This document shows, piece by piece, positions 1-64,000 of a stretch of DNA of 64,000 nt (positions within the stretch are counted from its first letter, which is position 1; the number at the start of each line of letters is the position of its first letter). The DNA lies in the NCBI RefSeq assembly GCF_040409805.1, contig NZ_CP099572.1, positions 1,612,001 to 1,676,000 on the forward strand. Reading direction: 5' to 3'. Made by a program: the position numbers and the translations under genes. Source of the stretch: Polynucleobacter sp. MWH-UH23A (GTDB taxonomy: Bacteria; Pseudomonadota; Gammaproteobacteria; Burkholderiales; Burkholderiaceae). The notes beneath the pieces were generated by a model. The model saw only the letters and a list, made by a program, of their open reading frames with translations, had not been told where the DNA came from and ran no database searches.

Positions 1-230
1 GAGAAAACTTCTCCCCACAATCCGCTGGCAGCAGGTAATGCCTCAACGCGATTTAGCAAAATAAACTTCTGAAGTCTTGCCAAATTAAAGTAGGCATAGA
101 TAAGAGGTACCGATAAAATAGCTAAGCCAGCTACAAAAGCAGAGTATTGCCCCCAAAAGCCACTAGCAAGCCATGCGAATAGAATCGCAACCGCCAAAAT
201 AGTGAGGTATCGGGTAATTACAGCCAACAT
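1..230 (-). CDS. phoR: Phosphate regulon sensor histidine kinase PhoR (N-terminal part, cut by window edge)
   Basis: Only the first 76 codons are present; the gene continues beyond base 1. The ATG at 230 follows an in-frame stop (TAA), so the start is secure. The fragment has two hydrophobic segments (about residues 5-22 and 30-45), then a stretch ending LPAASGLWGEVF, which matches the membrane anchor and early cytoplasmic part of PhoR. It lies 26 bp downstream of phoB on the same strand, the usual phoB-phoR order. PhoR phosphorylates PhoB under phosphate limitation. The kinase domain is outside the window, so the call rests on the anchor and context. Confidence 0.85.
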   Translation of the reverse strand, partial: MLAVITRYLTILAVAILFAWLASGFWGQYSAFVAGLAILSVPLIYAYFNLARLQKFILLNRVEALPAASGLWGEVF

Positions 231-256
231 GCCATCATCTTAGAGCATGGGGAGAT

Positions 257-979
257 TTATTGGGAAAGTGGTGTTTTAGTAATGCGGTATCCACTACCCC
301 GAACGGTTTCAATAAACTGATCGCAATTAAATGGGGCAAGGGCTGCTCTGAGTCGTTTTACATGAACGTCTACCGTCCGCTCCTCAATATATGCCTCGTT
401 ACCCCATACATGATCAAGCAAATTGGCTCTTGAGTGCACCCGCTCTGGGTTAGCCATCAGGAAATTCAGGAGCCGAAATTCGGTAGGGCCTAAAGCTAAA
501 TTTTTAATATCCTGATTGGGCCAGTGAATAGCAATTCGATGCGTAATGGCATCAAGACTCATAGGGCCCACGACTAACGGCCCCTCTTCTGAGGCCACTG
601 AATATCTTCTTAAAAGCGCTTTTACTCTAGCAATTAACTCTTTAGGTGAAAAAGGCTTTGTTACATAATCATCGGCACCAGCGTCTAAACCAGTCACCTT
701 ATCCACTTCCTCGCCCTTGGCTGTTAACATCAAAATTGGAATGTCCTTGTACTTTTCATTTGCACGCAAATCTTTAGCAAATTGAACGCCAGACTTCCCA
801 GGCAACATCCAATCAAGCACGATCAGATCAGGTGCTTGAGTATTCAGCATGGACAGCGCTTCATCTGACTGCATTGCTCTTCTTACAGCATAACCAGCAT
901 GCGTCAGATTCACCGCAATTAACTCGGCAATAGATGGCTCATCTTCCACAATGAGTATTTGCTGGGACGACTGAGTCAT
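257..979 (-). CDS. phoB: Phosphate regulon response regulator PhoB
   Basis: A 240-residue OmpR/PhoB-family transcription factor. The receiver domain (about 7-125) has the acidic pair E12/D13, phosphoacceptor D56 in VLDWMLPG and the conserved Lys in YVTKPFSP. The C-terminal winged helix (about 140-236) includes RTVDVHVKRLRAAL and the wing ending RGSGYRI. When phosphorylated by PhoR it activates genes with Pho boxes, such as the one upstream of pstS here. It is 5 bp downstream of phoU. Last-but-one gene of the pst-pho operon in this window. Confidence 0.97.
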   Translation of the reverse strand: MTQSSQQILIVEDEPSIAELIAVNLTHAGYAVRRAMQSDEALSMLNTQAPDLIVLDWMLPGKSGVQFAKDLRANEKYKDIPILMLTAKGEEVDKVTGLDAGADDYVTKPFSPKELIARVKALLRRYSVASEEGPLVVGPMSLDAITHRIAIHWPNQDIKNLALGPTEFRLLNFLMANPERVHSRANLLDHVWGNEAYIEERTVDVHVKRLRAALAPFNCDQFIETVRGSGYRITKTPLSQ

Positions 980-984
980 AAATC

Positions 985-1689
985 CTATTTACTTGCCTCG
1001 CGAATGAGATCTTCATGCGCCATGTGACGTACGTCCGATCCTTTAGCAACATAAATAACAAACTCAGCAATATTTTTGGCATGGTCACCAATTCGCTCAA
1101 TGGCTTTTGCGATTGTCATCATATCTAAACCGGTAGTAATTGTGTGGGGATCTTCCATCATATAAGTGATTAGTTTACGCACAAATGCACGGAACTCCTC
1201 ATCAATTTGACGATCCTCCTGAACTACCTCAGCAGCAGCGACTGTATCGAGTCGGGCAAAGGCATCCAAACTTCGCCTTAATAAAGATATTGCCATTTGA
1301 CCAGATAAACGAATTTCAGCTACATTGATTTTGCTATTCACACCCGACTCAATGAGTCGCTTCGTTCTTTTCGCTACCCGCTCCGCCTCATCGCCCGCCC
1401 TCTCCAGATTAGTGATAGCCTTTGAGACGGCCATGACTAAGCGTAGATCTCGTGCGGTTGGTTGCCGGCGAGCAATTAATTCTGTGCAAGCTAAATCAAT
1501 CTGAATTTCCAGGTCATTTACTAATTTTTCATTTTCGATGACGACATTGCATGTATCAAGATCCATTTGCGTAAATGCACGCATGGCAGTGGCAATTTGA
1601 GACTCCACCAAGCCGCCCATCTCCAACAAGCGACTAGATAGAGAATTTAGATCGGCATCAAATTGTGAGGATAAATGTTTATCTGGCAT
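985..1689 (-). CDS. phoU: Phosphate transport system regulator PhoU
   Basis: A 234-residue all-helical protein with two PhoU repeats. The repeats show the family signature in LERAGDEAERVAKRTK and IERIGDHAKNIAEFV, the E/DxxxD-type metal-binding motifs. PhoU links the Pst transporter to PhoR and keeps the kinase inactive when phosphate is plentiful. It lies 12 bp after pstB and 5 bp before phoB, in one operon. Length is normal for the family. Confidence 0.97.
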   Translation of the reverse strand: MPDKHLSSQFDADLNSLSSRLLEMGGLVESQIATAMRAFTQMDLDTCNVVIENEKLVNDLEIQIDLACTELIARRQPTARDLRLVMAVSKAITNLERAGDEAERVAKRTKRLIESGVNSKINVAEIRLSGQMAISLLRRSLDAFARLDTVAAAEVVQEDRQIDEEFRAFVRKLITYMMEDPHTITTGLDMMTIAKAIERIGDHAKNIAEFVIYVAKGSDVRHMAHEDLIREASK

Positions 1690-1701
1690 AGTCGTCTCCT
1701 G

Positions 1702-2547
1702 TTAACCAAATCGACCAGTAATATAGTCTTCGGTCTCTTTTCGTTTTGGCTTAATAAAGATTTCGTCTGTCTTACCGTATTCGATAAGACTTCCTAAATA
1801 CATATACGCTGTATAGTCTGATACCCGAGCCGCCTGCTGCATATTATGTGTAATGATAGCGATAGTGTAGTCATTTTTCAGTTCATGAATCAGCTCTTCT
1901 ACCTTACCAGTGGATATGGGATCTAAAGCTGAAGTTGGCTCATCTAACAGGATGACTGAAGGCTTTACAGCCACACCTCTGGCGATACATAAACGTTGCT
2001 GCTGGCCCCCTGATAAAGATAAGCCACTTTGATTGAGCTTATCTTTAACCTCACTCCATAGAGCCGCTTTATTTAATGCCCACTCAACTCGCTCATCCAT
2101 TTCAGAGCGAGATAGCTTTTCATAGAGGCGAACACCAAAAGCGATGTTTTCATAAATTGACATCGGGAATGGAGTTGGCTTTTGAAAGACCATACCGATC
2201 CTAGAGCGCAATAGATTTAAATCTAAACCTGGCTCAAGGATATTTTGACCATAGAAGTTAATTTCACCTTCTGCTCGCTGACCTGGATACAAGTCATACA
2301 TGCGGTTTAGCGTTCTTAGCAGAGTGGACTTACCACAACCAGATGGGCCAATAAATGCAGTTACCTTGCCTTGCTCAATGTCTAGATTGATCTTCTTTAA
2401 ACCCTGGAATGAGCCATAGAAGAAATTCAGATTCCTAACTTCAATCGCATTCACAGCATTATTTTGCGGCTCTTGACTACCCGTATTCATTAAACCCCCT
2501 TGACCATCCACCTGATTTAAGTCAAACATTGTTCTCATATCGCTCAT
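1702..2547 (-). CDS. pstB: Phosphate ABC transporter ATP-binding protein PstB
   Basis: ABC ATPase of the high-affinity phosphate importer. With residues numbered from the GTG at 2550, Walker [10 protein letters not shown] is at 68-76, the signature LSGGQQQR is at about 179, and Walker [13 protein letters not shown] follows. The start is ambiguous: GTG at 2550 is followed directly by ATG at 2547, and that ATG overlaps the pstA stop as TGATG, which favours the ATG and coupled translation. The N-terminal 35 residues before [11 protein letters not shown] are longer than in many PstB proteins, so a later start is possible. Confidence 0.96.
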
Positions 2548-3413
2548 CACGCCTTAACCTTGTCTCGAAACACTACGCGAGCCAAAATATTCAAACCAAG
2601 GACAGCAAACGTAATTAATAACGCACCGCCCCACGCCAAATTTACCCAGTTGTCATACGGGCTCATCGCAAACTGATATATCACTACTGGCAGGTTCGCC
2701 ATCGGTGCATTCATATTAGTTGAGAAAAATTGGTTATTTAGAGCTGTAAATAGAAGTGGTGCCGTTTCACCGCTGACACGAGCAAGCGCGAGCAAAATTC
2801 CTGTTATCACGCCGCTTTGCGCAGCACGCAAAGTGATCATGAATGCTACTTTCCACTTCGGCGCGCCCAAAGCATAGGCTGCTTCACGCAAACTTCCAGG
2901 AACTAGGCGCAGCATATTCTCTGTTGTTCTAACAACTACTGGTATGGCAATTAGCGCCAAGGCAATCGTTCCAGCCCATCCTGAAAAATGCTTTACCTGT
3001 GCTACGACAAAAGCATATACAAATAAACCAATCACAATTGAGGGTGCGGATAGCATGATGTCTGTAACAAATCGGGTTGTGGCTGCAACCTTGCCGCGAT
3101 CACCATATTCAGAAAGATAGACTCCAGCTAATACACCAATAGGGGTGCTAATTAGGGTGCAGCAGCCAATAATCATGAGGCTGCCAACAATCGCATTGGC
3201 TAATCCACCACCGTCAGACCCAGGGGCGGGCGTACTGTGCGTGAAAAGAGAAAAATCAATCGACGAGAATCCCTTTATCAACAAAACACTCAAAATCCAG
3301 AATAAGAAAATCATGCCCAGGCCCATAGCACTCATTGAGAGAGCTAAGCCAATCTTGTTTGCACGCTTACGACGGGCAAATACCGCAGGATTAATGTTGC
3401 TAGCCTTATTCAT
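2547..3413 (-). CDS. pstA: Phosphate ABC transporter permease PstA
   Basis: Inner-membrane permease with about six hydrophobic segments and the binding-protein-dependent transport (EAA) loop around [15 protein letters not shown]. It pairs with PstC to form the phosphate channel. The reading frame is open to 3455, but the ATG at 3413 forms an ATGA overlap with the pstC stop codon (3410-3412) and gives a normal N terminus, [17 protein letters not shown], so it is preferred. It overlaps pstB at its 3' end (TGATG). Confidence 0.95.
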
Positions 3414-4399
3414 GACTTCAGACCTTGCTTCTTTTCCATATTGTTCAGCATCCATTTAGCGCATGCCAAGACAATGAAAGTAATAATGAACAGTGCCAAG
3501 CCTAATGCAAAGAGTGAAGACAAATGATTGCCAGCCTCAGCTTCACCAAATTCATTGGCAAGGGTTGAGGCAATAGACGTGCCTGGGGCAAATAGTGAGG
3601 CAGATAGGCGTTGTGAATTTCCAATCACAAAGGTAACTGCCATGGTTTCACCAAGCGCCCGACCTAAACCCAGCATCACGCCGCCAATCACACCTGCTTT
3701 TGTATATGGCAAAACAACATTCTTAACCACTTCCCAAGTAGTGCAGCCTATGCCATAGGCAGATTCTTTTAGTACCGGCGGAACAATTTCAAATACATCT
3801 CGCATGACTGATGAGATAAAAGGCAGAATCATCATCGCCAAAATTAATCCGGCACACAACACTCCAATACCATTGAATGCACCTGAAAATAAAATGCCTA
3901 GCCCCGGTATTTTGCCAAGTGTTGCAGCCAAAGCAGGCTCAATATATTCAGCAAACAGTGGCGCAAATATGAACAAACCAAACATGCCATAAATAATGGA
4001 AGGGACGGCTGCCAAGAGTTCTACTGCTGTACCCAAAGGCCTGCGCAATGGACCAGGACATAGCTCAGTTAAAAAGACAGCGATCCCAAAACTGAGCGGC
4101 ACTGCAATCAAGAGCGCTATTAGAGAGGTAACGAGCGTTCCGTAGATAGCAATCAAGCCACCAAACTCACCATTAACAATATCCCATTCTTGGGTAAAGA
4201 AAAATCCTGGGCCAAAGGTATGCAAGGCAGGCCAAGCATTAATGATCAAAGAAATAATGATGCCTAACAAGGCGATCAAGACACTGCAAGCAAAAAATTG
4301 AGTGACCCGATGAAATAGAAAATCTTGGATCCTTTGGATCTTGGCGATTTTCAGCGCTTGTGGAGTTGGGGCAGAATGTTGCTGAGCGCTGTTGTTCAT
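3410..4399 (-). CDS. pstC: Phosphate ABC transporter permease PstC
   Basis: A 329-residue permease with at least six membrane segments and the EAA loop in [15 protein letters not shown]. It also carries [13 protein letters not shown], typical of PstC. It forms the transmembrane channel with PstA. The gene begins 79 bp after pstS; that gap holds a possible RNA hairpin (see 4415-4459), and it overlaps pstA by an ATGA junction. Confidence 0.96.
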
Positions 4400-4414
4400 T
4401 TTGATTGATGCTTT

Positions 4415-4459
4415 TTGATCGGGCGACCCTAGCTTGGTAGCGTCGCTCTATTTGATCAA
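4415..4459 (-). promoter_or_regulatory. Candidate mRNA hairpin between pstS and pstC
   Basis: On the minus strand TTGATC (4454-4459) can pair with GATCAA (4415-4420), and inside it GCGAC (4442-4446) with GTCGC (4423-4427). There is no T tract, so it is not a standard terminator. Such a structure could protect the pstS mRNA end and lower pstC expression, as periplasmic binding proteins are usually made in excess. This function is inferred only. Confidence 0.35.
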
Positions 4460-4478
4460 GTAAACAATAAAGTTGTAG

Positions 4479-5501
4479 TTACTTAACTGCGATTTTGGTG
4501 AATACATTCTTACGAATGAAATCAGTTGTCTTGTCTGGCATTGGCACGTAATCAAGATCCTCAGCCATTTTCTTGCCATCTTTGAAAGCAAAGTCGAAGA
4601 ACTTAATGACTTCTGCAACATTAGCTTTGTTCTCAGGGTTTTTATAGATCAAGATGAATGAGGCGCCTGTAATTGGCCAAGATTTAGCACCTGGAGCATT
4701 TGTAATGAAAGTACCCATGCCAGGAACAGCCGACCAATCTGTACTTGCCGCTGCGGCAGAGAATGTTAAATCATCCGGCGCCACGAATTGACCGTCTTTA
4801 TTCTTAAGAGAAATAAAGGTCATCTTATTTTTCTTGGCATAGGCGTACTCAACATAGCCAATCGCATTTTTAACGCGGGTCACGTTCGCGGCAACACCTT
4901 CATTACCTTTGCCACCTACTGTCGATGCTGCTGGCCACTTCACAGAAGCTCCGGAACCAACCGAATCTTTAAACAAAGAACTGGTTTTAGCTAAGTAGTC
5001 GGTAAAGATCGCTGTTGTACCAGATCCATCCGCGCGAACAACCACTGTAATCGGGCCCGATGGAATTTTGACTCCAGGGTTCATGATGGCGATACGCTTA
5101 TCACCCCAATCAGAAATCACACCTTGGAAAATGTCTGCAAGTGTTGGACCATCTAATTTGATTTCGCCCGGCTTAACACCCTCCACATTGATAACTGGAA
5201 CAACGCCACCAATAATGGCAGGGAACTGTACAAGGCCATCAGCCTCTAGATCGGAGAATTTGACTGGATTATCGGTAGCGCCAAAATCTACTGTCTTGGC
5301 TTTAATTTGCTTGATACCGCCAGATGAGCCAATCGATTGGTAATTTAAGTTTGAGCCAGTCTTAGCTTTATATGCTTCCGCCCATTTTGCATAAATTGGG
5401 TACGGGAAAGTAGCGCCTGCGCCTGTCATATCTGCCGCAAAAGCTACCGGAGCAAGTGAAATAGCGCCTATTACGAGGGCTTTTTTCAAGAAAGATTTCA
5501 T
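4479..5501 (-). CDS. pstS: Periplasmic phosphate-binding protein PstS
   Basis: A 340-residue solute-binding protein with a signal peptide (about residues 1-22, hydrophobic VIGAISLAPVAFA then cleavage near AFA/AD). The mature start TGAGATFPYPIYAKW is the classic PstS opening. Phosphate-contact motifs are recognisable in SIGSSGGIKQIKA and VVRADGSGTTAIF. It captures phosphate and hands it to PstCAB. It is the first gene of the operon, with AAGGA upstream of the ATG and a Pho box 58 bp before the start. Confidence 0.98.
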   Translation of the reverse strand: MKSFLKKALVIGAISLAPVAFAADMTGAGATFPYPIYAKWAEAYKAKTGSNLNYQSIGSSGGIKQIKAKTVDFGATDNPVKFSDLEADGLVQFPAIIGGVVPVINVEGVKPGEIKLDGPTLADIFQGVISDWGDKRIAIMNPGVKIPSGPITVVVRADGSGTTAIFTDYLAKTSSLFKDSVGSGASVKWPAASTVGGKGNEGVAANVTRVKNAIGYVEYAYAKKNKMTFISLKNKDGQFVAPDDLTFSAAAASTDWSAVPGMGTFITNAPGAKSWPITGASFILIYKNPENKANVAEVIKFFDFAFKDGKKMAEDLDYVPMPDKTTDFIRKNVFTKIAVK

Positions 5502-5542
5502 TAATCAGTCCTTAGAAATATGCGCATTAGCGCGATACCAGA

Positions 5543-5576
5543 ACGATAAATCCGCAATATGACAGTTTTATGACGG
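5543..5576 (-). promoter_or_regulatory. Pho box and -10 element of the pstS promoter
   Basis: On the minus strand 5559-5576 reads CCGTCATAAAACTGTCAT, two CTGTCA-type 7-mers separated by an A/T spacer, only one base off in the first repeat. It replaces a -35 box. Ten bases further, TATCGT (5543-5548) is a plausible -10 hexamer. PhoB-P binding here would activate pstSCAB-phoU-phoB-phoR. Confidence 0.85.
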
Positions 5577-5942
5577 TCTATACGGCCCTGAAAATAGGGC
5601 ATTTAACAATATCCCCCAAGGATTGTCATGCTCTTATGCGACGATGCTCATCACATTTATCTATTTTTTCAGGGGTAAATCACAAATAAGCAAATCCAAA
5701 CCAATCAAATGGTTTACCAAAAAACTTGGCAAAGAGGCAAAAAAGTTAAAAAATGCCTCAAAAAAAGAAGTTTGCTAGCATTCCAAAAGCTCGTTCAGAA
5801 AGCAAAGATACGGCTGGAAAATATGACAGCGTCAAGGCGATTTTTAAAAAATAAACCTTTTACAACTACATCTTTGTCGTACAAAATTTCATTAATCAAA
5901 GAAGTACAAACTTTACTTATTAAGTAAATCTATAAATTAATG
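5577..5942. other. AT-rich intergenic region between pstS and the Sel1 gene
   Basis: No firm gene. It holds a short hairpin at 5585-5600 (GCCCT/AGGGC) without a T tract, a GAGGCA/TGCCTC inverted pair around 5734-5759, a possible 33-codon ORF at 5753-5854, and a 17-bp inverted repeat at 5912-5928 (TTTACTTA-T-TAAGTAAA) just beyond the stop codon of the Sel1 gene. A longer 72-codon lysine-rich frame at 5709-5927 overlaps the small ORF and has no convincing ribosome-binding site. Confidence 0.5.
5753..5854 (+). CDS. Possible 33-residue basic small protein
   Basis: ATG at 5753, TAA at 5852. The product starts MPQKKKFASIPKARSES and ends KAIFKK; it is lysine-rich and looks more protein-like than the competing longer frame over the same DNA. 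There is no good Shine-Dalgarno (only AGAGGC about 17 bases upstream). It could be a real small protein, a gene remnant or chance. Confidence 0.25.
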   Translation: MPQKKKFASIPKARSESKDTAGKYDSVKAIFKK

Positions 5943-6620
5943 TCAGACGCACTTATAAAGTAGACGCAGATTCTGGATCTTTCCAAATTGATATTCTGCA
6001 GCCTGCATTTCATCATCGTAATTTTCTTTGTGAGTGTGAACAAAAATATGCAACACTCGCTTAGCCTGATCATGGCCCTGTAAGGCAGCTAATGATAAGA
6101 AATAAAATGCTTTCTTTAAATCTAATGGCACAAATTCACCTTTACCATAGAGCGAGCCCAAGGTGTACGCGCATTGACGACTCCCCTCTTCAGCGCCAAT
6201 AGTTAAGTATTTAATGCCTAATTCAACATTTCGTGGAACGCCTTGTTCCATACCTAAGCCCAGGGCATAGATATTGCCTAAATTACAAAACGCATCCTTT
6301 ACCTCTTCTTTGACCGCTTTTTGATAGTAATCGACAGCAATTTTGTAGCTTTGCGGAACCCTGCCAAGACCTCGTTCATGCATCAAACCCACATTAAATA
6401 AGGCATAACCATTACCAAGACTAGTATGGCCATTTTGCAACTCATAAAACTTTTCCATCTGCTCAGCATTCAGATTGCCATCAAAGGTCATCTTTGTTAA
6501 CAAAAAGAGTGCGTCATCGTTTTGATCGTTAACTGCTGAATCAAACAAAATATCAAAGGCAACATCGTACTTGCCTTTTTGCATATTCATTTGCGCTAAA
6601 TCTATTGCGCCGTAATTCAT
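5943..6620 (-). CDS. Sel1-repeat (TPR-like) protein
   Basis: A 225-residue cytoplasmic protein without signal peptide. Sel1-like repeats run from about residue 70 to 190: ALFNVGLMHERGLGR, AFCNLGNIYALGLG, CAYTLGSLYGKGE. These helical pairs usually scaffold protein-protein contacts. AAAAAAGG precedes the ATG. The N-terminal half resembles the small TPR-like protein at 9873-10220 (both have KxGxYxxAF and a GxLNxxQ segment), so the two may be paralogues. The specific partner is unknown. Confidence 0.75.
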   Translation of the reverse strand: MNYGAIDLAQMNMQKGKYDVAFDILFDSAVNDQNDDALFLLTKMTFDGNLNAEQMEKFYELQNGHTSLGNGYALFNVGLMHERGLGRVPQSYKIAVDYYQKAVKEEVKDAFCNLGNIYALGLGMEQGVPRNVELGIKYLTIGAEEGSRQCAYTLGSLYGKGEFVPLDLKKAFYFLSLAALQGHDQAKRVLHIFVHTHKENYDDEMQAAEYQFGKIQNLRLLYKCV

Positions 6621-6718
6621 AATTTTTACCTTTTTTGAATGCTTATTTATTAATTTACAAGACCTATTATATAAATATGACTATATATAGGATTAAATCT
6701 GATCACGAAATTGGTGCA

Positions 6719-7483
6719 CTAGCTCCAGGATACATCCTGATACCAATAATTGATTCGTCGATTTAAACGTGCATTTTGGATTGCTGAACGCGTACTGTAG
6801 AACTCATTTAAGTTCAATTTTGTTGGCTCATGTAGCTCGCACCCAACTCGAATGCGAGAAGCCTCGAGTGGACTTGGACGCAGACTTTTAATGACCAAAT
6901 CAAACTTTGCTGTTCTCGCAGTCAATCGCTCAAGGCTACTATTCTTCCAAATAGTTCCTATCTCCATTTCTGTAGAACCTAAACGCAGATCAAGCTGTAA
7001 GCCATGATCAGAGATATCGACAATATCCCCAATCATCTCCTTGCCTACAGTAAAGAAAATAAGTGCTTTAAAAGTACGATCTGGCGGTGCCTTTACTCTA
7101 AAGTCCTCTCGCCTCTGAATGAGTGTTACAGCTTTGGGTATATGACAAGTTAATGTTCCCGTTTCCGCTGACCTTAATCCTTCAATTAGAAATTGCAGCT
7201 TTCCACCATCAAGACCTGCAACAAAGTAGCATGACTCTCCCATATATGAACCTACGCCATTTTTAGGAGGTTCTTCTAATTTGAATTTGATACCTGCCTT
7301 GGGATCCAAACTCTGCACACTAACCGGGAACTTTTCCGAGGTTTTTACATTAAAGATTGCTGAAACTGGACCTGGGGATAACATCCTCTCCAAGTTTTTA
7401 AAAATAAAGCGTGGGTCTAGCACGTATTTAGGATCGATTTCACCAAGCTCCGGAGAGTATATTTCAAAGGTCATGCGGTCCAT
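6719..7483 (-). CDS. ycgR: YcgR-type PilZ c-di-GMP receptor (flagellar brake)
   Basis: A 254-residue protein with an N-terminal YcgR domain (about 15-115) and a C-terminal PilZ domain (about 120-235). The c-di-GMP motifs are visible: RREDFR (124-129, the RxxxR element) and DISDHG (156-161, the [D/N]xSxxG element). YcgR proteins slow the flagellar motor when c-di-GMP is high. It lies outside the main flagellar cluster but in a genome segment rich in flagellar genes. The C-terminal tail (RLNRRINYWYQ) is typical of betaproteobacterial YcgR. Confidence 0.85.
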   Translation of the reverse strand: MDRMTFEIYSPELGEIDPKYVLDPRFIFKNLERMLSPGPVSAIFNVKTSEKFPVSVQSLDPKAGIKFKLEEPPKNGVGSYMGESCYFVAGLDGGKLQFLIEGLRSAETGTLTCHIPKAVTLIQRREDFRVKAPPDRTFKALIFFTVGKEMIGDIVDISDHGLQLDLRLGSTEMEIGTIWKNSSLERLTARTAKFDLVIKSLRPSPLEASRIRVGCELHEPTKLNLNEFYSTRSAIQNARLNRRINYWYQDVSWS

Positions 7484-7534
7484 TTTACTGAATACTGAAG
7501 TATGATCGATGAGAGATCAGGAGTGAAATCAGCC

Positions 7535-7726
7535 GTGAAAAAGTTTGAGGTAATCTCAATTGAACCTAGTGATTTAGCCCATTTTTGGGTTGTCAGCTAC
7601 AAAATCGGTGATGGCGAGATAGAAAAAGAGGCAATTGAGGCAATTGACTCTAATGAGGCATATATAAAATTTCGCAACATGATGATCAAACAGTTCAAGA
7701 ATAGAAACAAGGGAAAAAGAAGTTAA
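7535..7726 (+). CDS. Small hypothetical protein
   Basis: Reads MKKFEVISIEPSDLAHFWVV and onwards from the GTG at 7535, which has GGAG about ten bases upstream; an earlier in-frame ATG at 7502 would add 11 residues but lacks a ribosome-binding site. The product is 63 residues, soluble, with a lysine-rich end (KQFKNRNKGKRS). No family is recognised. It is divergent from the YcgR gene and 42 bp upstream of the next plus-strand gene. Confidence 0.55.
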   Translation: MKKFEVISIEPSDLAHFWVVSYKIGDGEIEKEAIEAIDSNEAYIKFRNMMIKQFKNRNKGKRS

Positions 7727-7768
7727 AGAAAAGTACAATCAACCTGTGATTTCTATGGAGAATGAAGG

Positions 7769-8140
7769 ATGACACCCGCAGAATTTGAGAGGCATGCCGA
7801 TCTAATACGTAAAGCCAAGACTTTAAGTGCTGCAAGCGAGCATTATTTCAAAGCAGCGCGGGCGATTGAGATGGGCGAGTCCGAAGATGCCAGATATTTG
7901 CACATTAAAGTCGCAAAAGAATCACTTGAAGATGCTTTTCCGGAAATATTTCAAGCTCGACAACCAACACACAAATTTATGATCAAAGAAGAAAATGATC
8001 ATCGAGTTCTCAAAACAATTGGTTTAGTGACACTAATTTTGGGTATTCTATTTGCTTTTGTGAAGTTTGGGCCGACTGGCGACCTCACCAAAACATGGAC
8101 AGCTGACGACATTCCAAAAGCAACCGCCTATCCAAAATAA
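7769..8140 (+). CDS. Hypothetical protein with one C-terminal membrane segment
   Basis: A 123-residue protein. The first 70 residues are helical and charged, including a TPR-like stretch (KAKTLSAASEHYFKAARAIE). A single membrane segment lies at about residues 82-98 (TIGLVTLILGILFAFV), followed by a 25-residue tail. GGAG sits 8 bases before the ATG. No family recognised. It converges with the gene at 8142, the stops being only 1 bp apart. Confidence 0.65.
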   Translation: MTPAEFERHADLIRKAKTLSAASEHYFKAARAIEMGESEDARYLHIKVAKESLEDAFPEIFQARQPTHKFMIKEENDHRVLKTIGLVTLILGILFAFVKFGPTGDLTKTWTADDIPKATAYPK

Positions 8141-8141
8141 T

Positions 8142-8699
8142 CTAGGTCTCAGATGCAACTTGCGCTTCAGCAAACTTCATTTCTAGAGCCAGTCGCTTGA
8201 AACCAGGCTTATCTGAATAAGTCTTAGAAAGATAGTAAATTAATTCTCGATCAGTTTTGCCATACTGATGGTCCTTTAGCATTGTTCTTAATGCCCAAAT
8301 AATCTGTAGCGTATTTCGCTCATCTCTTAGTAAATTTGCTTTTTCTTCCGCACTTTCATCTAAAGCGTCAAGATCAACCCCTCGAGCAAACGCGGCAAGC
8401 CTTGGTGGCATCTCCCATTTGCGAACATTGCCAGCCCAAAATAAGAAGCGCTTGAAATCAACACGCATGTTTTGCGCAGAAAAATTCTGGATCCATGCAT
8501 GCTCCGTAAGCAAATCAAGCTTTATCCGAAATTCATCGTATCGACCATCAAAGTTTGTTCGTTCGAAATGAAGTTCACCTGCCGCATCACGCACCGGAAA
8601 TTTAATTTGCTTAGGATTGATTCCCTGAATCAGGGCTGCAGCCTGCCAAGTATATATATATGTCTTTGAGAACCAAAAATCCCAATCAATGTCCGCCAT
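8142..8699 (-). CDS. Hypothetical cytoplasmic protein
   Basis: A 185-residue soluble protein without signal peptide or membrane segments. The N terminus (WDFWFSKTYIYTWQAAALIQ) contains a segment of the kind seen in proteins where a W-x-x-x-x-AA-L-x-x-G-I-x-P motif opens the chain; the C-terminal half is charged and helical. No domain can be named. Function unknown. Confidence 0.6.
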   Translation of the reverse strand: MADIDWDFWFSKTYIYTWQAAALIQGINPKQIKFPVRDAAGELHFERTNFDGRYDEFRIKLDLLTEHAWIQNFSAQNMRVDFKRFLFWAGNVRKWEMPPRLAAFARGVDLDALDESAEEKANLLRDERNTLQIIWALRTMLKDHQYGKTDRELIYYLSKTYSDKPGFKRLALEMKFAEAQVASET

Positions 8700-8791
8700 G
8701 AGCTATCCTTAAGAATGTGCAATTCTGTATAGCTTACTATGGCTTGCATACATCTGTTAAATTAGAAACTTAATTCTTTTCCAAAATTAGA

Positions 8792-9136
8792 ATGATGATT
8801 AAAATCTTGCCACTTCTCGCAGCAGTCTTAACCTCTTTTCATGCCTATGCAGGTTTATCGGTCGCCGAATTTGAAAACAAAAACAAGACCCTCTCCACAA
8901 ACACTTATCTGTTAGGCCTGAGTTCAGGATTAAATGCCTCGAACAACCAACTTAGCGCAATTAATCAAGTGCCATTATTTTGCTATCCGCCTTATTTAAA
9001 TCTGACAGTAAATAATTACCGAGAAATTATTGTCCTGGGCATTAAAGATATACCCCCCAATAGCCCAACGAAACCCACTATTGATGAAGTCTTACTCAAG
9101 CAACTAATGAAGCTTTATCCCTGTGGCTATAACTGA
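8792..9136 (+). CDS. Small secreted protein, possibly Rap1a/Tai-like
   Basis: A 114-residue protein with a clear signal peptide (KILPLLAAVLTSFHAYA, cleavage near residue 20). The mature part is about 94 residues with only two cysteines: one in LFCYPPYL and one in the C-terminal KLYPCGYN. This cysteine pair, with a helix between and a terminal fPC-type motif, resembles the Rap1a/Tai fold used by type VI immunity proteins and many orphan secreted proteins. The match is by eye only and no effector gene is nearby. Confidence 0.55.
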   Translation: MMIKILPLLAAVLTSFHAYAGLSVAEFENKNKTLSTNTYLLGLSSGLNASNNQLSAINQVPLFCYPPYLNLTVNNYREIIVLGIKDIPPNSPTKPTIDEVLLKQLMKLYPCGYN

Positions 9137-9141
9137 GCCAA

Positions 9142-9378
9142 CTAAATCGGATCAGCTTTTTTAATCGTTTGTGCTCTTGTTGAGTTTTCTGCGCTTTCCT
9201 TGGCGTAATTCTCAGCTTGGATTGTGAGATATTGAAGCAATTCAGCATCTAGCTGAGTGGACTCAGTCTCCAAAGAATGATTCCTTGGAGTTGGCCCAAG
9301 CAGCAAATAAAAGCCAAACAAAGCAGAGAAAAGCGCCAGAGCAAGAGGTGCCAACCAGCTCTTTAGTTGCGCTTTCAT
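9142..9378 (-). CDS. Small single-pass membrane protein
   Basis: 78 residues: a short basic N terminus, one membrane segment (about 9-28, LAPLALALFSALFGFYLLLG) and a charged helical outer or inner tail. Start overlaps the stop of the upstream 61-residue gene by an ATGA junction, so the two are probably translated together. No family recognised. Confidence 0.5.
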   Translation of the reverse strand: MKAQLKSWLAPLALALFSALFGFYLLLGPTPRNHSLETESTQLDAELLQYLTIQAENYAKESAENSTRAQTIKKADPI

Positions 9379-9560
9379 CGAATGGCAATCAAGCTAGAGT
9401 CAACGCCATGAATGACACTTGGCAACACATCGCTTGAATAGGCGCGCTTATTCACCTGCTCATGCCACCTGAGATAATCCTTGACGAGGTCTTCAATATG
9501 AAGCTCTACAAAATCCTTAGAATTATTCGCCGGTTTATTGATCGCATCTTTTTGCCCCAT
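9375..9560 (-). CDS. Small hypothetical protein, coupled to the gene at 9142
   Basis: 61 residues, soluble, with a helical core (FVELHIEDLVKDYLRWHEQV). It has a strong ribosome-binding site (AAGGAG seven bases before the ATG) and overlaps the next gene by 4 bp (ATGA), which supports it being real. No family recognised. Confidence 0.5.
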   Translation of the reverse strand: MGQKDAINKPANNSKDFVELHIEDLVKDYLRWHEQVNKRAYSSDVLPSVIHGVDSSLIAIR

Positions 9561-9872
9561 ACAAACTCCTTGTGAGAGAGATTTCTAATTCACATCCTAG
9601 GGGCAATTCAATATGGCGAAAAGAGAAAAGCCATTTACAAAACGTATTTTTTATCTACTGAAATTTTTTTTAAATTATTGATTTATAAGCAATTTATTTC
9701 ATACGTAAAATTTATCTCAGGGATAACAAGGGTATGAAATCAAATACTCATATTCACTTTATAAGAATGTTATAAGTCTCTGATTTTGAGAGTAATTGTG
9801 AAAAATTTTGCTTATAGATATAAGCAAAAGTAACAATAAATCTTTTGCTCATGCAAAAAAGATCTAAGCCTA
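9561..9872. other. AT-rich intergenic region with a 24-bp palindrome
   Basis: 312 bp without a credible gene. It contains a perfect inverted repeat at 9806-9829 (11-base arms TTTTGCTTATA and its complement around a central GA) and a looser one near 9756-9777 (ACTTTATAA/TTATAAGT). The DNA lies upstream of the 9560 gene and downstream of the bactofilin-cluster gene at 9873. The palindrome could be an operator; its 2-base centre makes a terminator hairpin unlikely. Confidence 0.5.
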
Positions 9873-10220
9873 TCACTTCATTAGCAGGCGACTTAATGCG
9901 CCTCGAGCTTCTGATACATTTAAATCCATCGCTAACTGAAGCAAGCTTGTCGCCTTGGGAATGTCTCCGAGATGACCTGACACAACTCCATAGTTATAAA
10001 TCGCTTGAGGATTTTTGTTTTTAACCTCCCGCTCTAACTCGTGGAAAAGCACATCAAGCTGGGATTGATTAAGCTGGCCAGCCATGGCCATCATGCAAGG
10101 CTTTAAAAAAGTACATTCAAAATTTCCTACCTCAAGCGCCATAAACATCTCAAAAGCTTGCGGATATAAACCTAGCTTTAGGTACTGTTCGGCCTGGTAG
10201 TAATCAGAGTTATCCATCAT
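9873..10220 (-). CDS. TPR/Sel1-like small protein at end of bactofilin cluster
   Basis: 115 residues, soluble, helical throughout. Tandem helix pairs such as AEQYLKLGLYPQAFEMF and AIYNYGVVSGHLGDIPKAT are TPR-like. It resembles the N-terminal half of the Sel1 protein at 5943-6620. It is the last gene in the minus-strand series that begins with the bactofilins, 11 bp after the gene at 10232. It may be an adaptor, but no partner is shown. Confidence 0.55.
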   Translation of the reverse strand: MMDNSDYYQAEQYLKLGLYPQAFEMFMALEVGNFECTFLKPCMMAMAGQLNQSQLDVLFHELEREVKNKNPQAIYNYGVVSGHLGDIPKATSLLQLAMDLNVSEARGALSRLLMK

Positions 10221-10231
10221 TCAAACCCACA

Positions 10232-10780
10232 TTAAACCTGAATTTGCTCCCATGTACCGCTTAGTTTGGTATGAAAAGGTTCGTGATAGCGGTAGAACTC
10301 TATCTCTGTAAATTGACTGTCCGTTTCTAAGATACGATTTGATAACTCTGCGATGTTAGATGGCTTCCAGCTAAAGTCAGGCTGCTCTACCCAGGCACGA
10401 ATTCCCTCCTCACGCTTAATAAAATGATCCATTGATCCAATCATTTTTGTAATCTCCGCGCCATACGTGACAATCGCCCGCAAAAACTTTGGAGAGTCGA
10501 CAAAAGCAAATTGAATAACAATATAGGGCAATGCAAATGCGAGCGTCATATGTTTTCGAACATTACGAAAATAAACCTGCTGCGTTATATCCCAAGGCTT
10601 ATCTGAACCATTTAACGAATAGTCAAAAATCCAATTACGACTATAGAAAAAAATACACTGACGCCCAACGATTTCATCGCTGATGGTGCGAATATGCGCC
10701 TTCTCGCGCAGTAGTCGCAACTGCTCATATGGCTGCAGATAAGAGCCTGAATTTGAGTCTAACTCAGGTGAAGGGCTCAT
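10232..10780 (-). CDS. Hypothetical protein of the bactofilin-ParA cluster
   Basis: 182 residues, without signal peptide. A moderately hydrophobic stretch (HMTLAFALPYIVIQFAFV, about 77-94) could be buried or membrane-associated. Aromatic residues are frequent (FFYSRNWIFDYS). Its start overlaps the stop of the 413-residue membrane protein by 4 bp (ATGA), implying co-expression. No family recognised. Confidence 0.6.
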   Translation of the reverse strand: MSPSPELDSNSGSYLQPYEQLRLLREKAHIRTISDEIVGRQCIFFYSRNWIFDYSLNGSDKPWDITQQVYFRNVRKHMTLAFALPYIVIQFAFVDSPKFLRAIVTYGAEITKMIGSMDHFIKREEGIRAWVEQPDFSWKPSNIAELSNRILETDSQFTEIEFYRYHEPFHTKLSGTWEQIQV

Positions 10781-12018
10781 TCTTGTTTCTTAAATTGTTC
10801 GATGACCACATCAACCTTATCGCCTAGATCCCTGCTAATACGATAAACAAAATTTTGGTCATAAATAAAGAAATATTTCTTAAGGTATGGGTCGGCGAAA
10901 ACGATGCGCTTGAAATTTCCTTCACCAAGACCGTTTACCAACGCCAAAGTTTTTTGAGCCTCAGGCTTTAAGGCAACTCCAGAATCCTGCGCTCCAGAGA
11001 TTCTAGCCAAAAGATCAGATTTATTGGTGGAACCTTCGTAAAAGGCTAAACAACATTGCACAACTCCCTTTGGTCTAGTTCCGGTCCAAGTAAACTCCTC
11101 ACCATTCAAAATGAGTGTATTTGCGGTTACCGATAACTTAAGCTTAGCGCTCTCGGCAGTCCACGTACCAATCCATCGCTCATTAATCGGGGTAGAAGCC
11201 AGAGACTTGATGGGCTCTTTGGCATCATTGGTGCTCGCCACATCTTGATTTGATATGGTTCCAGTAACCACCTGATCAGAATTAGGCATCTCTGCGACAG
11301 GCAGGACGGGTGTGCTTGGCGCAATGGGCTTTGGTGCATACCGTACTGAATTGGAATTTGCGTAGTACAGACCACCCAGAACCACCGTAAACAAAATGGC
11401 GCCCAAAATACCACTGACCTTTAAACGCCTGGCATCATCCCAAGTCGTAATTAAGGCTTGATCACTTGGATGTTGAACATTTAAAAAAGGATTTTTTAAA
11501 CCAACTGTCTCAGCCTCAAGAGGCTCAGAAGCTTCGGGCTGCTGGTCCCCCTCTACGTCGCTAGACTCGGTAGCAGAAAAAGTGCTGGCGGGTGCAACCT
11601 TATCCAAGATTGGGCTCTCAATTAAATGCACATAAGCCAGGGCATCATTTATAGAGGAGAAAATTTTATTGCATGCAGTATGCTGATCAAGTACAAGATT
11701 TTTTTCTATTTGATATTTATCAATCAAATAAAGAACATACGAATCGTTACTAAGATCTCTGTCACCAATAAAGGTTCTTTGCTTGCTGGCCATGACGGGA
11801 ACGAAAAAAATTCCAGCAGATAAAAAAATTAGGCCAAACAACCATTGCAGCTGAGAAGTACTTTGGATCTGGTTTGCGACAAAGCTTGAAAATGTAGCAA
11901 AGTCCATTGGTTGGCTGCCAGTGTGAGCGGCAGCAAGCAATAAAACAGCGCCACAAGCAATAGCGATGATTTTAAAAGCTAGTTGTAGCCGCCTTGATGG
12001 GGGTGTGGCACTTCGCAT
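10777..12018 (-). CDS. Membrane protein of unknown function in bactofilin-ParA cluster
   Basis: 413 residues with three membrane segments: about 14-33, 56-77 and 201-221. Between the second and third lies a mostly charged cytoplasmic or periplasmic region; after the third come a proline-rich linker (PKPIAPSTPVLPV) and a C-terminal domain (about 280-413) starting RWIGTWTAESAKLKLSV with a CC pair. The 'W.G.W' opening recalls small beta-barrel folds, but no family is certain. It could anchor the cluster's cytoskeleton to the membrane; this is inference from gene order. Confidence 0.65.
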   Translation of the reverse strand: MRSATPPSRRLQLAFKIIAIACGAVLLLAAAHTGSQPMDFATFSSFVANQIQSTSQLQWLFGLIFLSAGIFFVPVMASKQRTFIGDRDLSNDSYVLYLIDKYQIEKNLVLDQHTACNKIFSSINDALAYVHLIESPILDKVAPASTFSATESSDVEGDQQPEASEPLEAETVGLKNPFLNVQHPSDQALITTWDDARRLKVSGILGAILFTVVLGGLYYANSNSVRYAPKPIAPSTPVLPVAEMPNSDQVVTGTISNQDVASTNDAKEPIKSLASTPINERWIGTWTAESAKLKLSVTANTLILNGEEFTWTGTRPKGVVQCCLAFYEGSTNKSDLLARISGAQDSGVALKPEAQKTLALVNGLGEGNFKRIVFADPYLKKYFFIYDQNFVYRISRDLGDKVDVVIEQFKKQE

Positions 12019-12107
12019 TAATTTCCTTTGGGGACAAAAAACCTTGCCAATTAGAGCGTTACACCTACAGGCAAGAATTTCTCAATTTTAACCACATTAA
12101 GGGGACT

Positions 12108-12473
12108 TTATTCTGCCCTAGTAGGTTTAGCGCTACGGACCTCTTCCTCGTCAGCACCTGAGACCTCAACTGGCTTCAGAGCCGATGAAGCATCACCCTC
12201 TTGTTCATCTTTTGATTCTGGATTGGAATCAGACAAATCATTACCCTCCCCAAGCGAGTTGGTCATGGTGAATGTATCGGCTGAATCAAAATTCTTCACC
12301 CATTTAAATTTTTCCATGAACTCCGCAATAGGCAAAAAACGTAAGTTTGAATCAACAAGATTCTTGTACTCAACATAAGAAATGCCAAGCGCATTAGGTG
12401 GAAAGACTTGCCGGACAGCAACCCTTGCGCCATTCTCATCTTCAAAAATGTCATGCCTTTGGGGATCACTCAT
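12108..12473 (-). CDS. Small protein with acidic disordered tail
   Basis: 121 residues. The first 70 are ordered-looking (ARVAVRQVFPPNALGISYVE and a WVKNFD segment); the rest is Asp/Glu/Ser-rich and likely disordered. It follows the ParA-like gene by 64 bp in the same direction. No family recognised. An acidic tail next to a ParA-type ATPase could be a binding partner, but nothing in the sequence proves this. Confidence 0.55.
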   Translation of the reverse strand: MSDPQRHDIFEDENGARVAVRQVFPPNALGISYVEYKNLVDSNLRFLPIAEFMEKFKWVKNFDSADTFTMTNSLGEGNDLSDSNPESKDEQEGDASSALKPVEVSGADEEEVRSAKPTRAE

Positions 12474-12537
12474 GATGGGCCTATATTAAGTTGTGCTAAA
12501 GGGAGGAAAACTTATGCCCTAGTTAGTGTATTTCAAT

Positions 12538-13449
12538 TTACTTGTCATTTTTGCGCAAAAAACTAGGAACAAATCGCTTGCTAAACGATTGCTCTTGGGT
12601 GCCACCCTGAGCTTCGTCAGATACCAATTCTTGGTTGAATTCAGCGTTAGCCGCCCCCCCATAAAAACCAAGGCTTTTTGCCCTATTTCGGTAATCATCT
12701 AACACGCTAACTTTTTTTGCAATTTCTCGGTTGATAGATTGACCTGAGATCGACAAAGTCCTTCTAATTTCGCGACGTTCATCAATTTTTTGCGAAATAT
12801 ATTTTCCGAAGGCTGAAAAATTATCAGCCACCGCCTTATCTGAGCATACACAGAGAAAATCTTGATAAACATAGCTATCTATTTCAGGTGTGCGATGAAT
12901 TGGCGGCGCAATAAAGCAATTTGCTAAAAAATCTAAATTGGTAAAAGATCCCTGTGAAGCATATCCAGGATCAACCCTGCTTGGAACTACTATCAAGCTT
13001 TGCTTACTTGCAGCCAAACGAGCCATTCTCTTTTGAACATACTCGAGAATAAAAATTTCTGTGCTAGCCATTTCAAACTTCGCGCTTGAACTTGGTATCA
13101 ATACGATATCAAAGTCAGTCATGAAATCTTCCGACATAGCCGGCGTCCAAGTGAAATCACAAATACTAATTTGGACACCCGATGAATATTTGCGTAAATT
13201 CGCCCTAGCACTTAAGAGGGCCATACCAACGCTTTGATAATTAATTTCCGCCCGACTCACTCGAATTCCAATATCTGGAGCCTTTTTAGTCCAATGGGAT
13301 GAGGAGGCCTGCTTATCAAAATCTATCAAAGAGACCCCTAAACCCTCTTGAATAGCAAGATATGCAGCCAAATTCGCGGAAATCGTGCTTTTACCAACAC
13401 CACCCTTCTGATTGGTAACGAGTATCTTTATGGCTTCACTGGCGGGCAT
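12538..13449 (-). CDS. ParA/MinD-family ATPase next to bactofilins
   Basis: 303 residues. The deviant Walker A motif KGGVGKST is at residues 15-22, followed by LIDFDKQASS (A' region, DxDxQ type) and a switch region ICDFTWTPAM replacing the usual IIDTPP. The C terminus (RFVPSFLRKNDK) is basic and amphipathic and could touch membrane or DNA. There is no parB or parS nearby, so it is not a standard chromosome-partition pair; it lies 24 bp after three bactofilin genes. ParA relatives position cargo such as chemoreceptors, flagella or carboxysomes, and in Myxococcus ParA and PadC work with bactofilins. Its exact cargo here is unknown. Confidence 0.85.
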   Translation of the reverse strand: MPASEAIKILVTNQKGGVGKSTISANLAAYLAIQEGLGVSLIDFDKQASSSHWTKKAPDIGIRVSRAEINYQSVGMALLSARANLRKYSSGVQISICDFTWTPAMSEDFMTDFDIVLIPSSSAKFEMASTEIFILEYVQKRMARLAASKQSLIVVPSRVDPGYASQGSFTNLDFLANCFIAPPIHRTPEIDSYVYQDFLCVCSDKAVADNFSAFGKYISQKIDERREIRRTLSISGQSINREIAKKVSVLDDYRNRAKSLGFYGGAANAEFNQELVSDEAQGGTQEQSFSKRFVPSFLRKNDK

Positions 13450-13473
13450 CGCAGATCTCTCCTTAAGACTACA

Positions 13474-13887
13474 TTAGCCATCGAGCTGATCATCAGCAAG
13501 CAAGTCTTGCTCCGTGATCTTAGATAACAAGCCACTCAAGCGAGCCCCCTGCTCAATTCCAATTTGGGCATAAATGATATCTCCATGAACATCTGCCCCA
13601 CTATGTAGCTCAACCCGCTCGGTTGCCCGAACGTTACCTTCCACTCGTCCAGCCACCAGCACCCTGCCGGCAGAGATGTTGCCCTGCACCAGCCCTGTTT
13701 TACCGAGGGCAACACAAACATCGGCGCCTTGTTTTGTCACAACATCGCCAATAATCGTTCCATCAATACGCAAACTCTTGGTGGCCACAATACGGCCAAA
13801 TATTTCTAAATCAGATCCAATGATCGAGCCAAACGTTTCCCTAGAGGGATCTAGTATTCGAATCGCATGACTTTGTCTTATGGCCAC
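13474..13887 (-). CDS. Bactofilin (third in the operon)
   Basis: 137 residues with a central bactofilin (DUF583) beta-helix, about residues 20-122, built from short repeats such as LRIDGTIIGDVV, VLVAGRVEGNVRA and VELHSGADVHGDI. Short flexible ends flank it, as usual. Bactofilins polymerise without nucleotide into membrane-associated filaments that guide cell-wall enzymes, stalk or polar structures. It lies between the second bactofilin (11 bp) and the ParA-like gene (24 bp). Confidence 0.9.
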   Translation of the reverse strand: MAIRQSHAIRILDPSRETFGSIIGSDLEIFGRIVATKSLRIDGTIIGDVVTKQGADVCVALGKTGLVQGNISAGRVLVAGRVEGNVRATERVELHSGADVHGDIIYAQIGIEQGARLSGLLSKITEQDLLADDQLDG

Positions 13888-13898
13888 GGATTAAATGA

Positions 13899-14375
13899 TT
13901 AGTTTTTAATAAACTTACCAGCAACTTTACCGCCACGCTGAATATGGATGTACTTGTAACTAATATTTCCATCTACGTGCGCAACTGGACCAACATTGAG
14001 ATCTTCGCAATTCACATCACCCTTGAGCTGGCCTTTAATTACCAGTTGCTCTGAATTCAGCTCTCCATCCACCTGGCCAGTGGAGTCGATCAATACAGAC
14101 TTTGCCGTAATTTTCCCACGAACGGTTCCAGCAATATTGAGCACACCATCTGAAGTAATGGTTCCTTCAAATGTAAAACCTTCGCTAATGATCGAGGGCT
14201 TAGTTAATACACTTGACCGGTTCGCTGAATCTAGTCTTGTAACTGGCTCGGGAGCATAAGTAGCTACAGCCGGCACCTGTTCTTCTGGAGTACTTTCTTG
14301 AGCAATCTCTTCGCTCACGTTAGAGATTGAATCATTGTCGACGGTTGGTTGATTTTTAGAAAAAATAGACATCAT
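13899..14375 (-). CDS. Bactofilin (second in the operon)
   Basis: 158 residues. A 60-residue N-terminal tail rich in Glu, Ser and Pro (about 1-58) precedes the beta-helix (about 60-155) with repeats LNIAGTVRGKITA, VLIDSTGQVDGEL and LVIKGQLKGDVNC. The long tail is the main difference from its two neighbours and may hold partner-binding sites. Start chosen at the ATG pair (14375/14372). Confidence 0.9.
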   Translation of the reverse strand: MMSIFSKNQPTVDNDSISNVSEEIAQESTPEEQVPAVATYAPEPVTRLDSANRSSVLTKPSIISEGFTFEGTITSDGVLNIAGTVRGKITAKSVLIDSTGQVDGELNSEQLVIKGQLKGDVNCEDLNVGPVAHVDGNISYKYIHIQRGGKVAGKFIKN

Positions 14376-14405
14376 TCAATATTCGGAAATAAATTTAAAA
14401 ATTAA

Positions 14406-14744
14406 TTAAGAGTGTGGATTGAGGTTATGTAATTCACCATGCAGATGTCCACCTTTTTCGATTTCGATTTCTGAGTAATGAATTGATCCAGTCACCTTAC
14501 CGGTAGAGCGAATAATTAAACTGCGAGAAGAAGAAACCTGCTCATTAACTTCGCCACGAATATCAATTGACTCTCCGCTTAGCTTGCCGCGCACAATACC
14601 AGTAGCCTCAATTAAGATTTGCTTGGCTGTGAGTTCACCCTCTACAGTGCCTGAAATGGAAGCAATATCAGGAACTTCGAAGTTACCCTTGAGAACAACC
14701 CCCTCACCCACAAATAGGCAACCCTGTTGATTTACTTCGGCCAT
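14406..14744 (-). CDS. Bactofilin (first in the operon)
   Basis: 112 residues, almost all beta-helix: ASISGTVEGELTAKQI, IDIRGEVNEQV, LIIRSTGKVTGSI. It starts with a strong ribosome-binding site (AAGGAG, ATG at 14744) and is the first gene of the cluster. Three different bactofilins in a row suggest co-polymers with distinct tails, as in the Myxococcus bacNOP operon. Confidence 0.9.
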   Translation of the reverse strand: MAEVNQQGCLFVGEGVVLKGNFEVPDIASISGTVEGELTAKQILIEATGIVRGKLSGESIDIRGEVNEQVSSSRSLIIRSTGKVTGSIHYSEIEIEKGGHLHGELHNLNPHS

Positions 14745-14872
14745 ACTTAGCGCTCCTTAGCAAGCAATGTCATTAATAAAGATTTAGGCAATTCTAGCAG
14801 TTGATCTTCACTTTTGGGCTTTAAAATACATAAAATTGCACCTAAATACTCTTATCAGCCCCAAAATTAAAA

Positions 14873-15313
14873 ATGCCCCCATTCCTCAAAAAAATGGCAT
14901 TAATGTCGATTACGGCTTTTTTGCTCAATCCAATTACCCCTAGTTTTGCAAAATGGGTTTTTTTATCCAACGATAACGTTGGCAATGCCTATTACTACGA
15001 GGACAGCAAAACTGTAAATGACCCTGAAAATGAGCAAGTAAGCACTTGGCAGCTCATCAGCTATACCGAGGCACTTTCTGCCCCCAATGGAGAGACGACT
15101 TTATCCATCATCCAAGATGTGTCATATTTTTGTAAGGTGGGCTATGAAAGCTATAAGCAGTTTTACATAGGCTACTACTCTGGACCCAGGGGCTCTGGGG
15201 TTAGCGTGGATCAGGTTGACACCTCTAATTCCAGCTGGGAAAGGGTCATTCCCGACACCATGAGCTATGTGCTCTACAAATTCTTTTGCAAACCCCCTAA
15301 TCTACCCAGTTAA
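14873..15313 (+). CDS. Secreted surface-adhesin E-like protein
   Basis: 146 residues with a signal peptide (hydrophobic MALMSITAFLLNPITPSFA, cleavage near residue 26). The mature part begins KWVFLSNDNVGNAYYYEDSK and contains VSTWQLISYTEA and two Cys, the layout of small 'surface-adhesin protein E' domain proteins common in Burkholderiales. It is divergent from the bactofilin operon and converges, with 4 bp overlap, on the gene at 15310. Role unknown. Confidence 0.65.
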   Translation: MPPFLKKMALMSITAFLLNPITPSFAKWVFLSNDNVGNAYYYEDSKTVNDPENEQVSTWQLISYTEALSAPNGETTLSIIQDVSYFCKVGYESYKQFYIGYYSGPRGSGVSVDQVDTSNSSWERVIPDTMSYVLYKFFCKPPNLPS

Positions 15314-15669
15314 TTTGACTCAGAACCCTCATCTGATTTAGAGCTGGTTGGCTTAGTGAAATAACTCATCGGAAAAGTCGATTCCGTGCCATAGGGCCCC
15401 TTGATCCAGATTTGATCGTTATAGCGGACATAACAACTCCTTGTCACCATGCCTAAAGCATTGACAGAGTACGAAAAATACCAATTGGGTTCTACTCGAC
15501 CTGATTCAGACGTACAGGGCTCGGAGGTGATATACAAAACCTCAGTTAACGAAGGCATCTGACCAATAATGGCAGCCTTAGGCGAAGCAGTAAAAACCAG
15601 CATAGCACTAGAAAAAATAAGCCAAAGCGGTATTTTCAAGGTTAAAAACCAGGGTTTTGATTTGATCAC
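15310..15669 (-). CDS. Small secreted hypothetical protein
   Basis: 119 residues with a signal peptide or anchor (KIPLWLIFSSAMLVFTASPKAA). Two cysteines (in SEPCTSES and RSCYVRY) could form a disulphide. The C terminus is Ser-rich. No family recognised. Its 3' end overlaps the 3' end of the opposite gene by 4 bp. Confidence 0.5.
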   Translation of the reverse strand: MIKSKPWFLTLKIPLWLIFSSAMLVFTASPKAAIIGQMPSLTEVLYITSEPCTSESGRVEPNWYFSYSVNALGMVTRSCYVRYNDQIWIKGPYGTESTFPMSYFTKPTSSKSDEGSESN

Positions 15670-15775
15670 AGTCTTATATTAAGGCTAAAATGACACTCGT
15701 TTAAGGATTATAGGTCTTTTAAAGATCCATATTTGGTAAATTATTTAATATAAATCAAACACTTATAATCATTTC

Positions 15776-16711
15776 ATGCAATTATTTTGGGTATCGGGCT
15801 CGACTGGAGCAATCAAACAAATCAACATCACCAAAGAGCGCCTCACGCGCCTTGGAATCATTGTTGGTGGCTCCTTCCTCTTGCTCGGAGTTCTCATCTT
15901 CTCCACAGGCATTCATATTGCACTTGAAGTTAGCCCTGACTTCGCTAGAGAGGTCAGTGGAGTGGTCACAGTTAAAGAGCGCATGGCCCTCGATAACAAA
16001 TATGCCAAGCAACTTAAAACAATTCAGGATCAGCTAGCTAAAGCATCCATGCAGTTTAATGAATTGAAGTCGATCAAAGATCGCTACCTGGCAATTTCTA
16101 CACCCTACACAATTAAAAACAAATTTGTCGACAATGTTAGCGTTGGCGGCCCATTAAAACCCCTCAGCTTTAAATATGAACCAGCTAAAACCTTGGCTGA
16201 GAATTTCGAAGACTCCGTATCTAAATCCACTGAGATGGCTCAGATCTTTGAAAAATCAGAGCCCGAATGGAATAAGCAATACCGCTGGTTGCGCACTATA
16301 CCTATAGGACCCCCCATTGATGCTCGCCTCGGTATGACTAGCAATTTTGGCGTCCGCGTAGACCCATTTACAAAGCAACTTGCACAGCATTCCGGTATCG
16401 ACTTTGTCACCCCTGTTGGCACCCCTATTGTGGCGACGGGGGATGGCACCGTTATCAAGGCGGGCCAAGATCCAGCTTATGGTCATTTCATTGAAATCGC
16501 ACACGGAGATGGCTTTATTTCAAAGTATGCTCACAATAGCAAACTATTTGTAAAACCCGGTCAGACGATTACTCGTGGCCAGCTAATTGCCAACTCAGGG
16601 TCTACTGGCAGATCCACTGGACCTCACCTGCATTACGAGATCCACCAAAATAATACCTATTTAAACCCAGCAAAAATTCTGGTCTATGCACCGCCCTCCG
16701 CCTACTGGTAG
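15776..16711 (+). CDS. Membrane-anchored M23 (LytM) peptidoglycan endopeptidase
   Basis: 311 residues: a short cytoplasmic N terminus, one membrane segment (about 26-49), a charged coiled-coil linker (about 60-105) and a C-terminal M23 domain (about 185-305). All zinc and catalytic residues are present: HSGID (H205, D209), YAH (H253) and HLHYE (H284, H286). It should cut peptide cross-links in the cell wall from the periplasmic face. Single-anchor M23 enzymes of this layout (LmdC, Csd1-like) often act with bactofilins, and three bactofilin genes lie about 1 kb away. It may therefore be the effector of that cytoskeleton. Confidence 0.9.
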   Translation: MQLFWVSGSTGAIKQINITKERLTRLGIIVGGSFLLLGVLIFSTGIHIALEVSPDFAREVSGVVTVKERMALDNKYAKQLKTIQDQLAKASMQFNELKSIKDRYLAISTPYTIKNKFVDNVSVGGPLKPLSFKYEPAKTLAENFEDSVSKSTEMAQIFEKSEPEWNKQYRWLRTIPIGPPIDARLGMTSNFGVRVDPFTKQLAQHSGIDFVTPVGTPIVATGDGTVIKAGQDPAYGHFIEIAHGDGFISKYAHNSKLFVKPGQTITRGQLIANSGSTGRSTGPHLHYEIHQNNTYLNPAKILVYAPPSAYW

Positions 16712-16721
16712 AAAGCAAAGT

Positions 16722-18350
16722 TCAACTTTTTTGCTTTTGCGCGCTCTCTAGCAAAATATTAAACAGTTCGCTTTGTAATGGCGTTGCGTTATTTGGATCT
16801 GCAAAGTATTTCACTAGTTCATCAACATCGCTCACACTCACAATTTGCTGCAATTTGGAGATGGCAATCTTAAGCTCTTCTGCGGCAACCGTTGGATGAT
16901 TCGATAAAAAGCTTAAATCAAGTACAGGCGTTCCACCATGAGCACTGCTAGTATCGGCATGTTCGACGCCCATTTGTACTTTAGCTTTTTCAAGCAGGCG
17001 ATCCAACTCGCTTTTGGATAAATGCAATCGTTTAGCTTCAGCCTCAATCAGCTCTTGCTCCTCCGCTGAAATCACTCCATCCTCTAGCATGTGATAGAGC
17101 TCATTCATCATTTTTTCACGCTCGATGCGCAACTGATCACTTAAGGCGGATGACAGAATCGCCGCAGGAATTGCAAAAATACCGATTCCAAGAAGAGCTA
17201 ATACAATAGTCATCGCACGGCCTGCTGGAGTGATCGGAGAAATATCTCCATATCCCACACTGGCTAGCGTCACAACCGCCCAATAAATAGATTGGGGAAT
17301 ATTTTCAAACTTATCAGGCTGTGCTTCATGTTCAAATAAATAACCGAGGCACGCAGCCAGCATCACCAACAAAATCATGATGAATGCTGATGCCTTCATG
17401 ACCGGCCACTCACGCTTAATCACCACAAATAAAGATTGCGTAGCACCGGAGTAACGGGCTAGCTTGAGCAATCGCATCAATCTAAAGACCCGCAAGAATC
17501 GCAAATCAAATAAATGATGCAAGAGACTTTCCAAATAAAATGGCAAGATAGCTAACAAATCAATAATGCTAGTTGGGCTAGTTGCATTTTTAAGGCGCCC
17601 CATAAACCAAGATTGATATCTTGGATCTTCAGGGCAACTGTATATGCGCATTAAATATTCTGTAGAAAATATTGCAACCGCCATGATGTCAAGAATCACA
17701 AATTCAGAATGCAAATAGTAGTTAATGCTATGCACTGATTCCAAAATGACGCACAGCACTGAAATGATTACCCAGATAACAATGGTGAGATCAAATATGT
17801 GATGCAATTCGCCACTAGTTGGGGTTTCGTTCACTAAAGCGTATATTTTGTAGCGAAATGACTTATCTTTATTTTGCTCTAGGAAATCTTGTACCGCAGG
17901 CGCAACTGCTCTAAACAACTTAAACAAACGCAAGAGTCGTAACGCTCTCAGTACACGTAAGTCAGCATCAAAGAAGGCGCCCAAGTAGAACGGTAATATC
18001 GAGATTAAATCAATTAATGCAAAGGGGCTTTTAAAAAAAGCGAAGCGTGGAACTTTTGCGGAACTAAAAGCAGGGTCTTCGGGAGCGACATATAAACGCA
18101 ATGCATACTCTATTGTAAAAATTCCCAAAGAAAAAACATCGAACAGATGAAATAAGCGTTGACGAGATTCATAAATTACTGGAATGTGCTCAAGCACTAA
18201 ACCTGCCATATTAAGCACAATCATGTAGGTAATGAACTGCTCAAATTGGCGATGAAAATTATTTTTTAAATCGGGATTAAACAGTAAGTCATATACCTTC
18301 TTGCGTAAACGCAAATTCATACTAGATATCAATGGGATCTTGGTATTCAT
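16722..18350 (-). CDS. Voltage-gated K+ channel-like protein with two tandem voltage sensors
   Basis: 542 residues. It holds two homologous four-helix voltage-sensor domains, about 35-150 and 187-300. Each has an S4 helix with basic residues every third position: LRVLRALRLLRLFKLFRA (131-148) and LRFLRVFRLMRLLKLARY (283-300). The pair EYALRLY..PEDP and EYLMRIY..PEDP shows they are duplicates. Only the second is followed by a pore: selectivity filter TLASVGYGD (361-369) and an S6 helix (about 374-403). The cytoplasmic C terminus is helical and acidic. K+ selectivity follows from GYGD. A 2xVSD-1xpore layout is unusual. Confidence 0.85.
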   Translation of the reverse strand: MNTKIPLISSMNLRLRKKVYDLLFNPDLKNNFHRQFEQFITYMIVLNMAGLVLEHIPVIYESRQRLFHLFDVFSLGIFTIEYALRLYVAPEDPAFSSAKVPRFAFFKSPFALIDLISILPFYLGAFFDADLRVLRALRLLRLFKLFRAVAPAVQDFLEQNKDKSFRYKIYALVNETPTSGELHHIFDLTIVIWVIISVLCVILESVHSINYYLHSEFVILDIMAVAIFSTEYLMRIYSCPEDPRYQSWFMGRLKNATSPTSIIDLLAILPFYLESLLHHLFDLRFLRVFRLMRLLKLARYSGATQSLFVVIKREWPVMKASAFIMILLVMLAACLGYLFEHEAQPDKFENIPQSIYWAVVTLASVGYGDISPITPAGRAMTIVLALLGIGIFAIPAAILSSALSDQLRIEREKMMNELYHMLEDGVISAEEQELIEAEAKRLHLSKSELDRLLEKAKVQMGVEHADTSSAHGGTPVLDLSFLSNHPTVAAEELKIAISKLQQIVSVSDVDELVKYFADPNNATPLQSELFNILLESAQKQKS

Positions 18351-18913
18351 AACCTAAACTCCCCGATTTTGATAAGGTAGTAGCCGGTGTCGCAAAGGCT
18401 TAAACGAATGTTCATACCGCTTACTAGCTTTTCATTTGGATCCATTGTGCTCACTGTTGAGGGTCCTGCTGGGTTCATTATCATTTTTTCAAAAATGAAT
18501 GCGCCAGCCGTCCCCAACTCATGCTTGTCACATTTGCTTGCATAAGGAGGGGCTTGAGGCATGATTAAATTGGTGTATCCATGAAAAGGGCCCTCTGCGG
18601 AAAATAGCAGGCTAATGCAATCATTCCATGTATTAGGTTTAGCACCTTTGAGGTCTACCGGAATCTCTTGTGCAGGAATGCAGGATTTTTGGTCTACAGG
18701 TTTATTTTCTTGAAGTTGTTGATTAAATCCCTCAAACCAAGAAATGATCTGTTCGCCACTGGTTTGGGAATAAGCAACTTTCAGAGCTTTTTGATGATCA
18801 CCAACCCCGAGATATGCAACCAGGACTAAATTTGCAAATAAAACCCATAGGAATAAAAAATCGGAATATCGCATTCCCTGAAATATTCCATAGCCCTGTT
18901 TACTCAAACCCAT
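18347..18913 (-). CDS. Single-pass membrane protein coupled to the channel gene
   Basis: 188 residues: one N-terminal membrane segment (about 17-37, DFLFLWVLFANLVLVAYLGV) and a periplasmic domain with five cysteines (in KSCIPAQ, NDCISLL, ASKCDKH and LSLCDTG). Its stop overlaps the channel start by 4 bp, so the two are coupled. It may be an accessory subunit, but no family is recognised. Confidence 0.6.
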   Translation of the reverse strand: MGLSKQGYGIFQGMRYSDFLFLWVLFANLVLVAYLGVGDHQKALKVAYSQTSGEQIISWFEGFNQQLQENKPVDQKSCIPAQEIPVDLKGAKPNTWNDCISLLFSAEGPFHGYTNLIMPQAPPYASKCDKHELGTAGAFIFEKMIMNPAGPSTVSTMDPNEKLVSGMNIRLSLCDTGYYLIKIGEFRL

Positions 18914-19005
18914 CTCCCAAAACCCTGCTTATTTTGCAGCTATCATGCCGCTTTTAATTGCTGTATATTCAATCTAATTGCTTGCAACCTTTTTTGGAAT
19001 TAACC

Positions 19006-19215
19006 ATGTTTATTCAAACAGTTATTCAAACCCTTCTCAAAAAAAGAAAAAAAGCAGAAAGATCGTCAAAGCCAACAGTAACTACAAATCCTAGAGCCGA
19101 AAATGAATTGTCCCCAATGGCTCAGAGCATAATGCAAAAGCTTGCCGAGCACGAAAAAAATGCTGCCACAAGCCCAAAAAAGGATGTGATTGCGGAAGAT
19201 AAAGGGTCTAAATAG
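19006..19215 (+). CDS. Small lysine-rich hypothetical protein
   Basis: 69 residues from the ATG at 19006, which has GGAA upstream; an earlier in-frame ATG (18958) lacks a ribosome-binding site. It starts MFIQTVIQTLLKKRKKAERS and is basic and probably disordered. No family recognised. Confidence 0.45.
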   Translation: MFIQTVIQTLLKKRKKAERSSKPTVTTNPRAENELSPMAQSIMQKLAEHEKNAATSPKKDVIAEDKGSK

Positions 19216-19242
19216 AGCCCCAATAAATCATGAAGCGAGTTT

Positions 19243-19602
19243 TTAGTCTAATTGGATCTTCTTAAACTTGCCTAATAGCGCTAGGCTAGCCAAAATTTTA
19301 TTCGCCATAGACCCCGCTAAATCCCCCTTAGCCAACCCATACAGGATTTGATCTGCCCGCTCTTGCTCGGGCGCAGCTAGCAAAACTTTAAAGACTTCAG
19401 CCTCACCCATGCCGACATTGAATTGTAATGGGGTCAAATTGATTTTTACGCTACCACCCCTGATGCCAAAACGCACTTGAGCGATCTCTATAAGTTCTCG
19501 TTCTTGCCTCTCTTGGAGCTGGATCAAGCTCGGCATTGGATCATTGACTAAACTAGCTTGCTGCTTTTTATATTTTGTATATACCAAATCGTCCATATCC
19601 AC
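19243..19602 (-). CDS. Hypothetical protein
   Basis: 119 residues, soluble. It has a helical Glu/Gln-rich segment (IQLQERQERELIEIAQ) and a strand-rich middle (GGSVKINLTPLQFNVG). No family recognised. It is 39 bp downstream of the gene at 19642 in the same direction. Confidence 0.55.
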   Translation of the reverse strand: MDMDDLVYTKYKKQQASLVNDPMPSLIQLQERQERELIEIAQVRFGIRGGSVKINLTPLQFNVGMGEAEVFKVLLAAPEQERADQILYGLAKGDLAGSMANKILASLALLGKFKKIQLD

Positions 19603-19641
19603 TCTTTAATTTTTATATGGGCGATAGTCAATAATTATTGC

Positions 19642-19902
19642 CTATAGTAACTTCGTGATTCTTTGATAGGCACTGATGCGTCTGTCGGCGCTCATCGGGA
19701 TAGCATCAAGCGGATTGGGGCTACTGACTTTTACCTCGAGGTTCACCGAAGGTCCAGGCTGAGCCACTTTCAAGTCTTGAGGAGCTGGATGAGTCCTGCT
19801 GACCGCCGCCCTGGGTATTGTTGTTTGGCGCTCATGAATTGTGCCCCCGCTCCTCTGAGACGAGGTATTTAAATACTGAGACTGAAGGTTTAACTTATCC
19901 AA
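19642..19902 (-). CDS. Small hypothetical protein
   Basis: 86 residues, mostly disordered-looking (Ser, Pro, Gln, Arg) with a short helical end, DRRISAYQRITKLL. It is reminiscent of the short, disordered regulators found near flagellar genes, but it lacks a recognisable FlgM anti-sigma motif. Function unknown. Confidence 0.4.
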   Translation of the reverse strand: MDKLNLQSQYLNTSSQRSGGTIHERQTTIPRAAVSRTHPAPQDLKVAQPGPSVNLEVKVSSPNPLDAIPMSADRRISAYQRITKLL

Positions 19903-20102
19903 TTGGCGGCAGAATTGTTGGCTAATCAGTGTATCTTAGCAAAAATTTCAGCATTAACAGGCACAAAAAGTCGTTTTAATATACAAATTGCCCGAATTAT
20001 CTTGTTGCTCTTGGATTAGATGGTAAATAATATCGAAATGTGCGATATCACTTAATCACCAATGAAAAGGGTTGCGGTGAATAACGATTCAATGAGACTG
20101 CT

Positions 20103-20669
20103 ATGACAAAATTAAATCGCTGGATTTTGCTGATATTTTCTGCTGGATTGGTGCTTTTGCTCACTGCTTGCGGCAAAGGCGATGAGCAAACAAAAGCAGA
20201 AATTTGGCTGCCAGACACTAAAGTCGTCAAACTGCCCATGGACGACTATGCAGGCATTCCATTTAATACTACCCGCGAAGAGGCTAAAGAAAAATTCAAT
20301 TGCACGGCCTATGAGCTGTCATTTAGCTGCAAGGTGAAAGTGGATGACAAAGAAGAGGCTATTTGGCTAATTTATAACGAAGCAGGACGCCTTGTTCTGA
20401 TGAAAAAGGAACTAGGTTATTACAACAAACAAATTGCCGATACGATTATTGAGCGCTTTACTATCAAATATGGGCTTGACTATACCCCTTCTGAAGGTCA
20501 AGAAAGCGCATTTGCTGCCGGCATCCGTAAGTCAAAGACTTATGTTTTTGGTGGTGGTCAGGTAGCATTTCAGATTGGAAGAAGTTTAAATAACCGCAAT
20601 GAACTGATGTTGGTTTACTTTTTTCCAGAAGATGTTGGGACCACCTTCGCAAAAAGCGTGATGAACTGA
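20103..20669 (+). CDS. Lipoprotein of unknown function
   Basis: 188 residues. The signal peptide ends in the lipobox LTAC (Cys at residue 23), so it should be lipid-modified. The mature part is 160 residues with two cysteines (in KFNCTAYE and SFSCKVK) and no known domain. The short segment KLPMDDYAGIPFNTTREEAK is reminiscent of small domains that read 'GI.fg.t.eea'. It converges on flhB, whose stop is 9 bp away. Confidence 0.65.
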   Translation: MTKLNRWILLIFSAGLVLLLTACGKGDEQTKAEIWLPDTKVVKLPMDDYAGIPFNTTREEAKEKFNCTAYELSFSCKVKVDDKEEAIWLIYNEAGRLVLMKKELGYYNKQIADTIIERFTIKYGLDYTPSEGQESAFAAGIRKSKTYVFGGGQVAFQIGRSLNNRNELMLVYFFPEDVGTTFAKSVMN

Positions 20670-20677
20670 GTGCAGAC

Positions 20678-21811
20678 TTACAGCAGGGGTTTATTTGGCC
20701 TTAGCTGCTCTGGAATGAAATTAATTTCAGGTATTTCACCCTGAACTCCGCCTGACTCTCTCACCTCATACGCCCATGCAAGTATCCTTGCAACTGCTTC
20801 AAAGAGAGACATTGGGATAGCTTCACCGATTTCTAATTGACTATAGAGGTAACGGGCGAGTGGTGGTATTTGAGCAACGGGCACCGCGTGCTCTCGAGCC
20901 ACCTCCTGTATTCGCAAGGCTAGAAGATCAGTTCCCTTGGCAACTACGATTGGCGCCGACATCTTCTCCATGTCATAGCGTAGTGCAACTGAGTAGTGAT
21001 CCGGGTTAGCCAATACAACATCGGCACGCTCAATGGCTGCCATCATGCGGGATGATGCGATCTGACGCTGTCTTTGACGTAAGCGTTGCCTAATTTCAGG
21101 TGAACCTTCGGATTCCTTCATCTCCTGCTTCATTTCCTCAGGACTCATCCGTATTTGCTTGCGAAAGTTGAACCATTGCAACCAACCATCACCCACTGCA
21201 ATCAACAGCAAAGGAATCATCAGCAGCAAGAAGCCGTTGAGAATGAAATAAGACGTATGCAAAAGCGCAGCATCAAAATCCTGGCTCACAATCGATCTGA
21301 TATATACAAATAGCCCTGATAAATAGGCCATCCCTATTCCCAAGACTAGAGTCGTTTTCAGGATATTTTTTATGAGCTCTGTTAAGGCGTTTAATGAGAC
21401 CATTCTGCCAAACCCAGAAATAAAATCCAATCGGCTCATGTCAAATTTGGGGGCAAAGTAAGCGCGAAAATTCACCAAGGATAGAGGAGCAAAAATAGCT
21501 ACCAACCAAATAGGCAGAAAAATTAAACTTAACAAAAGCAAGACTACGAGAAAAGCTCCGCCCAACCATTCTTGAATATGATCCAAGAGTTCAATCGGCT
21601 TAGAAAACACAAAGCTGGACTTGGTCATTAAAACTAACTGCTGAAGCAGCAACGGACCTGCGGCGATTAAAAAGATGATAAAAACCGTTAATAGCGCAAA
21701 AGTTGCGATATCTCTTGATTGTGGTAGCTGTCCTTGTTCTCGAGCACGTAGTATTCGCCGTTCACTCGGCTCCAGTTCCCGTTCTTGAGCGTTATCCCCG
21801 CCTTCAGCCAA
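20678..21811 (-). CDS. flhB: Flagellar type III export switch protein FlhB
   Basis: 377 residues: four membrane segments (about 38-60, 85-108, 150-172, 185-207) and a cytoplasmic domain from about 215. The autocleavage site that is normally NPTH is NPDH (residues 269-272), in VLANPDHYSVALRYD. FlhB controls the change of export substrate from hook to filament. The start codon is TTG (21811), supported by the typical N terminus AEGGDNAQERELEPSERRIL. Genes flhA and flhF do not follow in the window. Confidence 0.95.
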   Translation of the reverse strand: MAEGGDNAQERELEPSERRILRAREQGQLPQSRDIATFALLTVFIIFLIAAGPLLLQQLVLMTKSSFVFSKPIELLDHIQEWLGGAFLVVLLLLSLIFLPIWLVAIFAPLSLVNFRAYFAPKFDMSRLDFISGFGRMVSLNALTELIKNILKTTLVLGIGMAYLSGLFVYIRSIVSQDFDAALLHTSYFILNGFLLLMIPLLLIAVGDGWLQWFNFRKQIRMSPEEMKQEMKESEGSPEIRQRLRQRQRQIASSRMMAAIERADVVLANPDHYSVALRYDMEKMSAPIVVAKGTDLLALRIQEVAREHAVPVAQIPPLARYLYSQLEIGEAIPMSLFEAVARILAWAYEVRESGGVQGEIPEINFIPEQLRPNKPLL

Positions 21812-21882
21812 TCTTTACCCCATCAACGATACGTTTTCAATTAAGAATAAACGATTTGAGATCGATATATAGCGCTAAGCAC

Positions 21883-22476
21883 CTAGGGCATGGTTTTCTT
21901 GAGTTTGGCTATTAATTCGCCAGCCCTTTCCAGCTCCGCAGGGCTTAATTTTGCCTTTAACTGCTTAGCCTCTGAAGATGCCATCGGATTACCGGAATTA
22001 TGGGATAACTCCATCCAAACATAAGCCTGAAGTAGATCTACAGGGACCTGATTACCGTCCTCATACAGATGGGCCAAGTTGTACTGGCCAGCAGCACTTC
22101 CCGCCATTGCCGCCTTCTGAAACCACATAAATGCCATTTGCTCAGAATTTTCTAAAGAGGGACTTTTTTGATAGCGAACTGCCAACTCCAACATAGCCTG
22201 AACATTACCGCCATTGGCGGCTCGATTCATCCAGACCCAACCCTTATCTATATTTTTACTTGTACCGATACCCTGCAAATACATTTGTGACAAGTCGTAT
22301 TGGGCTTGACTGTCGCCAGCATTTGATAACTGCTCGAAAATGTGTAGAGCTTTTGTATATTCGCCTGCCTCATAGGCTGACCTAGCTTTACGATAATCCG
22401 AACAAGCCATCAGCAAAGCAACCAGCAAGAATACAAACGGCACTCGTGTCACGGAGTGCCAATTGATCGATCGCAT
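21883..22476 (-). CDS. Sel1-repeat lipoprotein
   Basis: 197 residues. The signal peptide ends in the lipobox LMAC (Cys at about 25). Sel1 repeats follow: QYDLSQMYLQGIG, AMLELAVRYQKSP and QYNLAHLYEDGNQ. It is third in a row of three accessory genes after motB, and 71 bp upstream of flhB. In the periplasm such repeats bind other proteins; no partner is known. Confidence 0.8.
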   Translation of the reverse strand: MRSINWHSVTRVPFVFLLVALLMACSDYRKARSAYEAGEYTKALHIFEQLSNAGDSQAQYDLSQMYLQGIGTSKNIDKGWVWMNRAANGGNVQAMLELAVRYQKSPSLENSEQMAFMWFQKAAMAGSAAGQYNLAHLYEDGNQVPVDLLQAYVWMELSHNSGNPMASSEAKQLKAKLSPAELERAGELIAKLKKTMP

Positions 22477-22487
22477 AAAAAGCTTAA

Positions 22488-22910
22488 TTATTTTTTAGCT
22501 GGAGCTTGCTTATCTGATTGCTTGTCTTTACCTGCAGCTGGCTTAGCATCCTCTAAATCTTCGTCATCCTCAGCTGGAGCATCCGCAGCTTTTAGATTGA
22601 GAGTTGGGGCTGGTGGCTCAACACGATAGCTGGCACCCAAGTCCCCGCCGATCATCCTGGCGTAAGCGCCAAAGTAACGGCGACTAAGATCTGGGTAGTA
22701 AGGGGCAGTTGCCAAATAACCTTTGCTACGAATACATGCGGCATTATTCATGGCGCCCTCGCAACTAGCGATCGCGGAGAGTCTGCCCACCTCGAATTGT
22801 TCGCCCAAGATAAAACAAAAAATAAGCAATACCAAGGGCAGAATGAACCAAAGAAGGGCCTTTTTGAGAAGTCCAACGATACGTTCTAATTTTTCATTCA
22901 TGTTGAGCAA
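22488..22910 (-). CDS. Membrane-anchored hypothetical protein
   Basis: 140 residues: one membrane segment (about 17-37, LLWFILPLVLLIFCFILGEQ), a 60-residue middle with two Cys (ASCEGAMNNAACIRSKG) and a Pro/Ala/Asp/Lys-rich tail (PAEDDEDLEDAKPAAGKDK). No known domain. Sits between the genes at 22929 and 21883 in a flagellar operon context. Confidence 0.6.
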   Translation of the reverse strand: MLNMNEKLERIVGLLKKALLWFILPLVLLIFCFILGEQFEVGRLSAIASCEGAMNNAACIRSKGYLATAPYYPDLSRRYFGAYARMIGGDLGASYRVEPPAPTLNLKAADAPAEDDEDLEDAKPAAGKDKQSDKQAPAKK

Positions 22911-22928
22911 TCTCCAATATTTTCTATA

Positions 22929-23732
22929 TTAATGCTGTTGCGTCTTTTTGCCCGTAGATTTTTGCACTAAATCACTGGGCAATTTTCTCCAAGATGCAAT
23001 CGGCTCTTCATTATGTAACTTTGCATACACCTCAACAATGCGAGGGTCTGCAGGATTAGCATTTTCTTTCATTGCGTTGTACATCTTAGCGCCATCAATT
23101 TTATTGCCTTGGTTGATAAATTCTATGGCAGCAGTGTAGTAAAAGTTGGTTGCCTTATCTTTTCGCGGCGCGCCCAAAATGGTTGAACTGTATACGTTTC
23201 CTAAGTACTGGCAAGCATAGGCATTTTTTTCTTTAGCGGGTAGCGCTAAATATTTTTCTGCCAATAAAAATTGCTGCTTGGCGTAGCGACGGTAGACTGT
23301 AGCAGTCAAAATAAAATCAGGATGGGTGATAATCTCGGCTTGAGAATCATAATAAACGCCTCGCTCATAGGCAATCAGGCCACGATAATAATTGGCCTGG
23401 ATATCACCCTCTGCAGATAACTCATCCAATTTCTGCAATATTCGTAAGGCTTCCTTGCTATAACGCAGCACTTCATCCTCTGGATCAACGCACTTGGGAT
23501 TGCGCACACATGCAATAGCTGTAATGGTTTTATCAGTTGCCTTTTTATATCGCTTGTACAGCTTCTTTGCTTCCGACGAGGGGCCCACAAATGGCTCGCC
23601 ATTGTTTGATGATGAAGTTTTGGCTACCTCACTATGAGACGCCTCTGCTGGTGCATGAGAATCGCTTGCAAAACTAGTTTTGCAAGCGAGGAGAATTATT
23701 AAAAATAGACTAAACCTGGAGATAGTAAACAA
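22929..23732 (-). CDS. Secreted TPR-like protein downstream of motB
   Basis: 267 residues with a signal peptide (SLFLIILLACKTSFA, cleavage near residue 22). The mature protein has TPR-like helix pairs such as EALRILQKLDELSAEG and ANYYRGLIAYERGVYY. Two Cys (AIACVRNPKC) are close together. It starts 4 bp after the motB stop. The position suggests a motor or envelope role, but the family is not recognised. Confidence 0.65.
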   Translation of the reverse strand: MFTISRFSLFLIILLACKTSFASDSHAPAEASHSEVAKTSSSNNGEPFVGPSSEAKKLYKRYKKATDKTITAIACVRNPKCVDPEDEVLRYSKEALRILQKLDELSAEGDIQANYYRGLIAYERGVYYDSQAEIITHPDFILTATVYRRYAKQQFLLAEKYLALPAKEKNAYACQYLGNVYSSTILGAPRKDKATNFYYTAAIEFINQGNKIDGAKMYNAMKENANPADPRIVEVYAKLHNEEPIASWRKLPSDLVQKSTGKKTQQH

Positions 23733-23736
23733 GGTT

Positions 23737-24771
23737 TTACCTCGCTGGCTTATCCGCTGATGGACTTACTTTAGGAGGTATCTCCATAACAGGCGCTTTG
23801 GGCGCATTATCTTTCGACAAGAATTGCGCTGGAGCGCGCAAATTCGGCGGAATCTCTTGAGCGCCCTTCTCAATGGTCTCTGGCACCTTCTCAATTGGAC
23901 GAACTACAGGCTTTTTCTCATCCTGCTTGGGCTTCTTATTCAACAAAGTAATAGAGATACGTCGATTTAATGGATCATTCAAATCTTCAGGGTTTAAAGG
24001 GACGGTATTGGCAAAACCAATTACCTGAACAATCAATGCAGGATCAAGACCGCCTGCAATTAACTCGCGACGCGCTACGTTAGCGCGATCTGTGGACAAT
24101 TCCCAGTTGGTGTAGCCAGTCTCACCATTACCGAACTTTGCGCCATCTGAATGTCCTTCGATGCGCACGGGGCCCGGCGCCATCTGAATGGATTTACCAA
24201 TGATCCGCAATAATCTTCGCGCAGAAACACTAGGCACGGTACCACCGCTACTAAAGAGCGGTTTACCCTTTTCATCAACAACCTGGATGCGCAGACCTTC
24301 AGCGGTGATATCCATAAATACCTGGCCCTTTGCATTCTTGAGCTCAGTATCCGCTTCTATCTTCTTCTGAATATCTTCTTTGACTTGCTCATTCTTTGTT
24401 TTATCTTTACGAGCATTCTCAACATCAGTAACTGAAGAGTCACTAATACGACGCTGCTCTGTATCAGCATCAGCTCGAGATTCCTCGCCAACAGTTTTTG
24501 TAATGTTGTCTCCTCCGCCCTTGATGATGCGGGTGGCATCGCCAGAACCCTGCCCACCAGATAAGGAAACACGTAATGGATTTTGAAAGTAAGCCGAAAT
24601 ACCAGCCAAATCTCCTGCTGTTGTAGATCCGAGAACCCACATCAGCAAGAAGAAGGCCATCATGGCCGTTACGAAGTCTGCGTAAGCGATCTTCCAGGCG
24701 CCACCGTGATGTCCGTGACCGCCCTTCTTAACGCGCTTAATGACAATAATGGGCGCGTCGTTCTTTGCCAT
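23737..24771 (-). CDS. motB: Flagellar stator protein MotB
   Basis: 344 residues. The membrane segment (about 28-48) has the proton-carrying Asp32 in YADFVTAMMAFFLLMWVLG. The periplasmic C-terminal OmpA-like peptidoglycan-binding domain (about 180-300) includes IEGHSDGAKFG and NWELSTDRANVARRELI. A 55-residue proline-rich tail follows (KVPETIEKGAQEIPPN). It follows motA by 5 bp. With MotA it forms the proton-driven stator. Confidence 0.97.
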   Translation of the reverse strand: MAKNDAPIIVIKRVKKGGHGHHGGAWKIAYADFVTAMMAFFLLMWVLGSTTAGDLAGISAYFQNPLRVSLSGGQGSGDATRIIKGGGDNITKTVGEESRADADTEQRRISDSSVTDVENARKDKTKNEQVKEDIQKKIEADTELKNAKGQVFMDITAEGLRIQVVDEKGKPLFSSGGTVPSVSARRLLRIIGKSIQMAPGPVRIEGHSDGAKFGNGETGYTNWELSTDRANVARRELIAGGLDPALIVQVIGFANTVPLNPEDLNDPLNRRISITLLNKKPKQDEKKPVVRPIEKVPETIEKGAQEIPPNLRAPAQFLSKDNAPKAPVMEIPPKVSPSADKPAR

Positions 24772-24776
24772 ACTAC

Positions 24777-25637
24777 TTATTTTCCTTTAACGGCTTTAGT
24801 ACCCTCATCAAGCTCAGCAAACGTTGGACGCTGATAGCTAAAGAGCACTTTGCGACCAAACTCAACCGCTGCCGCAGGAGGGAAATTGTTTAAGCTTGCA
24901 ATCAAAATTGCTTTAACTGCCATGTATGCACGGCTATCAGCTTCTGCGTTTTGCTCCAACACTTTCGCAACTGGGGAAACAATCGCATAAGCAAGCAAAA
25001 TACCCAAGAAGGTACCTACAAGCGCCGCACCAATCAACTTACCCAATTCAGCTGGTGGCAAACCAATGGATCCCATAGTGTGAACCACACCCATAACCGC
25101 TGCCACAATACCGAAAGCCGGCAAACCATCGCCAACGTTAGTAACGGACGCCACTGGGATATGAGTTTCCTGGTGGTGCACATCCAATTCTTGCTCCATC
25201 AAGCTCTCAATCTGAATTACATCTAAGGAGCCGCCTAGCATCATGCGCAAGTAATCAGTAATGAAATCAACCAAGTGATGGTCTTTCATAATTAGAGGAT
25301 ACTTCTCAAATAGAGGGCTAGCTTCTGGTTCCTCAATATCACCTTCTAATGACATCAAACCATCGCGCTTAATCTTTTGCAAAATCTCAAACATTAAGCA
25401 GAGCAAATCTAAGTGCATCTGCTTAATATTGCTTTTTGATTTAAATGCACCACCTAAAGCAGAAAGCGTCTTCTTTAGGTTAATCATGCTGTTTGAAGCA
25501 ATCATCGTTCCAACAGCAGCGCCCACAATGGTCAGAACCTCAGTTGGCTGCCATAAAACCATGATGTGGCCGCCGTGCAGGGCATAGCCTCCCAGGGCAC
25601 AAGCAAGCGCAATAATCCACCCTAAAGGAATATTCAT
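24777..25637 (-). CDS. motA: Flagellar stator protein MotA
   Basis: 286 residues with four membrane helices (two near the N terminus, two in the last third) and the family motifs MGVVHTMGSIG and VGTFLGILLAYAIVSP. It is the ion-channel and torque partner of MotB. It lies 20 bp downstream of flgL, so motAB probably belong to the same long transcript. Confidence 0.97.
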   Translation of the reverse strand: MNIPLGWIIALACALGGYALHGGHIMVLWQPTEVLTIVGAAVGTMIASNSMINLKKTLSALGGAFKSKSNIKQMHLDLLCLMFEILQKIKRDGLMSLEGDIEEPEASPLFEKYPLIMKDHHLVDFITDYLRMMLGGSLDVIQIESLMEQELDVHHQETHIPVASVTNVGDGLPAFGIVAAVMGVVHTMGSIGLPPAELGKLIGAALVGTFLGILLAYAIVSPVAKVLEQNAEADSRAYMAVKAILIASLNNFPPAAAVEFGRKVLFSYQRPTFAELDEGTKAVKGK

Positions 25638-25656
25638 ACTTCGATCAACTCAGTTT

Positions 25657-26523
25657 TTATAGTTTAGAAAACAAGTTACTAGACTGAAGCTTAGCAAACA
25701 TTGCTTGGGCTGCGTTTAGTAATGTCTGAGCTCTAGTATAAGCCGCAGTTGCCTCGGCCATATCAGTATCCAAAAGGGTAGACTGGGAAGAGGCAAATTC
25801 AACGCCAAATGCGCTCATTGCCGTCTTGGAAGCATCTACCTGAGCGGAAATCCCCCCGCTAATCTGCTCAGCCATCGTAATCTGGTCAAAAGCAGCATCC
25901 AGACCCGATTCAACACTCCCGGCCGTTTGGGTGGTAGCCACCCCACGGGATTTTTCATCTAAATAGGTTACAAATTTATTGATACTGTCATAAAGCTGGG
26001 AATTTTCTGGGCTTGAAAATGTACCCCCCGCCCCAAAGGCGTCGGTAAATTTCACCCCAGAATCGACCATCACATTTGGCTCAATTTGCACCTGATTAAC
26101 GGTATCTGCAAAGATTGGGTTGCCAGTTGCATCTTTCGCAACCATCTGGCTTTTGATTGTGTCGCGGATTTGCTGCGCCTGAATTTTCAAAGCACCAAAG
26201 TTTGAAGTATTTAATGCGCCATTTTGAGATTGAGTAAAAGTTTGTTTGAGGCTATTTAACTCATCAATGATGCTCCCCATTTGAGCTTGAGCAACCGCAT
26301 GAGAAGACGTTAAAAAATTTTGATTAGCCTTATACATTTGAAGTCGACCAATATCAAAATCCAGTCTCACCCCTCTTGACACTGCGTAGGCATTATCTGA
26401 AACCTTGCTGTATTGCTTGCCAGAGCTAATTTTTTTCTGCCAAGCGGTTGCATCAACCAGGCTATTATCCATTGCCTGTGTTCCGGCATCTAATACTTGA
26501 TTTGAACTAATTCGCACGCTCAT
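25657..26523 (-). CDS. flgL: Flagellar hook-associated protein 3 (FlgL)
   Basis: 288 residues. Both ends are coiled-coil as in all hook/filament junction proteins: N-terminal RISSNQVLDAGTQAM and C-terminal AQTLLNAAQAMFAKLQ. It sits between FlgK and the filament. Located 10 bp after flgK. Confidence 0.95.
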   Translation of the reverse strand: MSVRISSNQVLDAGTQAMDNSLVDATAWQKKISSGKQYSKVSDNAYAVSRGVRLDFDIGRLQMYKANQNFLTSSHAVAQAQMGSIIDELNSLKQTFTQSQNGALNTSNFGALKIQAQQIRDTIKSQMVAKDATGNPIFADTVNQVQIEPNVMVDSGVKFTDAFGAGGTFSSPENSQLYDSINKFVTYLDEKSRGVATTQTAGSVESGLDAAFDQITMAEQISGGISAQVDASKTAMSAFGVEFASSQSTLLDTDMAEATAAYTRAQTLLNAAQAMFAKLQSSNLFSKL

Positions 26524-26533
26524 TTCTTACTCC

Positions 26534-28030
26534 TTAGTTCATTATTGATAGAAGGGTGTTGAACATCTGATTGCCTGCCTGTAATACTTTTGTGGAGGCG
26601 GTATAAAGTTGCTGATACTTTAATAAGTTAGCAGCCTCTTCATCTAAGTTCACTCCAGAAATTGAATCGCGCTGATCTTTAAGATTTGACATTACAACCG
26701 TGTCGGCCTTTTGATTGTTTTTCCAGGTGGCTACCTGAACACCAATTCCATTCACGAAATCAGAAGCTCTAGAAGCAAAAACAGTGCTCAACTTCTGCAA
26801 TGTATTGGCTTTAGCCGAAGTAATCAACGGAGCGCCCCCATCAACAGCACCTGTAAAGTACTGCAAGAAATTACTAGGAGCAACCGAGACAAAATTAGAG
26901 GCTTTTAATCCGTTTGCAGTCATTGAATTGGCTGGCGTAGCTAAATCGTTGTACAACGATGTCATGTCAGCATTAGATGCAATATCTCGAATATTGGCGG
27001 TTCTATCGCCGGTTGCCAAACTTGAATAGGTAGTTGAGCCCACTTTAAAACCGAAGATTGCCAAGGCAGTTGCGGTTCCAGCACTACTTTGTGCAGCGCT
27101 ATTTGCTACCTTGACTAAACCTAACGCTATCGTATCAAGCTGCCGAACCATATCGGGTACAAACTCATTAGATATTTTTAATAACGCTCCGGCCTGCCCA
27201 CCATCCAAACTTTGAACAGTAGTCTGAAAGCCTTTATCAGGTCCGTTTTGTAAATTAAAGGTCAACGCTACATGTTCAAGATCGGCATTAATAGTTACCT
27301 TATTGGCAATCGCCCTTTCTACCAATGGCATGCCTGCAACTAATTGTGTGGCCGTTTCATCAGAGTTAATCAAACTCTGTCCACCAATCAATTTTTGCAG
27401 CTGAGAAAGAAGGCGGTCTCGCTCATCTAACAAATCAGCTGATGGAGCAGTGTTACCAGGGCTGTTGGCCTCAATAATTCTTTGATTTATGTCTGCTAAG
27501 GCAGGTAACAGCGTATTTACCTGAGCGACAGTATCTGACAGACCTTTTTGAGCATCCGCTTGTATCTGGGCAGCAAGTGTGCTCATCCCAGTCATACGCT
27601 GAGCAACTGCATTTGCAGCCCCAGTAATCGCACCAGCCATTGATTTATTTGTTGGGTCTGCAGCGTAGGTACCAAAAGCGTTAAAAAAATCATTTAATGC
27701 GACATTAAGGCCTGTAGCCTTATCAGCAACCAAAGAATCGACGGATTGGGTGTACTGCACTAATGTATTGGAATAGCTAGACTTAGCCTGCTGATTTAGT
27801 AGCTGACCATTCAATAAGGATGAGTATTGGCGTGTGAACCCCTCAACTGCAAAACTTGATCCATTTAACATCAATGAATTTGGGGCCAACTTATCCATAA
27901 TGGCATTGGCATTTCGCCTAGTGTAGCCATCAACGGAAGTACCTGCTACGTTTTGCGAGGTCGTCAAAATTCCTGCTTGAGCTATATTCAAGCCAGAAAG
28001 TGCTGATTCAGTGATGGAGTAGATACCCAT
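26534..28030 (-). CDS. flgK: Flagellar hook-associated protein 1 (FlgK)
   Basis: 498 residues. The N-terminal rod/hook motif (SALSGLNIAQAGILTTSQNVA) and C-terminal EEAANLLKYQQLYTASTKVLQ are typical. FlgK joins hook and FlgL. It is 13 bp after flgJ in the same operon. Confidence 0.96.
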   Translation of the reverse strand: MGIYSITESALSGLNIAQAGILTTSQNVAGTSVDGYTRRNANAIMDKLAPNSLMLNGSSFAVEGFTRQYSSLLNGQLLNQQAKSSYSNTLVQYTQSVDSLVADKATGLNVALNDFFNAFGTYAADPTNKSMAGAITGAANAVAQRMTGMSTLAAQIQADAQKGLSDTVAQVNTLLPALADINQRIIEANSPGNTAPSADLLDERDRLLSQLQKLIGGQSLINSDETATQLVAGMPLVERAIANKVTINADLEHVALTFNLQNGPDKGFQTTVQSLDGGQAGALLKISNEFVPDMVRQLDTIALGLVKVANSAAQSSAGTATALAIFGFKVGSTTYSSLATGDRTANIRDIASNADMTSLYNDLATPANSMTANGLKASNFVSVAPSNFLQYFTGAVDGGAPLITSAKANTLQKLSTVFASRASDFVNGIGVQVATWKNNQKADTVVMSNLKDQRDSISGVNLDEEAANLLKYQQLYTASTKVLQAGNQMFNTLLSIMN

Positions 28031-28043
28031 TTTGCTTCCTTAC

Positions 28044-28487
28044 TTATTTAGCCGCGCCCAAAGAGCCATCTGGCCTCTTTAGAGCGTTTAAGGCTTCGGC
28101 TGAAACTGCGCCTTCTCTAGGTGCATTTAGTGGTTTAACGGCAATTTCTGAGGATCCGATTAGCTTTCCAGCATTTGCCTGCTGAATTAGCTGCTCAGCC
28201 ATTTTGGTTGCAAATCCAATCCCATTACCCCTAGAGAGCATATCTGCAACATGGTCGTCCATAATCTCTAGGTAAGACCTTGAACTATTACTAGGCTCAT
28301 CCGTGCCGCGTATGTTGGTACTACGAACGGTACTCAACATTTGACGTATGAGTGTACGTTCAAAGCCTTGGGCAGCCTTTCTCAGCTTGTCTTCGCTACT
28401 AGTAGTTTGTACATCGATCTTTGCAGGCATCAAGAGTCTTGCGCTATTTTGATCGATAGGTGCCGAGATGGAATTTGAAACAGACAT
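28044..28487 (-). CDS. flgJ: FlgJ rod-cap protein, rod-binding domain only
   Basis: 147 residues. Only the N-terminal rod-capping domain is present: LRKAAQGFERTLIRQMLSTV and YLEIMDDHVADMLSRGNGIG. The C-terminal glucosaminidase domain of dual-domain FlgJ (total about 300 residues) is missing, so another muramidase must open the wall. It overlaps the flgI stop by 1 base. Confidence 0.9.
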   Translation of the reverse strand: MSVSNSISAPIDQNSARLLMPAKIDVQTTSSEDKLRKAAQGFERTLIRQMLSTVRSTNIRGTDEPSNSSRSYLEIMDDHVADMLSRGNGIGFATKMAEQLIQQANAGKLIGSSEIAVKPLNAPREGAVSAEALNALKRPDGSLGAAK

Positions 28488-29614
28488 TAGATTACCTCCA
28501 ACTCTGCCCTTAAAGCTCCTGCTGATTTCAACGATTGCAATATTGAAATCAAATCTTGTGGGGTAGCACCCATCATATTGAGCGCTTTAACTACTTGGTC
28601 AAGTGATGCCCCTGAGGGAACGGATATTAAGCTATTTTCTTTGCCGCTATCGCTCAGGGTTGCCGTATCTTGAGTAGCTACAGCAGTCTGCCCACGACTA
28701 AAAGGTAAGGGTTGACTAATGGTTGGTGTTTGCTGAATTTTTACAGTTAGATTTCCATGCGCGACTGCCGATGGGGATAGCTGAACTGCTTGATTCATAA
28801 CCACAGAACCTGTTCGAGAATTCAAAATAACTCTTGCAGGCCCACTAACCATTGGCACTTCTAAATCTTGTAATGCAGCCATAAACGCTGTGCGTCTTAA
28901 AGGCTCAACAGGCACCCTTACATTTAACGTTCTAGCATCAACTGGAAGCGCAGTTCCTAAGCCAAAACGTTTACCAATAGTCTCAGCAGTTCTTTGCATT
29001 AAGGAGAAGTCTGCTCTATGCAAATCCAGTTGAATAAATTCATCAGCAAGCAAAGATGGAACTGCCCTCTCAATCAAACCACCAGAAGGTATACGACCCG
29101 CATTCAAATGATTGACTGAGGTTGCAGCGCCACCGGTAGCGGCTCTTGAGCCCCCAATCACAATATTTCCTTGGCCCTGCGCATAGACCTGACCATCTGC
29201 AGCCTTAAGGGGCGTCATAACTAATGTTCCGCCCTTTAAGCTCGTGGCATTACCTAAGGAGGAAACAGTAATATCAATTTGCTGACCAGGACGAGCTAAC
29301 GCTGGGAATTCTGCAGTAACCATAACAGCAGCAGTATTCCGCAACTGTGTTTGACCACCACCCTGTGGAATGGTTACTCCCAAAACACCAATCATCTGCA
29401 ATACGCTTTGCAAAGTAAATGGGGTTTGTGTTGTTTGGTCACCAGTACCATCAAGACCAACAACCAAGCCATAACCAACCAATTGATTTGAGCGTTGACC
29501 AGCAATATCAGCAAAATCTTTAATGCGATCAGCAAAACAATTAGTTGAAAATATTCCAAAGCTTACCAATAGCAGTAAGCTTTTTTTCAGAGAATTTGCA
29601 CGCAAAGTATTCAT
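28487..29614 (-). CDS. flgI: Flagellar P-ring protein FlgI
   Basis: About 375 residues from the ATG at 29614, which is 4 bp after the flgH stop; an in-frame TTG at 29632 would overlap flgH. A signal peptide (KKSLLLLVSFGIFSTNCFA) is followed by the classic mature start DRIKDFADIAGQRSNQLVGY. It forms the periplasmic P ring around the rod. Confidence 0.96.
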   Translation of the reverse strand: MNTLRANSLKKSLLLLVSFGIFSTNCFADRIKDFADIAGQRSNQLVGYGLVVGLDGTGDQTTQTPFTLQSVLQMIGVLGVTIPQGGGQTQLRNTAAVMVTAEFPALARPGQQIDITVSSLGNATSLKGGTLVMTPLKAADGQVYAQGQGNIVIGGSRAATGGAATSVNHLNAGRIPSGGLIERAVPSLLADEFIQLDLHRADFSLMQRTAETIGKRFGLGTALPVDARTLNVRVPVEPLRRTAFMAALQDLEVPMVSGPARVILNSRTGSVVMNQAVQLSPSAVAHGNLTVKIQQTPTISQPLPFSRGQTAVATQDTATLSDSGKENSLISVPSGASLDQVVKALNMMGATPQDLISILQSLKSAGALRAELEVI

Positions 29615-29618
29615 CACA

Positions 29619-30341
29619 TTAGAACGGAGCAAGCTTCAAGAATAGTCTCGTGAGCCATCCGGTGCCCTGCGTATCATCGGTTGCACCTCTACCACGATAT
29701 TCAATACGTGCATCAGCCACTTGTTGCGAAGAGACTTGATTAAATACCAAGGTATTAGGATTTACCACTCCACCAAAGCGAATAATTTCTTCTTCGTTGC
29801 TAACCGCGACCTGCTTTTCGCCCGCTACCACTAGGTTTCCGTTTGAAAGAACCTCAACAACGGTAACCGTAATTGTTCCAGCAAAAGTATTGCTTGCTGC
29901 ACTTGCTCCAGTTCCTTCACTCTTGATATCACCTGTACCACCAAAGTTCGCAATATTAGCAATACTGGTGTAAGGACCAAATGACATTGGTCCAGTATTT
30001 GAGAAATCTGATGCCGCATTCGCTTTTCTAGCAGCAGACATACCACTATTTTTAGCCGCACTAGTTGTTTCATTGAGTACTACAGTCAAAGTATCGCCAA
30101 CATTACGTGCGCGACGATCTTCGAATAATGGGCGATGACTAACTGCATTCACATATGGCCCGCCAGAATTCGCTGGATACAAACTGCCCATATTGGCGGA
30201 AGTCTCTTGAATTGGGCGTGGCCTCGCCGTTACTGGGGTAGTCAATAGTGTTGGACGGTCCGCACTTGCACAACCCCATAACACTAACACGCTAAAAATT
30301 AGCGCAATATAGTGACGATAGTTTCTAACTAAGAGTTTCAT
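29619..30341 (-). CDS. flgH: Flagellar L-ring lipoprotein FlgH
   Basis: About 240 residues. A signal peptide ends in the lipobox LWGC (Cys about 25). FlgH motifs include SLYPANSGGPYVN, LFEDRRARNVGDTLTV and GEKQVAVSNEEEIIRFGG. It forms the outer-membrane L ring. The ATG at 30341 makes a TGATG junction with flgG (an in-frame GTG lies just before it). Confidence 0.96.
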   Translation of the reverse strand: MKLLVRNYRHYIALIFSVLVLWGCASADRPTLLTTPVTARPRPIQETSANMGSLYPANSGGPYVNAVSHRPLFEDRRARNVGDTLTVVLNETTSAAKNSGMSAARKANAASDFSNTGPMSFGPYTSIANIANFGGTGDIKSEGTGASAASNTFAGTITVTVVEVLSNGNLVVAGEKQVAVSNEEEIIRFGGVVNPNTLVFNQVSSQQVADARIEYRGRGATDDTQGTGWLTRLFLKLAPF

Positions 30342-31129
30342 CACTGACCCATATTACTTACACGTTGCAAAATCTGGTCTGAAGCAGTTACCGCGCGTGT
30401 ATTAATTTCATATGCACGCTGTGCAGCAATAAGATTCACCAATTCTTCTGCAACGTTAACGTTTGACTGCTCAATGTAATATTGATTGGTAGTTCCCATG
30501 CCATTTGTTCCAGCAATATTATTTTGCGCTGTACCTGATGCTGGGGTTGGAATAAAGTTTCCTCCACCGAGGGCAAATAGACCTGCTGGATTCACAAAGT
30601 TAGCCATAGTAATTTGTCCAGCAGTAATTGCTGTTTGATTACCTTGAAGGGTATATTGCACTAGACCAGCTTGATTAATTGTTATTGATGTTGCATTTGC
30701 CGGAATCACGCCCGCACCTGCAACCACATTACCTGATGCCGTTACGATTTGACCCGTCGCACTCTTGCTAAATTGACCATTTCTTGTATAGGCCAAGGTG
30801 CCGTCAGCAAGCTGGATCTGAAAAAATCCATTACCCTGAATGGCAACATCTAATTGATTACCAGTTTGGATCAATGTCCCTTGTATATTGTTACGCTCAG
30901 TTGAAGTTACCGCTGCACCTGCACCAATTTGCAGGCCGGTTGGTAAAAGATTTTGTGCATTTGATGCAGAACCAGCAGTTCGCAATGTGGTGTACAACAA
31001 GTCCTGAAACATTGGTTGTACACGTTTAAATGCAGTTGTTTGAGAGTTCGCAAGGTTATTGGTAATAACATCGAGATTGAACTGCTCTGCATCCATCCCA
31101 GTTTTGGCGATCCACAATGAACGTAACAT
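30341..31129 (-). CDS. flgG: Flagellar distal rod protein FlgG
   Basis: 262 residues. The N-terminal rod motif (LWIAKTGMDAEQFNLDVITN) and C-terminal VNVAEELVNLIAAQRAYEIN are diagnostic. It is the distal rod, the usual length for FlgG. Overlaps flgH by the TGATG junction. Confidence 0.97.
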   Translation of the reverse strand: MLRSLWIAKTGMDAEQFNLDVITNNLANSQTTAFKRVQPMFQDLLYTTLRTAGSASNAQNLLPTGLQIGAGAAVTSTERNNIQGTLIQTGNQLDVAIQGNGFFQIQLADGTLAYTRNGQFSKSATGQIVTASGNVVAGAGVIPANATSITINQAGLVQYTLQGNQTAITAGQITMANFVNPAGLFALGGGNFIPTPASGTAQNNIAGTNGMGTTNQYYIEQSNVNVAEELVNLIAAQRAYEINTRAVTASDQILQRVSNMGQ

Positions 31130-31152
31130 ATTTTCTCTTTTTCTTTTATTTA

Positions 31153-31914
31153 TTAAGCACGTGATAGGGACATTAAGGTGGTTGCTGATCGAGCATTTTG
31201 ATCCGCATACGTAATAGATCTGGTATTTAAATCAAACATCCGGCTTTGATCAATCATTTGCACCATCGCAAGCGCGGGATTATTGTTGCTCAACTCATAG
31301 GCGCCTTGAACTACCCTTACGCTTGGATCCGCGGCTGCCTGTTCACCAGGAATATCGAATAACCCATCGGCAGCCCTTACAAGACTGTTTGTATTGGGAT
31401 TTACTAACTTTAATTTGCCTGCCTGGTTAAGATACTGATTACCCGGAATCTGGGTATAAACAGCGCCATCCTCCGCGATTTGAACTGATGCTCCCACAGG
31501 AATGGTTATCGTACCTCCAGCACCAACAACCGGTATATCTTTTCCAAGCATAAGCATTCCCTGCTCGTTAGTCATGAACTTACCAGCCCGGGTATAGGCT
31601 TCTTGTCCGTCAGGACGACGCACAGCAAACATACCGTCACCCTTAATCGCCACATCTAATGAGTTGCCAGTGGTTTGTATTTGCCCTTGTGTGAAATTAC
31701 TACCGGGAGTGGTATCGGCTACAAATACACGTGTATCAGCACCATTGCCAGTAAATGGCACGCCATCACCCTTTAAAGGAACGGCGCGAAACGCACTAAT
31801 TACCTCTCGGAATCCTGGAGTTAATGAATTCGCCAAATTATTCGATGTCACAGCCAACTGCTGCGTGGCAGAAGTTGCTCCTGTCATCGAAGTGTAGGCG
31901 TAACGATTGATCAT
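31153..31914 (-). CDS. flgF: Flagellar proximal rod protein FlgF
   Basis: 253 residues, with the start MINRYAYTSMTGATSATQQL and the C-terminal rod motif PALAMVQMIDQSRMFDLNTR. It joins FlgG and the more proximal rod subunits. Positioned 23 bp upstream of flgG on the transcript. Confidence 0.95.
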   Translation of the reverse strand: MINRYAYTSMTGATSATQQLAVTSNNLANSLTPGFREVISAFRAVPLKGDGVPFTGNGADTRVFVADTTPGSNFTQGQIQTTGNSLDVAIKGDGMFAVRRPDGQEAYTRAGKFMTNEQGMLMLGKDIPVVGAGGTITIPVGASVQIAEDGAVYTQIPGNQYLNQAGKLKLVNPNTNSLVRAADGLFDIPGEQAAADPSVRVVQGAYELSNNNPALAMVQMIDQSRMFDLNTRSITYADQNARSATTLMSLSRA

Positions 31915-31934
31915 AATGAGTAAGCGCTTAATCC

Positions 31935-34358
31935 TTATCGACCAATGTTGATAGCATCATCAATTAGCGTTGCAGCCATCACCTTTGTTGCTTGTGAAAC
32001 TGCAGAATATTGACGTTGCAATACCATCAATCGAACCAATTCTTCGGTTAGATCTACGTTTGATTGCTCAACAGCTTTAGAACGAATCGCACCTAAGGTT
32101 CCATCACCGGGGAAACTCAGAAGCGGGTCTCCAGAAGCAGATGAAGCCTCATAGGTATTGTTTCCGTTTGGAATCAAGCCTTCTAGATTATTAAAATATG
32201 CCAAAATTAATTGGCCTTTAACAACAGATTTTCCGTTGTCATATTGAGCAACTAATCTACCGCTTGAGTCGACATTATAGGAAGCCAATTGAGATGTAGC
32301 TGATCCATCCTGCGTATTTGTATATGTTTGTCCAGCAGATGAGTAGGCTGTATTTCCATTCGATTCAATTGTTAATTGAACTGCACCACCATTCAGTGTT
32401 TGTCCATACCCGGACCCAGTACCCCGTGACGCATCAATATTGAATCTTGTGGCAAATTGTGGATTACCAAATGAATCTCTTGATAATGAGTCAATATTTT
32501 TACCAGCAATGAAACCTACCACTCCAAGGGCCTGTTGCTCTGCAACTGGAGAACCCTCAATTAGTACACTTGAGGCTGTCGTACCACCAACCACCGGATT
32601 TAATACACTTGTTAGTGTCGATACATCTGACTTACCAGCCGTACAAGTAAATGTCACGGTGTTTGTTGATCGCGTACCAGTGGACCAATCGGCTGCGGCA
32701 CCAGATGTAAATACACCACCCGTGGCTGCACCGGTTAATGAATTATTTGTATTAACTGTTGTGTAGCTCTGACCAGCGGTAATACTTGCAAATGCAGCAG
32801 CCACTTGTGCTGCAGTAGCGCCTGAAGTTCCAGCTGTAAATGTCAATCCTGCCATTGTGATGCTTTGACCAGCAGCCAGGCTATTAAAGGCCAATGATGC
32901 TGTTGCTGCTACACCCGATGTTGTTGTGATAGTTGGAGCTGTACCAGTACTGGTAGCCGTCAAATCAGATACATTTGTGTAAGGCGTAGTACTTGTAAAC
33001 ACTACTGTCGCAGTTGATCTAGCCCCAGTGGACCAGCCTGCGGCTGTACCAGAAGTAAATGTACCACCTGTTCCAGATGTTGTTAACCCATTGTTAGAAT
33101 TGATTGTCGCGGCAGTATCACCGGCTGTAATACTTGCAAATGCTGCTGCCACTTGTGCGGCTGATGCTCCACTTGAATTTGCCGTGTAGGTTAATCCAGC
33201 CATAGTTAAAGTCTGGCCACTAGTTAAATCTTTAAACAGTACTGAATTTGTTTCTGTTACTGCGGCAGCTCCAGCTGTTCTTGTGGGTGGAGTTGATGGA
33301 GTAATGCTGGCATTAGACGTTACTGGATTGCCATCCATGGTTGCAAACACCTCAAAACGGTCAACGCTCACTGTGTACTGAGCTTTAACATTTGATGCAC
33401 CAGCAACAGTTTGAGTAAGGGTTAGATTAGTTCCATCACGCAATCTCAAGTTGTATACAGAACCAACGGTATTTGCTGTGCCGCTAATTGGCGTTAAGGT
33501 CGCCTCATAGATAGTCTCAGTGCTTGCCGCGCCTGTTCCAAGAGCGACTGCTGTAGATGCAATCTTATTAAATTGCTCGCCAGGAGGCCTGTTATACGAA
33601 TCAACTGAAGCAATGCTTGGATCAATTGTTTGGGTTGGACTGAAGTCAAAATTGGTTCCTGCGGCAGTGCCAACAGCGCTTGCAGTAACGGTTAATAATT
33701 GCGAGCTAACTTTCTTGTAAAAAACTGACAAAGTATGAGCAAAACCCTTGTCATCGTAAACGGTTTGTGAAGTAGCTTGACTATAAGTTGTTGGATCTGT
33801 TGGTGAAAACACATTCCCTGTTTTTGGATCCACGCGATCATCAAGATTAAGTTCTAGCGTCGAATTTCTGGTTGGAGTTTGCGCCAAAGGCTCGCGATCC
33901 AAAACTAATACTGACTTTGCGCTAGAAATAATAGTTCCCGAAGAGTCAGCAGGATAGCCAACCAAGTACATACCATTCTCATTCACAATTCGATTTTGGC
34001 CATCAACAGCAAACTGGCCGTTACGAGTAAATTGGAATTTAGTAGGGTTCTCGGTTGGAACGGTGCCATCAACTTGCTTTGCCAGCATAAACATGCCGGG
34101 ACCAGTAATTGCCATATCCAAAGGATTTTGAGAATTAACTACAGTTCCATAACCACCCGTGCGACGAATCGACATACGGTATGCGCCCATACCCGCACGA
34201 TCAAGAGACTGCGGATCCTGAGCCTTAAAGAACTGATCGGAGAATACATACTCTCCAGACTTATAACCGATTGTCTGCGCGTTTGAGATGTTATTACTGG
34301 TAACGTCAATTGCTTCGGAGGCTGACTTTAATCCTGATAATCCGATTCCGTATCCCAT
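31935..34358 (-). CDS. flgE: Flagellar hook protein FlgE, enlarged by two inserted repeats
   Basis: 807 residues, about twice the usual FlgE (about 400). The conserved ends are intact: SGLKSASEAIDVTSNNISNA at the N terminus and VDLTEELVRLMVLQRQYSAV at the C terminus. The extra length lies in the surface-exposed middle and includes two tandem copies of a ~115-residue segment (about 373-488 and 489-600). Each has GQ(T/S)(L/I)TMAGLT(Y/F)TA, then SGA(S/T)AAQVAAAFASITAG. A similar repeat is common in large adhesins and hook proteins of Burkholderiales. It builds the hook. Confidence 0.95.
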   Translation of the reverse strand: MGYGIGLSGLKSASEAIDVTSNNISNAQTIGYKSGEYVFSDQFFKAQDPQSLDRAGMGAYRMSIRRTGGYGTVVNSQNPLDMAITGPGMFMLAKQVDGTVPTENPTKFQFTRNGQFAVDGQNRIVNENGMYLVGYPADSSGTIISSAKSVLVLDREPLAQTPTRNSTLELNLDDRVDPKTGNVFSPTDPTTYSQATSQTVYDDKGFAHTLSVFYKKVSSQLLTVTASAVGTAAGTNFDFSPTQTIDPSIASVDSYNRPPGEQFNKIASTAVALGTGAASTETIYEATLTPISGTANTVGSVYNLRLRDGTNLTLTQTVAGASNVKAQYTVSVDRFEVFATMDGNPVTSNASITPSTPPTRTAGAAAVTETNSVLFKDLTSGQTLTMAGLTYTANSSGASAAQVAAAFASITAGDTAATINSNNGLTTSGTGGTFTSGTAAGWSTGARSTATVVFTSTTPYTNVSDLTATSTGTAPTITTTSGVAATASLAFNSLAAGQSITMAGLTFTAGTSGATAAQVAAAFASITAGQSYTTVNTNNSLTGAATGGVFTSGAAADWSTGTRSTNTVTFTCTAGKSDVSTLTSVLNPVVGGTTASSVLIEGSPVAEQQALGVVGFIAGKNIDSLSRDSFGNPQFATRFNIDASRGTGSGYGQTLNGGAVQLTIESNGNTAYSSAGQTYTNTQDGSATSQLASYNVDSSGRLVAQYDNGKSVVKGQLILAYFNNLEGLIPNGNNTYEASSASGDPLLSFPGDGTLGAIRSKAVEQSNVDLTEELVRLMVLQRQYSAVSQATKVMAATLIDDAINIGR

Positions 34359-34418
34359 TTTTGTTTCCTTTGTCTAACTTTGTTCTGTTTATTTATAACT
34401 ATGTAAATTAATATCTAT

Positions 34419-35117
34419 TTAGCTAATCCACTGCTGCACTTCTGAAGAATTCACGGTTCTGCCATCTGCCAAATTCAGGATGGCATCACCATTAGTTCCT
34501 TTGGTTACTGAAGCTACAGGTGATGCAACATAGGCTGTTGGATTTTCAGTGGCGTTATCTGCGTTTTTACCCGAGAGGCTTAAGTAATAGATCCCAGCAG
34601 GAACGGTATCGCCATTTGCGTCCTTGCCATTCCATATGAAATTTGTCATGCCGGTATTCACGTTGCCAAGGTCAACACTATTGACCACATTGCCAGATGC
34701 GTCGGTGATAGTTGCAACCACTGACTTCAGTGGATTTGTAGCGTTAGCCCCAAGCATCACTTGGGTTGCACCATCAAATGCAATGCCATTTCCAGCAACT
34801 ACTGGACTGTGCCCAATTAGCGCTGCTTGATTCATGAAGTTCACGCTCTGCATTTGTGCAAGCATCGCAGTCATAGAAGTATTCATATTGCCCATACTGC
34901 TAACCATATTCAGCTGTGACATTTGTGAGGTCATAGTCGATGCATCCATTGGCGCCATTGGATCTTGATTCTGAATCTGGGCAATTAATAACTTCAAAAA
35001 GTTTTGCGTTTGCTGAGCAGCAGTACCGCCCGTTGTTGAGTTTGTCGTGGCATCAGCCGGCTTATTTGCCGTCGCTGGGTCATAAACTCTGATTCCGCTT
35101 AATGGATTGGTTGCCAT
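34419..35117 (-). CDS. flgD: Flagellar hook cap / assembly protein FlgD
   Basis: 232 residues. The N-terminal half contains QNFLKLLIAQIQNQDPMAPM, the FlgD hallmark, and the C-terminal half is beta-rich (ATITDASGNVVNSVDLGN, IWNGKDANGDTVPAGIYYLS). It caps the growing hook. 60 bp upstream of flgE. Confidence 0.96.
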   Translation of the reverse strand: MATNPLSGIRVYDPATANKPADATTNSTTGGTAAQQTQNFLKLLIAQIQNQDPMAPMDASTMTSQMSQLNMVSSMGNMNTSMTAMLAQMQSVNFMNQAALIGHSPVVAGNGIAFDGATQVMLGANATNPLKSVVATITDASGNVVNSVDLGNVNTGMTNFIWNGKDANGDTVPAGIYYLSLSGKNADNATENPTAYVASPVASVTKGTNGDAILNLADGRTVNSSEVQQWIS

Positions 35118-35154
35118 GATTTCCTCTTATTTCTTACTTTTCAGGTACCACTGA

Positions 35155-35559
35155 TTACTTACCTAAATCCAAGGTCTTTAACATCAACTGACGCGATACA
35201 TTCATTGCCTCAACATTCATCTGGTATGAGCGTGATGCAGAAATCATGTTCACCATCTCTTCCACTGGATTGACGTTTGGCATTTCTACATAACCAGCTG
35301 CATTTGCTTTTGGATGTCCAGGGCGGTATTCAATCCGCATTGGGGCATTACTTTCAATAATCTTGCTCACCTCAACACCTGCACCAGGCTGTCCTGGTTT
35401 ATAAACAGCGCTAAATTCCACCTGACGAGCGCGGTATGGTCGACCATCGGGACCGGATACGCTCTCTACGTTGGCAATATTGGAGGCAGTCGTATTCAAG
35501 CGCATGGATTGCGCTGTTAAGCCGCTAGAACCGATATCAAAAGCGCCTAATAAACTCAT
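35155..35559 (-). CDS. flgC: Flagellar proximal rod protein FlgC
   Basis: 134 residues with the rod motif FDIGSSGLTAQSMRLNTTAS and the C-terminal VNPVEEMVNMISASRSYQMN. Overlaps flgB by 4 bp. Part of the proximal rod. Confidence 0.96.
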   Translation of the reverse strand: MSLLGAFDIGSSGLTAQSMRLNTTASNIANVESVSGPDGRPYRARQVEFSAVYKPGQPGAGVEVSKIIESNAPMRIEYRPGHPKANAAGYVEMPNVNPVEEMVNMISASRSYQMNVEAMNVSRQLMLKTLDLGK

Positions 35560-35972
35560 GAGGCTTGTCCTGTAATTGCCGACATGCGAGCGCGGATTGT
35601 GCTACCCAACATATTTAAGGCGGACTCAGTAAAAACCGAGTTTTTAGTAAATTCACTGAGCTCAATATCGCCATCTACCGTATTGCCATCCATTGATGGT
35701 TGATTTGGGATGCGATAGAGCAAACGGGGATCCTCTTGACTTGACTTGCCAGGTATGTGGGCTGAATGAGTGGTAGCCAAGCCAACTGCATTGGAAGGCG
35801 CAACACCCTCCAATTGAGCCTTCAGTACATCAGCAAAGCGAATATCCCGAGCTTTAAAGCCAGGGGTATCAGAATTTGCCAAATTGTTACCCAGCACTTG
35901 TTGACGGAAAGTCCGCAATTTAAATGCGGTTTCGCCAAAAGTAAGTGGATCATACTGCGGCACTGCGTTCAT
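35556..35972 (-). CDS. flgB: Flagellar proximal rod protein FlgB
   Basis: 138 residues with FRQQVLGNNLANSDTPGFKA, the FlgB signature, and the C-terminal helix LNMLGSTIRARMSAITGQ. First gene of the long flgBCDEFGHIJKL-motAB operon. A strong GGAGGAG sits upstream of the ATG, and a sigma-54 promoter lies about 60 bp further upstream. Confidence 0.96.
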   Translation of the reverse strand: MNAVPQYDPLTFGETAFKLRTFRQQVLGNNLANSDTPGFKARDIRFADVLKAQLEGVAPSNAVGLATTHSAHIPGKSSQEDPRLLYRIPNQPSMDGNTVDGDIELSEFTKNSVFTESALNMLGSTIRARMSAITGQAS

Positions 35973-36032
35973 TCAATCTCCTCCCTACTCGGGGATGAAA
36001 AAGCCTGAGGGGAAAGTCCTCAAGTATGAATA

Positions 36033-36048
36033 TGCAAAGACCGTGCCA
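36033..36048 (-). promoter_or_regulatory. Sigma-54 promoter of the flgB operon
   Basis: On the minus strand the element reads TGGCACG-GTCT-TTGCA, the textbook -24/-12 consensus with GG and GC at the right spacing, 61 bp before flgB. It predicts RpoN-dependent transcription activated by the FlrC-type regulator at 51350. Confidence 0.9.
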
Positions 36049-36141
36049 ACTTTGGTTTCTGAGAGAAAGATAAGTAGTCGCTAACCTACTCGAGTTTATG
36101 CATTCAGAGAGTTAAAACTTAAAAAGGCGCTAAAAATAGCA

Positions 36142-36167
36142 AAAAAGCCCTATTTCTAGGGCTTTTT
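36142..36167. terminator. Bidirectional terminator between carbonic anhydrase and flgB operon
   Basis: An 11-bp GC-rich hairpin (AAAAAGCCCTA / TAGGGCTTTTT) with loop TTTC. A/T tracts on both sides allow termination in either direction. On the minus strand it ends the carbonic anhydrase transcript before the flgB sigma-54 promoter. Confidence 0.85.
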
Positions 36168-36174
36168 CATTCAA

Positions 36175-36190
36175 GGTGGCAAATTTTGCC
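36175..36190 (+). repeat. 16-base motif shared with 50107-50122
   Basis: GGTGGCAAATTTTGCC, containing a 13-base near-palindrome (GGCAAA-T-TTTGCC). The reverse complement of all 16 bases recurs between fliF and the FlrB-like gene. It lies between the carbonic anhydrase stop and the terminator. Function unknown. Confidence 0.5.
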
Positions 36191-36254
36191 GTTTTGTCAG
36201 ATCAAAATTAGAAACATTGGACAAAACCTGCCAAAAAGCTCTTTTATATGAGAT

Positions 36255-37325
36255 TTACAAACTACCCCTAGTTTCCTTGATCAAACGATCTCCCTTGGGC
36301 TGCAAAGGGCGCGCATTCATGGGGTAGATGCGGTCAAAGTTCTTCACTTGCTCTTCGCTCACGTAAATTGGGTTTTTCATGACGAACCAAAGAACATTTT
36401 CGCTACATGGAGGAGTTGTTAGGGATCCCATATAGGTGAAATAGCCTCTATCGGTTGGCAACAGCTGATTCACATCAATCATTACGCCTGGGGTCTCAGT
36501 CCTGCCTTTTACCAATGGAACATTGTTCCAAAGGGTCTGAATCATAGGATTATCTTTGCCACCATCATCACCAAACCAGGATTTTTTAGCTGATCCGGGC
36601 TTTTTAGTATTCATCAAGACGCCGACTACCGCAAGGCTGCCGTCGTGATGCTGATGCACCAAGTGCACCACCATATCGGTACGCTCACCGTTAATCGCCT
36701 CTTCACTGGGCTTATGAAAATGGAACTGAACCAGTCGATACTGGCGACCGTCAACCAGCAAGTTACTGCCTTCACCATAATTCACCATCACAGTATGACC
36801 GTTATCCACGATCGATAATGGCGATGGTCTGTAGAGAAACTCCAATGGAGGAAGCTCAGCCTTAACCGCGCGATCGACATTAATGTTGATGGGAGACTGG
36901 GTTTTGCCTGTTGAGCACGCCAAATTGGCTTTACTCAGATTGCCCCAGTTCTCGGGACCGCCAGGACCATCTATATATGACCAATGTACATCATGGGCAT
37001 CTTTTTCAGCGGGCTTTGTAGTTTTCGCAACTTTTGGTTTATCTGCTGCTTTCACCTCACTAGGGGGGGCACCTGCAGGTAAATCGCCAGTACGAATTAC
37101 GATATCACCCGAGCCTTTGCTGATCTTGTCAAACAATGCTTTGCTCATCTGATCGTCACCAGAAGCAGCGGGTACCGAAGCCTTAGTCTTGGGGGCTGCA
37201 GGTGCAGCGGCGGCTGGCGCAGGAGCATCATGCGAGTCGCTCGCGAGGGCATTACCCGCAAGCAGCATACTTAATAAGGCGCCAACTGAAACAATAAGGC
37301 GTGGGGATAGATTATTTGTTTTCAT
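36255..37325 (-). CDS. Alpha-type carbonic anhydrase, secreted
   Basis: 356 residues: signal peptide (about 1-28), an Ala/Pro/Lys-rich linker (about 30-110) and an alpha-carbonic-anhydrase domain (about 112-350). The zinc ligands are His202, His204 (in QFHFHKPSEE) and His221 (in VVHLVHQ). Proton-shuttle and substrate-pocket regions look conserved (SLTTPPCSENVLWF). It hydrates CO2 in the periplasm. It separates the fli and flg operons and has its own terminator; a link to motility is not shown. Confidence 0.93.
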   Translation of the reverse strand: MKTNNLSPRLIVSVGALLSMLLAGNALASDSHDAPAPAAAAPAAPKTKASVPAASGDDQMSKALFDKISKGSGDIVIRTGDLPAGAPPSEVKAADKPKVAKTTKPAEKDAHDVHWSYIDGPGGPENWGNLSKANLACSTGKTQSPININVDRAVKAELPPLEFLYRPSPLSIVDNGHTVMVNYGEGSNLLVDGRQYRLVQFHFHKPSEEAINGERTDMVVHLVHQHHDGSLAVVGVLMNTKKPGSAKKSWFGDDGGKDNPMIQTLWNNVPLVKGRTETPGVMIDVNQLLPTDRGYFTYMGSLTTPPCSENVLWFVMKNPIYVSEEQVKNFDRIYPMNARPLQPKGDRLIKETRGSL

Positions 37326-37431
37326 AAGTTCGCTAACGGCTTTTGTATAAATAGTGTTTATATTGCCATATAAATCAATGCTTAAGCCGATTTTTCAGCT
37401 GACTCAAGGCGATTGCTTAAATTCTCGACGC

Positions 37432-38214
37432 TCAGGGTTGTTTATTTGCGGGCTTCTTCGGGGTAGCTTTCTTCACGGGAGTTGAAACGGGCGCGAGATT
37501 ACCATTCGCACTGCTACCTCCAGGCAATACGTCTATTACTGGCGAACTGCTTCGAGAAAACATCCACTCACATTTCATAAGCCCTGCTGTTTCCTGCTTG
37601 CTTTCTAAGGGGGTCGACTGCTTTAGTGCCACCTCTAATGCTTCATCTGTCGGAGGTGGAGTCAAATCATTACTAGTGGCCCACCTTAAAAAGCGCTGAT
37701 ACCAACCTTGCTTGGGCATTCTTCCAGGATCAGCATAAAAGTTGGAACTACAGATTTGTAAGCGGCGCTCAATTTCACTTGCGGCCATGTAATAGCCGTC
37801 GACCAAGATATTGGCTACAGCCGAATTGCACCTAGCCCAAGCAGCCAGTTCAATCTTCGAGCCAGTCGTCCCTCCACCCGAAGATTTATCTGAAACCAAA
37901 GAATTGATTTCGCAAATCATTCTTTTCCCACGAATTTGCAGTTTTTTGCAAATATCTCCACCATTTTCGGCATATGGGTTATTGGATGTAGATGCAGGGA
38001 AGGGGTACTTTAATTCGCAATCTACTGGACCAGTCGGCGCTTGATCCAATGAATTTTGGTTTAACTTATCTTTTTGCGCGGCAGTGAGTCCCTCCTCCAC
38101 AGAACCGTTAAGGGGTACCTCTGAATTTACCTGAGCATTTGCTAGATTGCTAAGACAAGTCACAGATAAAAATAAACCTGCAGCAAATAGGTGAGAGAAA
38201 AATTTATTTTGCAT
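37432..38214 (-). CDS. Secreted hypothetical protein at end of fli operon
   Basis: 260 residues with a signal peptide (FFSHLFAAGLFLSVTCLSNLANA). Eight or so cysteines in the mature part (for example VDCELKYPF, GGDICKKLQ, RMICEINS, LQICSSNF) suggest disulphides in the periplasm. The C terminus is Lys/Pro-rich. It overlaps the fliR stop by 11 bp, so it is probably the last gene of the fli operon. No family recognised. Confidence 0.65.
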   Translation of the reverse strand: MQNKFFSHLFAAGLFLSVTCLSNLANAQVNSEVPLNGSVEEGLTAAQKDKLNQNSLDQAPTGPVDCELKYPFPASTSNNPYAENGGDICKKLQIRGKRMICEINSLVSDKSSGGGTTGSKIELAAWARCNSAVANILVDGYYMAASEIERRLQICSSNFYADPGRMPKQGWYQRFLRWATSNDLTPPPTDEALEVALKQSTPLESKQETAGLMKCEWMFSRSSSPVIDVLPGGSSANGNLAPVSTPVKKATPKKPANKQP

Positions 38215-38986
38215 AGGGAGTCTCTACGCCTTGGCGAATAAGTTGCATCGGATTTTCAAGTGATCTCTCCAAAACAATTTGCAGATCCGGAAGAATCATA
38301 AAAATAACCAAGAATGCTAAAGGAATGCTAACAGCAAAACCAACGGAGAACAAATTCATCTGCGGGCTCGTGCGGCCTAAAAAAGCCTGGGTTAAGTTAA
38401 ACATCATATAAACCAACAATACAGGCATCGAAAGAATCAGACCGAGACGAAATGATGCGGAGACCAAATCTACGACACCTTTTGAGGACCATGCACTTGG
38501 CCATATGCCAACCGGAATAGTCTTAAAGCTTTGCAAAATAATTTCAATTAACACTAAGTGAATGTTCAAGGCAAATGCTAAGGCAATCACAACTAGACCT
38601 AAAAACTGACCCACCAAACCCGAGTCTAGAGTTGGATCTCGGAAATAGGTTGAGGCAAAACTAAATCCCGCCTGAAATGACAATACCTCAGCCGCTATAT
38701 CGACCACCATAAAGCCAATTCGAATCACAAAGCCAATAAATGCACCGATCGCCAATTCGATGATTGATGCAAAAAAAGTGATACTTCCCGGATCGGAAAT
38801 CTTTTCTCCACCAACTAAGGGCATCACATAAAAAGCAAATGACAATGCAATCAGTAAGCGGAATTGCATCGGGAACGTTCTGAACGCAAACATTGGAGTT
38901 GTTAAAAACATTCCAAAGACCCGCAAAGAGGCAAACATAAAGATTGCCATGTACTGCTCAATTTGAAGACCGGTAATAGTCAACAT
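38204..38986 (-). CDS. fliR: Flagellar export gate protein FliR
   Basis: 260 residues with about six membrane segments and typical FliR segments FRTFPMQFRLLIALSFAFYV and PMLYV-like VPLLVYMMFNLTQAFLGRTS region. It is part of the type III export gate with FliP and FliQ. Three base gap from fliQ. Confidence 0.96.
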   Translation of the reverse strand: MLTITGLQIEQYMAIFMFASLRVFGMFLTTPMFAFRTFPMQFRLLIALSFAFYVMPLVGGEKISDPGSITFFASIIELAIGAFIGFVIRIGFMVVDIAAEVLSFQAGFSFASTYFRDPTLDSGLVGQFLGLVVIALAFALNIHLVLIEIILQSFKTIPVGIWPSAWSSKGVVDLVSASFRLGLILSMPVLLVYMMFNLTQAFLGRTSPQMNLFSVGFAVSIPLAFLVIFMILPDLQIVLERSLENPMQLIRQGVETPYAK

Positions 38987-38989
38987 AAT

Positions 38990-39259
38990 TTAATTAACCA
39001 AACCTGGAATACGGGCAAAGAGCTCTTTTATATAGTCCGTGAATAGCGATAAGGTCACCGGACCGATGAGCAAAATAACAACACCAAAAACAATTAACTT
39101 GGGTACAAAGGCTACTGTTGATTCATTAACTGAGGTAGCCGCTTGCAAAATACCGATAACTAGACCTACAACTAAAAGTGCCATCAAAATTGGGCCAGCC
39201 AAAAGCCCCGCCATGCGCAGAGCCTGAAATACTAAATCGATAATGACTCCACTTTCCAT
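38990..39259 (-). CDS. fliQ: Flagellar export gate protein FliQ
   Basis: 89 residues with two membrane helices and the motif LQAATSVNESTVAFVPKLI. Export-gate component. It lies 5 bp after fliP. Confidence 0.96.
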   Translation of the reverse strand: MESGVIIDLVFQALRMAGLLAGPILMALLVVGLVIGILQAATSVNESTVAFVPKLIVFGVVILLIGPVTLSLFTDYIKELFARIPGLVN

Positions 39260-39264
39260 AATGC

Positions 39265-40011
39265 TTAGTTAATGTAACTTTGCACTAAAGAGGTTGAAAG
39301 CAAGGCCCAACCATCAGCCAAAGCAAAAACGATTAACTTCAAAGGCAAAGAGAACATCATCGGCGACACCATCACCATACCAAGTGATGTCAAGATACTG
39401 GCTACAGCAAAGTCAATCACCAAAAACGGCAGGTAGATGACGAAGCCAATTAAAAAACCTGTTTTAATTTCTGATATGGCAAACGCTGGAATTAGTACCG
39501 TAAAAGGCACATCTTCACGAGCTTCAATTTCTTTTCCATAGAGCTTAGCAAATAAGTTCAAGTCGTCTCGCCGTGTTTGCTTGAGCATGAATTCTTTAAG
39601 CGGCTTTGCTCCAACCTCTACCGCCTGGGGAAATCCCATCTTTCCAGCAGAGTATGGTTGATAAGCATTCTTATAAATCGATTCAAACACCGGATTCATG
39701 ATGAAGAGCGTCAAAAAGAAAGACAATCCAATCAACACAATATTGGGCGGCATAGTCGTCAAACCCAGTGCCTGACGTAGCAAGGAAAAAACGATCAGAA
39801 TACGGGTAAAGCTAGTCATTAAAACCAGTGCTGCAGGCAAGAAACTTAACGCAGTTAACGCCAATACCGTTTCAACCGGAACGGCATAAATTGTGCCGCC
39901 GCCACCTTGTTTAGCGGTCACCAAAGGTAGTGTTTGACTCCATGCAAATAAAGGAAACAGCCCGATGAGGGCTGTAATTGCAATTGACCACCAAAAGATT
40001 CTGCGCTTCAA
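39265..40011 (-). CDS. fliP: Flagellar export gate protein FliP
   Basis: 248 residues with a signal peptide and membrane helices. Signatures: MTSFTRILIVFSLLRQALGL and SLGMVMVSPMMFSLPLKLIV. Forms the export channel with FliQ and FliR. Overlaps fliO by 4 bp. Confidence 0.97.
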   Translation of the reverse strand: MKRRIFWWSIAITALIGLFPLFAWSQTLPLVTAKQGGGGTIYAVPVETVLALTALSFLPAALVLMTSFTRILIVFSLLRQALGLTTMPPNIVLIGLSFFLTLFIMNPVFESIYKNAYQPYSAGKMGFPQAVEVGAKPLKEFMLKQTRRDDLNLFAKLYGKEIEAREDVPFTVLIPAFAISEIKTGFLIGFVIYLPFLVIDFAVASILTSLGMVMVSPMMFSLPLKLIVFALADGWALLSTSLVQSYIN

Positions 40012-40346
40012 CCCAATTTCCTCTTAACAAATTGCCGCAAATTATTTGCAAAATCAACATTAATGGTTTGGGGTTTTAAATTAGCTACATCTTCTGGCTC
40101 GAGCTCTGTAAGCAAAGAAATTTGTGAAGGGGTATGCCCTACAACCAATATTCGATTCAAGACATTCAAAACAATAACCCGTTCTCTTGGGCCTATCGCT
40201 TGCTGAGCCAAAATTTTGACATGTGGGTTAACTGTGCGCATCGCACTATCGCGCTTTATTAAAAAGGCAACCACCCAAATGAGAGCCGCAGCAAGTGCAA
40301 GCCAAATGAAGGAGAAAAGCAACATACCTCCGACCGAGGAGCCCAT
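40008..40346 (-). CDS. fliO: Flagellar export assembly protein FliO
   Basis: 112 residues: one membrane segment (about 8-29) and a small cytoplasmic domain with IGPRERVIVLNVLNRILVVG. FliO helps FliP assemble. Small size is normal for the family. Confidence 0.92.
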   Translation of the reverse strand: MGSSVGGMLLFSFIWLALAAALIWVVAFLIKRDSAMRTVNPHVKILAQQAIGPRERVIVLNVLNRILVVGHTPSQISLLTELEPEDVANLKPQTINVDFANNLRQFVKRKLG

Positions 40347-40352
40347 GTGAGG

Positions 40353-40730
40353 TTAGCGATTAATTTTACGAAGTCGTTCGGCAGGTGTAACGATATCAGT
40401 CAAACGAATACCGTAGCGGTCATTGACGATCACTACCTCGCCTTGCGCCACCAAACAGCCATTAACGACTACCTCTAATGGCTCACCAGCCAAGATATCT
40501 AACTCAATTACCGAGCCATAAGTCAAGTTAAGCAGGTTACGAATTTGCATTTTGGCGCGACCAAGCTCAACCGTAACCTGAACTGGTACATCCATGACCA
40601 AGTCGATCTCATTAAATTCAGCGCCTGCTTTAGCACCATCTTCCAAAGTATTGAAAGTAGCTTTGCGCAATGAACCGGATACGTCAGTGCTGGTAAGCGA
40701 TTTCGCTAAATCGTTGTCATTTTCAGCCAT
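40353..40730 (-). CDS. fliN: Flagellar motor switch protein FliN
   Basis: 125 residues. The C-terminal SpoA domain (about 50-122) reads DVPVQVTVELGRAKMQIRNL and LVAQGEVVIVNDRYGIRLTD. With FliM and FliG it forms the C ring that sets rotation direction. Confidence 0.97.
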   Translation of the reverse strand: MAENDNDLAKSLTSTDVSGSLRKATFNTLEDGAKAGAEFNEIDLVMDVPVQVTVELGRAKMQIRNLLNLTYGSVIELDILAGEPLEVVVNGCLVAQGEVVIVNDRYGIRLTDIVTPAERLRKINR

Positions 40731-40773
40731 GGTAATCCTCTTGTTCCTTGCTTTTTTCTATGCGTTTATGCTG

Positions 40774-41877
40774 TTATGCACTTGAGCCGTCTGGCGTTAA
40801 GCTATCGGCTATGGTACTAATTGTATCCCCAGAGTCCATCGGCGGTATGTTTTCTGGATGGCTCTGCGCAGCCTCTGGCAATTGCTCATAAAGCTCCCCT
40901 TTTTCGGCGCTTCGCATCATGCTTGGTCCTAAGCGGGCACTCTCAAGTGGACTCTTCAAGAACTCCGCTGGATGTTGAATGGTGCCTACTTTAACTGAAT
41001 ACCGACCATCCTTTGTGCCATATTGCCCTTTGATGACCGGCAAGCCATCCACATATACGGTTACTGGATCATTAATCTCAATCGGAATAATGTCGCCGAC
41101 CGATAAGGAGGTTATCTCTCGTAACAACATCTGCTTACGCGCCAAAACAGCAACTGCGGTTACAGGTGCTTCGTGTACTTGATCATTGAGTAGATCGGTC
41201 CAGTGTTGATCGGGCTCAGTCGCAAACCCTTGCATATTGTTGTAAAGGATGCTTTTGACTGGTTCCAGAACCCAGAATGGAATACACAGATCAATATCTC
41301 CTGGGCGACCATTAATCTCAATCGTAAACTTAGAGTGCAACACCATCTCACCAGGGGAGGTAATTTTTGCGAAACCGAAGTTCGTTTCTTGACGCATAAA
41401 GTCGAACTTGATTTCATAAACGGACTTCCAGGCCTTTTCATACTCATTTAAAAAGGCATCTACTAAACGGCGAATGATACGCAACTCAGTTGCAGTGTAC
41501 TCACGCAAGTTGAGGCGAGGTGCAAGGCGGCCTTCCCCGCCGAACATATTGTCAATAGCGATGTACACAACACCGGGATCCACAATCCAGCAACCCACAC
41601 CCCGTAATGGACGAATACCAACAATATTAATGTTGGTACGCTCAGGAAATTCATCTACGAATTTTTGATAGCTCTTCACGATCGGAAGATGCATCTGCAC
41701 CTCAATAGGCGCGCGAATCATATTAAATAAGGTTAATCGAACCGCTCGACTAAAGCGCTCATGAATAAGCTCCAAAGTCGGCATGCGGCGCCGAGCAATA
41801 ATCTTCGACTTGTCAAACATTGCACGCTGATCTTCAGCGTCAATATTCATCTCGACATTTATTTCCTCTGCCGCCAT
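40774..41877 (-). CDS. fliM: Flagellar motor switch protein FliM
   Basis: 367 residues. The middle domain contains RLTLFNMIRAPIEVQMHLPI and GVGCWIVDPGVVYIAIDNMF; the C-terminal SpoA domain has ITSLSVGDIIPIEINDPVTV. CheY-P binds FliM; a short N-terminal segment (EINVEMNIDAEDQRAMFDKS) lies where the CheY-binding peptide is expected, though the usual LSQxEIDxLL form is not obvious. The tail after residue 330 is a non-conserved extension. Confidence 0.96.
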   Translation of the reverse strand: MAAEEINVEMNIDAEDQRAMFDKSKIIARRRMPTLELIHERFSRAVRLTLFNMIRAPIEVQMHLPIVKSYQKFVDEFPERTNINIVGIRPLRGVGCWIVDPGVVYIAIDNMFGGEGRLAPRLNLREYTATELRIIRRLVDAFLNEYEKAWKSVYEIKFDFMRQETNFGFAKITSPGEMVLHSKFTIEINGRPGDIDLCIPFWVLEPVKSILYNNMQGFATEPDQHWTDLLNDQVHEAPVTAVAVLARKQMLLREITSLSVGDIIPIEINDPVTVYVDGLPVIKGQYGTKDGRYSVKVGTIQHPAEFLKSPLESARLGPSMMRSAEKGELYEQLPEAAQSHPENIPPMDSGDTISTIADSLTPDGSSA

Positions 41878-41908
41878 GATTTCCTGATAGGCTTTCTAAG
41901 GAGGTTGA

Positions 41909-42661
41909 TTATTGCATTACGAACGAACTAAACAACACTGCCTGTACCGGCAAATCCATTTCGGTTACATTCCAAAACTCAGCGGCCGCCCTTGCAGCTT
42001 CTCCGGTAATCTTTTGACCGGTCGAAGTTTCTTTAGGCACAGCGCCAATACGCTCCAGATTTTGCATATCAGCAGTGCCAGGCTGCTGTTGTAAGACATA
42101 AATAGCGGTTAATTGTGGCGCAATAATCGAGTTAATCACCAAGGCAATCTCACGAGCCATCATGACCTTACCTTCAACCGTTGCCAATTCTTGCATTTGA
42201 CGTGATGACAAAACAGTGATGATCTTGTCACGAATCACAGGCATGAAATTTTTAATCTTGCCTTCAGTTGAAGAATCGTTTGTGCGCAAAACAATTTTGG
42301 TCTGCAAATAGTGCTCGCCACCGCGACCAGGCAAGTTCACTACCATTTCTTCTAAAGGAATATAAATAGGAGGCGCATTTTCTTTACGCTCCATCAATTG
42401 TTTTTTAAGGATATTTTCGGGACGCTTTGCTTCTTCGGCGAGTCGATGCTTTTCTTCAGCAGCGTGTTGACTGTACAAGTAACCAGCAACAGAACCAGCA
42501 ATAACCACTACCAAGCCTATTATGATAAAAAGCTTAGCTTTACTTTTTTTCTTGGGAGTATCTTCGTCAGCATCATGCATATCTGCAGGAGGGGGGGTGG
42601 CTGCCTGCGGGGCAGCAGCGCTTGGATCTAAAGTTGGTTCAATGCGCTCTTCATCAGCCAT
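41909..42661 (-). CDS. fliL: Flagellar basal body-associated protein FliL
   Basis: 250 residues: an acidic/proline-rich N terminus, one membrane segment (about 44-66) and a FliL domain (about 95-185) with PLEEMVVNLPGRGGEHYLQT. A further C-terminal stretch (GTADMQNLERIGAVPKETST) makes it longer than usual FliL (about 170). It supports stators and motor torque. Confidence 0.92.
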   Translation of the reverse strand: MADEERIEPTLDPSAAAPQAATPPPADMHDADEDTPKKKSKAKLFIIIGLVVVIAGSVAGYLYSQHAAEEKHRLAEEAKRPENILKKQLMERKENAPPIYIPLEEMVVNLPGRGGEHYLQTKIVLRTNDSSTEGKIKNFMPVIRDKIITVLSSRQMQELATVEGKVMMAREIALVINSIIAPQLTAIYVLQQQPGTADMQNLERIGAVPKETSTGQKITGEAARAAAEFWNVTEMDLPVQAVLFSSFVMQ

Positions 42662-42693
42662 TACTATTCCTCTTTACTTAATGCTTAATAATA

Positions 42694-44292
42694 TCAAGCA
42701 TACAGGTGAACTGCACTGCTATTTTCCCTATTATCACCTGAACCGATAGAATTTATTGAGGCTACTGAGCTCAAACCTTGTGCATTTGAAAAAATCCTGT
42801 TGTAACCAGGCTGACGACCGCTAAAAGCGGCTTGATCGAACATTTGCTGGGACTGTCCGCCCTGCCTTAAATCTAAGGACAAATTCAACCCCATTTGAGC
42901 GAACTCATTTTTAAGGTTTTGGCCGCCCTGATCTAGGCGAGATTTAGTGGCTTCACTAGCACCCTCGACAATTAAGTGAGCTTGGCCAGCTGAATTAATT
43001 CGTAAATCGATTCTGATCGTACCCTGCTCAGGAGGGGTTAACTCCAGCATGATTCTTCCGCCACCAGACTTAGCGGCACTCATTACTTCAGTGTGTAATG
43101 GGCCGGTAGCCAAGGAAACTTCAGATGCTTTTAACTCCATCTTTTGAGCGGCAGCCGAATGACCGTCAATTCTCGCAAGACCACTGTTATTAGCTGTCAT
43201 TGCATTCAAATCAGGTTGATCTTTAGTGCTTTGAACAACTAACTGATCCGCCTGATCAGGCTTCGCTACTTGACTCTGATCTTTAGTCATGACTGATACA
43301 GCTTCATCAATTAAAGAGCCTGGCTTCGTACCGTGATTCTTATCGTTAAATGCATTAAAAGTAAGTGGACCATCGATTGTTTTGCCTTTTGGCAACTTAT
43401 CAATAGCAGTGGTCATCACCTGAGCCTGCTTACCCTCAGTTAAATTCTGAATAGTTGTCGCTTTAGTAGGATCAACCGCACCAGCCTGAAGGGTCGCATC
43501 AGCCTGAACGCCAAGCAACTTAATGCCTGACGACTGATCATTGCCTTGATTAATGAGATTTGTTAACTGCGTTTGAAGCTCAGGTGCCAGACTAATGCCG
43601 TTTTTCTGAGCAAAAGCTTGAATAGCACTAGCAATCTGAGCAGGGGTTTGAGTGCCACTCTGATTAAATAGAGAGTTTTGACCGCCACCACCTTGTAACG
43701 ACTGCAACAAAGCGGCAACCTGAGTTTGCATCATAGCATCCGGCGCTTGACCGTTGGCCTTCATTGCCTTAGTTAATGCCTGACTAATGAGTGCCGCTTG
43801 CTTTGAGTCAATTTGCTGACCTACCTGCCCGATCAATGACGTTAAGTCAGTGGTCGAACCATTTGCTTGCGCGTTCAGACTAGCCATCAAAGCCTCAACA
43901 CTCATGGACTGGTTCGTTGTAGCGCCAAGCGAAGTTTGGTTAGCAGCATTAAAGGTTTGTACTGCAGCATTTTGAGCAGCTAGGCTTTGCGCTGCTAATT
44001 GAGCCATTAACAGTTGCAATGGATCGGAATTTTTTGCAGGGTCCGAAGAGTTTTGGATTGATGTAGGCAAATTTTGCCCCCTCAATGCTCCTGGTAACGC
44101 ATTTTGAGTGCTTGATCGATCAGAATCGCCTCTCACACTTAGGCGTGCCATCTGACTTTGATCTAAAGCCGCCAAGAATGCCTCAAAGCCACCGGGCGTA
44201 GCAGAGCTGCCAGGCGTAGAGCCAGGCTTAGCCATAGCGCTATTTGCGCTATTAGCAGCTGCTTGCATCCGAATTTGACTTACTGTTGGCAT
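42694..44292 (-). CDS. fliK: Flagellar hook-length control protein FliK
   Basis: 532 residues: a Gln/Ala/Ser-rich N-terminal ruler region and the Flg_hook C-terminal domain (about 395-480) with GRIMLELTPPEQGTIRIDLR. It measures hook length and triggers the FlhB switch. Contains a chance-or-conserved GGCAAATTTTGCC at 44066-44078. Confidence 0.93.
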   Translation of the reverse strand: MPTVSQIRMQAAANSANSAMAKPGSTPGSSATPGGFEAFLAALDQSQMARLSVRGDSDRSSTQNALPGALRGQNLPTSIQNSSDPAKNSDPLQLLMAQLAAQSLAAQNAAVQTFNAANQTSLGATTNQSMSVEALMASLNAQANGSTTDLTSLIGQVGQQIDSKQAALISQALTKAMKANGQAPDAMMQTQVAALLQSLQGGGGQNSLFNQSGTQTPAQIASAIQAFAQKNGISLAPELQTQLTNLINQGNDQSSGIKLLGVQADATLQAGAVDPTKATTIQNLTEGKQAQVMTTAIDKLPKGKTIDGPLTFNAFNDKNHGTKPGSLIDEAVSVMTKDQSQVAKPDQADQLVVQSTKDQPDLNAMTANNSGLARIDGHSAAAQKMELKASEVSLATGPLHTEVMSAAKSGGGRIMLELTPPEQGTIRIDLRINSAGQAHLIVEGASEATKSRLDQGGQNLKNEFAQMGLNLSLDLRQGGQSQQMFDQAAFSGRQPGYNRIFSNAQGLSSVASINSIGSGDNRENSSAVHLYA

Positions 44293-44318
44293 AGCCTCTC
44301 CAAAAGGAACACTTCTTA

Positions 44319-44765
44319 CTATGCATCTTTCGTGCCAGAATTCAGATTAAGCCTGCCGGCATAGCTATCCTCAAACTGATTCATTTCCGCCTTAGCCTTT
44401 TTCAGCCTAGCTTCGTGGCGCTTTTTCTCGACCAATTTTGTTAATCCCCGGGTGCGCATTCTGGCCTGGGTGGCGGTCATCAAGGTATCCTCAGAGGCTC
44501 TAGAAAGCCCCTGAATTTGGGCATCCATTTCAACCGAGCTTTGAATTAGCTTTTCCCTAAAAGCGTTTGCATCCTGAATAAAGGCAATCGGCAGACTCTC
44601 ATTTGAGGCAGCTAGCATTTGACCTTCATACTCCTTTGCATACTCAAGCACTTGATTTTTAAAGGCTTTTGTCTGATTTACCTGTCCTGCAGCCCTTTTG
44701 GCTCTTGCCATAGCTTGATCCTCACGGATTTTGGCTAAGCGCAGTAACAGTTCAATAGCGGACAT
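44319..44765 (-). CDS. fliJ: Flagellar export chaperone FliJ
   Basis: 148 residues forming one long coiled coil. Characteristic sequence includes ELLLRLAKIREDQAMARAKR and KLVEKKRHEARLKKAKAEMN. It links FliI with the export gate. 17 bp after fliI. Confidence 0.92.
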   Translation of the reverse strand: MSAIELLLRLAKIREDQAMARAKRAAGQVNQTKAFKNQVLEYAKEYEGQMLAASNESLPIAFIQDANAFREKLIQSSVEMDAQIQGLSRASEDTLMTATQARMRTRGLTKLVEKKRHEARLKKAKAEMNQFEDSYAGRLNLNSGTKDA

Positions 44766-44782
44766 GTTAGGGATCTAGATTA

Positions 44783-46168
44783 CTAAGTGGTAGGTGGGGC
44801 GATCTCAAACAACAACCTCTCGGTCTGATCAATCGGAATTGTCACTTCTGCATCTTGCTGCAAAAAGGCCTGAATTTTGGGCCATGCTGCCAAAGCCGCA
44901 TCCAGTTCTGGGTCAGTGCCGGCAATATAAGCGCCCATGGAGACCAAATCTCTACCCCTCATGTATCGACTATATAACTGCTTGAGACGTCGGGCTGATA
45001 ACAGGTGCTCTTTGGAAACCACTTTGGGCATCACGCGCGAAATGGACTTCTCTACATCAATCGCGGGATAGTGACCACTATCGGCCAACTCTCTTGAGAG
45101 GAAAAAATGTCCGTCTAAGATTCCTCGAGCTGTATCAGCCACCGGATCGTTCGTATCGTCGCCCTCAAGGAGCACTGTATAAAAAGCCGTAATCGATCCA
45201 TCGGGATTGGCGCCATTACCAACACGTTCAACCAACTCCGGCATTCTGGCAAACACACTAGGTGGATAACCACGCGCCACAGGCGCCTCACCTAAACTCA
45301 AACCGATTTCTCGTAGTGACATTGCATAGCGAGTCAATGAATCTACGATTAAGACCACATGTTTGCCCTGATCCCGAAACCAGATAGCGACATCAGTTGC
45401 GTAGGAAGCACCTTTCGATCTTGCTAGAGGTGATGCGTCTGCGGGTGCGGCAACAACAACTGAGCGCTTAAAAGATTCTGGGCCTAAGGTATCTTCACAA
45501 AATTCTCTTACTTCTCGACCACGCTCGCCGACAAGCCCGATCACAATCACATCAGCAACGCAATTACGCGCCAGCATTCCCAATAAAACACTCTTACCGA
45601 CGCCAGAGCCTGCAAAAATACCGACACGTTGCCCTCGACCAACCGTTAGCAAGCCATTGACAGCTTGGATACCAACATCTAGAGGCTCATGAATCGGAGT
45701 TCTATCAAGCGGATTTAATGTTCTCTGAATAGATGGGGTAAGTTGTTTTTCGCCATAACCTTTACCATCAATTGGACGACCAAGACCGTCAACAACTCTT
45801 CCTAATAAATCCTCACCAATGGGAAGTGGATCACCAATGCTGTTTGAGGTGTAACCGCTTCCAGAATTAAAAGGGGTATTAGTTGGATAAACGAGAGCGC
45901 CTGGGGAAATACCTTCCATAGAATCAATAGGCATCAGGTAAGTAATTGCGCCATTGAAACCGATACACTCCGCATCATAGGTTTTCCCACCCAACTCAGA
46001 GAGTATGGTGGCGCCTGAGCCAATGCTCATCGGCAAACCTTCTACCTCTAGCACAATGCCAGAGACACGTTTTAGTTTTCCCTCGCGAATCGAGAGCGGT
46101 GTTTCTAGTAAGTGCTGCTTGCGCATCTCTAACTGATTTGCCAATTCAGCTGGTTGCAAATGACTCAC
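44783..46168 (-). CDS. fliI: Flagellar export ATPase FliI
   Basis: 461 residues. Walker A AGSGVGKS (186-193) and the catalytic core (VVIGLVGERGREVREF-type region, IVIGLVGERGREVREFCE) match F1-type export ATPases. It powers type III export. Overlaps fliH by 4 bp. Confidence 0.97.
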   Translation of the reverse strand: MSHLQPAELANQLEMRKQHLLETPLSIREGKLKRVSGIVLEVEGLPMSIGSGATILSELGGKTYDAECIGFNGAITYLMPIDSMEGISPGALVYPTNTPFNSGSGYTSNSIGDPLPIGEDLLGRVVDGLGRPIDGKGYGEKQLTPSIQRTLNPLDRTPIHEPLDVGIQAVNGLLTVGRGQRVGIFAGSGVGKSVLLGMLARNCVADVIVIGLVGERGREVREFCEDTLGPESFKRSVVVAAPADASPLARSKGASYATDVAIWFRDQGKHVVLIVDSLTRYAMSLREIGLSLGEAPVARGYPPSVFARMPELVERVGNGANPDGSITAFYTVLLEGDDTNDPVADTARGILDGHFFLSRELADSGHYPAIDVEKSISRVMPKVVSKEHLLSARRLKQLYSRYMRGRDLVSMGAYIAGTDPELDAALAAWPKIQAFLQQDAEVTIPIDQTERLLFEIAPPTT

Positions 46169-46932
46169 TCTGATTTTTCCTCATCGCCTGTAGCAGAGTT
46201 ATCTTGATCAACACCTTCTCCATCTTGATAACCAAGCACAGTTTGATTTTCTTGCTCGATTGAATCGCGATCCAACCCTAGTGCCGCCCTAACTAGTGCG
46301 ATTCGCGCTTGCTCACCTAAGTCAATGCGAGCCCCACTCACTTCAACATATGCATGACCTGGATTGACATCAGCATCAACCAAAATCGTACAATTAAACG
46401 GCAGACCAGGATCATCGACAATTTTTTTCCAAGTCTCGACTTCCTCGGCATTTAAACGCAAATAAAGATTCTCACCAGGACGCGGTAAACGCATTAATGC
46501 TTCTTGAACTGCCGCAACAAAGGGTCCTCGCTCCATAGAGACATTAGCCGCCAAACGTGACGCAGTTTCGTAGGTAAATTCAATCAGGGGTTGCGCAATC
46601 GCCTCAGGCATTCCCCTAAGAGCTTCCAATAATTGTCCGAGGGCATCCTGTAAACGTTTTGTTTCAGCATCTGCATCGACATATCCGCGCTCGTAACCCT
46701 CGCGGTAGCCAGATTCTTTTCCTTCTTTATATCCAGCATCGCATCCCTCAACAAAGCCTTGTTGATTGCCAAGCTCATACGCTTCCTTAAAGGCTTTCTC
46801 GCGAATTGCCTCGACTTCTTCTACGGTGGGGTAAAGGACCGGAGGAACCTTGGGAGGCTTTGGGGGCTTTGGAGGATCAAAGGAGGGAGGCTCCCACCTC
46901 GTCAGCAAAGAGTCCTCATCAGAGGAAGGCAT
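46165..46932 (-). CDS. fliH: Flagellar export stator protein FliH
   Basis: 255 residues. The N-terminal region has a proline-rich segment (SFDPPKPPKPPKVPPV) and then GxxxG/E repeats (GFVEGCDAGYKEGKESGYRE), the FliH hallmark. The C-terminal part binds FliI. It overlaps fliG by 14 bp and fliI by 4 bp. Confidence 0.94.
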   Translation of the reverse strand: MPSSDEDSLLTRWEPPSFDPPKPPKPPKVPPVLYPTVEEVEAIREKAFKEAYELGNQQGFVEGCDAGYKEGKESGYREGYERGYVDADAETKRLQDALGQLLEALRGMPEAIAQPLIEFTYETASRLAANVSMERGPFVAAVQEALMRLPRPGENLYLRLNAEEVETWKKIVDDPGLPFNCTILVDADVNPGHAYVEVSGARIDLGEQARIALVRAALGLDRDSIEQENQTVLGYQDGEGVDQDNSATGDEEKSE

Positions 46933-48016
46933 CGGCTGACTTGCCCCTTTCCATAATCATGCGGCCTTCCTCGGCCAATGTACGAGCGATACGGATAACC
47001 TCTTTTTGCATCTCTTCGACTTCTTGCACTTTGACTGGTGGGCGTGTCTCGAGATCTTCGCGCACACCATCGGCGGCGCGCTTGGCCATATTCTTGAAAA
47101 GCTTCTCGCGTAGCTTCGGACTCGCGCCCTTGAGCGCCATAACCAAGGTTTCTTGTGGAACTTCCAAGAGCAAGGTTTGCAATGAGCGATCTTCGATATC
47201 GTTGAAGTCCTCGAACACAAACATCTTCTCTTGAATGGCATCAGCCAAATCAGCATTGAAATCATGAATCGTTTTAAGGGCTTGCTTATCAAGCCCTCCA
47301 GAAAGCATATTCAGAATTTCAGCAGTAGGCACTACGCCGCCAACAGTACTTCTGCGGAAGTCTGCATCTGGACCAGCAGAACGAGACATCACTTCGTTCA
47401 ATTCTTTCAAGGCGGCGGGTTGGACTTTTTCTAACAAAGCGATACGCAAAATGAGTTCGTTACGCAAATCATCCGGGAAGAGCTTCAATACAGACGCTGC
47501 TTGACCAGGCTCCAAGAACACCATCACGGTTGCGACAATCTGCGGATGTTCACCTTTAATCATCTCATACAGAACATCGGGCTCCATTCGTTTAAGAGTT
47601 TCAATACCGGACATGTCCAGCGTAGACTCCAAACGACCAAGCAAATCAGATGCACCCTCAGCACCCATTGCTTTTGTAAGCATATTTTGCATGAAGTCAT
47701 CGGTGTCAAAGGCCACCTGAGAATTGTTCTCTGTAACTTCTTTAAACTGCCGCAACACTTGCAGCACCAAATCACGACTAAGAGATCGCACCACCGCCAT
47801 CTTTCCAGACAGTCTTTGAACCTCAAAAGGAGTCATAGTGCGTAATACGTTTGCGGCTGATTCAGCACCTACAGCCAATAAAACCACCGCGGCGCGAGAA
47901 GCACCATCAAGCTCCTCGAAAGTTAAGGTGCCTGACTGGGTGGCGCTTTTAACACCCTCTTTAAGAGCCTCCGCTATCGAGAGGCTTTTCGGTGCTTCGA
48001 CTTCATCATCAGGCAT
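46919..48016 (-). CDS. fliG: Flagellar motor switch protein FliG
   Basis: 365 residues. Characteristic segments include VLLAVGAESAANVLRTMTPF (N-terminal), EHPQIVATVMVFLEPGQAAS (middle, EHPQ motif) and FEDFNDIEDRSLQTLLLEVP with charged residues of the torque helix (C-terminal). The N terminus is about 30 residues longer than in E. coli FliG. It is the rotor subunit that contacts MotA. Confidence 0.96.
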   Translation of the reverse strand: MPDDEVEAPKSLSIAEALKEGVKSATQSGTLTFEELDGASRAAVVLLAVGAESAANVLRTMTPFEVQRLSGKMAVVRSLSRDLVLQVLRQFKEVTENNSQVAFDTDDFMQNMLTKAMGAEGASDLLGRLESTLDMSGIETLKRMEPDVLYEMIKGEHPQIVATVMVFLEPGQAASVLKLFPDDLRNELILRIALLEKVQPAALKELNEVMSRSAGPDADFRRSTVGGVVPTAEILNMLSGGLDKQALKTIHDFNADLADAIQEKMFVFEDFNDIEDRSLQTLLLEVPQETLVMALKGASPKLREKLFKNMAKRAADGVREDLETRPPVKVQEVEEMQKEVIRIARTLAEEGRMIMERGKSADAFL

Positions 48017-48033
48017 GTTATCTACTCTTCATC

Positions 48034-49986
48034 TCAACTTGCAGCGGCAGCGGCAGCGGCATTTGCACTATTTGTTTTTTCAGCATCAGCGGCGAGCCAC
48101 TCTTTGAAAATAGAAGATACCACTTTCGGATTTTCAGCAACAAAGTCGGTAGCGTATTTGAGAAGTGACTCGTACTCGTTCTTTTTCTCTTCTTCCATCC
48201 GGATACGCTCTTCTTCCATGCGCTTTTTCTCTTCTTCGATGCGCAAACGTTCTTCCTCTTCGGCAATACGTTGGCGCTCTCTCAATAGCTCCATTTCCAT
48301 ACGCCGCTTCTCGCGTAGTTTTGGATCCATTTGCGCCATCTCAGCTTTGATCTTCTCATCAAACTCTTCTTCAATACGCTGCTCCTCCAACGCATCGTCC
48401 ATCTTCTTCGGAAAGAGTAGCGGCTTCACAACACCAAAGAACATGATGCCTAAAGATCCTAAGATGATGGCAAATTTGAAGAATTCTTTGCTCAGCTCAA
48501 TGACACCAGGCTGCTTATAAAATGCGGGTTCTTCTGGCAGTTCGAGCTTAAATGGAATGTTGGCAACGCTGACGCTATCGCCACGTTTCTCGGTATAACC
48601 CACAGCATCTCGAGCCAAATTATTGATTTGATCTAATTCTTTTGCAGTATATGGCACAGGCTTGAGGGGCTTACCATCCTTATCAACACCAGTTGGTTGT
48701 TTGTAGTTCACTACAACGGCAGCAGACACCCTTCTGACTTTTCCTTTTTCAGACTTAATACGCTCGATCGCACGATCTAACTCATAATTTACCGTCAGAT
48801 CTTTCTTAATATTGCTTGCCGACGAGCTTGAACTCGATGGTGGCGCATTCAAGTTTTGAGGGCCTGCATTGGCAGCAGCGCCACCAGCTGCATTGATTGG
48901 CGCTTGACCGCCACCAGGGGGCTGATTTGTTAGCGCACCTGGTACACCAGAGGCGGATGAACTTGGTGTGGCAGCCTCATTACTTTGTTGACTGCGAATC
49001 GAGGATTGATTTGGTGGTGAATTGCGACCAAAAGTTTCTTCAGTACGCTCTAGTTCTCCAAAGTCCATATCTACCGTAACTTGTGCGCGCACGTTCTCTT
49101 TGCCAGTCACGGGTTCCAAAATTGCCTGAACCCGCTTGGAAAGCGCACCCTCCAACTCAGCAACATACTTGAGCTGATTACTGTCTAAGCCCATCAAGCG
49201 CTGAGCATTAGGAGCGAGCAGACTTCCTTCTGCATCCACAATCGTGACATTGGCGGGGCCTAAGTTGGGAACAGAAGACCCCACTAAATTGGTAATCGCA
49301 GCAACCTGTTGAGAATCCAAGAAGCGACCTGGGTGCATTGTGACAACTACTGAGGCAGTTGGCTTTTCTTGCTCGCGCATGAATGCAGTTTGCTTTGGAA
49401 TAGCCAGCATTACTCGCGCCGATTTCACCTGCGCTAAAGAACTAATGCTACGTGCCAATTCACCCTCAAGACCGCGCTGATAGTTAACTTGCTCAACAAA
49501 TTGACTGGTACCCATTTTTTGGTTTTCAAGCAACTCAAAACCAACATTTCCAGCCTTGGGCAAGCCCTGTCCAGCCAATCTCAAGCGTGTTTCATAAACA
49601 GAGGATTCAGGCACCAAAATCGCTGCGCCACCCTCGGTGAACTTATAAGGCACATTCATTTGCTGCAAGGCAGCCACAATAGCTGCTCCATCACGCTCAT
49701 TCACACTAGAGAACAAAACGCGATAGTCATCTTTGCTGCGACCAGAAAAGGTTACAAAGATGAGCGCTGAAATAAATAGAAATAAGGCGGCTACAACGAT
49801 TAGTCTCTGCTGCATCCCCAGCGCTTCGAAGCGCATTTGGAGTTCACCTAATTTTGAGGGGAGTTTTACCCTTCCCCTTGCAGGGGCCGAATCTGGAGCA
49901 GTTTGCGCTGCAGGACGGGAGCCAATATTGACTACCGCAGCGTCTTTTTCACTCTCCGGGACTGCTGGCTTGGCTTCTTCGCTCAA
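48034..49986 (-). CDS. fliF: Flagellar MS-ring protein FliF with long charged coiled coil
   Basis: 650 residues (usual about 550-570). Two membrane segments (about 62-84 and 500-525) and two periplasmic ring-building domains, with VNYQRGLEGELARSISSLAQ and NPTH-free linkers. After the second membrane segment, residues about 530-606 form a highly charged coiled coil with EEEKKRMEEERIRMEEEKK repeats. The last 44 residues (YATDFVAENPKVVSSIFKEW) are the FliG-binding end, followed by an alanine run. First gene of the fli operon. Confidence 0.94.
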   Translation of the reverse strand: MSEEAKPAVPESEKDAAVVNIGSRPAAQTAPDSAPARGRVKLPSKLGELQMRFEALGMQQRLIVVAALFLFISALIFVTFSGRSKDDYRVLFSSVNERDGAAIVAALQQMNVPYKFTEGGAAILVPESSVYETRLRLAGQGLPKAGNVGFELLENQKMGTSQFVEQVNYQRGLEGELARSISSLAQVKSARVMLAIPKQTAFMREQEKPTASVVVTMHPGRFLDSQQVAAITNLVGSSVPNLGPANVTIVDAEGSLLAPNAQRLMGLDSNQLKYVAELEGALSKRVQAILEPVTGKENVRAQVTVDMDFGELERTEETFGRNSPPNQSSIRSQQSNEAATPSSSASGVPGALTNQPPGGGQAPINAAGGAAANAGPQNLNAPPSSSSSSASNIKKDLTVNYELDRAIERIKSEKGKVRRVSAAVVVNYKQPTGVDKDGKPLKPVPYTAKELDQINNLARDAVGYTEKRGDSVSVANIPFKLELPEEPAFYKQPGVIELSKEFFKFAIILGSLGIMFFGVVKPLLFPKKMDDALEEQRIEEEFDEKIKAEMAQMDPKLREKRRMEMELLRERQRIAEEEERLRIEEEKKRMEEERIRMEEEKKNEYESLLKYATDFVAENPKVVSSIFKEWLAADAEKTNSANAAAAAAAS

Positions 49987-50164
49987 TAGCTTGGATTCCG
50001 TAGGTTCGGGTAAAAGTTATTAAAAAGCATAATAGCACTAAATATGGAACATTTTTGCCTATTTTTTCTAAATATTGATATTCTATGGCCTTAATATGAG
50101 GAAAGAGGCAAAATTTGCCACCCCCAGCACCGAATAACAAAACAGCAAAATAAAGCTATATTCA
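49987..50164. promoter_or_regulatory. Divergent promoter region between fliF and the FlrB-like gene
   Basis: 178 bp. It contains the second copy of the 16-base motif (50107-50122, GGCAAAATTTGCCACC on the plus strand). No sigma-54 element with correct spacing was found: GG and GC pairs here are 8, 9 or 11 bases apart instead of 10. A sigma-70 or FlrA-type promoter is likely; the palindrome is a candidate binding site. Confidence 0.5.
50107..50122 (-). repeat. 16-base motif shared with 36175-36190
   Basis: On the minus strand GGTGGCAAATTTTGCC, identical to the copy at 36175-36190. It sits about 120 bp upstream of the fliF start and 43 bp upstream of the FlrB-like start. Confidence 0.5.
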
Positions 50165-51310
50165 TTGACCAATTCTGAAGCAAATATACCCCCGAGCAAT
50201 AAGCCAAGTCTAGACGTGAAACATCTGGAGGAGGCGTTTGCCATTTTTTATGCAGAGTCCCAGAAGCTTGAGGCTCAGCAAAGCGCCCTTCAGGAAAAGA
50301 TTAATCAACTTAGCGATGAGCTACAAAAATCCAATCAGCGCCTTGGCATCCTAGTGAATGCCATCCCCGCTGGAGTGATATTGCTAGAAAACAATATCGT
50401 GCTCTTGCATAATCCTGCGGTCCTGCACTTCTTACCCTCCCTGAGCTCCGGGCAAACATTTGTCATTCCAACTGATTGGCAGCCGTCGATTGCGCCTGGG
50501 GAGTACGTCATCAATACCTCAGATACCCACGGCAAAAAGCCCCAAAAGACAGTACAAGTGATCAGAATCGATGACGGCATCCGCAGTTACATTCAAATAC
50601 AAGACATCACCGCCAACATTGCTCTTCACCAAGAGACTCAACGAGAAAATCGCTTATCAGCAATGGGAAAAATGGCTGCAGGAATCGCACATCAATTTCG
50701 CACACCTTTGGCAACCGCCCTGCTGTATTCGTCACACCTGTGCGATGACGATCTAGCGCCCGATATATCAAAAGAGTTCGCGCAGCGCCTTCGCAAACAA
50801 TTACTTGACCTAGAAAAACTTTCGCAAGATATGTTGCGTTTTATTTCTAATCGTCCTAGCAAAACTATTTTGGTGAGCGCGCGGCAAATTATTGATGAGG
50901 CCACCGCAAGTATTCAAGCCCTATTCGAGAGTAGCGATGTTCAATTAAAAGTGCACTGCGATATACCGACATCAACCATGCTGATGGTTGAGCCTAAGTC
51001 AATACCAAATGCGATCGTGGCTATTCTAGAAAATGCGCTGAGTGTTTCAAAGCCTGCAGATCAGGTGTTTTTACAAGCCAAAGTCGAATCAAAAAGGATG
51101 ATTATTCTCATCGAAGATCAGGGACCCGGAATCGCATCGACCATTATTGATTCTCTCTTTGAGCCTTTTTCCACTACCAGCGCAAACGGTACTGGCTTGG
51201 GTTTATCAATAGCTAAAAATACTATTGAAGCCCATCGAGGAACAATTAATGTTGAGAACTCTGCCAAAGGGGCCATTTTTAAAATCACACTGCCAATTAC
51301 CTCTGAATAA
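50165..51310 (+). CDS. flrB: FlrB/FleS-type sensor histidine kinase
   Basis: 381 residues, no membrane segment. Order: coiled coil (about 20-60), PAS-like domain (about 57-150), HisKA dimerisation domain with phospho-His176 in HQFRTPLATALLY, and HATPase (about 270-380) with NAIVAILENALS (N box), DQGPGI and GTGLGLSI. It is the cytoplasmic partner of the sigma-54 activator that follows after 39 bp. The start is a TTG at 50165; no better in-frame ATG exists nearby. Flagellar gene position favours FlrB/FleS over NtrB. Confidence 0.88.
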   Translation: MTNSEANIPPSNKPSLDVKHLEEAFAIFYAESQKLEAQQSALQEKINQLSDELQKSNQRLGILVNAIPAGVILLENNIVLLHNPAVLHFLPSLSSGQTFVIPTDWQPSIAPGEYVINTSDTHGKKPQKTVQVIRIDDGIRSYIQIQDITANIALHQETQRENRLSAMGKMAAGIAHQFRTPLATALLYSSHLCDDDLAPDISKEFAQRLRKQLLDLEKLSQDMLRFISNRPSKTILVSARQIIDEATASIQALFESSDVQLKVHCDIPTSTMLMVEPKSIPNAIVAILENALSVSKPADQVFLQAKVESKRMIILIEDQGPGIASTIIDSLFEPFSTTSANGTGLGLSIAKNTIEAHRGTINVENSAKGAIFKITLPITSE

Positions 51311-51349
51311 CTTTTTACAAATTCCCCACATACAACGAATAACAAAACC

Positions 51350-52867
51350 ATGAACGAGCATTTAAATGAACGCTTCCCAGTGATTCTGGTTGAGGATGAC
51401 GAAGACCTCAGGGAGGCAATTGCAGTAACTCTGCGAATGAAGGGTATTGAATTTGTTACTCATCAACGAGCTGAAACTGTCGTTCCCTTACTGCGTCCCG
51501 ACCTCAAAACAGTATTAGTGACTGACTACAAACTACCAGGCATGACCGGCATCGACTTGCTCAAGATCGCGCAAAAAGAATGTCCTGATTTGCCCGTGGT
51601 GATCATGACAGCATTTGCCGATGCCAAGCTTGCAGTGGAGGCACTTAAGGCGGGTGCTAGAGATTTCTTAATTAAGCCTTTTGTACCTCAGCAATTGATT
51701 GAAATTATTTCTCGTTATCGCACATTAAATGATGTTAACGATAGCAGTCTTAATGACACCCCAGAAAACATAACTTCCGCAACAAGCATCACCACAACAG
51801 AAGCAAACAAGATCGATGCTGGCGGATCAGCGATTCGACCCGCAGAGAGCAACGTTATTGCTGTTGACCCTCAAACAATTGCGATTTTTTCGCGTTGTGA
51901 GCGTGTTGCAGGAACTGATACAAGCGTTTTAGTCACTGGAGAATCTGGCGCCGGAAAAGAAGTTGTGGCACAACATATTCACAAAACATCTAAACGTGTA
52001 AATGGCCCTTATGTAGCCATCAACTGCGCTGCAATTCCAGATACCCTTCTGGAATCCATCTTATTTGGCCATGAAAAGGGCTCATTTACTGGTGCTACTA
52101 AAGCGCAAGCGGGCAAGTTCGAGCAAGCAAATAAAGGCACTTTATTCTTAGATGAAATTGGGGAAATGCCTGCAACCCTCCAAACCAAATTATTGCGAGT
52201 ACTACAAGATAAAAAAATTGAGCGTATCGGCTCGACTGATTCGATTCAAGCCGATGTCCGCATCATTGCTGCAACTAACTTAAACCTTCAAGAGCAAGTC
52301 AGAGCTGGAAAATTTAGGGAAGATTTGTTCTTTCGTTTAAATGTATTCCCGATTCATGTTCCGGAACTACGCAAACGCCCACTGGACATCATTCCGCTTG
52401 CGGAGTTCTTTCTCAAGCGCTACAGCGTCAACATTGGCAGAGACTCTTTAAGCCTGAGCAATCAAGCTAGAAACTTACTCCAGGAATACAACTGGCCAGG
52501 CAATGTACGTGAGCTTGAGAATGTTATTCAGCGGGCGGTGTTGCTGGCCGATGACGACCAAATCTCGGCTCAAGATTTAGAACTAGATTTCCACCAGGGC
52601 AATCAGCCACCTAACCAGCCCCCCACCCAAACCGACACTCAGGAACGTCAGAATTTAAGCCCTAAATCAGGGTCAAATGGCACAGAAATTGCATCTGTAA
52701 TAGGTGAAAACCAAGATATTGAGTCAATTGAGCGCGAGCACATCCTCAAGATTTTGGCTGAAGTAAAGGGAAACCGAACAAAAGCCGTAGAGATATTAGG
52801 AATATCAGCAAGAGCCCTGCGCTACAAGCTCAAATCCTACAAAGAAGCTGGTTTCTTGAATGAATAA
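51350..52867 (+). CDS. flrC: FlrC/FleR-type sigma-54-dependent response regulator
   Basis: 505 residues. Receiver domain (about 8-125) with phosphoacceptor D59 in VTDYKLPGM. AAA+ domain (about 165-405): Walker A GESGAGKE (197-204), GSFTGA (244-249; the sigma-54 contact loop, usually GAFTGA), Walker B GTLFLDEIGEM (263-273). Fis-type helix-turn-helix at the end (GNRTKAVEILGISARALRYK). It should activate the sigma-54 promoters upstream of flgB and fliD. Divergent from fliF and upstream of fliE. Confidence 0.92.
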   Translation: MNEHLNERFPVILVEDDEDLREAIAVTLRMKGIEFVTHQRAETVVPLLRPDLKTVLVTDYKLPGMTGIDLLKIAQKECPDLPVVIMTAFADAKLAVEALKAGARDFLIKPFVPQQLIEIISRYRTLNDVNDSSLNDTPENITSATSITTTEANKIDAGGSAIRPAESNVIAVDPQTIAIFSRCERVAGTDTSVLVTGESGAGKEVVAQHIHKTSKRVNGPYVAINCAAIPDTLLESILFGHEKGSFTGATKAQAGKFEQANKGTLFLDEIGEMPATLQTKLLRVLQDKKIERIGSTDSIQADVRIIAATNLNLQEQVRAGKFREDLFFRLNVFPIHVPELRKRPLDIIPLAEFFLKRYSVNIGRDSLSLSNQARNLLQEYNWPGNVRELENVIQRAVLLADDDQISAQDLELDFHQGNQPPNQPPTQTDTQERQNLSPKSGSNGTEIASVIGENQDIESIEREHILKILAEVKGNRTKAVEILGISARALRYKLKSYKEAGFLNE

Positions 52868-52911
52868 GTAGCGGAAGTGTGTTTTAAGAGATTTTGATAG
52901 ATAATTACGAA

Positions 52912-53235
52912 ATGAGCACAAACAACGTCGACTCTATGATTACTCGGATGCAGGCCCTTGCCGCTGCAGCCAGTGGTAAGCCTTTGGTCAGCGATAGTCA
53001 GGTTAATAATGGCGTTGATTTCTCCGCCGTCCTGAAAAATGCTATCGAGAACGTCAATACCGCTCAAAATAGCGCCCAGGCCAAAGCTCAGTCTTTTTCC
53101 ACTGGCGCTTCAGATACCTCCCTAGAAGATGTGATTGTTTCCTTACAAAAAGCCAATCTTTCTCTTCAAGGCATGATTGCTGTGCGCAACCGTTTAGTCG
53201 ATGCTTACAAAGAAGTTACTAACTTACAGGTTTAG
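52912..53235 (+). CDS. fliE: Flagellar basal-body protein FliE
   Basis: About 107 residues from the ATG at 52912 (an in-frame TTG at 52894 would add six). FliE features: VDFSAVLKNAIENVNTAQNS and SLQKANLSLQGMIAVRNRLV. It joins the MS ring to the rod. It follows the FlrC-type gene by 44 bp and may be co-transcribed with it; no sigma-54 element was found immediately upstream. Confidence 0.93.
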   Translation: MSTNNVDSMITRMQALAAAASGKPLVSDSQVNNGVDFSAVLKNAIENVNTAQNSAQAKAQSFSTGASDTSLEDVIVSLQKANLSLQGMIAVRNRLVDAYKEVTNLQV

Positions 53236-53258
53236 ATCGATTTTTGACCTACCAATAC

Positions 53259-53284
53259 AAAAAGCCCGAGTATTCGGGCTTTTT
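53259..53284. terminator. Bidirectional terminator between fliE and the FlhB-C gene
   Basis: An 11-bp stem (AAAAAGCCCGA / TCGGGCTTTTT) with loop GTAT and T tracts on both strands. It ends fliE on plus and the FlhB-C/FliK-like transcript on minus. Confidence 0.88.
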
Positions 53285-53299
53285 TATTTTCTGAATCCA

Positions 53300-53608
53300 C
53301 TAACTAGATCCTTGACGATCAATGACGACATTATTGGGATTCGGGATGGTTTTTCCATCAACCTCGTAAGCCCATGCAAGGACCTCTGCTACAGCAGCAT
53401 ACAGTTTTGGCGGCACTAACTCATTAAGCTTAAGTTGCATTAAAAACTCCACCAACTCAGGCTCTGTTCTTGTGGGAATGCCGAATTCTTTTGCTTTTGC
53501 CAAGATGGCATCAGCTACAAAGCCTTCGCCTTGCCCTGTAATTCGTGGTGCTGCGCTATTGGTCTCATAAGCGAGAGCAACAGCTTTACGGATTTTTTTC
53601 TCATCCAT
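53300..53608 (-). CDS. FlhB C-terminal domain-like protein
   Basis: About 102 residues from the ATG at 53608. It matches only the cytoplasmic C-terminal part of FlhB: RKAVALAYETNSAAPRITGQ and KEFGIPTRTEPELVEFLMQL, ending with AVAEVLAWAYEVDGK, close to FlhB's AVARILAWAYEVRES. There is no membrane part and no NPTH site. Such stand-alone FlhB-C proteins (FhlB-like) are known; one could replace or modulate the switch domain. Overlaps the FliK-like gene by 8 bp. Confidence 0.85.
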   Translation of the reverse strand: MDEKKIRKAVALAYETNSAAPRITGQGEGFVADAILAKAKEFGIPTRTEPELVEFLMQLKLNELVPPKLYAAVAEVLAWAYEVDGKTIPNPNNVVIDRQGSS

Positions 53609-54674
53609 TGGAACTAGCCTCAACACCCTTGAGACTCACTTTTGCGTCAGGATCTACCTGGGTACGCATTTGCTCTAATAGCTGTGCAAATGAGTTACTT
53701 AATATGACTTGCGAATCGGGCGATGCCTCAATAGCAACGTGCACGCCCTCCCCAAACTGAGTGCCAACGACTCTAAATGGACCGAGATTAGGAAGATTAA
53801 CTTCCATCGTGATCTTGCTGCCTTTTTGCATTTGAGTTGGATCTTGGGGATCTGGTTGCCATGCATCCTCTCGATAAAGGCGACCCTGGACATTTGGCAT
53901 TAATTGACCCTGCCACAGTAAATCACCACGCAACAACAGCTTTACTGAGTCCTGAACTACTGGGTTATTTGCTCCAAGCTGTGACATCAACTTTTCTGTC
54001 TCAGCAGGAATATCCGCAATGCCACTAGCCTTCACATCGCCATCTTCACTAGCTGGAAATAAGAGTCTTTTTAGCTGGTCAGCAGCAAAAATTCCAGAGG
54101 TTTGTAAATTTTGGTACAAGAGGTTCATGGCGACTTTTGGGTCAGTCGTATTTGCAAGCAGATTGTTTGTTGCATTCATCGACCCTGGCCAGTTGACTAC
54201 AACATTCTGTGCAGAGCTTTTATTATCAGATTTATCCGCCTGACCTAATTCAGGAACATCCACTGCCAAAATATCGGAGAGCAACTGCCCTAGAGCCGCT
54301 CCACCCAAGTTATCCATGCGACTCAAACTTTTGGATAGCAAACTATCAATCTGAGATTGGGATGGATTGGCAGCAGCCTCGGCTTGATCAGCGGTAAGGC
54401 TAGAAATTTCTAACAACACTGCCTGATCTACAGAGGGCTCAGTTGGTGCCAATGGATTTTGCTGACCACGCCCAACAGCACTTTGTAGAGCATCTTGCAA
54501 TGAGCCGCCCGCTGAGGAGTCGACTACTGGCAGAGGCATGTTGAGTGCAACTCGTGGGTCTATAGCTGCAAGACTTTCTACTACTGCAGGAGCCGCAGGT
54601 GGTGAGATTAAATCGTTGCGATGAAAATCTACCAATGGATTTAAAGGTAAGTTAGGAGGAATAGGAATTGCCAT
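53601..54674 (-). CDS. Second FliK-like hook-length control protein
   Basis: 357 residues: a non-conserved N-terminal half and a C-terminal Flg_hook-like domain (about 255-350) with GSKITMEVNLPNLGPFRVVG and FAQLLEQMRTQVDPDAKVSL. It is distinct from the true FliK at 42694. It is coupled to the FlhB-C gene (8-bp overlap), matching the functional FliK-FlhB pair. Role unknown. Confidence 0.75.
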   Translation of the reverse strand: MAIPIPPNLPLNPLVDFHRNDLISPPAAPAVVESLAAIDPRVALNMPLPVVDSSAGGSLQDALQSAVGRGQQNPLAPTEPSVDQAVLLEISSLTADQAEAAANPSQSQIDSLLSKSLSRMDNLGGAALGQLLSDILAVDVPELGQADKSDNKSSAQNVVVNWPGSMNATNNLLANTTDPKVAMNLLYQNLQTSGIFAADQLKRLLFPASEDGDVKASGIADIPAETEKLMSQLGANNPVVQDSVKLLLRGDLLWQGQLMPNVQGRLYREDAWQPDPQDPTQMQKGSKITMEVNLPNLGPFRVVGTQFGEGVHVAIEASPDSQVILSNSFAQLLEQMRTQVDPDAKVSLKGVEASSNG

Positions 54675-54734
54675 TCTAATCCTCCGTAATTTTTATTAAA
54701 TTCTTACCTAGGAACAAAAAACATACTTGATTAT

Positions 54735-55178
54735 TCAGTAACTTGAGGCTTGTGATGTCTGGTTCATGCTGGGATTGGGAGCGGCCAATCCCACTACCAA
54801 CTCTTTAGGAGCCAAAGAAACCCAAGCTTCATAGAGTGGGCTCAACACATTAATCACTTCATCAACTTTTTCAGGTGATTTAGAAACTCGAGCATTAATA
54901 ATTTCGCGCAACGACCATTCATAAATTGCCCCAAGATTCAAGGCAACTTCACCGCCAACATCTGGATTTAAAGCGGCAAGCAGCCCCTGCTGAATCAAAT
55001 CGTGAGCCTTAGTGAAAGGCTCGACACCATACTCACCATTCTCAAGAGCCCTCTTTGCTACCTTCAGATGATCAAATATGCGCTCATAAATGAGCACAAT
55101 CAGATCACCCGGCTCCGCGGCGCTAACCGATGTCTGAACTGAACTATCTGCGTAAGCTCTTGCTGATCTTGAGGGCAT
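54735..55178 (-). CDS. fliS: Flagellin export chaperone FliS
   Basis: 147 residues, all-helical. It starts with RAYADSSVQTSVSAAEPGDL and includes LIVLIYERIFDHLKVAKRAL, the FliS core. It keeps flagellin from polymerising in the cytoplasm. 8 bp after fliD. Confidence 0.95.
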   Translation of the reverse strand: MPSRSARAYADSSVQTSVSAAEPGDLIVLIYERIFDHLKVAKRALENGEYGVEPFTKAHDLIQQGLLAALNPDVGGEVALNLGAIYEWSLREIINARVSKSPEKVDEVINVLSPLYEAWVSLAPKELVVGLAAPNPSMNQTSQASSY

Positions 55179-55186
55179 TTTTTTAT

Positions 55187-56920
55187 CTACTTGTTATTGT
55201 TACTATTAGCTAATGCAGTCAAAGCACTCGTTAAAGAATTACTTGTGACGCTTAGTTGATAAAGAAGTGTATTTAATGCTGAGTATTGTGTGATGTAATT
55301 GTTTTGAATCTTAGCTAACCTATCTTCCAGGTTGGTCTGTTTAGTATTTAAATCATCAAGCGCTGAATTCTCATTAGCTATCGTATCCGCGATTAAACCA
55401 CCACTGCCAGTCACTCCAATCAACCCGTCGATATATTTATTTAAGTAATTTGTATTACTCACATAACCCATTTTTACACCGCTTGCTAATTTCGACTGAA
55501 GTCCATTTGATTGTGCAACTGTAAAATTTGTTGAATTAAATGTAGCAACGCCATCTTTTGCTAGATCTATTCCTAGATCCTTCAAACTGATTGAACTCAC
55601 ACCGTTAACCCCATATGAAACACCCTTGGCAAAACGTGCCTTAATTTCATTTATAAAGTACAACATGGTGGGATTAGCGGCAAATGTCCCGGTTTTCCCA
55701 GAGCTCGAATTATGCGAATTGGCAATCATTGACTTATGGGTGTCAATGAGATCGTTGTATGCTGTTATAAGACTTTGTATTTTTGTCGAAGAGTTATCAG
55801 TGCCTTCACTAACATTAATTGTGTAAGTATTCGTGGGGTCAGCCGCCTTTAAAGTAAAAGATGCTCCATTAATCACATCAGAGATAGTATTGCTTGATCG
55901 TGTGTAAGTTGTACCGTCGACCTTAAAACTTGAATTAGTAGCAGTCACAGAGGCCGCTGCGTCCTTATACACACTGCCTGCACCACTAAACGAAGTGGCA
56001 CCACCGAGAGACCCAAAATCGCTGACCGTAAGGGCATTATCGATTCCTGTTGCTGTTCCGCGTATTGTAAAAATGTAATCTGAGCTGCTGCTTGTTTTCG
56101 TCACCGCAGCGCTTGCACCAATCCCCAGGGCATTAATTGCTGTAGCTAATTCAGTAATATCAATCTGCAGCCCATTAGCAGGAACCGTCAAATTTCCTAG
56201 GGAGATACTTGTTGCGGCTGCCCCACCTATAGATGCACTAGAAATACTTAAAGCATCCCCATCTTTAAAGCCACTGCCCACCGAAGTAATTGCGACAGTA
56301 AAATTTCCAGAACCATCAACGGTAACGGTTCCATACGCACCGCCGCCACTAGCACCAGAAATCAATACATTGGTATAGGTTCCCGCAGTGTAATGGCTTG
56401 CTCCAGCAGAAAAACTTTTGGTCGCCAATGTGGATGTTCCGGTATCCGAGGTCTTTTCTTGACCAGTCAATCCACCATAAACAGTGTAGGTTGACCCAGA
56501 ACCAACTTGAATCGTAAATTTCCCCTGATCTAGTGGCACTGTGGCAGAGGCAGACGGGAAATTTGCGCCAGAAGTGCTTTTGTATGTCAATACAGTGGCT
56601 TTAGCAAGTGAAATATTGCTAATGGCATAACTACCAAAAACCGAGCCCGAAATACCTGTGGCAGAAATAACATCAGGATTTGAAGAGCTAGCATTTAAAA
56701 CTGAAAAATTACTAGTTGTCTCTAGGCCATCCAATGCTGACTGGAAGCTGGCGATTTTTCCCTTGATCACACCAAGATCGCTAATAACCGTCTCTTCCTT
56801 GGTAATTTTTGCCTGCAGGGCAGTCAAAGGCACTTTTTCAGCCTTCATAAGGGAATCAACGATTCCCGCTACGTCAATAGAGGTTGTCGAATTTGCGCTG
56901 GAAGTAGAGGAAACAGCCAT
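55187..56920 (-). CDS. fliD: Flagellar filament cap protein FliD with extra insertion
   Basis: 577 residues. The ends are FliD-like: SSANSTTSIDVAGIVDSLMK and coiled coil LDDLNTKQTNLEDRLAKIQN. Between residues about 175 and 240 lies a glycine-rich insert (TAGTYTNVLISGASGGGAY, TSVGSGFKDGDALSISSAS) resembling repeats in phage tail-fibre and adhesin proteins. FliD caps the filament and can touch host or surface. Confidence 0.93.
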   Translation of the reverse strand: MAVSSTSSANSTTSIDVAGIVDSLMKAEKVPLTALQAKITKEETVISDLGVIKGKIASFQSALDGLETTSNFSVLNASSSNPDVISATGISGSVFGSYAISNISLAKATVLTYKSTSGANFPSASATVPLDQGKFTIQVGSGSTYTVYGGLTGQEKTSDTGTSTLATKSFSAGASHYTAGTYTNVLISGASGGGAYGTVTVDGSGNFTVAITSVGSGFKDGDALSISSASIGGAAATSISLGNLTVPANGLQIDITELATAINALGIGASAAVTKTSSSSDYIFTIRGTATGIDNALTVSDFGSLGGATSFSGAGSVYKDAAASVTATNSSFKVDGTTYTRSSNTISDVINGASFTLKAADPTNTYTINVSEGTDNSSTKIQSLITAYNDLIDTHKSMIANSHNSSSGKTGTFAANPTMLYFINEIKARFAKGVSYGVNGVSSISLKDLGIDLAKDGVATFNSTNFTVAQSNGLQSKLASGVKMGYVSNTNYLNKYIDGLIGVTGSGGLIADTIANENSALDDLNTKQTNLEDRLAKIQNNYITQYSALNTLLYQLSVTSNSLTSALTALANSNNNK

Positions 56921-56958
56921 TTTTACCTATCTAAATTTCATAATCCAAGCTGAAGTCT

Positions 56959-56974
56959 TGCAAGAACTATGCCA
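56959..56974 (-). promoter_or_regulatory. Sigma-54 promoter of fliD
   Basis: On the minus strand TGGCATA-GTTC-TTGCA with -24 GG and -12 GC at the right distance, about 40 bp before fliD. It would make the fliD operon (fliD-fliS and probably the FliK-like genes) part of the RpoN-FlrC regulon. Confidence 0.85.
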
Positions 56975-56988
56975 ATCAAATAAATACT

Positions 56989-57381
56989 CTACGCCCGCTG
57001 ACTCACCAGGACGTTATTCATTCTCTGAAAATCCCTGGCTACCTTCAATAATTCCTCGGAAGGCAGTTGACGAATTAGCTCTCCAGTATCCGGGTTAACT
57101 ACCCGAACTACATGGTAGCCCGTTGTTTCATCTACTGAAAAGTTCAAATTACGACCCATAGACTTCACAAACTCTTGTAAATCGGCGGCCGCTTTTGCCA
57201 CCGCTTCGCGTGTAGGTCTACTGGTCTCATTAATACCTGAAGGCTTAATTTCAGCTGCAGCAACTTTAGATACCACCTCAGCATCAGATCTTGTTTGAAG
57301 TGCTTGGGGCGGCGTGCTGGCAGGCTGCATGACATTGGCGCTAGTAGCAGCGCTATTGTATGCATTAACTGTTGTGCTCAT
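56989..57381 (-). CDS. flaG: FlaG family protein, copy A
   Basis: 130 residues. The C-terminal FlaG domain (about 65-130) reads LQEFVKSMGRNLNFSVDETT and PDTGELIRQLPSEELLKVAR. FlaG affects filament length and surface attachment. The protein is identical in every residue to copy B at 58937. It follows fliC copy A by 72 bp. Confidence 0.93.
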   Translation of the reverse strand: MSTTVNAYNSAATSANVMQPASTPPQALQTRSDAEVVSKVAAAEIKPSGINETSRPTREAVAKAAADLQEFVKSMGRNLNFSVDETTGYHVVRVVNPDTGELIRQLPSEELLKVARDFQRMNNVLVSQRA

Positions 57382-57453
57382 TCCAAATTCTCCCGTGTAC
57401 TAACTGCTGATGCATAGTGTATTACCCATCACACTATGCATCAACTCATCTCA

Positions 57454-58770
57454 TTACTTCAACAAAGACAGAACAATGTTTGGCATCTGATTAGCTTGGG
57501 CTAACATTGCTGTTGCTGCCTGCTGCATGATCTGACCCTTAGTCAATTTCGCAGTTTCTGCTGCAAAATCAGTGTCTGTGATCGCTGAACGTGAGCTCTG
57601 TAAGTTAGTGCTATAAGCTTCTAAGTTCTGGTTAATGTAGCTGATACGGTTTTGCAATGCACCCATATTAGAACGCTGCTCAGAAACAACATCTAGGGCT
57701 GCATCCACAAAGGTTCCCATCGTACTAAAGGCATTTGCCCAAGTCGTTTGTGCAGTCGAAGTCGTATAACTATTAAGCAAGTTAATCTGACCACCCAAAT
57801 CATTCATTGCCTGGAAGCCACCGGAGGTAGTATCGGTACGCATATTAATTGCGTCATAAACCACCATATTTGGAGTGGAGGTATCTGAACCACCTTGGAA
57901 ATAGAGGTCAGGAACAGTACCACCGGTTGTGGTGATCTCATTTCCATTAAATGCTTTTGCAAGGTCGACAGCAGAAGCTGCATATGCGCTACTAGCCGTA
58001 AAGGATATTGCAATACCAATTTGGTCAAAGTTAATAGTTTGAACACCGCCAGCAGTTCCGGCATAAGCTGTTAACCCCAGTGATTGCGAATATGTTGTCG
58101 AAGTTACAACACCAGCATAAGTGCTCGTAATGATCGAGGAAGCTGTTAAAGTACCTGAAGCACCTGTTAGGGTAAATGTACCCAGTGCCATGGTATTTGC
58201 GGAGACAGAGACGCCTGAGGCTGCTGTCGCAATAGCTCCTAATGTCGCAGCCGTTCCACCTGTTAAGGTCACGCCACTGGCCAAACCACCTACTACACCC
58301 GATTTTGCTGTTCCAGAAGAAGTGCCACCGGCAATAGCCGCACTCACTGTAGAAGAAATCAAATTATTTCGGTTGAACTTGGTGCGAGCTGCTGTTGCGT
58401 TAATTTCAGTATTTAGTTCGTTAATCTCATCAACGATTTGAGTACGCTGACTAGCAGACAAAGAACCATCGTAACCCTGGGTTGTCAAGGTTTTGATACG
58501 CAGAAGCATGTCCTGAATAGTACCCATTGAGGTATCTGCAGTCTGGATCAAATTGGTCGCATCATTCAAGTTACGACGGGATTGATTAACACCATTGATC
58601 TGGTTTTGCATGAACTGAGAAATTGCCAGGCCTGCAGCATCATCCTTAGCGCTATTGATACGTAAACCAGATGAAAGGCGCTGTACCGAATTAGCTAAGT
58701 TATTTTGCGCATTAGATAAGTTGTTTTGCGCATACAACGAAGCCAAGTTAGTGTTAATTACTGTAGACAT
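57454..58770 (-). CDS. fliC: Flagellin FliC, copy A
   Basis: 438 residues. Conserved D0/D1 ends: NTNLASLYAQNNLSNAQNNL and TKGQIMQQAATAMLAQANQM. The variable middle (about 143-277) is Ser/Thr/Ala/Gly-rich, likely surface-exposed and glycosylated. It differs from copy B in two short segments only. A sigma-28-like promoter lies upstream. Confidence 0.96.
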   Translation of the reverse strand: MSTVINTNLASLYAQNNLSNAQNNLANSVQRLSSGLRINSAKDDAAGLAISQFMQNQINGVNQSRRNLNDATNLIQTADTSMGTIQDMLLRIKTLTTQGYDGSLSASQRTQIVDEINELNTEINATAARTKFNRNNLISSTVSAAIAGGTSSGTAKSGVVGGLASGVTLTGGTAATLGAIATAASGVSVSANTMALGTFTLTGASGTLTASSIITSTYAGVVTSTTYSQSLGLTAYAGTAGGVQTINFDQIGIAISFTASSAYAASAVDLAKAFNGNEITTTGGTVPDLYFQGGSDTSTPNMVVYDAINMRTDTTSGGFQAMNDLGGQINLLNSYTTSTAQTTWANAFSTMGTFVDAALDVVSEQRSNMGALQNRISYINQNLEAYSTNLQSSRSAITDTDFAAETAKLTKGQIMQQAATAMLAQANQMPNIVLSLLK

Positions 58771-58836
58771 GACATTTTCTCCATTAATTCTGTCAAATTA
58801 GGATCAACTTCTTTATATTGACCCCCTGTGATTGAT

Positions 58837-58864
58837 TTAACGGACAGGATGAAGAAAGTGTTTA
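58837..58864 (-). promoter_or_regulatory. Sigma-28-like promoter of fliC copy A
   Basis: Minus strand TAAACACT at -35 (58857-58864) and TCCGTTAA at -10 (58837-58844), close to TAAA-N15-GCCGATAA of FliA. The same element precedes copy B. No fliA gene is in the window. Confidence 0.7.
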
Positions 58865-58893
58865 GGGACGAGACCAGTCAATATAGAAAAGAA

Positions 58894-58915
58894 AAAGCCG
58901 CCATATGGCGGCTTT
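58894..58915. terminator. Terminator after flaG copy B
   Basis: A perfect 22-base inverted repeat (AAAGCCGCC / GGCGGCTTT around ATAT). On the minus strand it is followed by TTTCTTTTC, so it ends the fliC-flaG copy B transcript 22 bp past the flaG stop. It lies in the short unique stretch between the two duplicated blocks. Confidence 0.85.
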
Positions 58916-58936
58916 GATGCGTGAAACTATAGAAAA

Positions 58937-59329
58937 TTAAGCCCGCTGACTCACCAGGACGTTATTCATTCTCTGAAAATCCCTGGCTACCTTCAATAAT
59001 TCCTCGGAAGGCAGTTGACGAATTAGCTCTCCAGTATCCGGGTTAACTACCCGAACTACATGGTAGCCCGTTGTTTCATCTACTGAAAAGTTCAAATTAC
59101 GACCCATAGACTTCACAAACTCTTGTAAATCGGCGGCCGCTTTTGCCACCGCTTCGCGTGTAGGTCTACTGGTCTCATTAATACCTGAAGGCTTAATTTC
59201 AGCTGCAGCAACTTTAGATACCACCTCAGCATCAGATCTTGTTTGAAGTGCTTGGGGCGGCGTGCTGGCAGGCTGCATGACATTGGCGCTAGTAGCAGCG
59301 CTATTGTATGCATTAACTGTTGTGCTCAT
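58937..59329 (-). CDS. flaG: FlaG family protein, copy B
   Basis: 130 residues, identical in sequence to copy A including the C-terminal FlaG domain. The DNA is also the same over the gene and both flanks, up to the stop codon (TAA here, TAG in copy A). Paired with fliC copy B. Confidence 0.93.
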   Translation of the reverse strand: MSTTVNAYNSAATSANVMQPASTPPQALQTRSDAEVVSKVAAAEIKPSGINETSRPTREAVAKAAADLQEFVKSMGRNLNFSVDETTGYHVVRVVNPDTGELIRQLPSEELLKVARDFQRMNNVLVSQRA

Positions 59330-59401
59330 TCCAAATTCTCCCGTGTACTAACTGCTGATGCATAGTGTATTACCCATCACACTATGCATCAACTCATCTC
59401 A

Positions 59402-60634
59402 TTACTTCAACAAAGACAGAACAATGTTTGGCATCTGATTAGCTTGGGCTAACATTGCTGTTGCTGCCTGCTGCATGATCTGACCCTTAGTCAATTTCGC
59501 AGTTTCTGCTGCAAAATCAGTGTCTGTGATCGCTGAACGTGAGCTCTGTAAGTTAGTGCTATAAGCTTCTAAGTTCTGGTTAATGTAGCTGATACGGTTT
59601 TGCAATGCACCCATATTAGAACGCTGCTCAGAAACAACATCTAGGGCTGCATCCACAAAGGTTCCCATCGTACTAAAGGCATTTGCCCAAGTCGTTTGTG
59701 CAGTCGAAGTCGTATAACTATTAAGCAAGTTAATCTGACCACCCAAATCATTCATTGCCTGGAAGCCACCGGAGGTAGTATCGGTACGCATATTAATTGC
59801 GTCATAAACCACCATATTTGGAGTGGAGGTATCTGAACCACCTTGGAAATAGAGGTCAGGAACAGTACCACCGGTTGTGGTGATGGTTTTATTGTTTAAC
59901 CCAACACTCAAATTAGTTGCAGATGCTCCGGAAGTCAGTGTTACATTGATTGCCAATCCAATTTGATCAAAGTTAATCGTTTGAACACCGCCGGCCGCCG
60001 CCGTATAGCCAGTTAAGCTTAATGTTTGAGAGTATGTTGTCGAAGTTACAACACCAGCATAAGTGCTCGTAATGATCGAGGAAGCTGTTAAAGTACCTGA
60101 AGCACCTGTTAGGGTAAATGTACCCAGTGCCATGGTATTGGCCGAAACAGAGTTCACCGCTCCATAGGTTGATGTATCAATAATATTTGTAGCGTTGGTA
60201 GTTGCACTCACTGTAGAAGAAATCAAATTATTTCGGTTGAACTTGGTGCGAGCTGCTGTTGCGTTAATTTCAGTATTTAGTTCGTTAATCTCATCAACGA
60301 TTTGAGTACGCTGACTAGCAGACAAAGAACCATCGTAACCCTGGGTTGTCAAGGTTTTGATACGCAGAAGCATGTCCTGAATAGTACCCATTGAGGTATC
60401 TGCAGTCTGGATCAAATTGGTCGCATCATTCAAGTTACGACGGGATTGATTAACACCATTGATCTGGTTTTGCATGAACTGAGAAATTGCCAGGCCTGCA
60501 GCATCATCCTTAGCGCTATTGATACGTAAACCAGATGAAAGGCGCTGTACCGAATTAGCTAAGTTATTTTGCGCATTAGATAAGTTGTTTTGCGCATACA
60601 ACGAAGCCAAGTTAGTGTTAATTACTGTAGACAT
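59402..60634 (-). CDS. fliC: Flagellin FliC, copy B
   Basis: 410 residues. The N-terminal 144 residues and C-terminal 150 match copy A exactly; the middle differs in two segments and is 28 residues shorter. Filament protein. The promoter and 5' leader match copy A. Having two near-identical flagellins allows antigenic or length variation by recombination. Confidence 0.96.
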   Translation of the reverse strand: MSTVINTNLASLYAQNNLSNAQNNLANSVQRLSSGLRINSAKDDAAGLAISQFMQNQINGVNQSRRNLNDATNLIQTADTSMGTIQDMLLRIKTLTTQGYDGSLSASQRTQIVDEINELNTEINATAARTKFNRNNLISSTVSATTNATNIIDTSTYGAVNSVSANTMALGTFTLTGASGTLTASSIITSTYAGVVTSTTYSQTLSLTGYTAAAGGVQTINFDQIGLAINVTLTSGASATNLSVGLNNKTITTTGGTVPDLYFQGGSDTSTPNMVVYDAINMRTDTTSGGFQAMNDLGGQINLLNSYTTSTAQTTWANAFSTMGTFVDAALDVVSEQRSNMGALQNRISYINQNLEAYSTNLQSSRSAITDTDFAAETAKLTKGQIMQQAATAMLAQANQMPNIVLSLLK

Positions 60635-60700
60635 GACATTTTCTCCATTAATTCTGTCAAATTAGGATCAACTTCTTTATATTGACCCCCTGTGATTGAT

Positions 60701-60728
60701 TTAACGGACAGGATGAAGAAAGTGTTTA
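60701..60728 (-). promoter_or_regulatory. Sigma-28-like promoter of fliC copy B
   Basis: Same -35 TAAACACT (60721-60728) and -10 TCCGTTAA (60701-60708) on the minus strand as copy A. Confidence 0.7.
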
Positions 60729-60732
60729 GGGA

Positions 60733-60901
60733 ATTTGAGGGGGCATCTAAATTTATCAACAAAATCAATTGTTTATGAAATTAAATGGCTTTTTAATCAG
60801 CAATCCAGGGCTTTCAATTACTGACTAAACTATGGCAAATATATCCAACACTAACCATTGCCCACACAAGATCCAGTAATTATCAGAGTATGAGAGACAA
60901 C
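60733..60901. other. AT-rich intergenic stretch
   Basis: 169 bp between the duplicated flagellin block and the methyltransferase remnant. No gene, hairpin or repeat of note was seen. Confidence 0.4.
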
Positions 60902-61527
60902 ATGTACCAATTTACAAACACGTGGTTTCTTGATGGCGCTAAAGATGTTGGGATTGCCTTATCCCCCAGCTAAATCCAGCAAGAATACTAGAAATCGGTT
61001 CTTTCGAGGGCGCTTGTATCTGCTATTTAATTGAAAAATTGGGCGCGAAACATAGTCTAGAAATTCACTCTATAGACACCTGGTAAGGCAGCATAGAGCA
61101 TAAAGACCAAGGATTTGAGGCTACAGAAATGTCTGGTGTTGAGAATCGTTTTAAACACAATGTCTCCATCGCCAATAAAACTCTGAAAATCTAGTAAATA
61201 TGCGTAAACATAAAGGGCTAAGCCATGTCAAATTAGCTGAACTTATCAACGACGGCTACGAAAATTTCTTTGACTTAATTTACGTAGATGGATCTCACCA
61301 AGCCCCCCGATGTAATTTTAGATGCCGTATCAAGTTTCAAGCTTTTGCGAACGGGTAAGGTTATGGTTTTTGATGACTACCTGTGGAATGAGTCTCTACC
61401 CTATGGAGTGCATCCAATACGCTCTCCAAAAATTGCAATAGATGCATTTACCAACATTTATAGCAAAAAGATCTCAATTCTGAGGCTGCCCCTGCATCAA
61501 CTTTATGTTCAAAAAAACTCAGATTAG
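60902..61527 (+). pseudogene. Broken class I SAM-dependent methyltransferase
   Basis: Starting at ATG 60902, the frames piece together a methyltransferase: WFLDGAKDVGIALSPS then stop; PARILEIGSFEGACICYLIE (SAM motif I) then stop after IHSIDTW; then FKHNVSIANKTLKI with stops; DLIYVDGSHQAP; and, after a frameshift in a C6 run near 61303-61308, DVILDAVSSFKLLRTGKVMVFDDYLWNES. At least three in-frame stops plus the shift show it is dead. The parent may have modified the flagellar glycan; this is inference from position. Confidence 0.8.
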
Positions 61528-61555
61528 TTGATCCTATTAGAAATACTAACTAGTC

Positions 61556-63418
61556 TCAATAGTTGGCGTAATTTGTGACTTTGTGCTCCAGACTTTTATG
61601 CTCTTCGACATTAAGCATAATTACCTTACGCTTTTTTGCAGCAACCGACTTCAACGCAAGATCTTCGTTTGATTTCGTATAGGTATCAATATTTTCGTAA
61701 TCATAATGCCCTTGTAATTTTGCAGCCGCTCCGCATCCAGGACAAAATCTCTTAATCTGATCTCCAAATTGATCTATGGGGGTTTTCCACCAATCTAAAA
61801 CAACCTCATGTCCATGATCTTCATTTCGAGCCAGATCAAATGAGGCTGCAACCTCACAAAAATAGGCCCTCAATTTTCCGTTGTTTTGCACAATTGCAGC
61901 AGACCATTCGCGATTAATGTCACAAGCCGCAATCTTTTCCCACATTTCATGCTCTTCATATATATCTTTAATAGCCGTCAATAATGGGGCATGGTCTGAA
62001 CTTTTGTCATAGTAACCAGCATTACGTCCACCCATCGCCAGAACAGTCTGATGGAGATCTTTTAAGGGCTCAATTGCTCGAGGATTATTATGCGGATTCA
62101 GATTGAAGCTACCAAATGTCTCTTCAACTAATTTTCGATGCTTAAAATAATTGTTTGTCCAAAGACCACGTTGAATTTGGTTTGGGATTTCTTCAATAAA
62201 TATTTTGCATAACTCTTCAAACTTAGTATGCATGCATGGATTTCCACCAATCATGGCAATTACACCATTGTAATTTTTTAAACTTCTTAGAGCCTCTCTA
62301 AAGTTCTCGGGACTCATTTCCCAGTACTTGTCTTGATTTTCCAGTAATCTGGTGCAATTTGAGCAGGCTAGATCACACTTATTCGTAACATCTACACAAA
62401 TAATGTGCATATGCTCTGGGCTACGCATTCTTTTGATCGCTAAGTCTGCATAGGAGATTTTTCCCTCTTGAGCTAAGTTTTTCTCCAGTATCTCAGCAAC
62501 TTCATGAAGGGAGAATTCCTTAGTAAAAAAGTGCCTATCTTCTTTTATTTTTTTAAGTTTTTGATAAATTTGCTCAAATGGTATGTTATTGACAATCTCG
62601 GGGATACGCTCCAAATCTCTCTCAGCCACAACTAAGCAGTAATCATCCCACTTTATTTTTTTAGAAAAAGGCAGGACATAATCGTCGGATAAAAGAATTG
62701 GTATGGATCCATTCAAAAGCGCCTCCAAAAATCTAAAGCTCCAGCGACCTATTCCTGCAGGACATAAAGTAAAAAAACTTCTTGCCATGATTGAATGGTA
62801 TGTAAACTGCGGAAACTCTTCGGGGGCGCCAATAACTATATTTGCATCACTGAATTTATTTTTAAAGTCGATTAGCTTTCCACCTCTAATATGGGATGGA
62901 GGCAAAAATAGCTGGGTTAATTTACCGAGAAATGAAATAAGAATATCTCTAGCCTCATTTGGATAGGGAATCTCTTGATGTTGATAAGGCAAGAAAGCAA
63001 TATCGCGCGGCCAGAGATTAATCGACTCTAAGACTATCAGGGAAAATCTTTCATCTAACCATTTGTATGGTTGATCGTACGCCCTTCCAGGAACACCTTC
63101 GGTCATATCATATTTTGACCGAACTCTTTGACCTACATCCCCAGTAGAAAGAATGATGTGATTGCCCCTATCTAAATATTTACAATTCTTAAGAATTAAC
63201 TCTTCGGGATCAATATTTGCAAATTGCCATCCAGTTAGATAAAGAGGTACATAGAAATAATGAGCCTCATCCGGATCCAAAGTTCTATATTTGGCAAAAA
63301 AATCTGTGAAGTCAATCCAATACTGCAAATGATGCTCTTGCCTATGAATTGCGGCTGTATCTAGATTAAATTGTTGCAAGCTCTCATCTAAAAACTCATC
63401 GTATATAAAAATTTTCAT
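61556..63418 (-). CDS. Fusion of an exostosin-like (GT47) glycosyltransferase and a radical-SAM domain
   Basis: 620 residues. The N-terminal part (about 1-290) is exostosin-like: SFFTLCPAGIGRWSFRFLEA (about 214-233) and LLSDDYVLPFSKKIKWDDYC. The C-terminal part (about 335-570) is a radical-SAM domain with the cluster motif C348-x3-C352-x2-C355 (CDLACSNC), a GGNPCMH segment, and later Cys at 521, 559 and 562 (FCPGCG) that may hold another cluster. Exostosins transfer sugars; radical-SAM enzymes modify unreactive carbons. The fusion could build or alter a surface sugar. It lies next to flagellins and 10 bp after the gene at 63429, so they may form an operon. Confidence 0.8.
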   Translation of the reverse strand: MKIFIYDEFLDESLQQFNLDTAAIHRQEHHLQYWIDFTDFFAKYRTLDPDEAHYFYVPLYLTGWQFANIDPEELILKNCKYLDRGNHIILSTGDVGQRVRSKYDMTEGVPGRAYDQPYKWLDERFSLIVLESINLWPRDIAFLPYQHQEIPYPNEARDILISFLGKLTQLFLPPSHIRGGKLIDFKNKFSDANIVIGAPEEFPQFTYHSIMARSFFTLCPAGIGRWSFRFLEALLNGSIPILLSDDYVLPFSKKIKWDDYCLVVAERDLERIPEIVNNIPFEQIYQKLKKIKEDRHFFTKEFSLHEVAEILEKNLAQEGKISYADLAIKRMRSPEHMHIICVDVTNKCDLACSNCTRLLENQDKYWEMSPENFREALRSLKNYNGVIAMIGGNPCMHTKFEELCKIFIEEIPNQIQRGLWTNNYFKHRKLVEETFGSFNLNPHNNPRAIEPLKDLHQTVLAMGGRNAGYYDKSSDHAPLLTAIKDIYEEHEMWEKIAACDINREWSAAIVQNNGKLRAYFCEVAASFDLARNEDHGHEVVLDWWKTPIDQFGDQIKRFCPGCGAAAKLQGHYDYENIDTYTKSNEDLALKSVAAKKRKVIMLNVEEHKSLEHKVTNYANY

Positions 63419-63428
63419 TGGAGATACC

Positions 63429-64000
63429 CTATTTTTTTAGATCTTCCGCAATTCTGTTAACAACAGATTCCCAATCATGGGGCTTGGGCTGCCTATAAAT
63501 CTTGAATGTTGGATACCATGGACTATCCTCTCGGTCTAATAACCAGCGCCAACAGGTGTCAAAACGATTCATAAGCCACACTGGCTTACCAAGTGCGCCA
63601 GCCAAGTGTGCCGTTGATGTATCAACAGATATAACAAGATCTAAATTTTCTATAAGCGCTGCGGTATCAGTAAAGTCATTGAGTGAATCAGCATGATTAA
63701 TAATTCTTGGACCATCCCAATTTTGCAAATGAAGCACAACAAGCTCTGACTCCGGAAGTTCACCTTTTTGAAGGCTATGGAACTCAATTCCTTCGGTTTT
63801 AAAATTTTTTAACTTTGATAGTTCAATATTTCTTCTTCGATTTAGCGGCCATAACTCTGGCTGATCAGGCCTAAAGCCCCCCGACCAAACTAAGCCCACC
63901 CTTTTAGCATTTACAGGTCCTAATTTTTGCTTCCAAGCTTGTACCTTTAAGGGGTCTGCTTTCAGGTATGGAATTTCACTGGGTATATTCTCGATTCCGT
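63429..64000 (-). CDS. TPR/GT9-like glycosyltransferase (C-terminal part, cut by window edge)
   Basis: 189 residues visible; the frame stays open to base 64000, so the GTG at 63899 is internal. The visible part runs IPYLKADPLKVQAWKQKLG, then VGLVWSGG, SLQKGE, and LDLVISVDTSTAHLAGALGK, then DREDSPWYPTFKIYRQ, all typical of the heptosyltransferase-like domain in TPR-glycosyltransferases found near flagellin genes. The N-terminal TPRs would be outside the window. A flagellin O-glycosylation role is inferred from context. Confidence 0.75.
   Translation of the reverse strand, partial: GIENIPSEIPYLKADPLKVQAWKQKLGPVNAKRVGLVWSGGFRPDQPELWPLNRRRNIELSKLKNFKTEGIEFHSLQKGELPESELVVLHLQNWDGPRIINHADSLNDFTDTAALIENLDLVISVDTSTAHLAGALGKPVWLMNRFDTCWRWLLDREDSPWYPTFKIYRQPKPHDWESVVNRIAEDLKK

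Follow-up and report, generated by a model that had tools for sequence, protein, structure and literature searches.

A GT47–radical-SAM fusion gene beside flagellin genes in Polynucleobacter, with relatives near the major head protein gene of phages

In the exostosin EXT1, the GT47 domain is accompanied by a second domain, GT64. Antibiotic pathways contain Twitch radical-SAM dehydrogenases that work on sugar-like rings; there, SpeY takes part in the biosynthesis of spectinomycin and BtrN in that of butirosin. The Twitch domain of BtrN presents a Cys before a beta-hairpin with a Gly, another Cys after it, and a CX2C past the following helix, as described in an extract of PMC6231123 that also cautions how difficult it is to predict what Twitch/SPASM enzymes do. 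From a flagellar perspective, the O-glycosyltransferase FlmG of Caulobacter binds flagellin through its TPR part and needs its C-terminal GT-B part for modification (extract of PMC7591256), and from a viral perspective, pelagimyophages harbor cassettes of radical-SAM genes in a hypervariable host-recognition region (extract of PMC7029224). Twitch radical-SAM dehydrogenases, GT47, and FlmG-like systems are thus each already known; our literature search found no description of their combination, of a phage cassette of this kind near the head protein gene, or of the size of the family described below.

Here, we analyzed a window of 64,000 nucleotides (the whole stretch of DNA under study) from Polynucleobacter sp. 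MWH-UH23A, in which a single frame encodes an N-terminal Exostosin_GT47 domain (residues 1–279, E 2.6e-24, 86.5 bits for a cut-off of 33.4) and a C-terminal Radical_SAM domain (PF04055, residues 344–462, E 2.3e-7, 31.6 bits for a cut-off of 29.5; table 1). The Pfam scan returned no third domain, such as a peptide-recognition domain, no curated radical-SAM family of NCBIfam was reached (best score 30.4 bits for a cut-off of 450), and the best PHROG match (E 1.8e-5) was confined to residues 309–426. Among 8000 candidates scored, 173 homologues were found, and 62 of the 120 listed, which are 53–71% identical to the query's first sequence, carry PF03016 (GT47). Other listed radical-SAM relatives are fused to GT2 (PF00535) or carry PF04577, PF02434, PF05050, or PF13578, the first three of which we take to be GT61, Fringe, and FkbM, respectively. 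Overall, with a threshold of E 1e-10, the family amounts to 822 protein clusters, the window protein having a 95% identical relative of 620 aa (P0001, in a cluster of 6 sequences). An alignment over the full length of the window protein and 29 chosen relatives (30 rows) has a mean column identity of 53%, and M1 and K2 are kept in at least 90% of its rows, with N-terminal extensions in a few. Together with the frequency of PF03016 among the listed homologues, this full-length alignment indicates that the fusion is no artefact of assembly or frame. The fusion with CX3CX2C and extra cysteines that an earlier note had read from this DNA is therefore real, with both Pfam domains above their cut-offs in an intact frame; the combination, which that note called unusual, is indeed so, but the share of listed homologues with GT47 shows that it is not unique. 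In two longer relatives, P0035 (939 aa) and P0039 (949 aa), about 300 extra residues lie N-terminal of the GT47–radical-SAM pair.

Table 1. Coordinates of the features discussed, as positions within the window
Feature	Position	Strand	Remarks
GT47–radical-SAM fusion protein	61556..63418	(-)	620 aa, ATG start, without internal stop
GT47 (exostosin, GT-B) half	62459..63418	(-)	residues 1–320
Radical-SAM half with Twitch-like auxiliary-cluster domain	61556..62443	(-)	residues 326–620
CX3CX2C radical-SAM cluster motif, C348/C352/C355	62354..62377	(-)	Cys in 260/260 relatives
Auxiliary-cluster cysteines C499, C521, C559, C562 (CX14GX6C, then CX2C; beta-hairpin and helix)	61733..61924	(-)	from conservation, model, and extract of PMC6231123
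TPR and GT9 protein, C-terminal part	63429..64000	(-)	634 aa, rest beyond the window (L002:930-2834)
Flagellin (fliC)	59402-60634	(-)	410 aa, PF00669/PF00700
FlaG, copy 2	58937..59329	(-)	sequence identical to copy 1
Flagellin (fliC)	57454-58770	(-)	438 aa, Pfam
FlaG, copy 1	56989..57381	(-)	PF03646
Segment absent from the syntenic relative G096	60732..63449		G+C 0.379; blastn breaks at 60731 and 63450
Decayed methyltransferase remnant	60950..61480 (approximate)	(+)	stops in all three frames; between fusion gene and fliC

The N-terminal half can be assigned to GT47 on its PF03016 domain, its predicted GT-B fold, and a conserved nucleotide-sugar stretch: residues 201–285 align with EXT1 292–376, and G224, W226, R229, and E232, invariant in 30/30 rows, would by this alignment lie in the sugar-nucleotide site. 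In the C-terminal half, each of the three motif cysteines is invariant (table 1) and the auxiliary ones are conserved in 264/264 (C499), 262/263 (C521), and 263/263 (C559 and C562) relatives, the totals ranging from 260 to 264 owing to partial matches. Of the other cysteines, C341 and C404 are kept by 252 and 249 of about 260 relatives, respectively, whereas C395 is variable (Cys in 184). Modelled with 40 sequences (pLDDT 88.3, pTM 0.89), this half has C499 before a beta-hairpin whose turn contains G514, C521 right after the hairpin, and C559-X2-C562 at the end of the next helix, a predicted secondary structure that follows the four-cysteine layout of a Twitch auxiliary cluster, although the described spacing is CX9-15GX4C and the second gap therefore differs. 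In a fold comparison of this model, SpeY came out best, 4.3 Z above BtrN, with the next listed radical-SAM chain at 11.0. A radical-SAM profile searched against PDB sequences matched neither SpeY nor BtrN up to E 5, so that it is the predicted fold that carries the dehydrogenase reading. These results bear on the earlier note: the sequence supports CX3CX2C well as a cluster motif, near-invariance and the predicted Twitch fold do the same for the importance of the extra cysteines, and the domain search and structure prediction that the note proposed gave GT47 with a predicted GT-B fold for one half and radical SAM with a predicted Twitch dehydrogenase fold for the other.

Two other chemistries have to be weighed at this point. 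The radical-SAM half might perform an epimerisation, a deoxygenation, or a dehydration of a sugar instead of a dehydrogenation, as the fold list also contains DesII (Z 8.9) and BlsE (Z 10.5), radical-SAM enzymes of antibiotic/sugar pathways, and the sequence gives no reaction. However, a four-cysteine auxiliary cluster fits a two-electron oxidation, following the discussion of BtrN versus MoaA (extract of PMC9012708), and we consider such another reaction distinctly unlikely. It also appears improbable that this half acts on the flagellin or head protein itself, for instance by epimerising or cross-linking residues whose product the GT47 half would decorate: SpeY and BtrN head the fold matches, the substrate of the latter being a small cyclitol (same extract), the Pfam scan showed no peptide-recognition domain, and the listed radical-SAM halves are 55–71% identical to that of the window (P0001, 95%) despite their differing fusion partners.

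With regard to the genomic context, the fusion gene is single-copy in a genome of one contig (2.07 Mb), and the location beside flagellins asserted by the earlier note is confirmed by the two fliC genes of the window and by a third flagellin of 798 aa with a long middle domain, located beyond the window edge (L002:3078-5474) and divergent from the TPR-GT9 gene; this flagellin is followed, further out, by genes whose translations read as FlhA, FlhF, FleN, and FliA. On the same strand as the fusion gene, the TPR-GT9 gene ends 10 bp upstream of it and encodes TPR repeats with a PF01075 (GT9) match barely at the cut-off (E 8e-5, 22.5 bits versus 22). The FlmG-type arrangement of a TPR and GT-B gene beside flagellin is found both in this genome and in G096, a relative whose TPR-GT9 is the most similar one (85% identity) and which aligns with the window in long blocks of 79–94% DNA identity. 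In G096, TPR-GT9 is directly followed by fliC within an otherwise identical gene order, about 227 bp separating the two blastn breaks, and these breaks place the fusion gene and the methyltransferase remnant in a 2.7-kb segment that G096 lacks. The G+C content is 0.378 in the fusion gene, 0.379 in the segment, 0.406 in TPR-GT9, and 0.437 in the window. Searched by blastx against only the proteins collected in this analysis, the remnant best matched methyltransferases of phage GT47–radical-SAM cassettes (47.7% over 44 aa). Low G+C, lineage specificity, and a decayed neighbor are what recently acquired cargo without a present role would display, but the intact 620-aa frame has kept every cluster cysteine and P0001 exists elsewhere at the same length, which makes such an idle passenger very improbable. 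As to expression, a sigma-28-like site upstream of TPR-GT9 scored 9/12, equalled by 726 of 2000 shuffles, and a score so common lends no promoter support to co-expression with flagellin.

Further observations concern the same genes and genus. The window harbors two tandem fliC–flaG pairs (56989-60634) whose FlaG proteins are identical and whose flagellins differ mainly in the middle; G096 likewise has two pairs, a hint of gene conversion or of selection for copy number, and its counterpart of the third, long flagellin measures 852 aa. Elsewhere in the window genome (G000:C1:259704-260630) lies a sugar epimerase/dehydratase gene whose product is 61% identical to that of a phage cassette and is a possible supplier of the donor sugar. 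In the relative G107, two TPR-GT9 matches lie close to two genes called by reading translations, one for a third protein with TPR and one resembling a methyltransferase (L103:3507-11473), a clustering that suggests a fast turnover of such loci in the genus.

We tentatively read the fusion protein as a bifunctional glycan enzyme whose product would be placed on flagellin with the help of TPR-GT9. The GT47 half would transfer a sugar from a nucleotide sugar, its family, predicted fold, and conserved stretch being seen and its activity and donor inferred. The radical-SAM half would generate a 5'-deoxyadenosyl radical at the CX3CX2C cluster, and this radical may take a hydrogen from a ring C–H of the transferred sugar or growing glycan; a second electron would then pass to the auxiliary cluster, and a keto sugar would presumably remain, in line with the proposal made for BtrN. 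The enzyme would work with the upstream TPR-GT9, the TPR part of which would hold flagellin as in FlmG, and flagellin would thereby come to carry an O-glycan that is oxidised or extended, the keto sugar on flagellin being a step that we infer from sequence. The gene itself may have been inserted into a pre-existing flagellin glycosylation site, or lost from it by sister lineages. Oxidation or extension of a flagellin glycan seems to us the most likely role because the predicted fold is of a sugar type, the fusion partners and neighbors are mostly glycosyltransferases, and TPR-GT9 lies upstream in a flagellar cluster.

The distribution of the family in bacteria bears on this reading. Across 151 genomes of the genus (own included, some incomplete), a full-length match to the fusion was found in the own genome only, six others matching a short GT47 or radical-SAM piece, and TPR-GT9-like proteins (E 1e-60 or better) in 65, namely the own and 64 others; since the full fusion was not found in the other 150, flagella do not need it. 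At E 1e-30, the radical-SAM family was detected in the own genome alone among 369 of the class and, in a sample of 398 from the phylum, in the own genome and G663. When 84,980 species genomes, from which the window's own or very near records may be left out, were scanned for patterns with A1, 13 loci emerged. One of these, L022, is a weak piece, and another, L020, is a contig assigned to a Balneolaceae bin that shows the terminase–portal gene order of phages and is thus probably a phage contig in a MAG. GT2 adjoins the radical-SAM gene in L011 and is fused to it in L014; GT25 precedes it in L012 and L016; L019, the only other bacterial GT47 fusion locus found in this analysis, has an epimerase and a GT9 after the fusion, plus a GT2 match below the cut-off; and genes near L021 resemble a nucleotidyltransferase and a dehydratase, judged by their first residues. 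The window's flagellins were matched at none of 97 other loci, L019 included (tblastn, E 1e-4; flanks of up to 10 kb). With glycosyltransferase neighbors recurring and no flagellin match elsewhere, the link to sugar is general and the link to flagellin single.

This pattern leaves room for another target, in that the sugar which the enzyme builds or oxidises may belong to lipopolysaccharide, capsule, or some other glycan of the cell surface, in which case its flagellar location would be incidental and its phage relatives would alter the surface of the infected host. The bacterial relatives near glycosyltransferase or sugar-nucleotide genes (L012, L016, L019, L021) speak for such a target, GT25 in particular being associated by Pfam with LPS biosynthesis, as does the reading of pelagimyophage glycosyltransferases as modifying the O-chain (extract of PMC7029224). 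Yet the spacing of 10 bp to TPR-GT9 within a flagellar cluster and the position near the major head protein gene in all mapped phage contigs, whose annotation leaves out tail-fibre genes, fit it poorly, and we hold it to be somewhat unlikely. Regarding the flagellin reading, the earlier note's view that the protein works on sugar is well supported at the sequence level by conservation, predicted folds, and glycosyltransferase neighbors; its placing of that sugar on the filament is made plausible by the tight spacing to TPR-GT9 and the flagellar setting, and weakened by the lack of a flagellin match at the 97 loci and by the many relatives on phage contigs.

Viral relatives are numerous. In IMG/VR, 134 pattern matches fell into 77 loci, the patterns being slightly shorter than for the species genomes, which precludes a strict comparison of both counts. 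A gene from the terminase, portal, or head-protein clusters (identified by one representative each) is likewise present on the retrieved DNA of 62 of the 77, and three further loci (L030, L037, and L038) show a head protein on longer stretches of their contig or one of the second type described below; the radical-SAM half was unmatched in cultured-phage and plasmid collections at E 1e-5. Repeating the scan with the GT47 part yielded 14 loci, 11 with the fusion and three with distant GT47 matches (22–34% identity). All 11 mapped phage contigs with the fusion have a major head protein gene upstream of it, separated by one to five genes (nine of a first type with representative phrog_1005, two of a second type with phrog_283), and a GT2 gene that precedes the fusion. 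A methyltransferase lies between GT2 and fusion in 8 of them, and a 219–220-aa protein without family match follows in 10, the eleventh contig ending inside the fusion. The resulting order, GT2–(methyltransferase)–GT47–radical SAM–220-aa protein, looks co-translated, since adjacent genes overlap by four bases on most contigs; as 8 of the 11 remain after dereplication at 90%, their independence is moderate.

Among the standalone loci within L023–L099, the commonest orders are radical SAM–GT2–terminase and epimerase–GT2–radical SAM–terminase, and the fetched pieces of the 77 loci contain a sugar epimerase in 22, a short GT2 in 53, a large terminase in 54, and a portal in 37 cases. Of 73 viral loci, 53 have a GT2 gene directly next to the radical-SAM one, versus about 20 in shuffles (maximum 31); the figures are 25 of 36 versus about 8 (maximum 16) after dereplication of anchors at 90% identity, and 61 of 73 versus 22 when the 220-aa protein is included. 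A recurrent standalone cassette thus consists of a nucleotide-sugar epimerase, a short GT2, and the radical-SAM protein ahead of the large terminase gene. Phage cargo genes are often located between structural genes anyway, and these standalone cassettes adjoin terminase and not the head gene, so that position alone is no proof of target.

From an evolutionary perspective, a quick tree (leaving out the truncated L093 and the partial P0060) placed the branch of the window protein and P0001 as sister to a 43-sequence clade with all 10 viral fusions used (SH-aLRT 84 for the joint group, 92 for the 43-sequence clade), L019 lying far away. A gene pool common to phages and the window fusion is supported, the tree favoring no direction of transfer; as the window protein branches beside the clade with the phage fusions and not from within it, the tree gives no support to direct capture from a phage. 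Flagellin and phage head protein are both abundant, self-assembling surface proteins, which makes the parallel between them suggestive; drawn from gene position, it is the boldest part of our account. At its furthest, and in our view unlikely, it would amount to radical-SAM-dependent glycosylation of self-assembling shells: phage GT2, GT47–radical SAM, and partners would put keto sugars on the head protein, possibly cross-linking subunits through hemiketal or amine bonds, and the bacterium would have adopted a fusion from the pool carried near head protein genes to decorate or stiffen its filament.

A family so large, with several glycosyltransferase fusions and many phage contigs, would extend radical chemistry from antibiotic pathways to protein or surface glycans. 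It provides a set of enzymes with which phage head glycosylation can be tested, and the copy in the bacterium offers an easy experimental entry, flagellin being abundant and its mass easily measured. The same fusion near the major shell-protein gene of uncultured phages suggests a little-known decoration of shells and filaments with unusual sugars.

Compared with known systems, the fusion protein has a GT47 domain in common with EXT1/EXT2, its second domain being a radical-SAM one. By predicted fold, its radical-SAM half matches the Twitch dehydrogenase SpeY (PDB 7wzx, 7wzv, 7x0b), with 11–16% identity in structural alignments, but SpeY chains have about 300 aa and no glycosyltransferase part, just as the 246-aa chain of BtrN (PDB 4m7t), from an antibiotic pathway, has no fused glycosyltransferase. 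The extract of PMC7029224 mentions neither a GT47 fusion nor a head-protein position for the pelagimyophage cassettes, which by description resemble the phage loci reported here in setting radical-SAM genes among glycosyltransferases. Finally, whereas the extract of PMC7591256 mentions no radical-SAM partner for FlmG, TPR-GT9 shares with FlmG a likeness of layout, its GT9 match being just at the cut-off: a TPR part followed by a glycosyltransferase domain, encoded beside flagellin genes.
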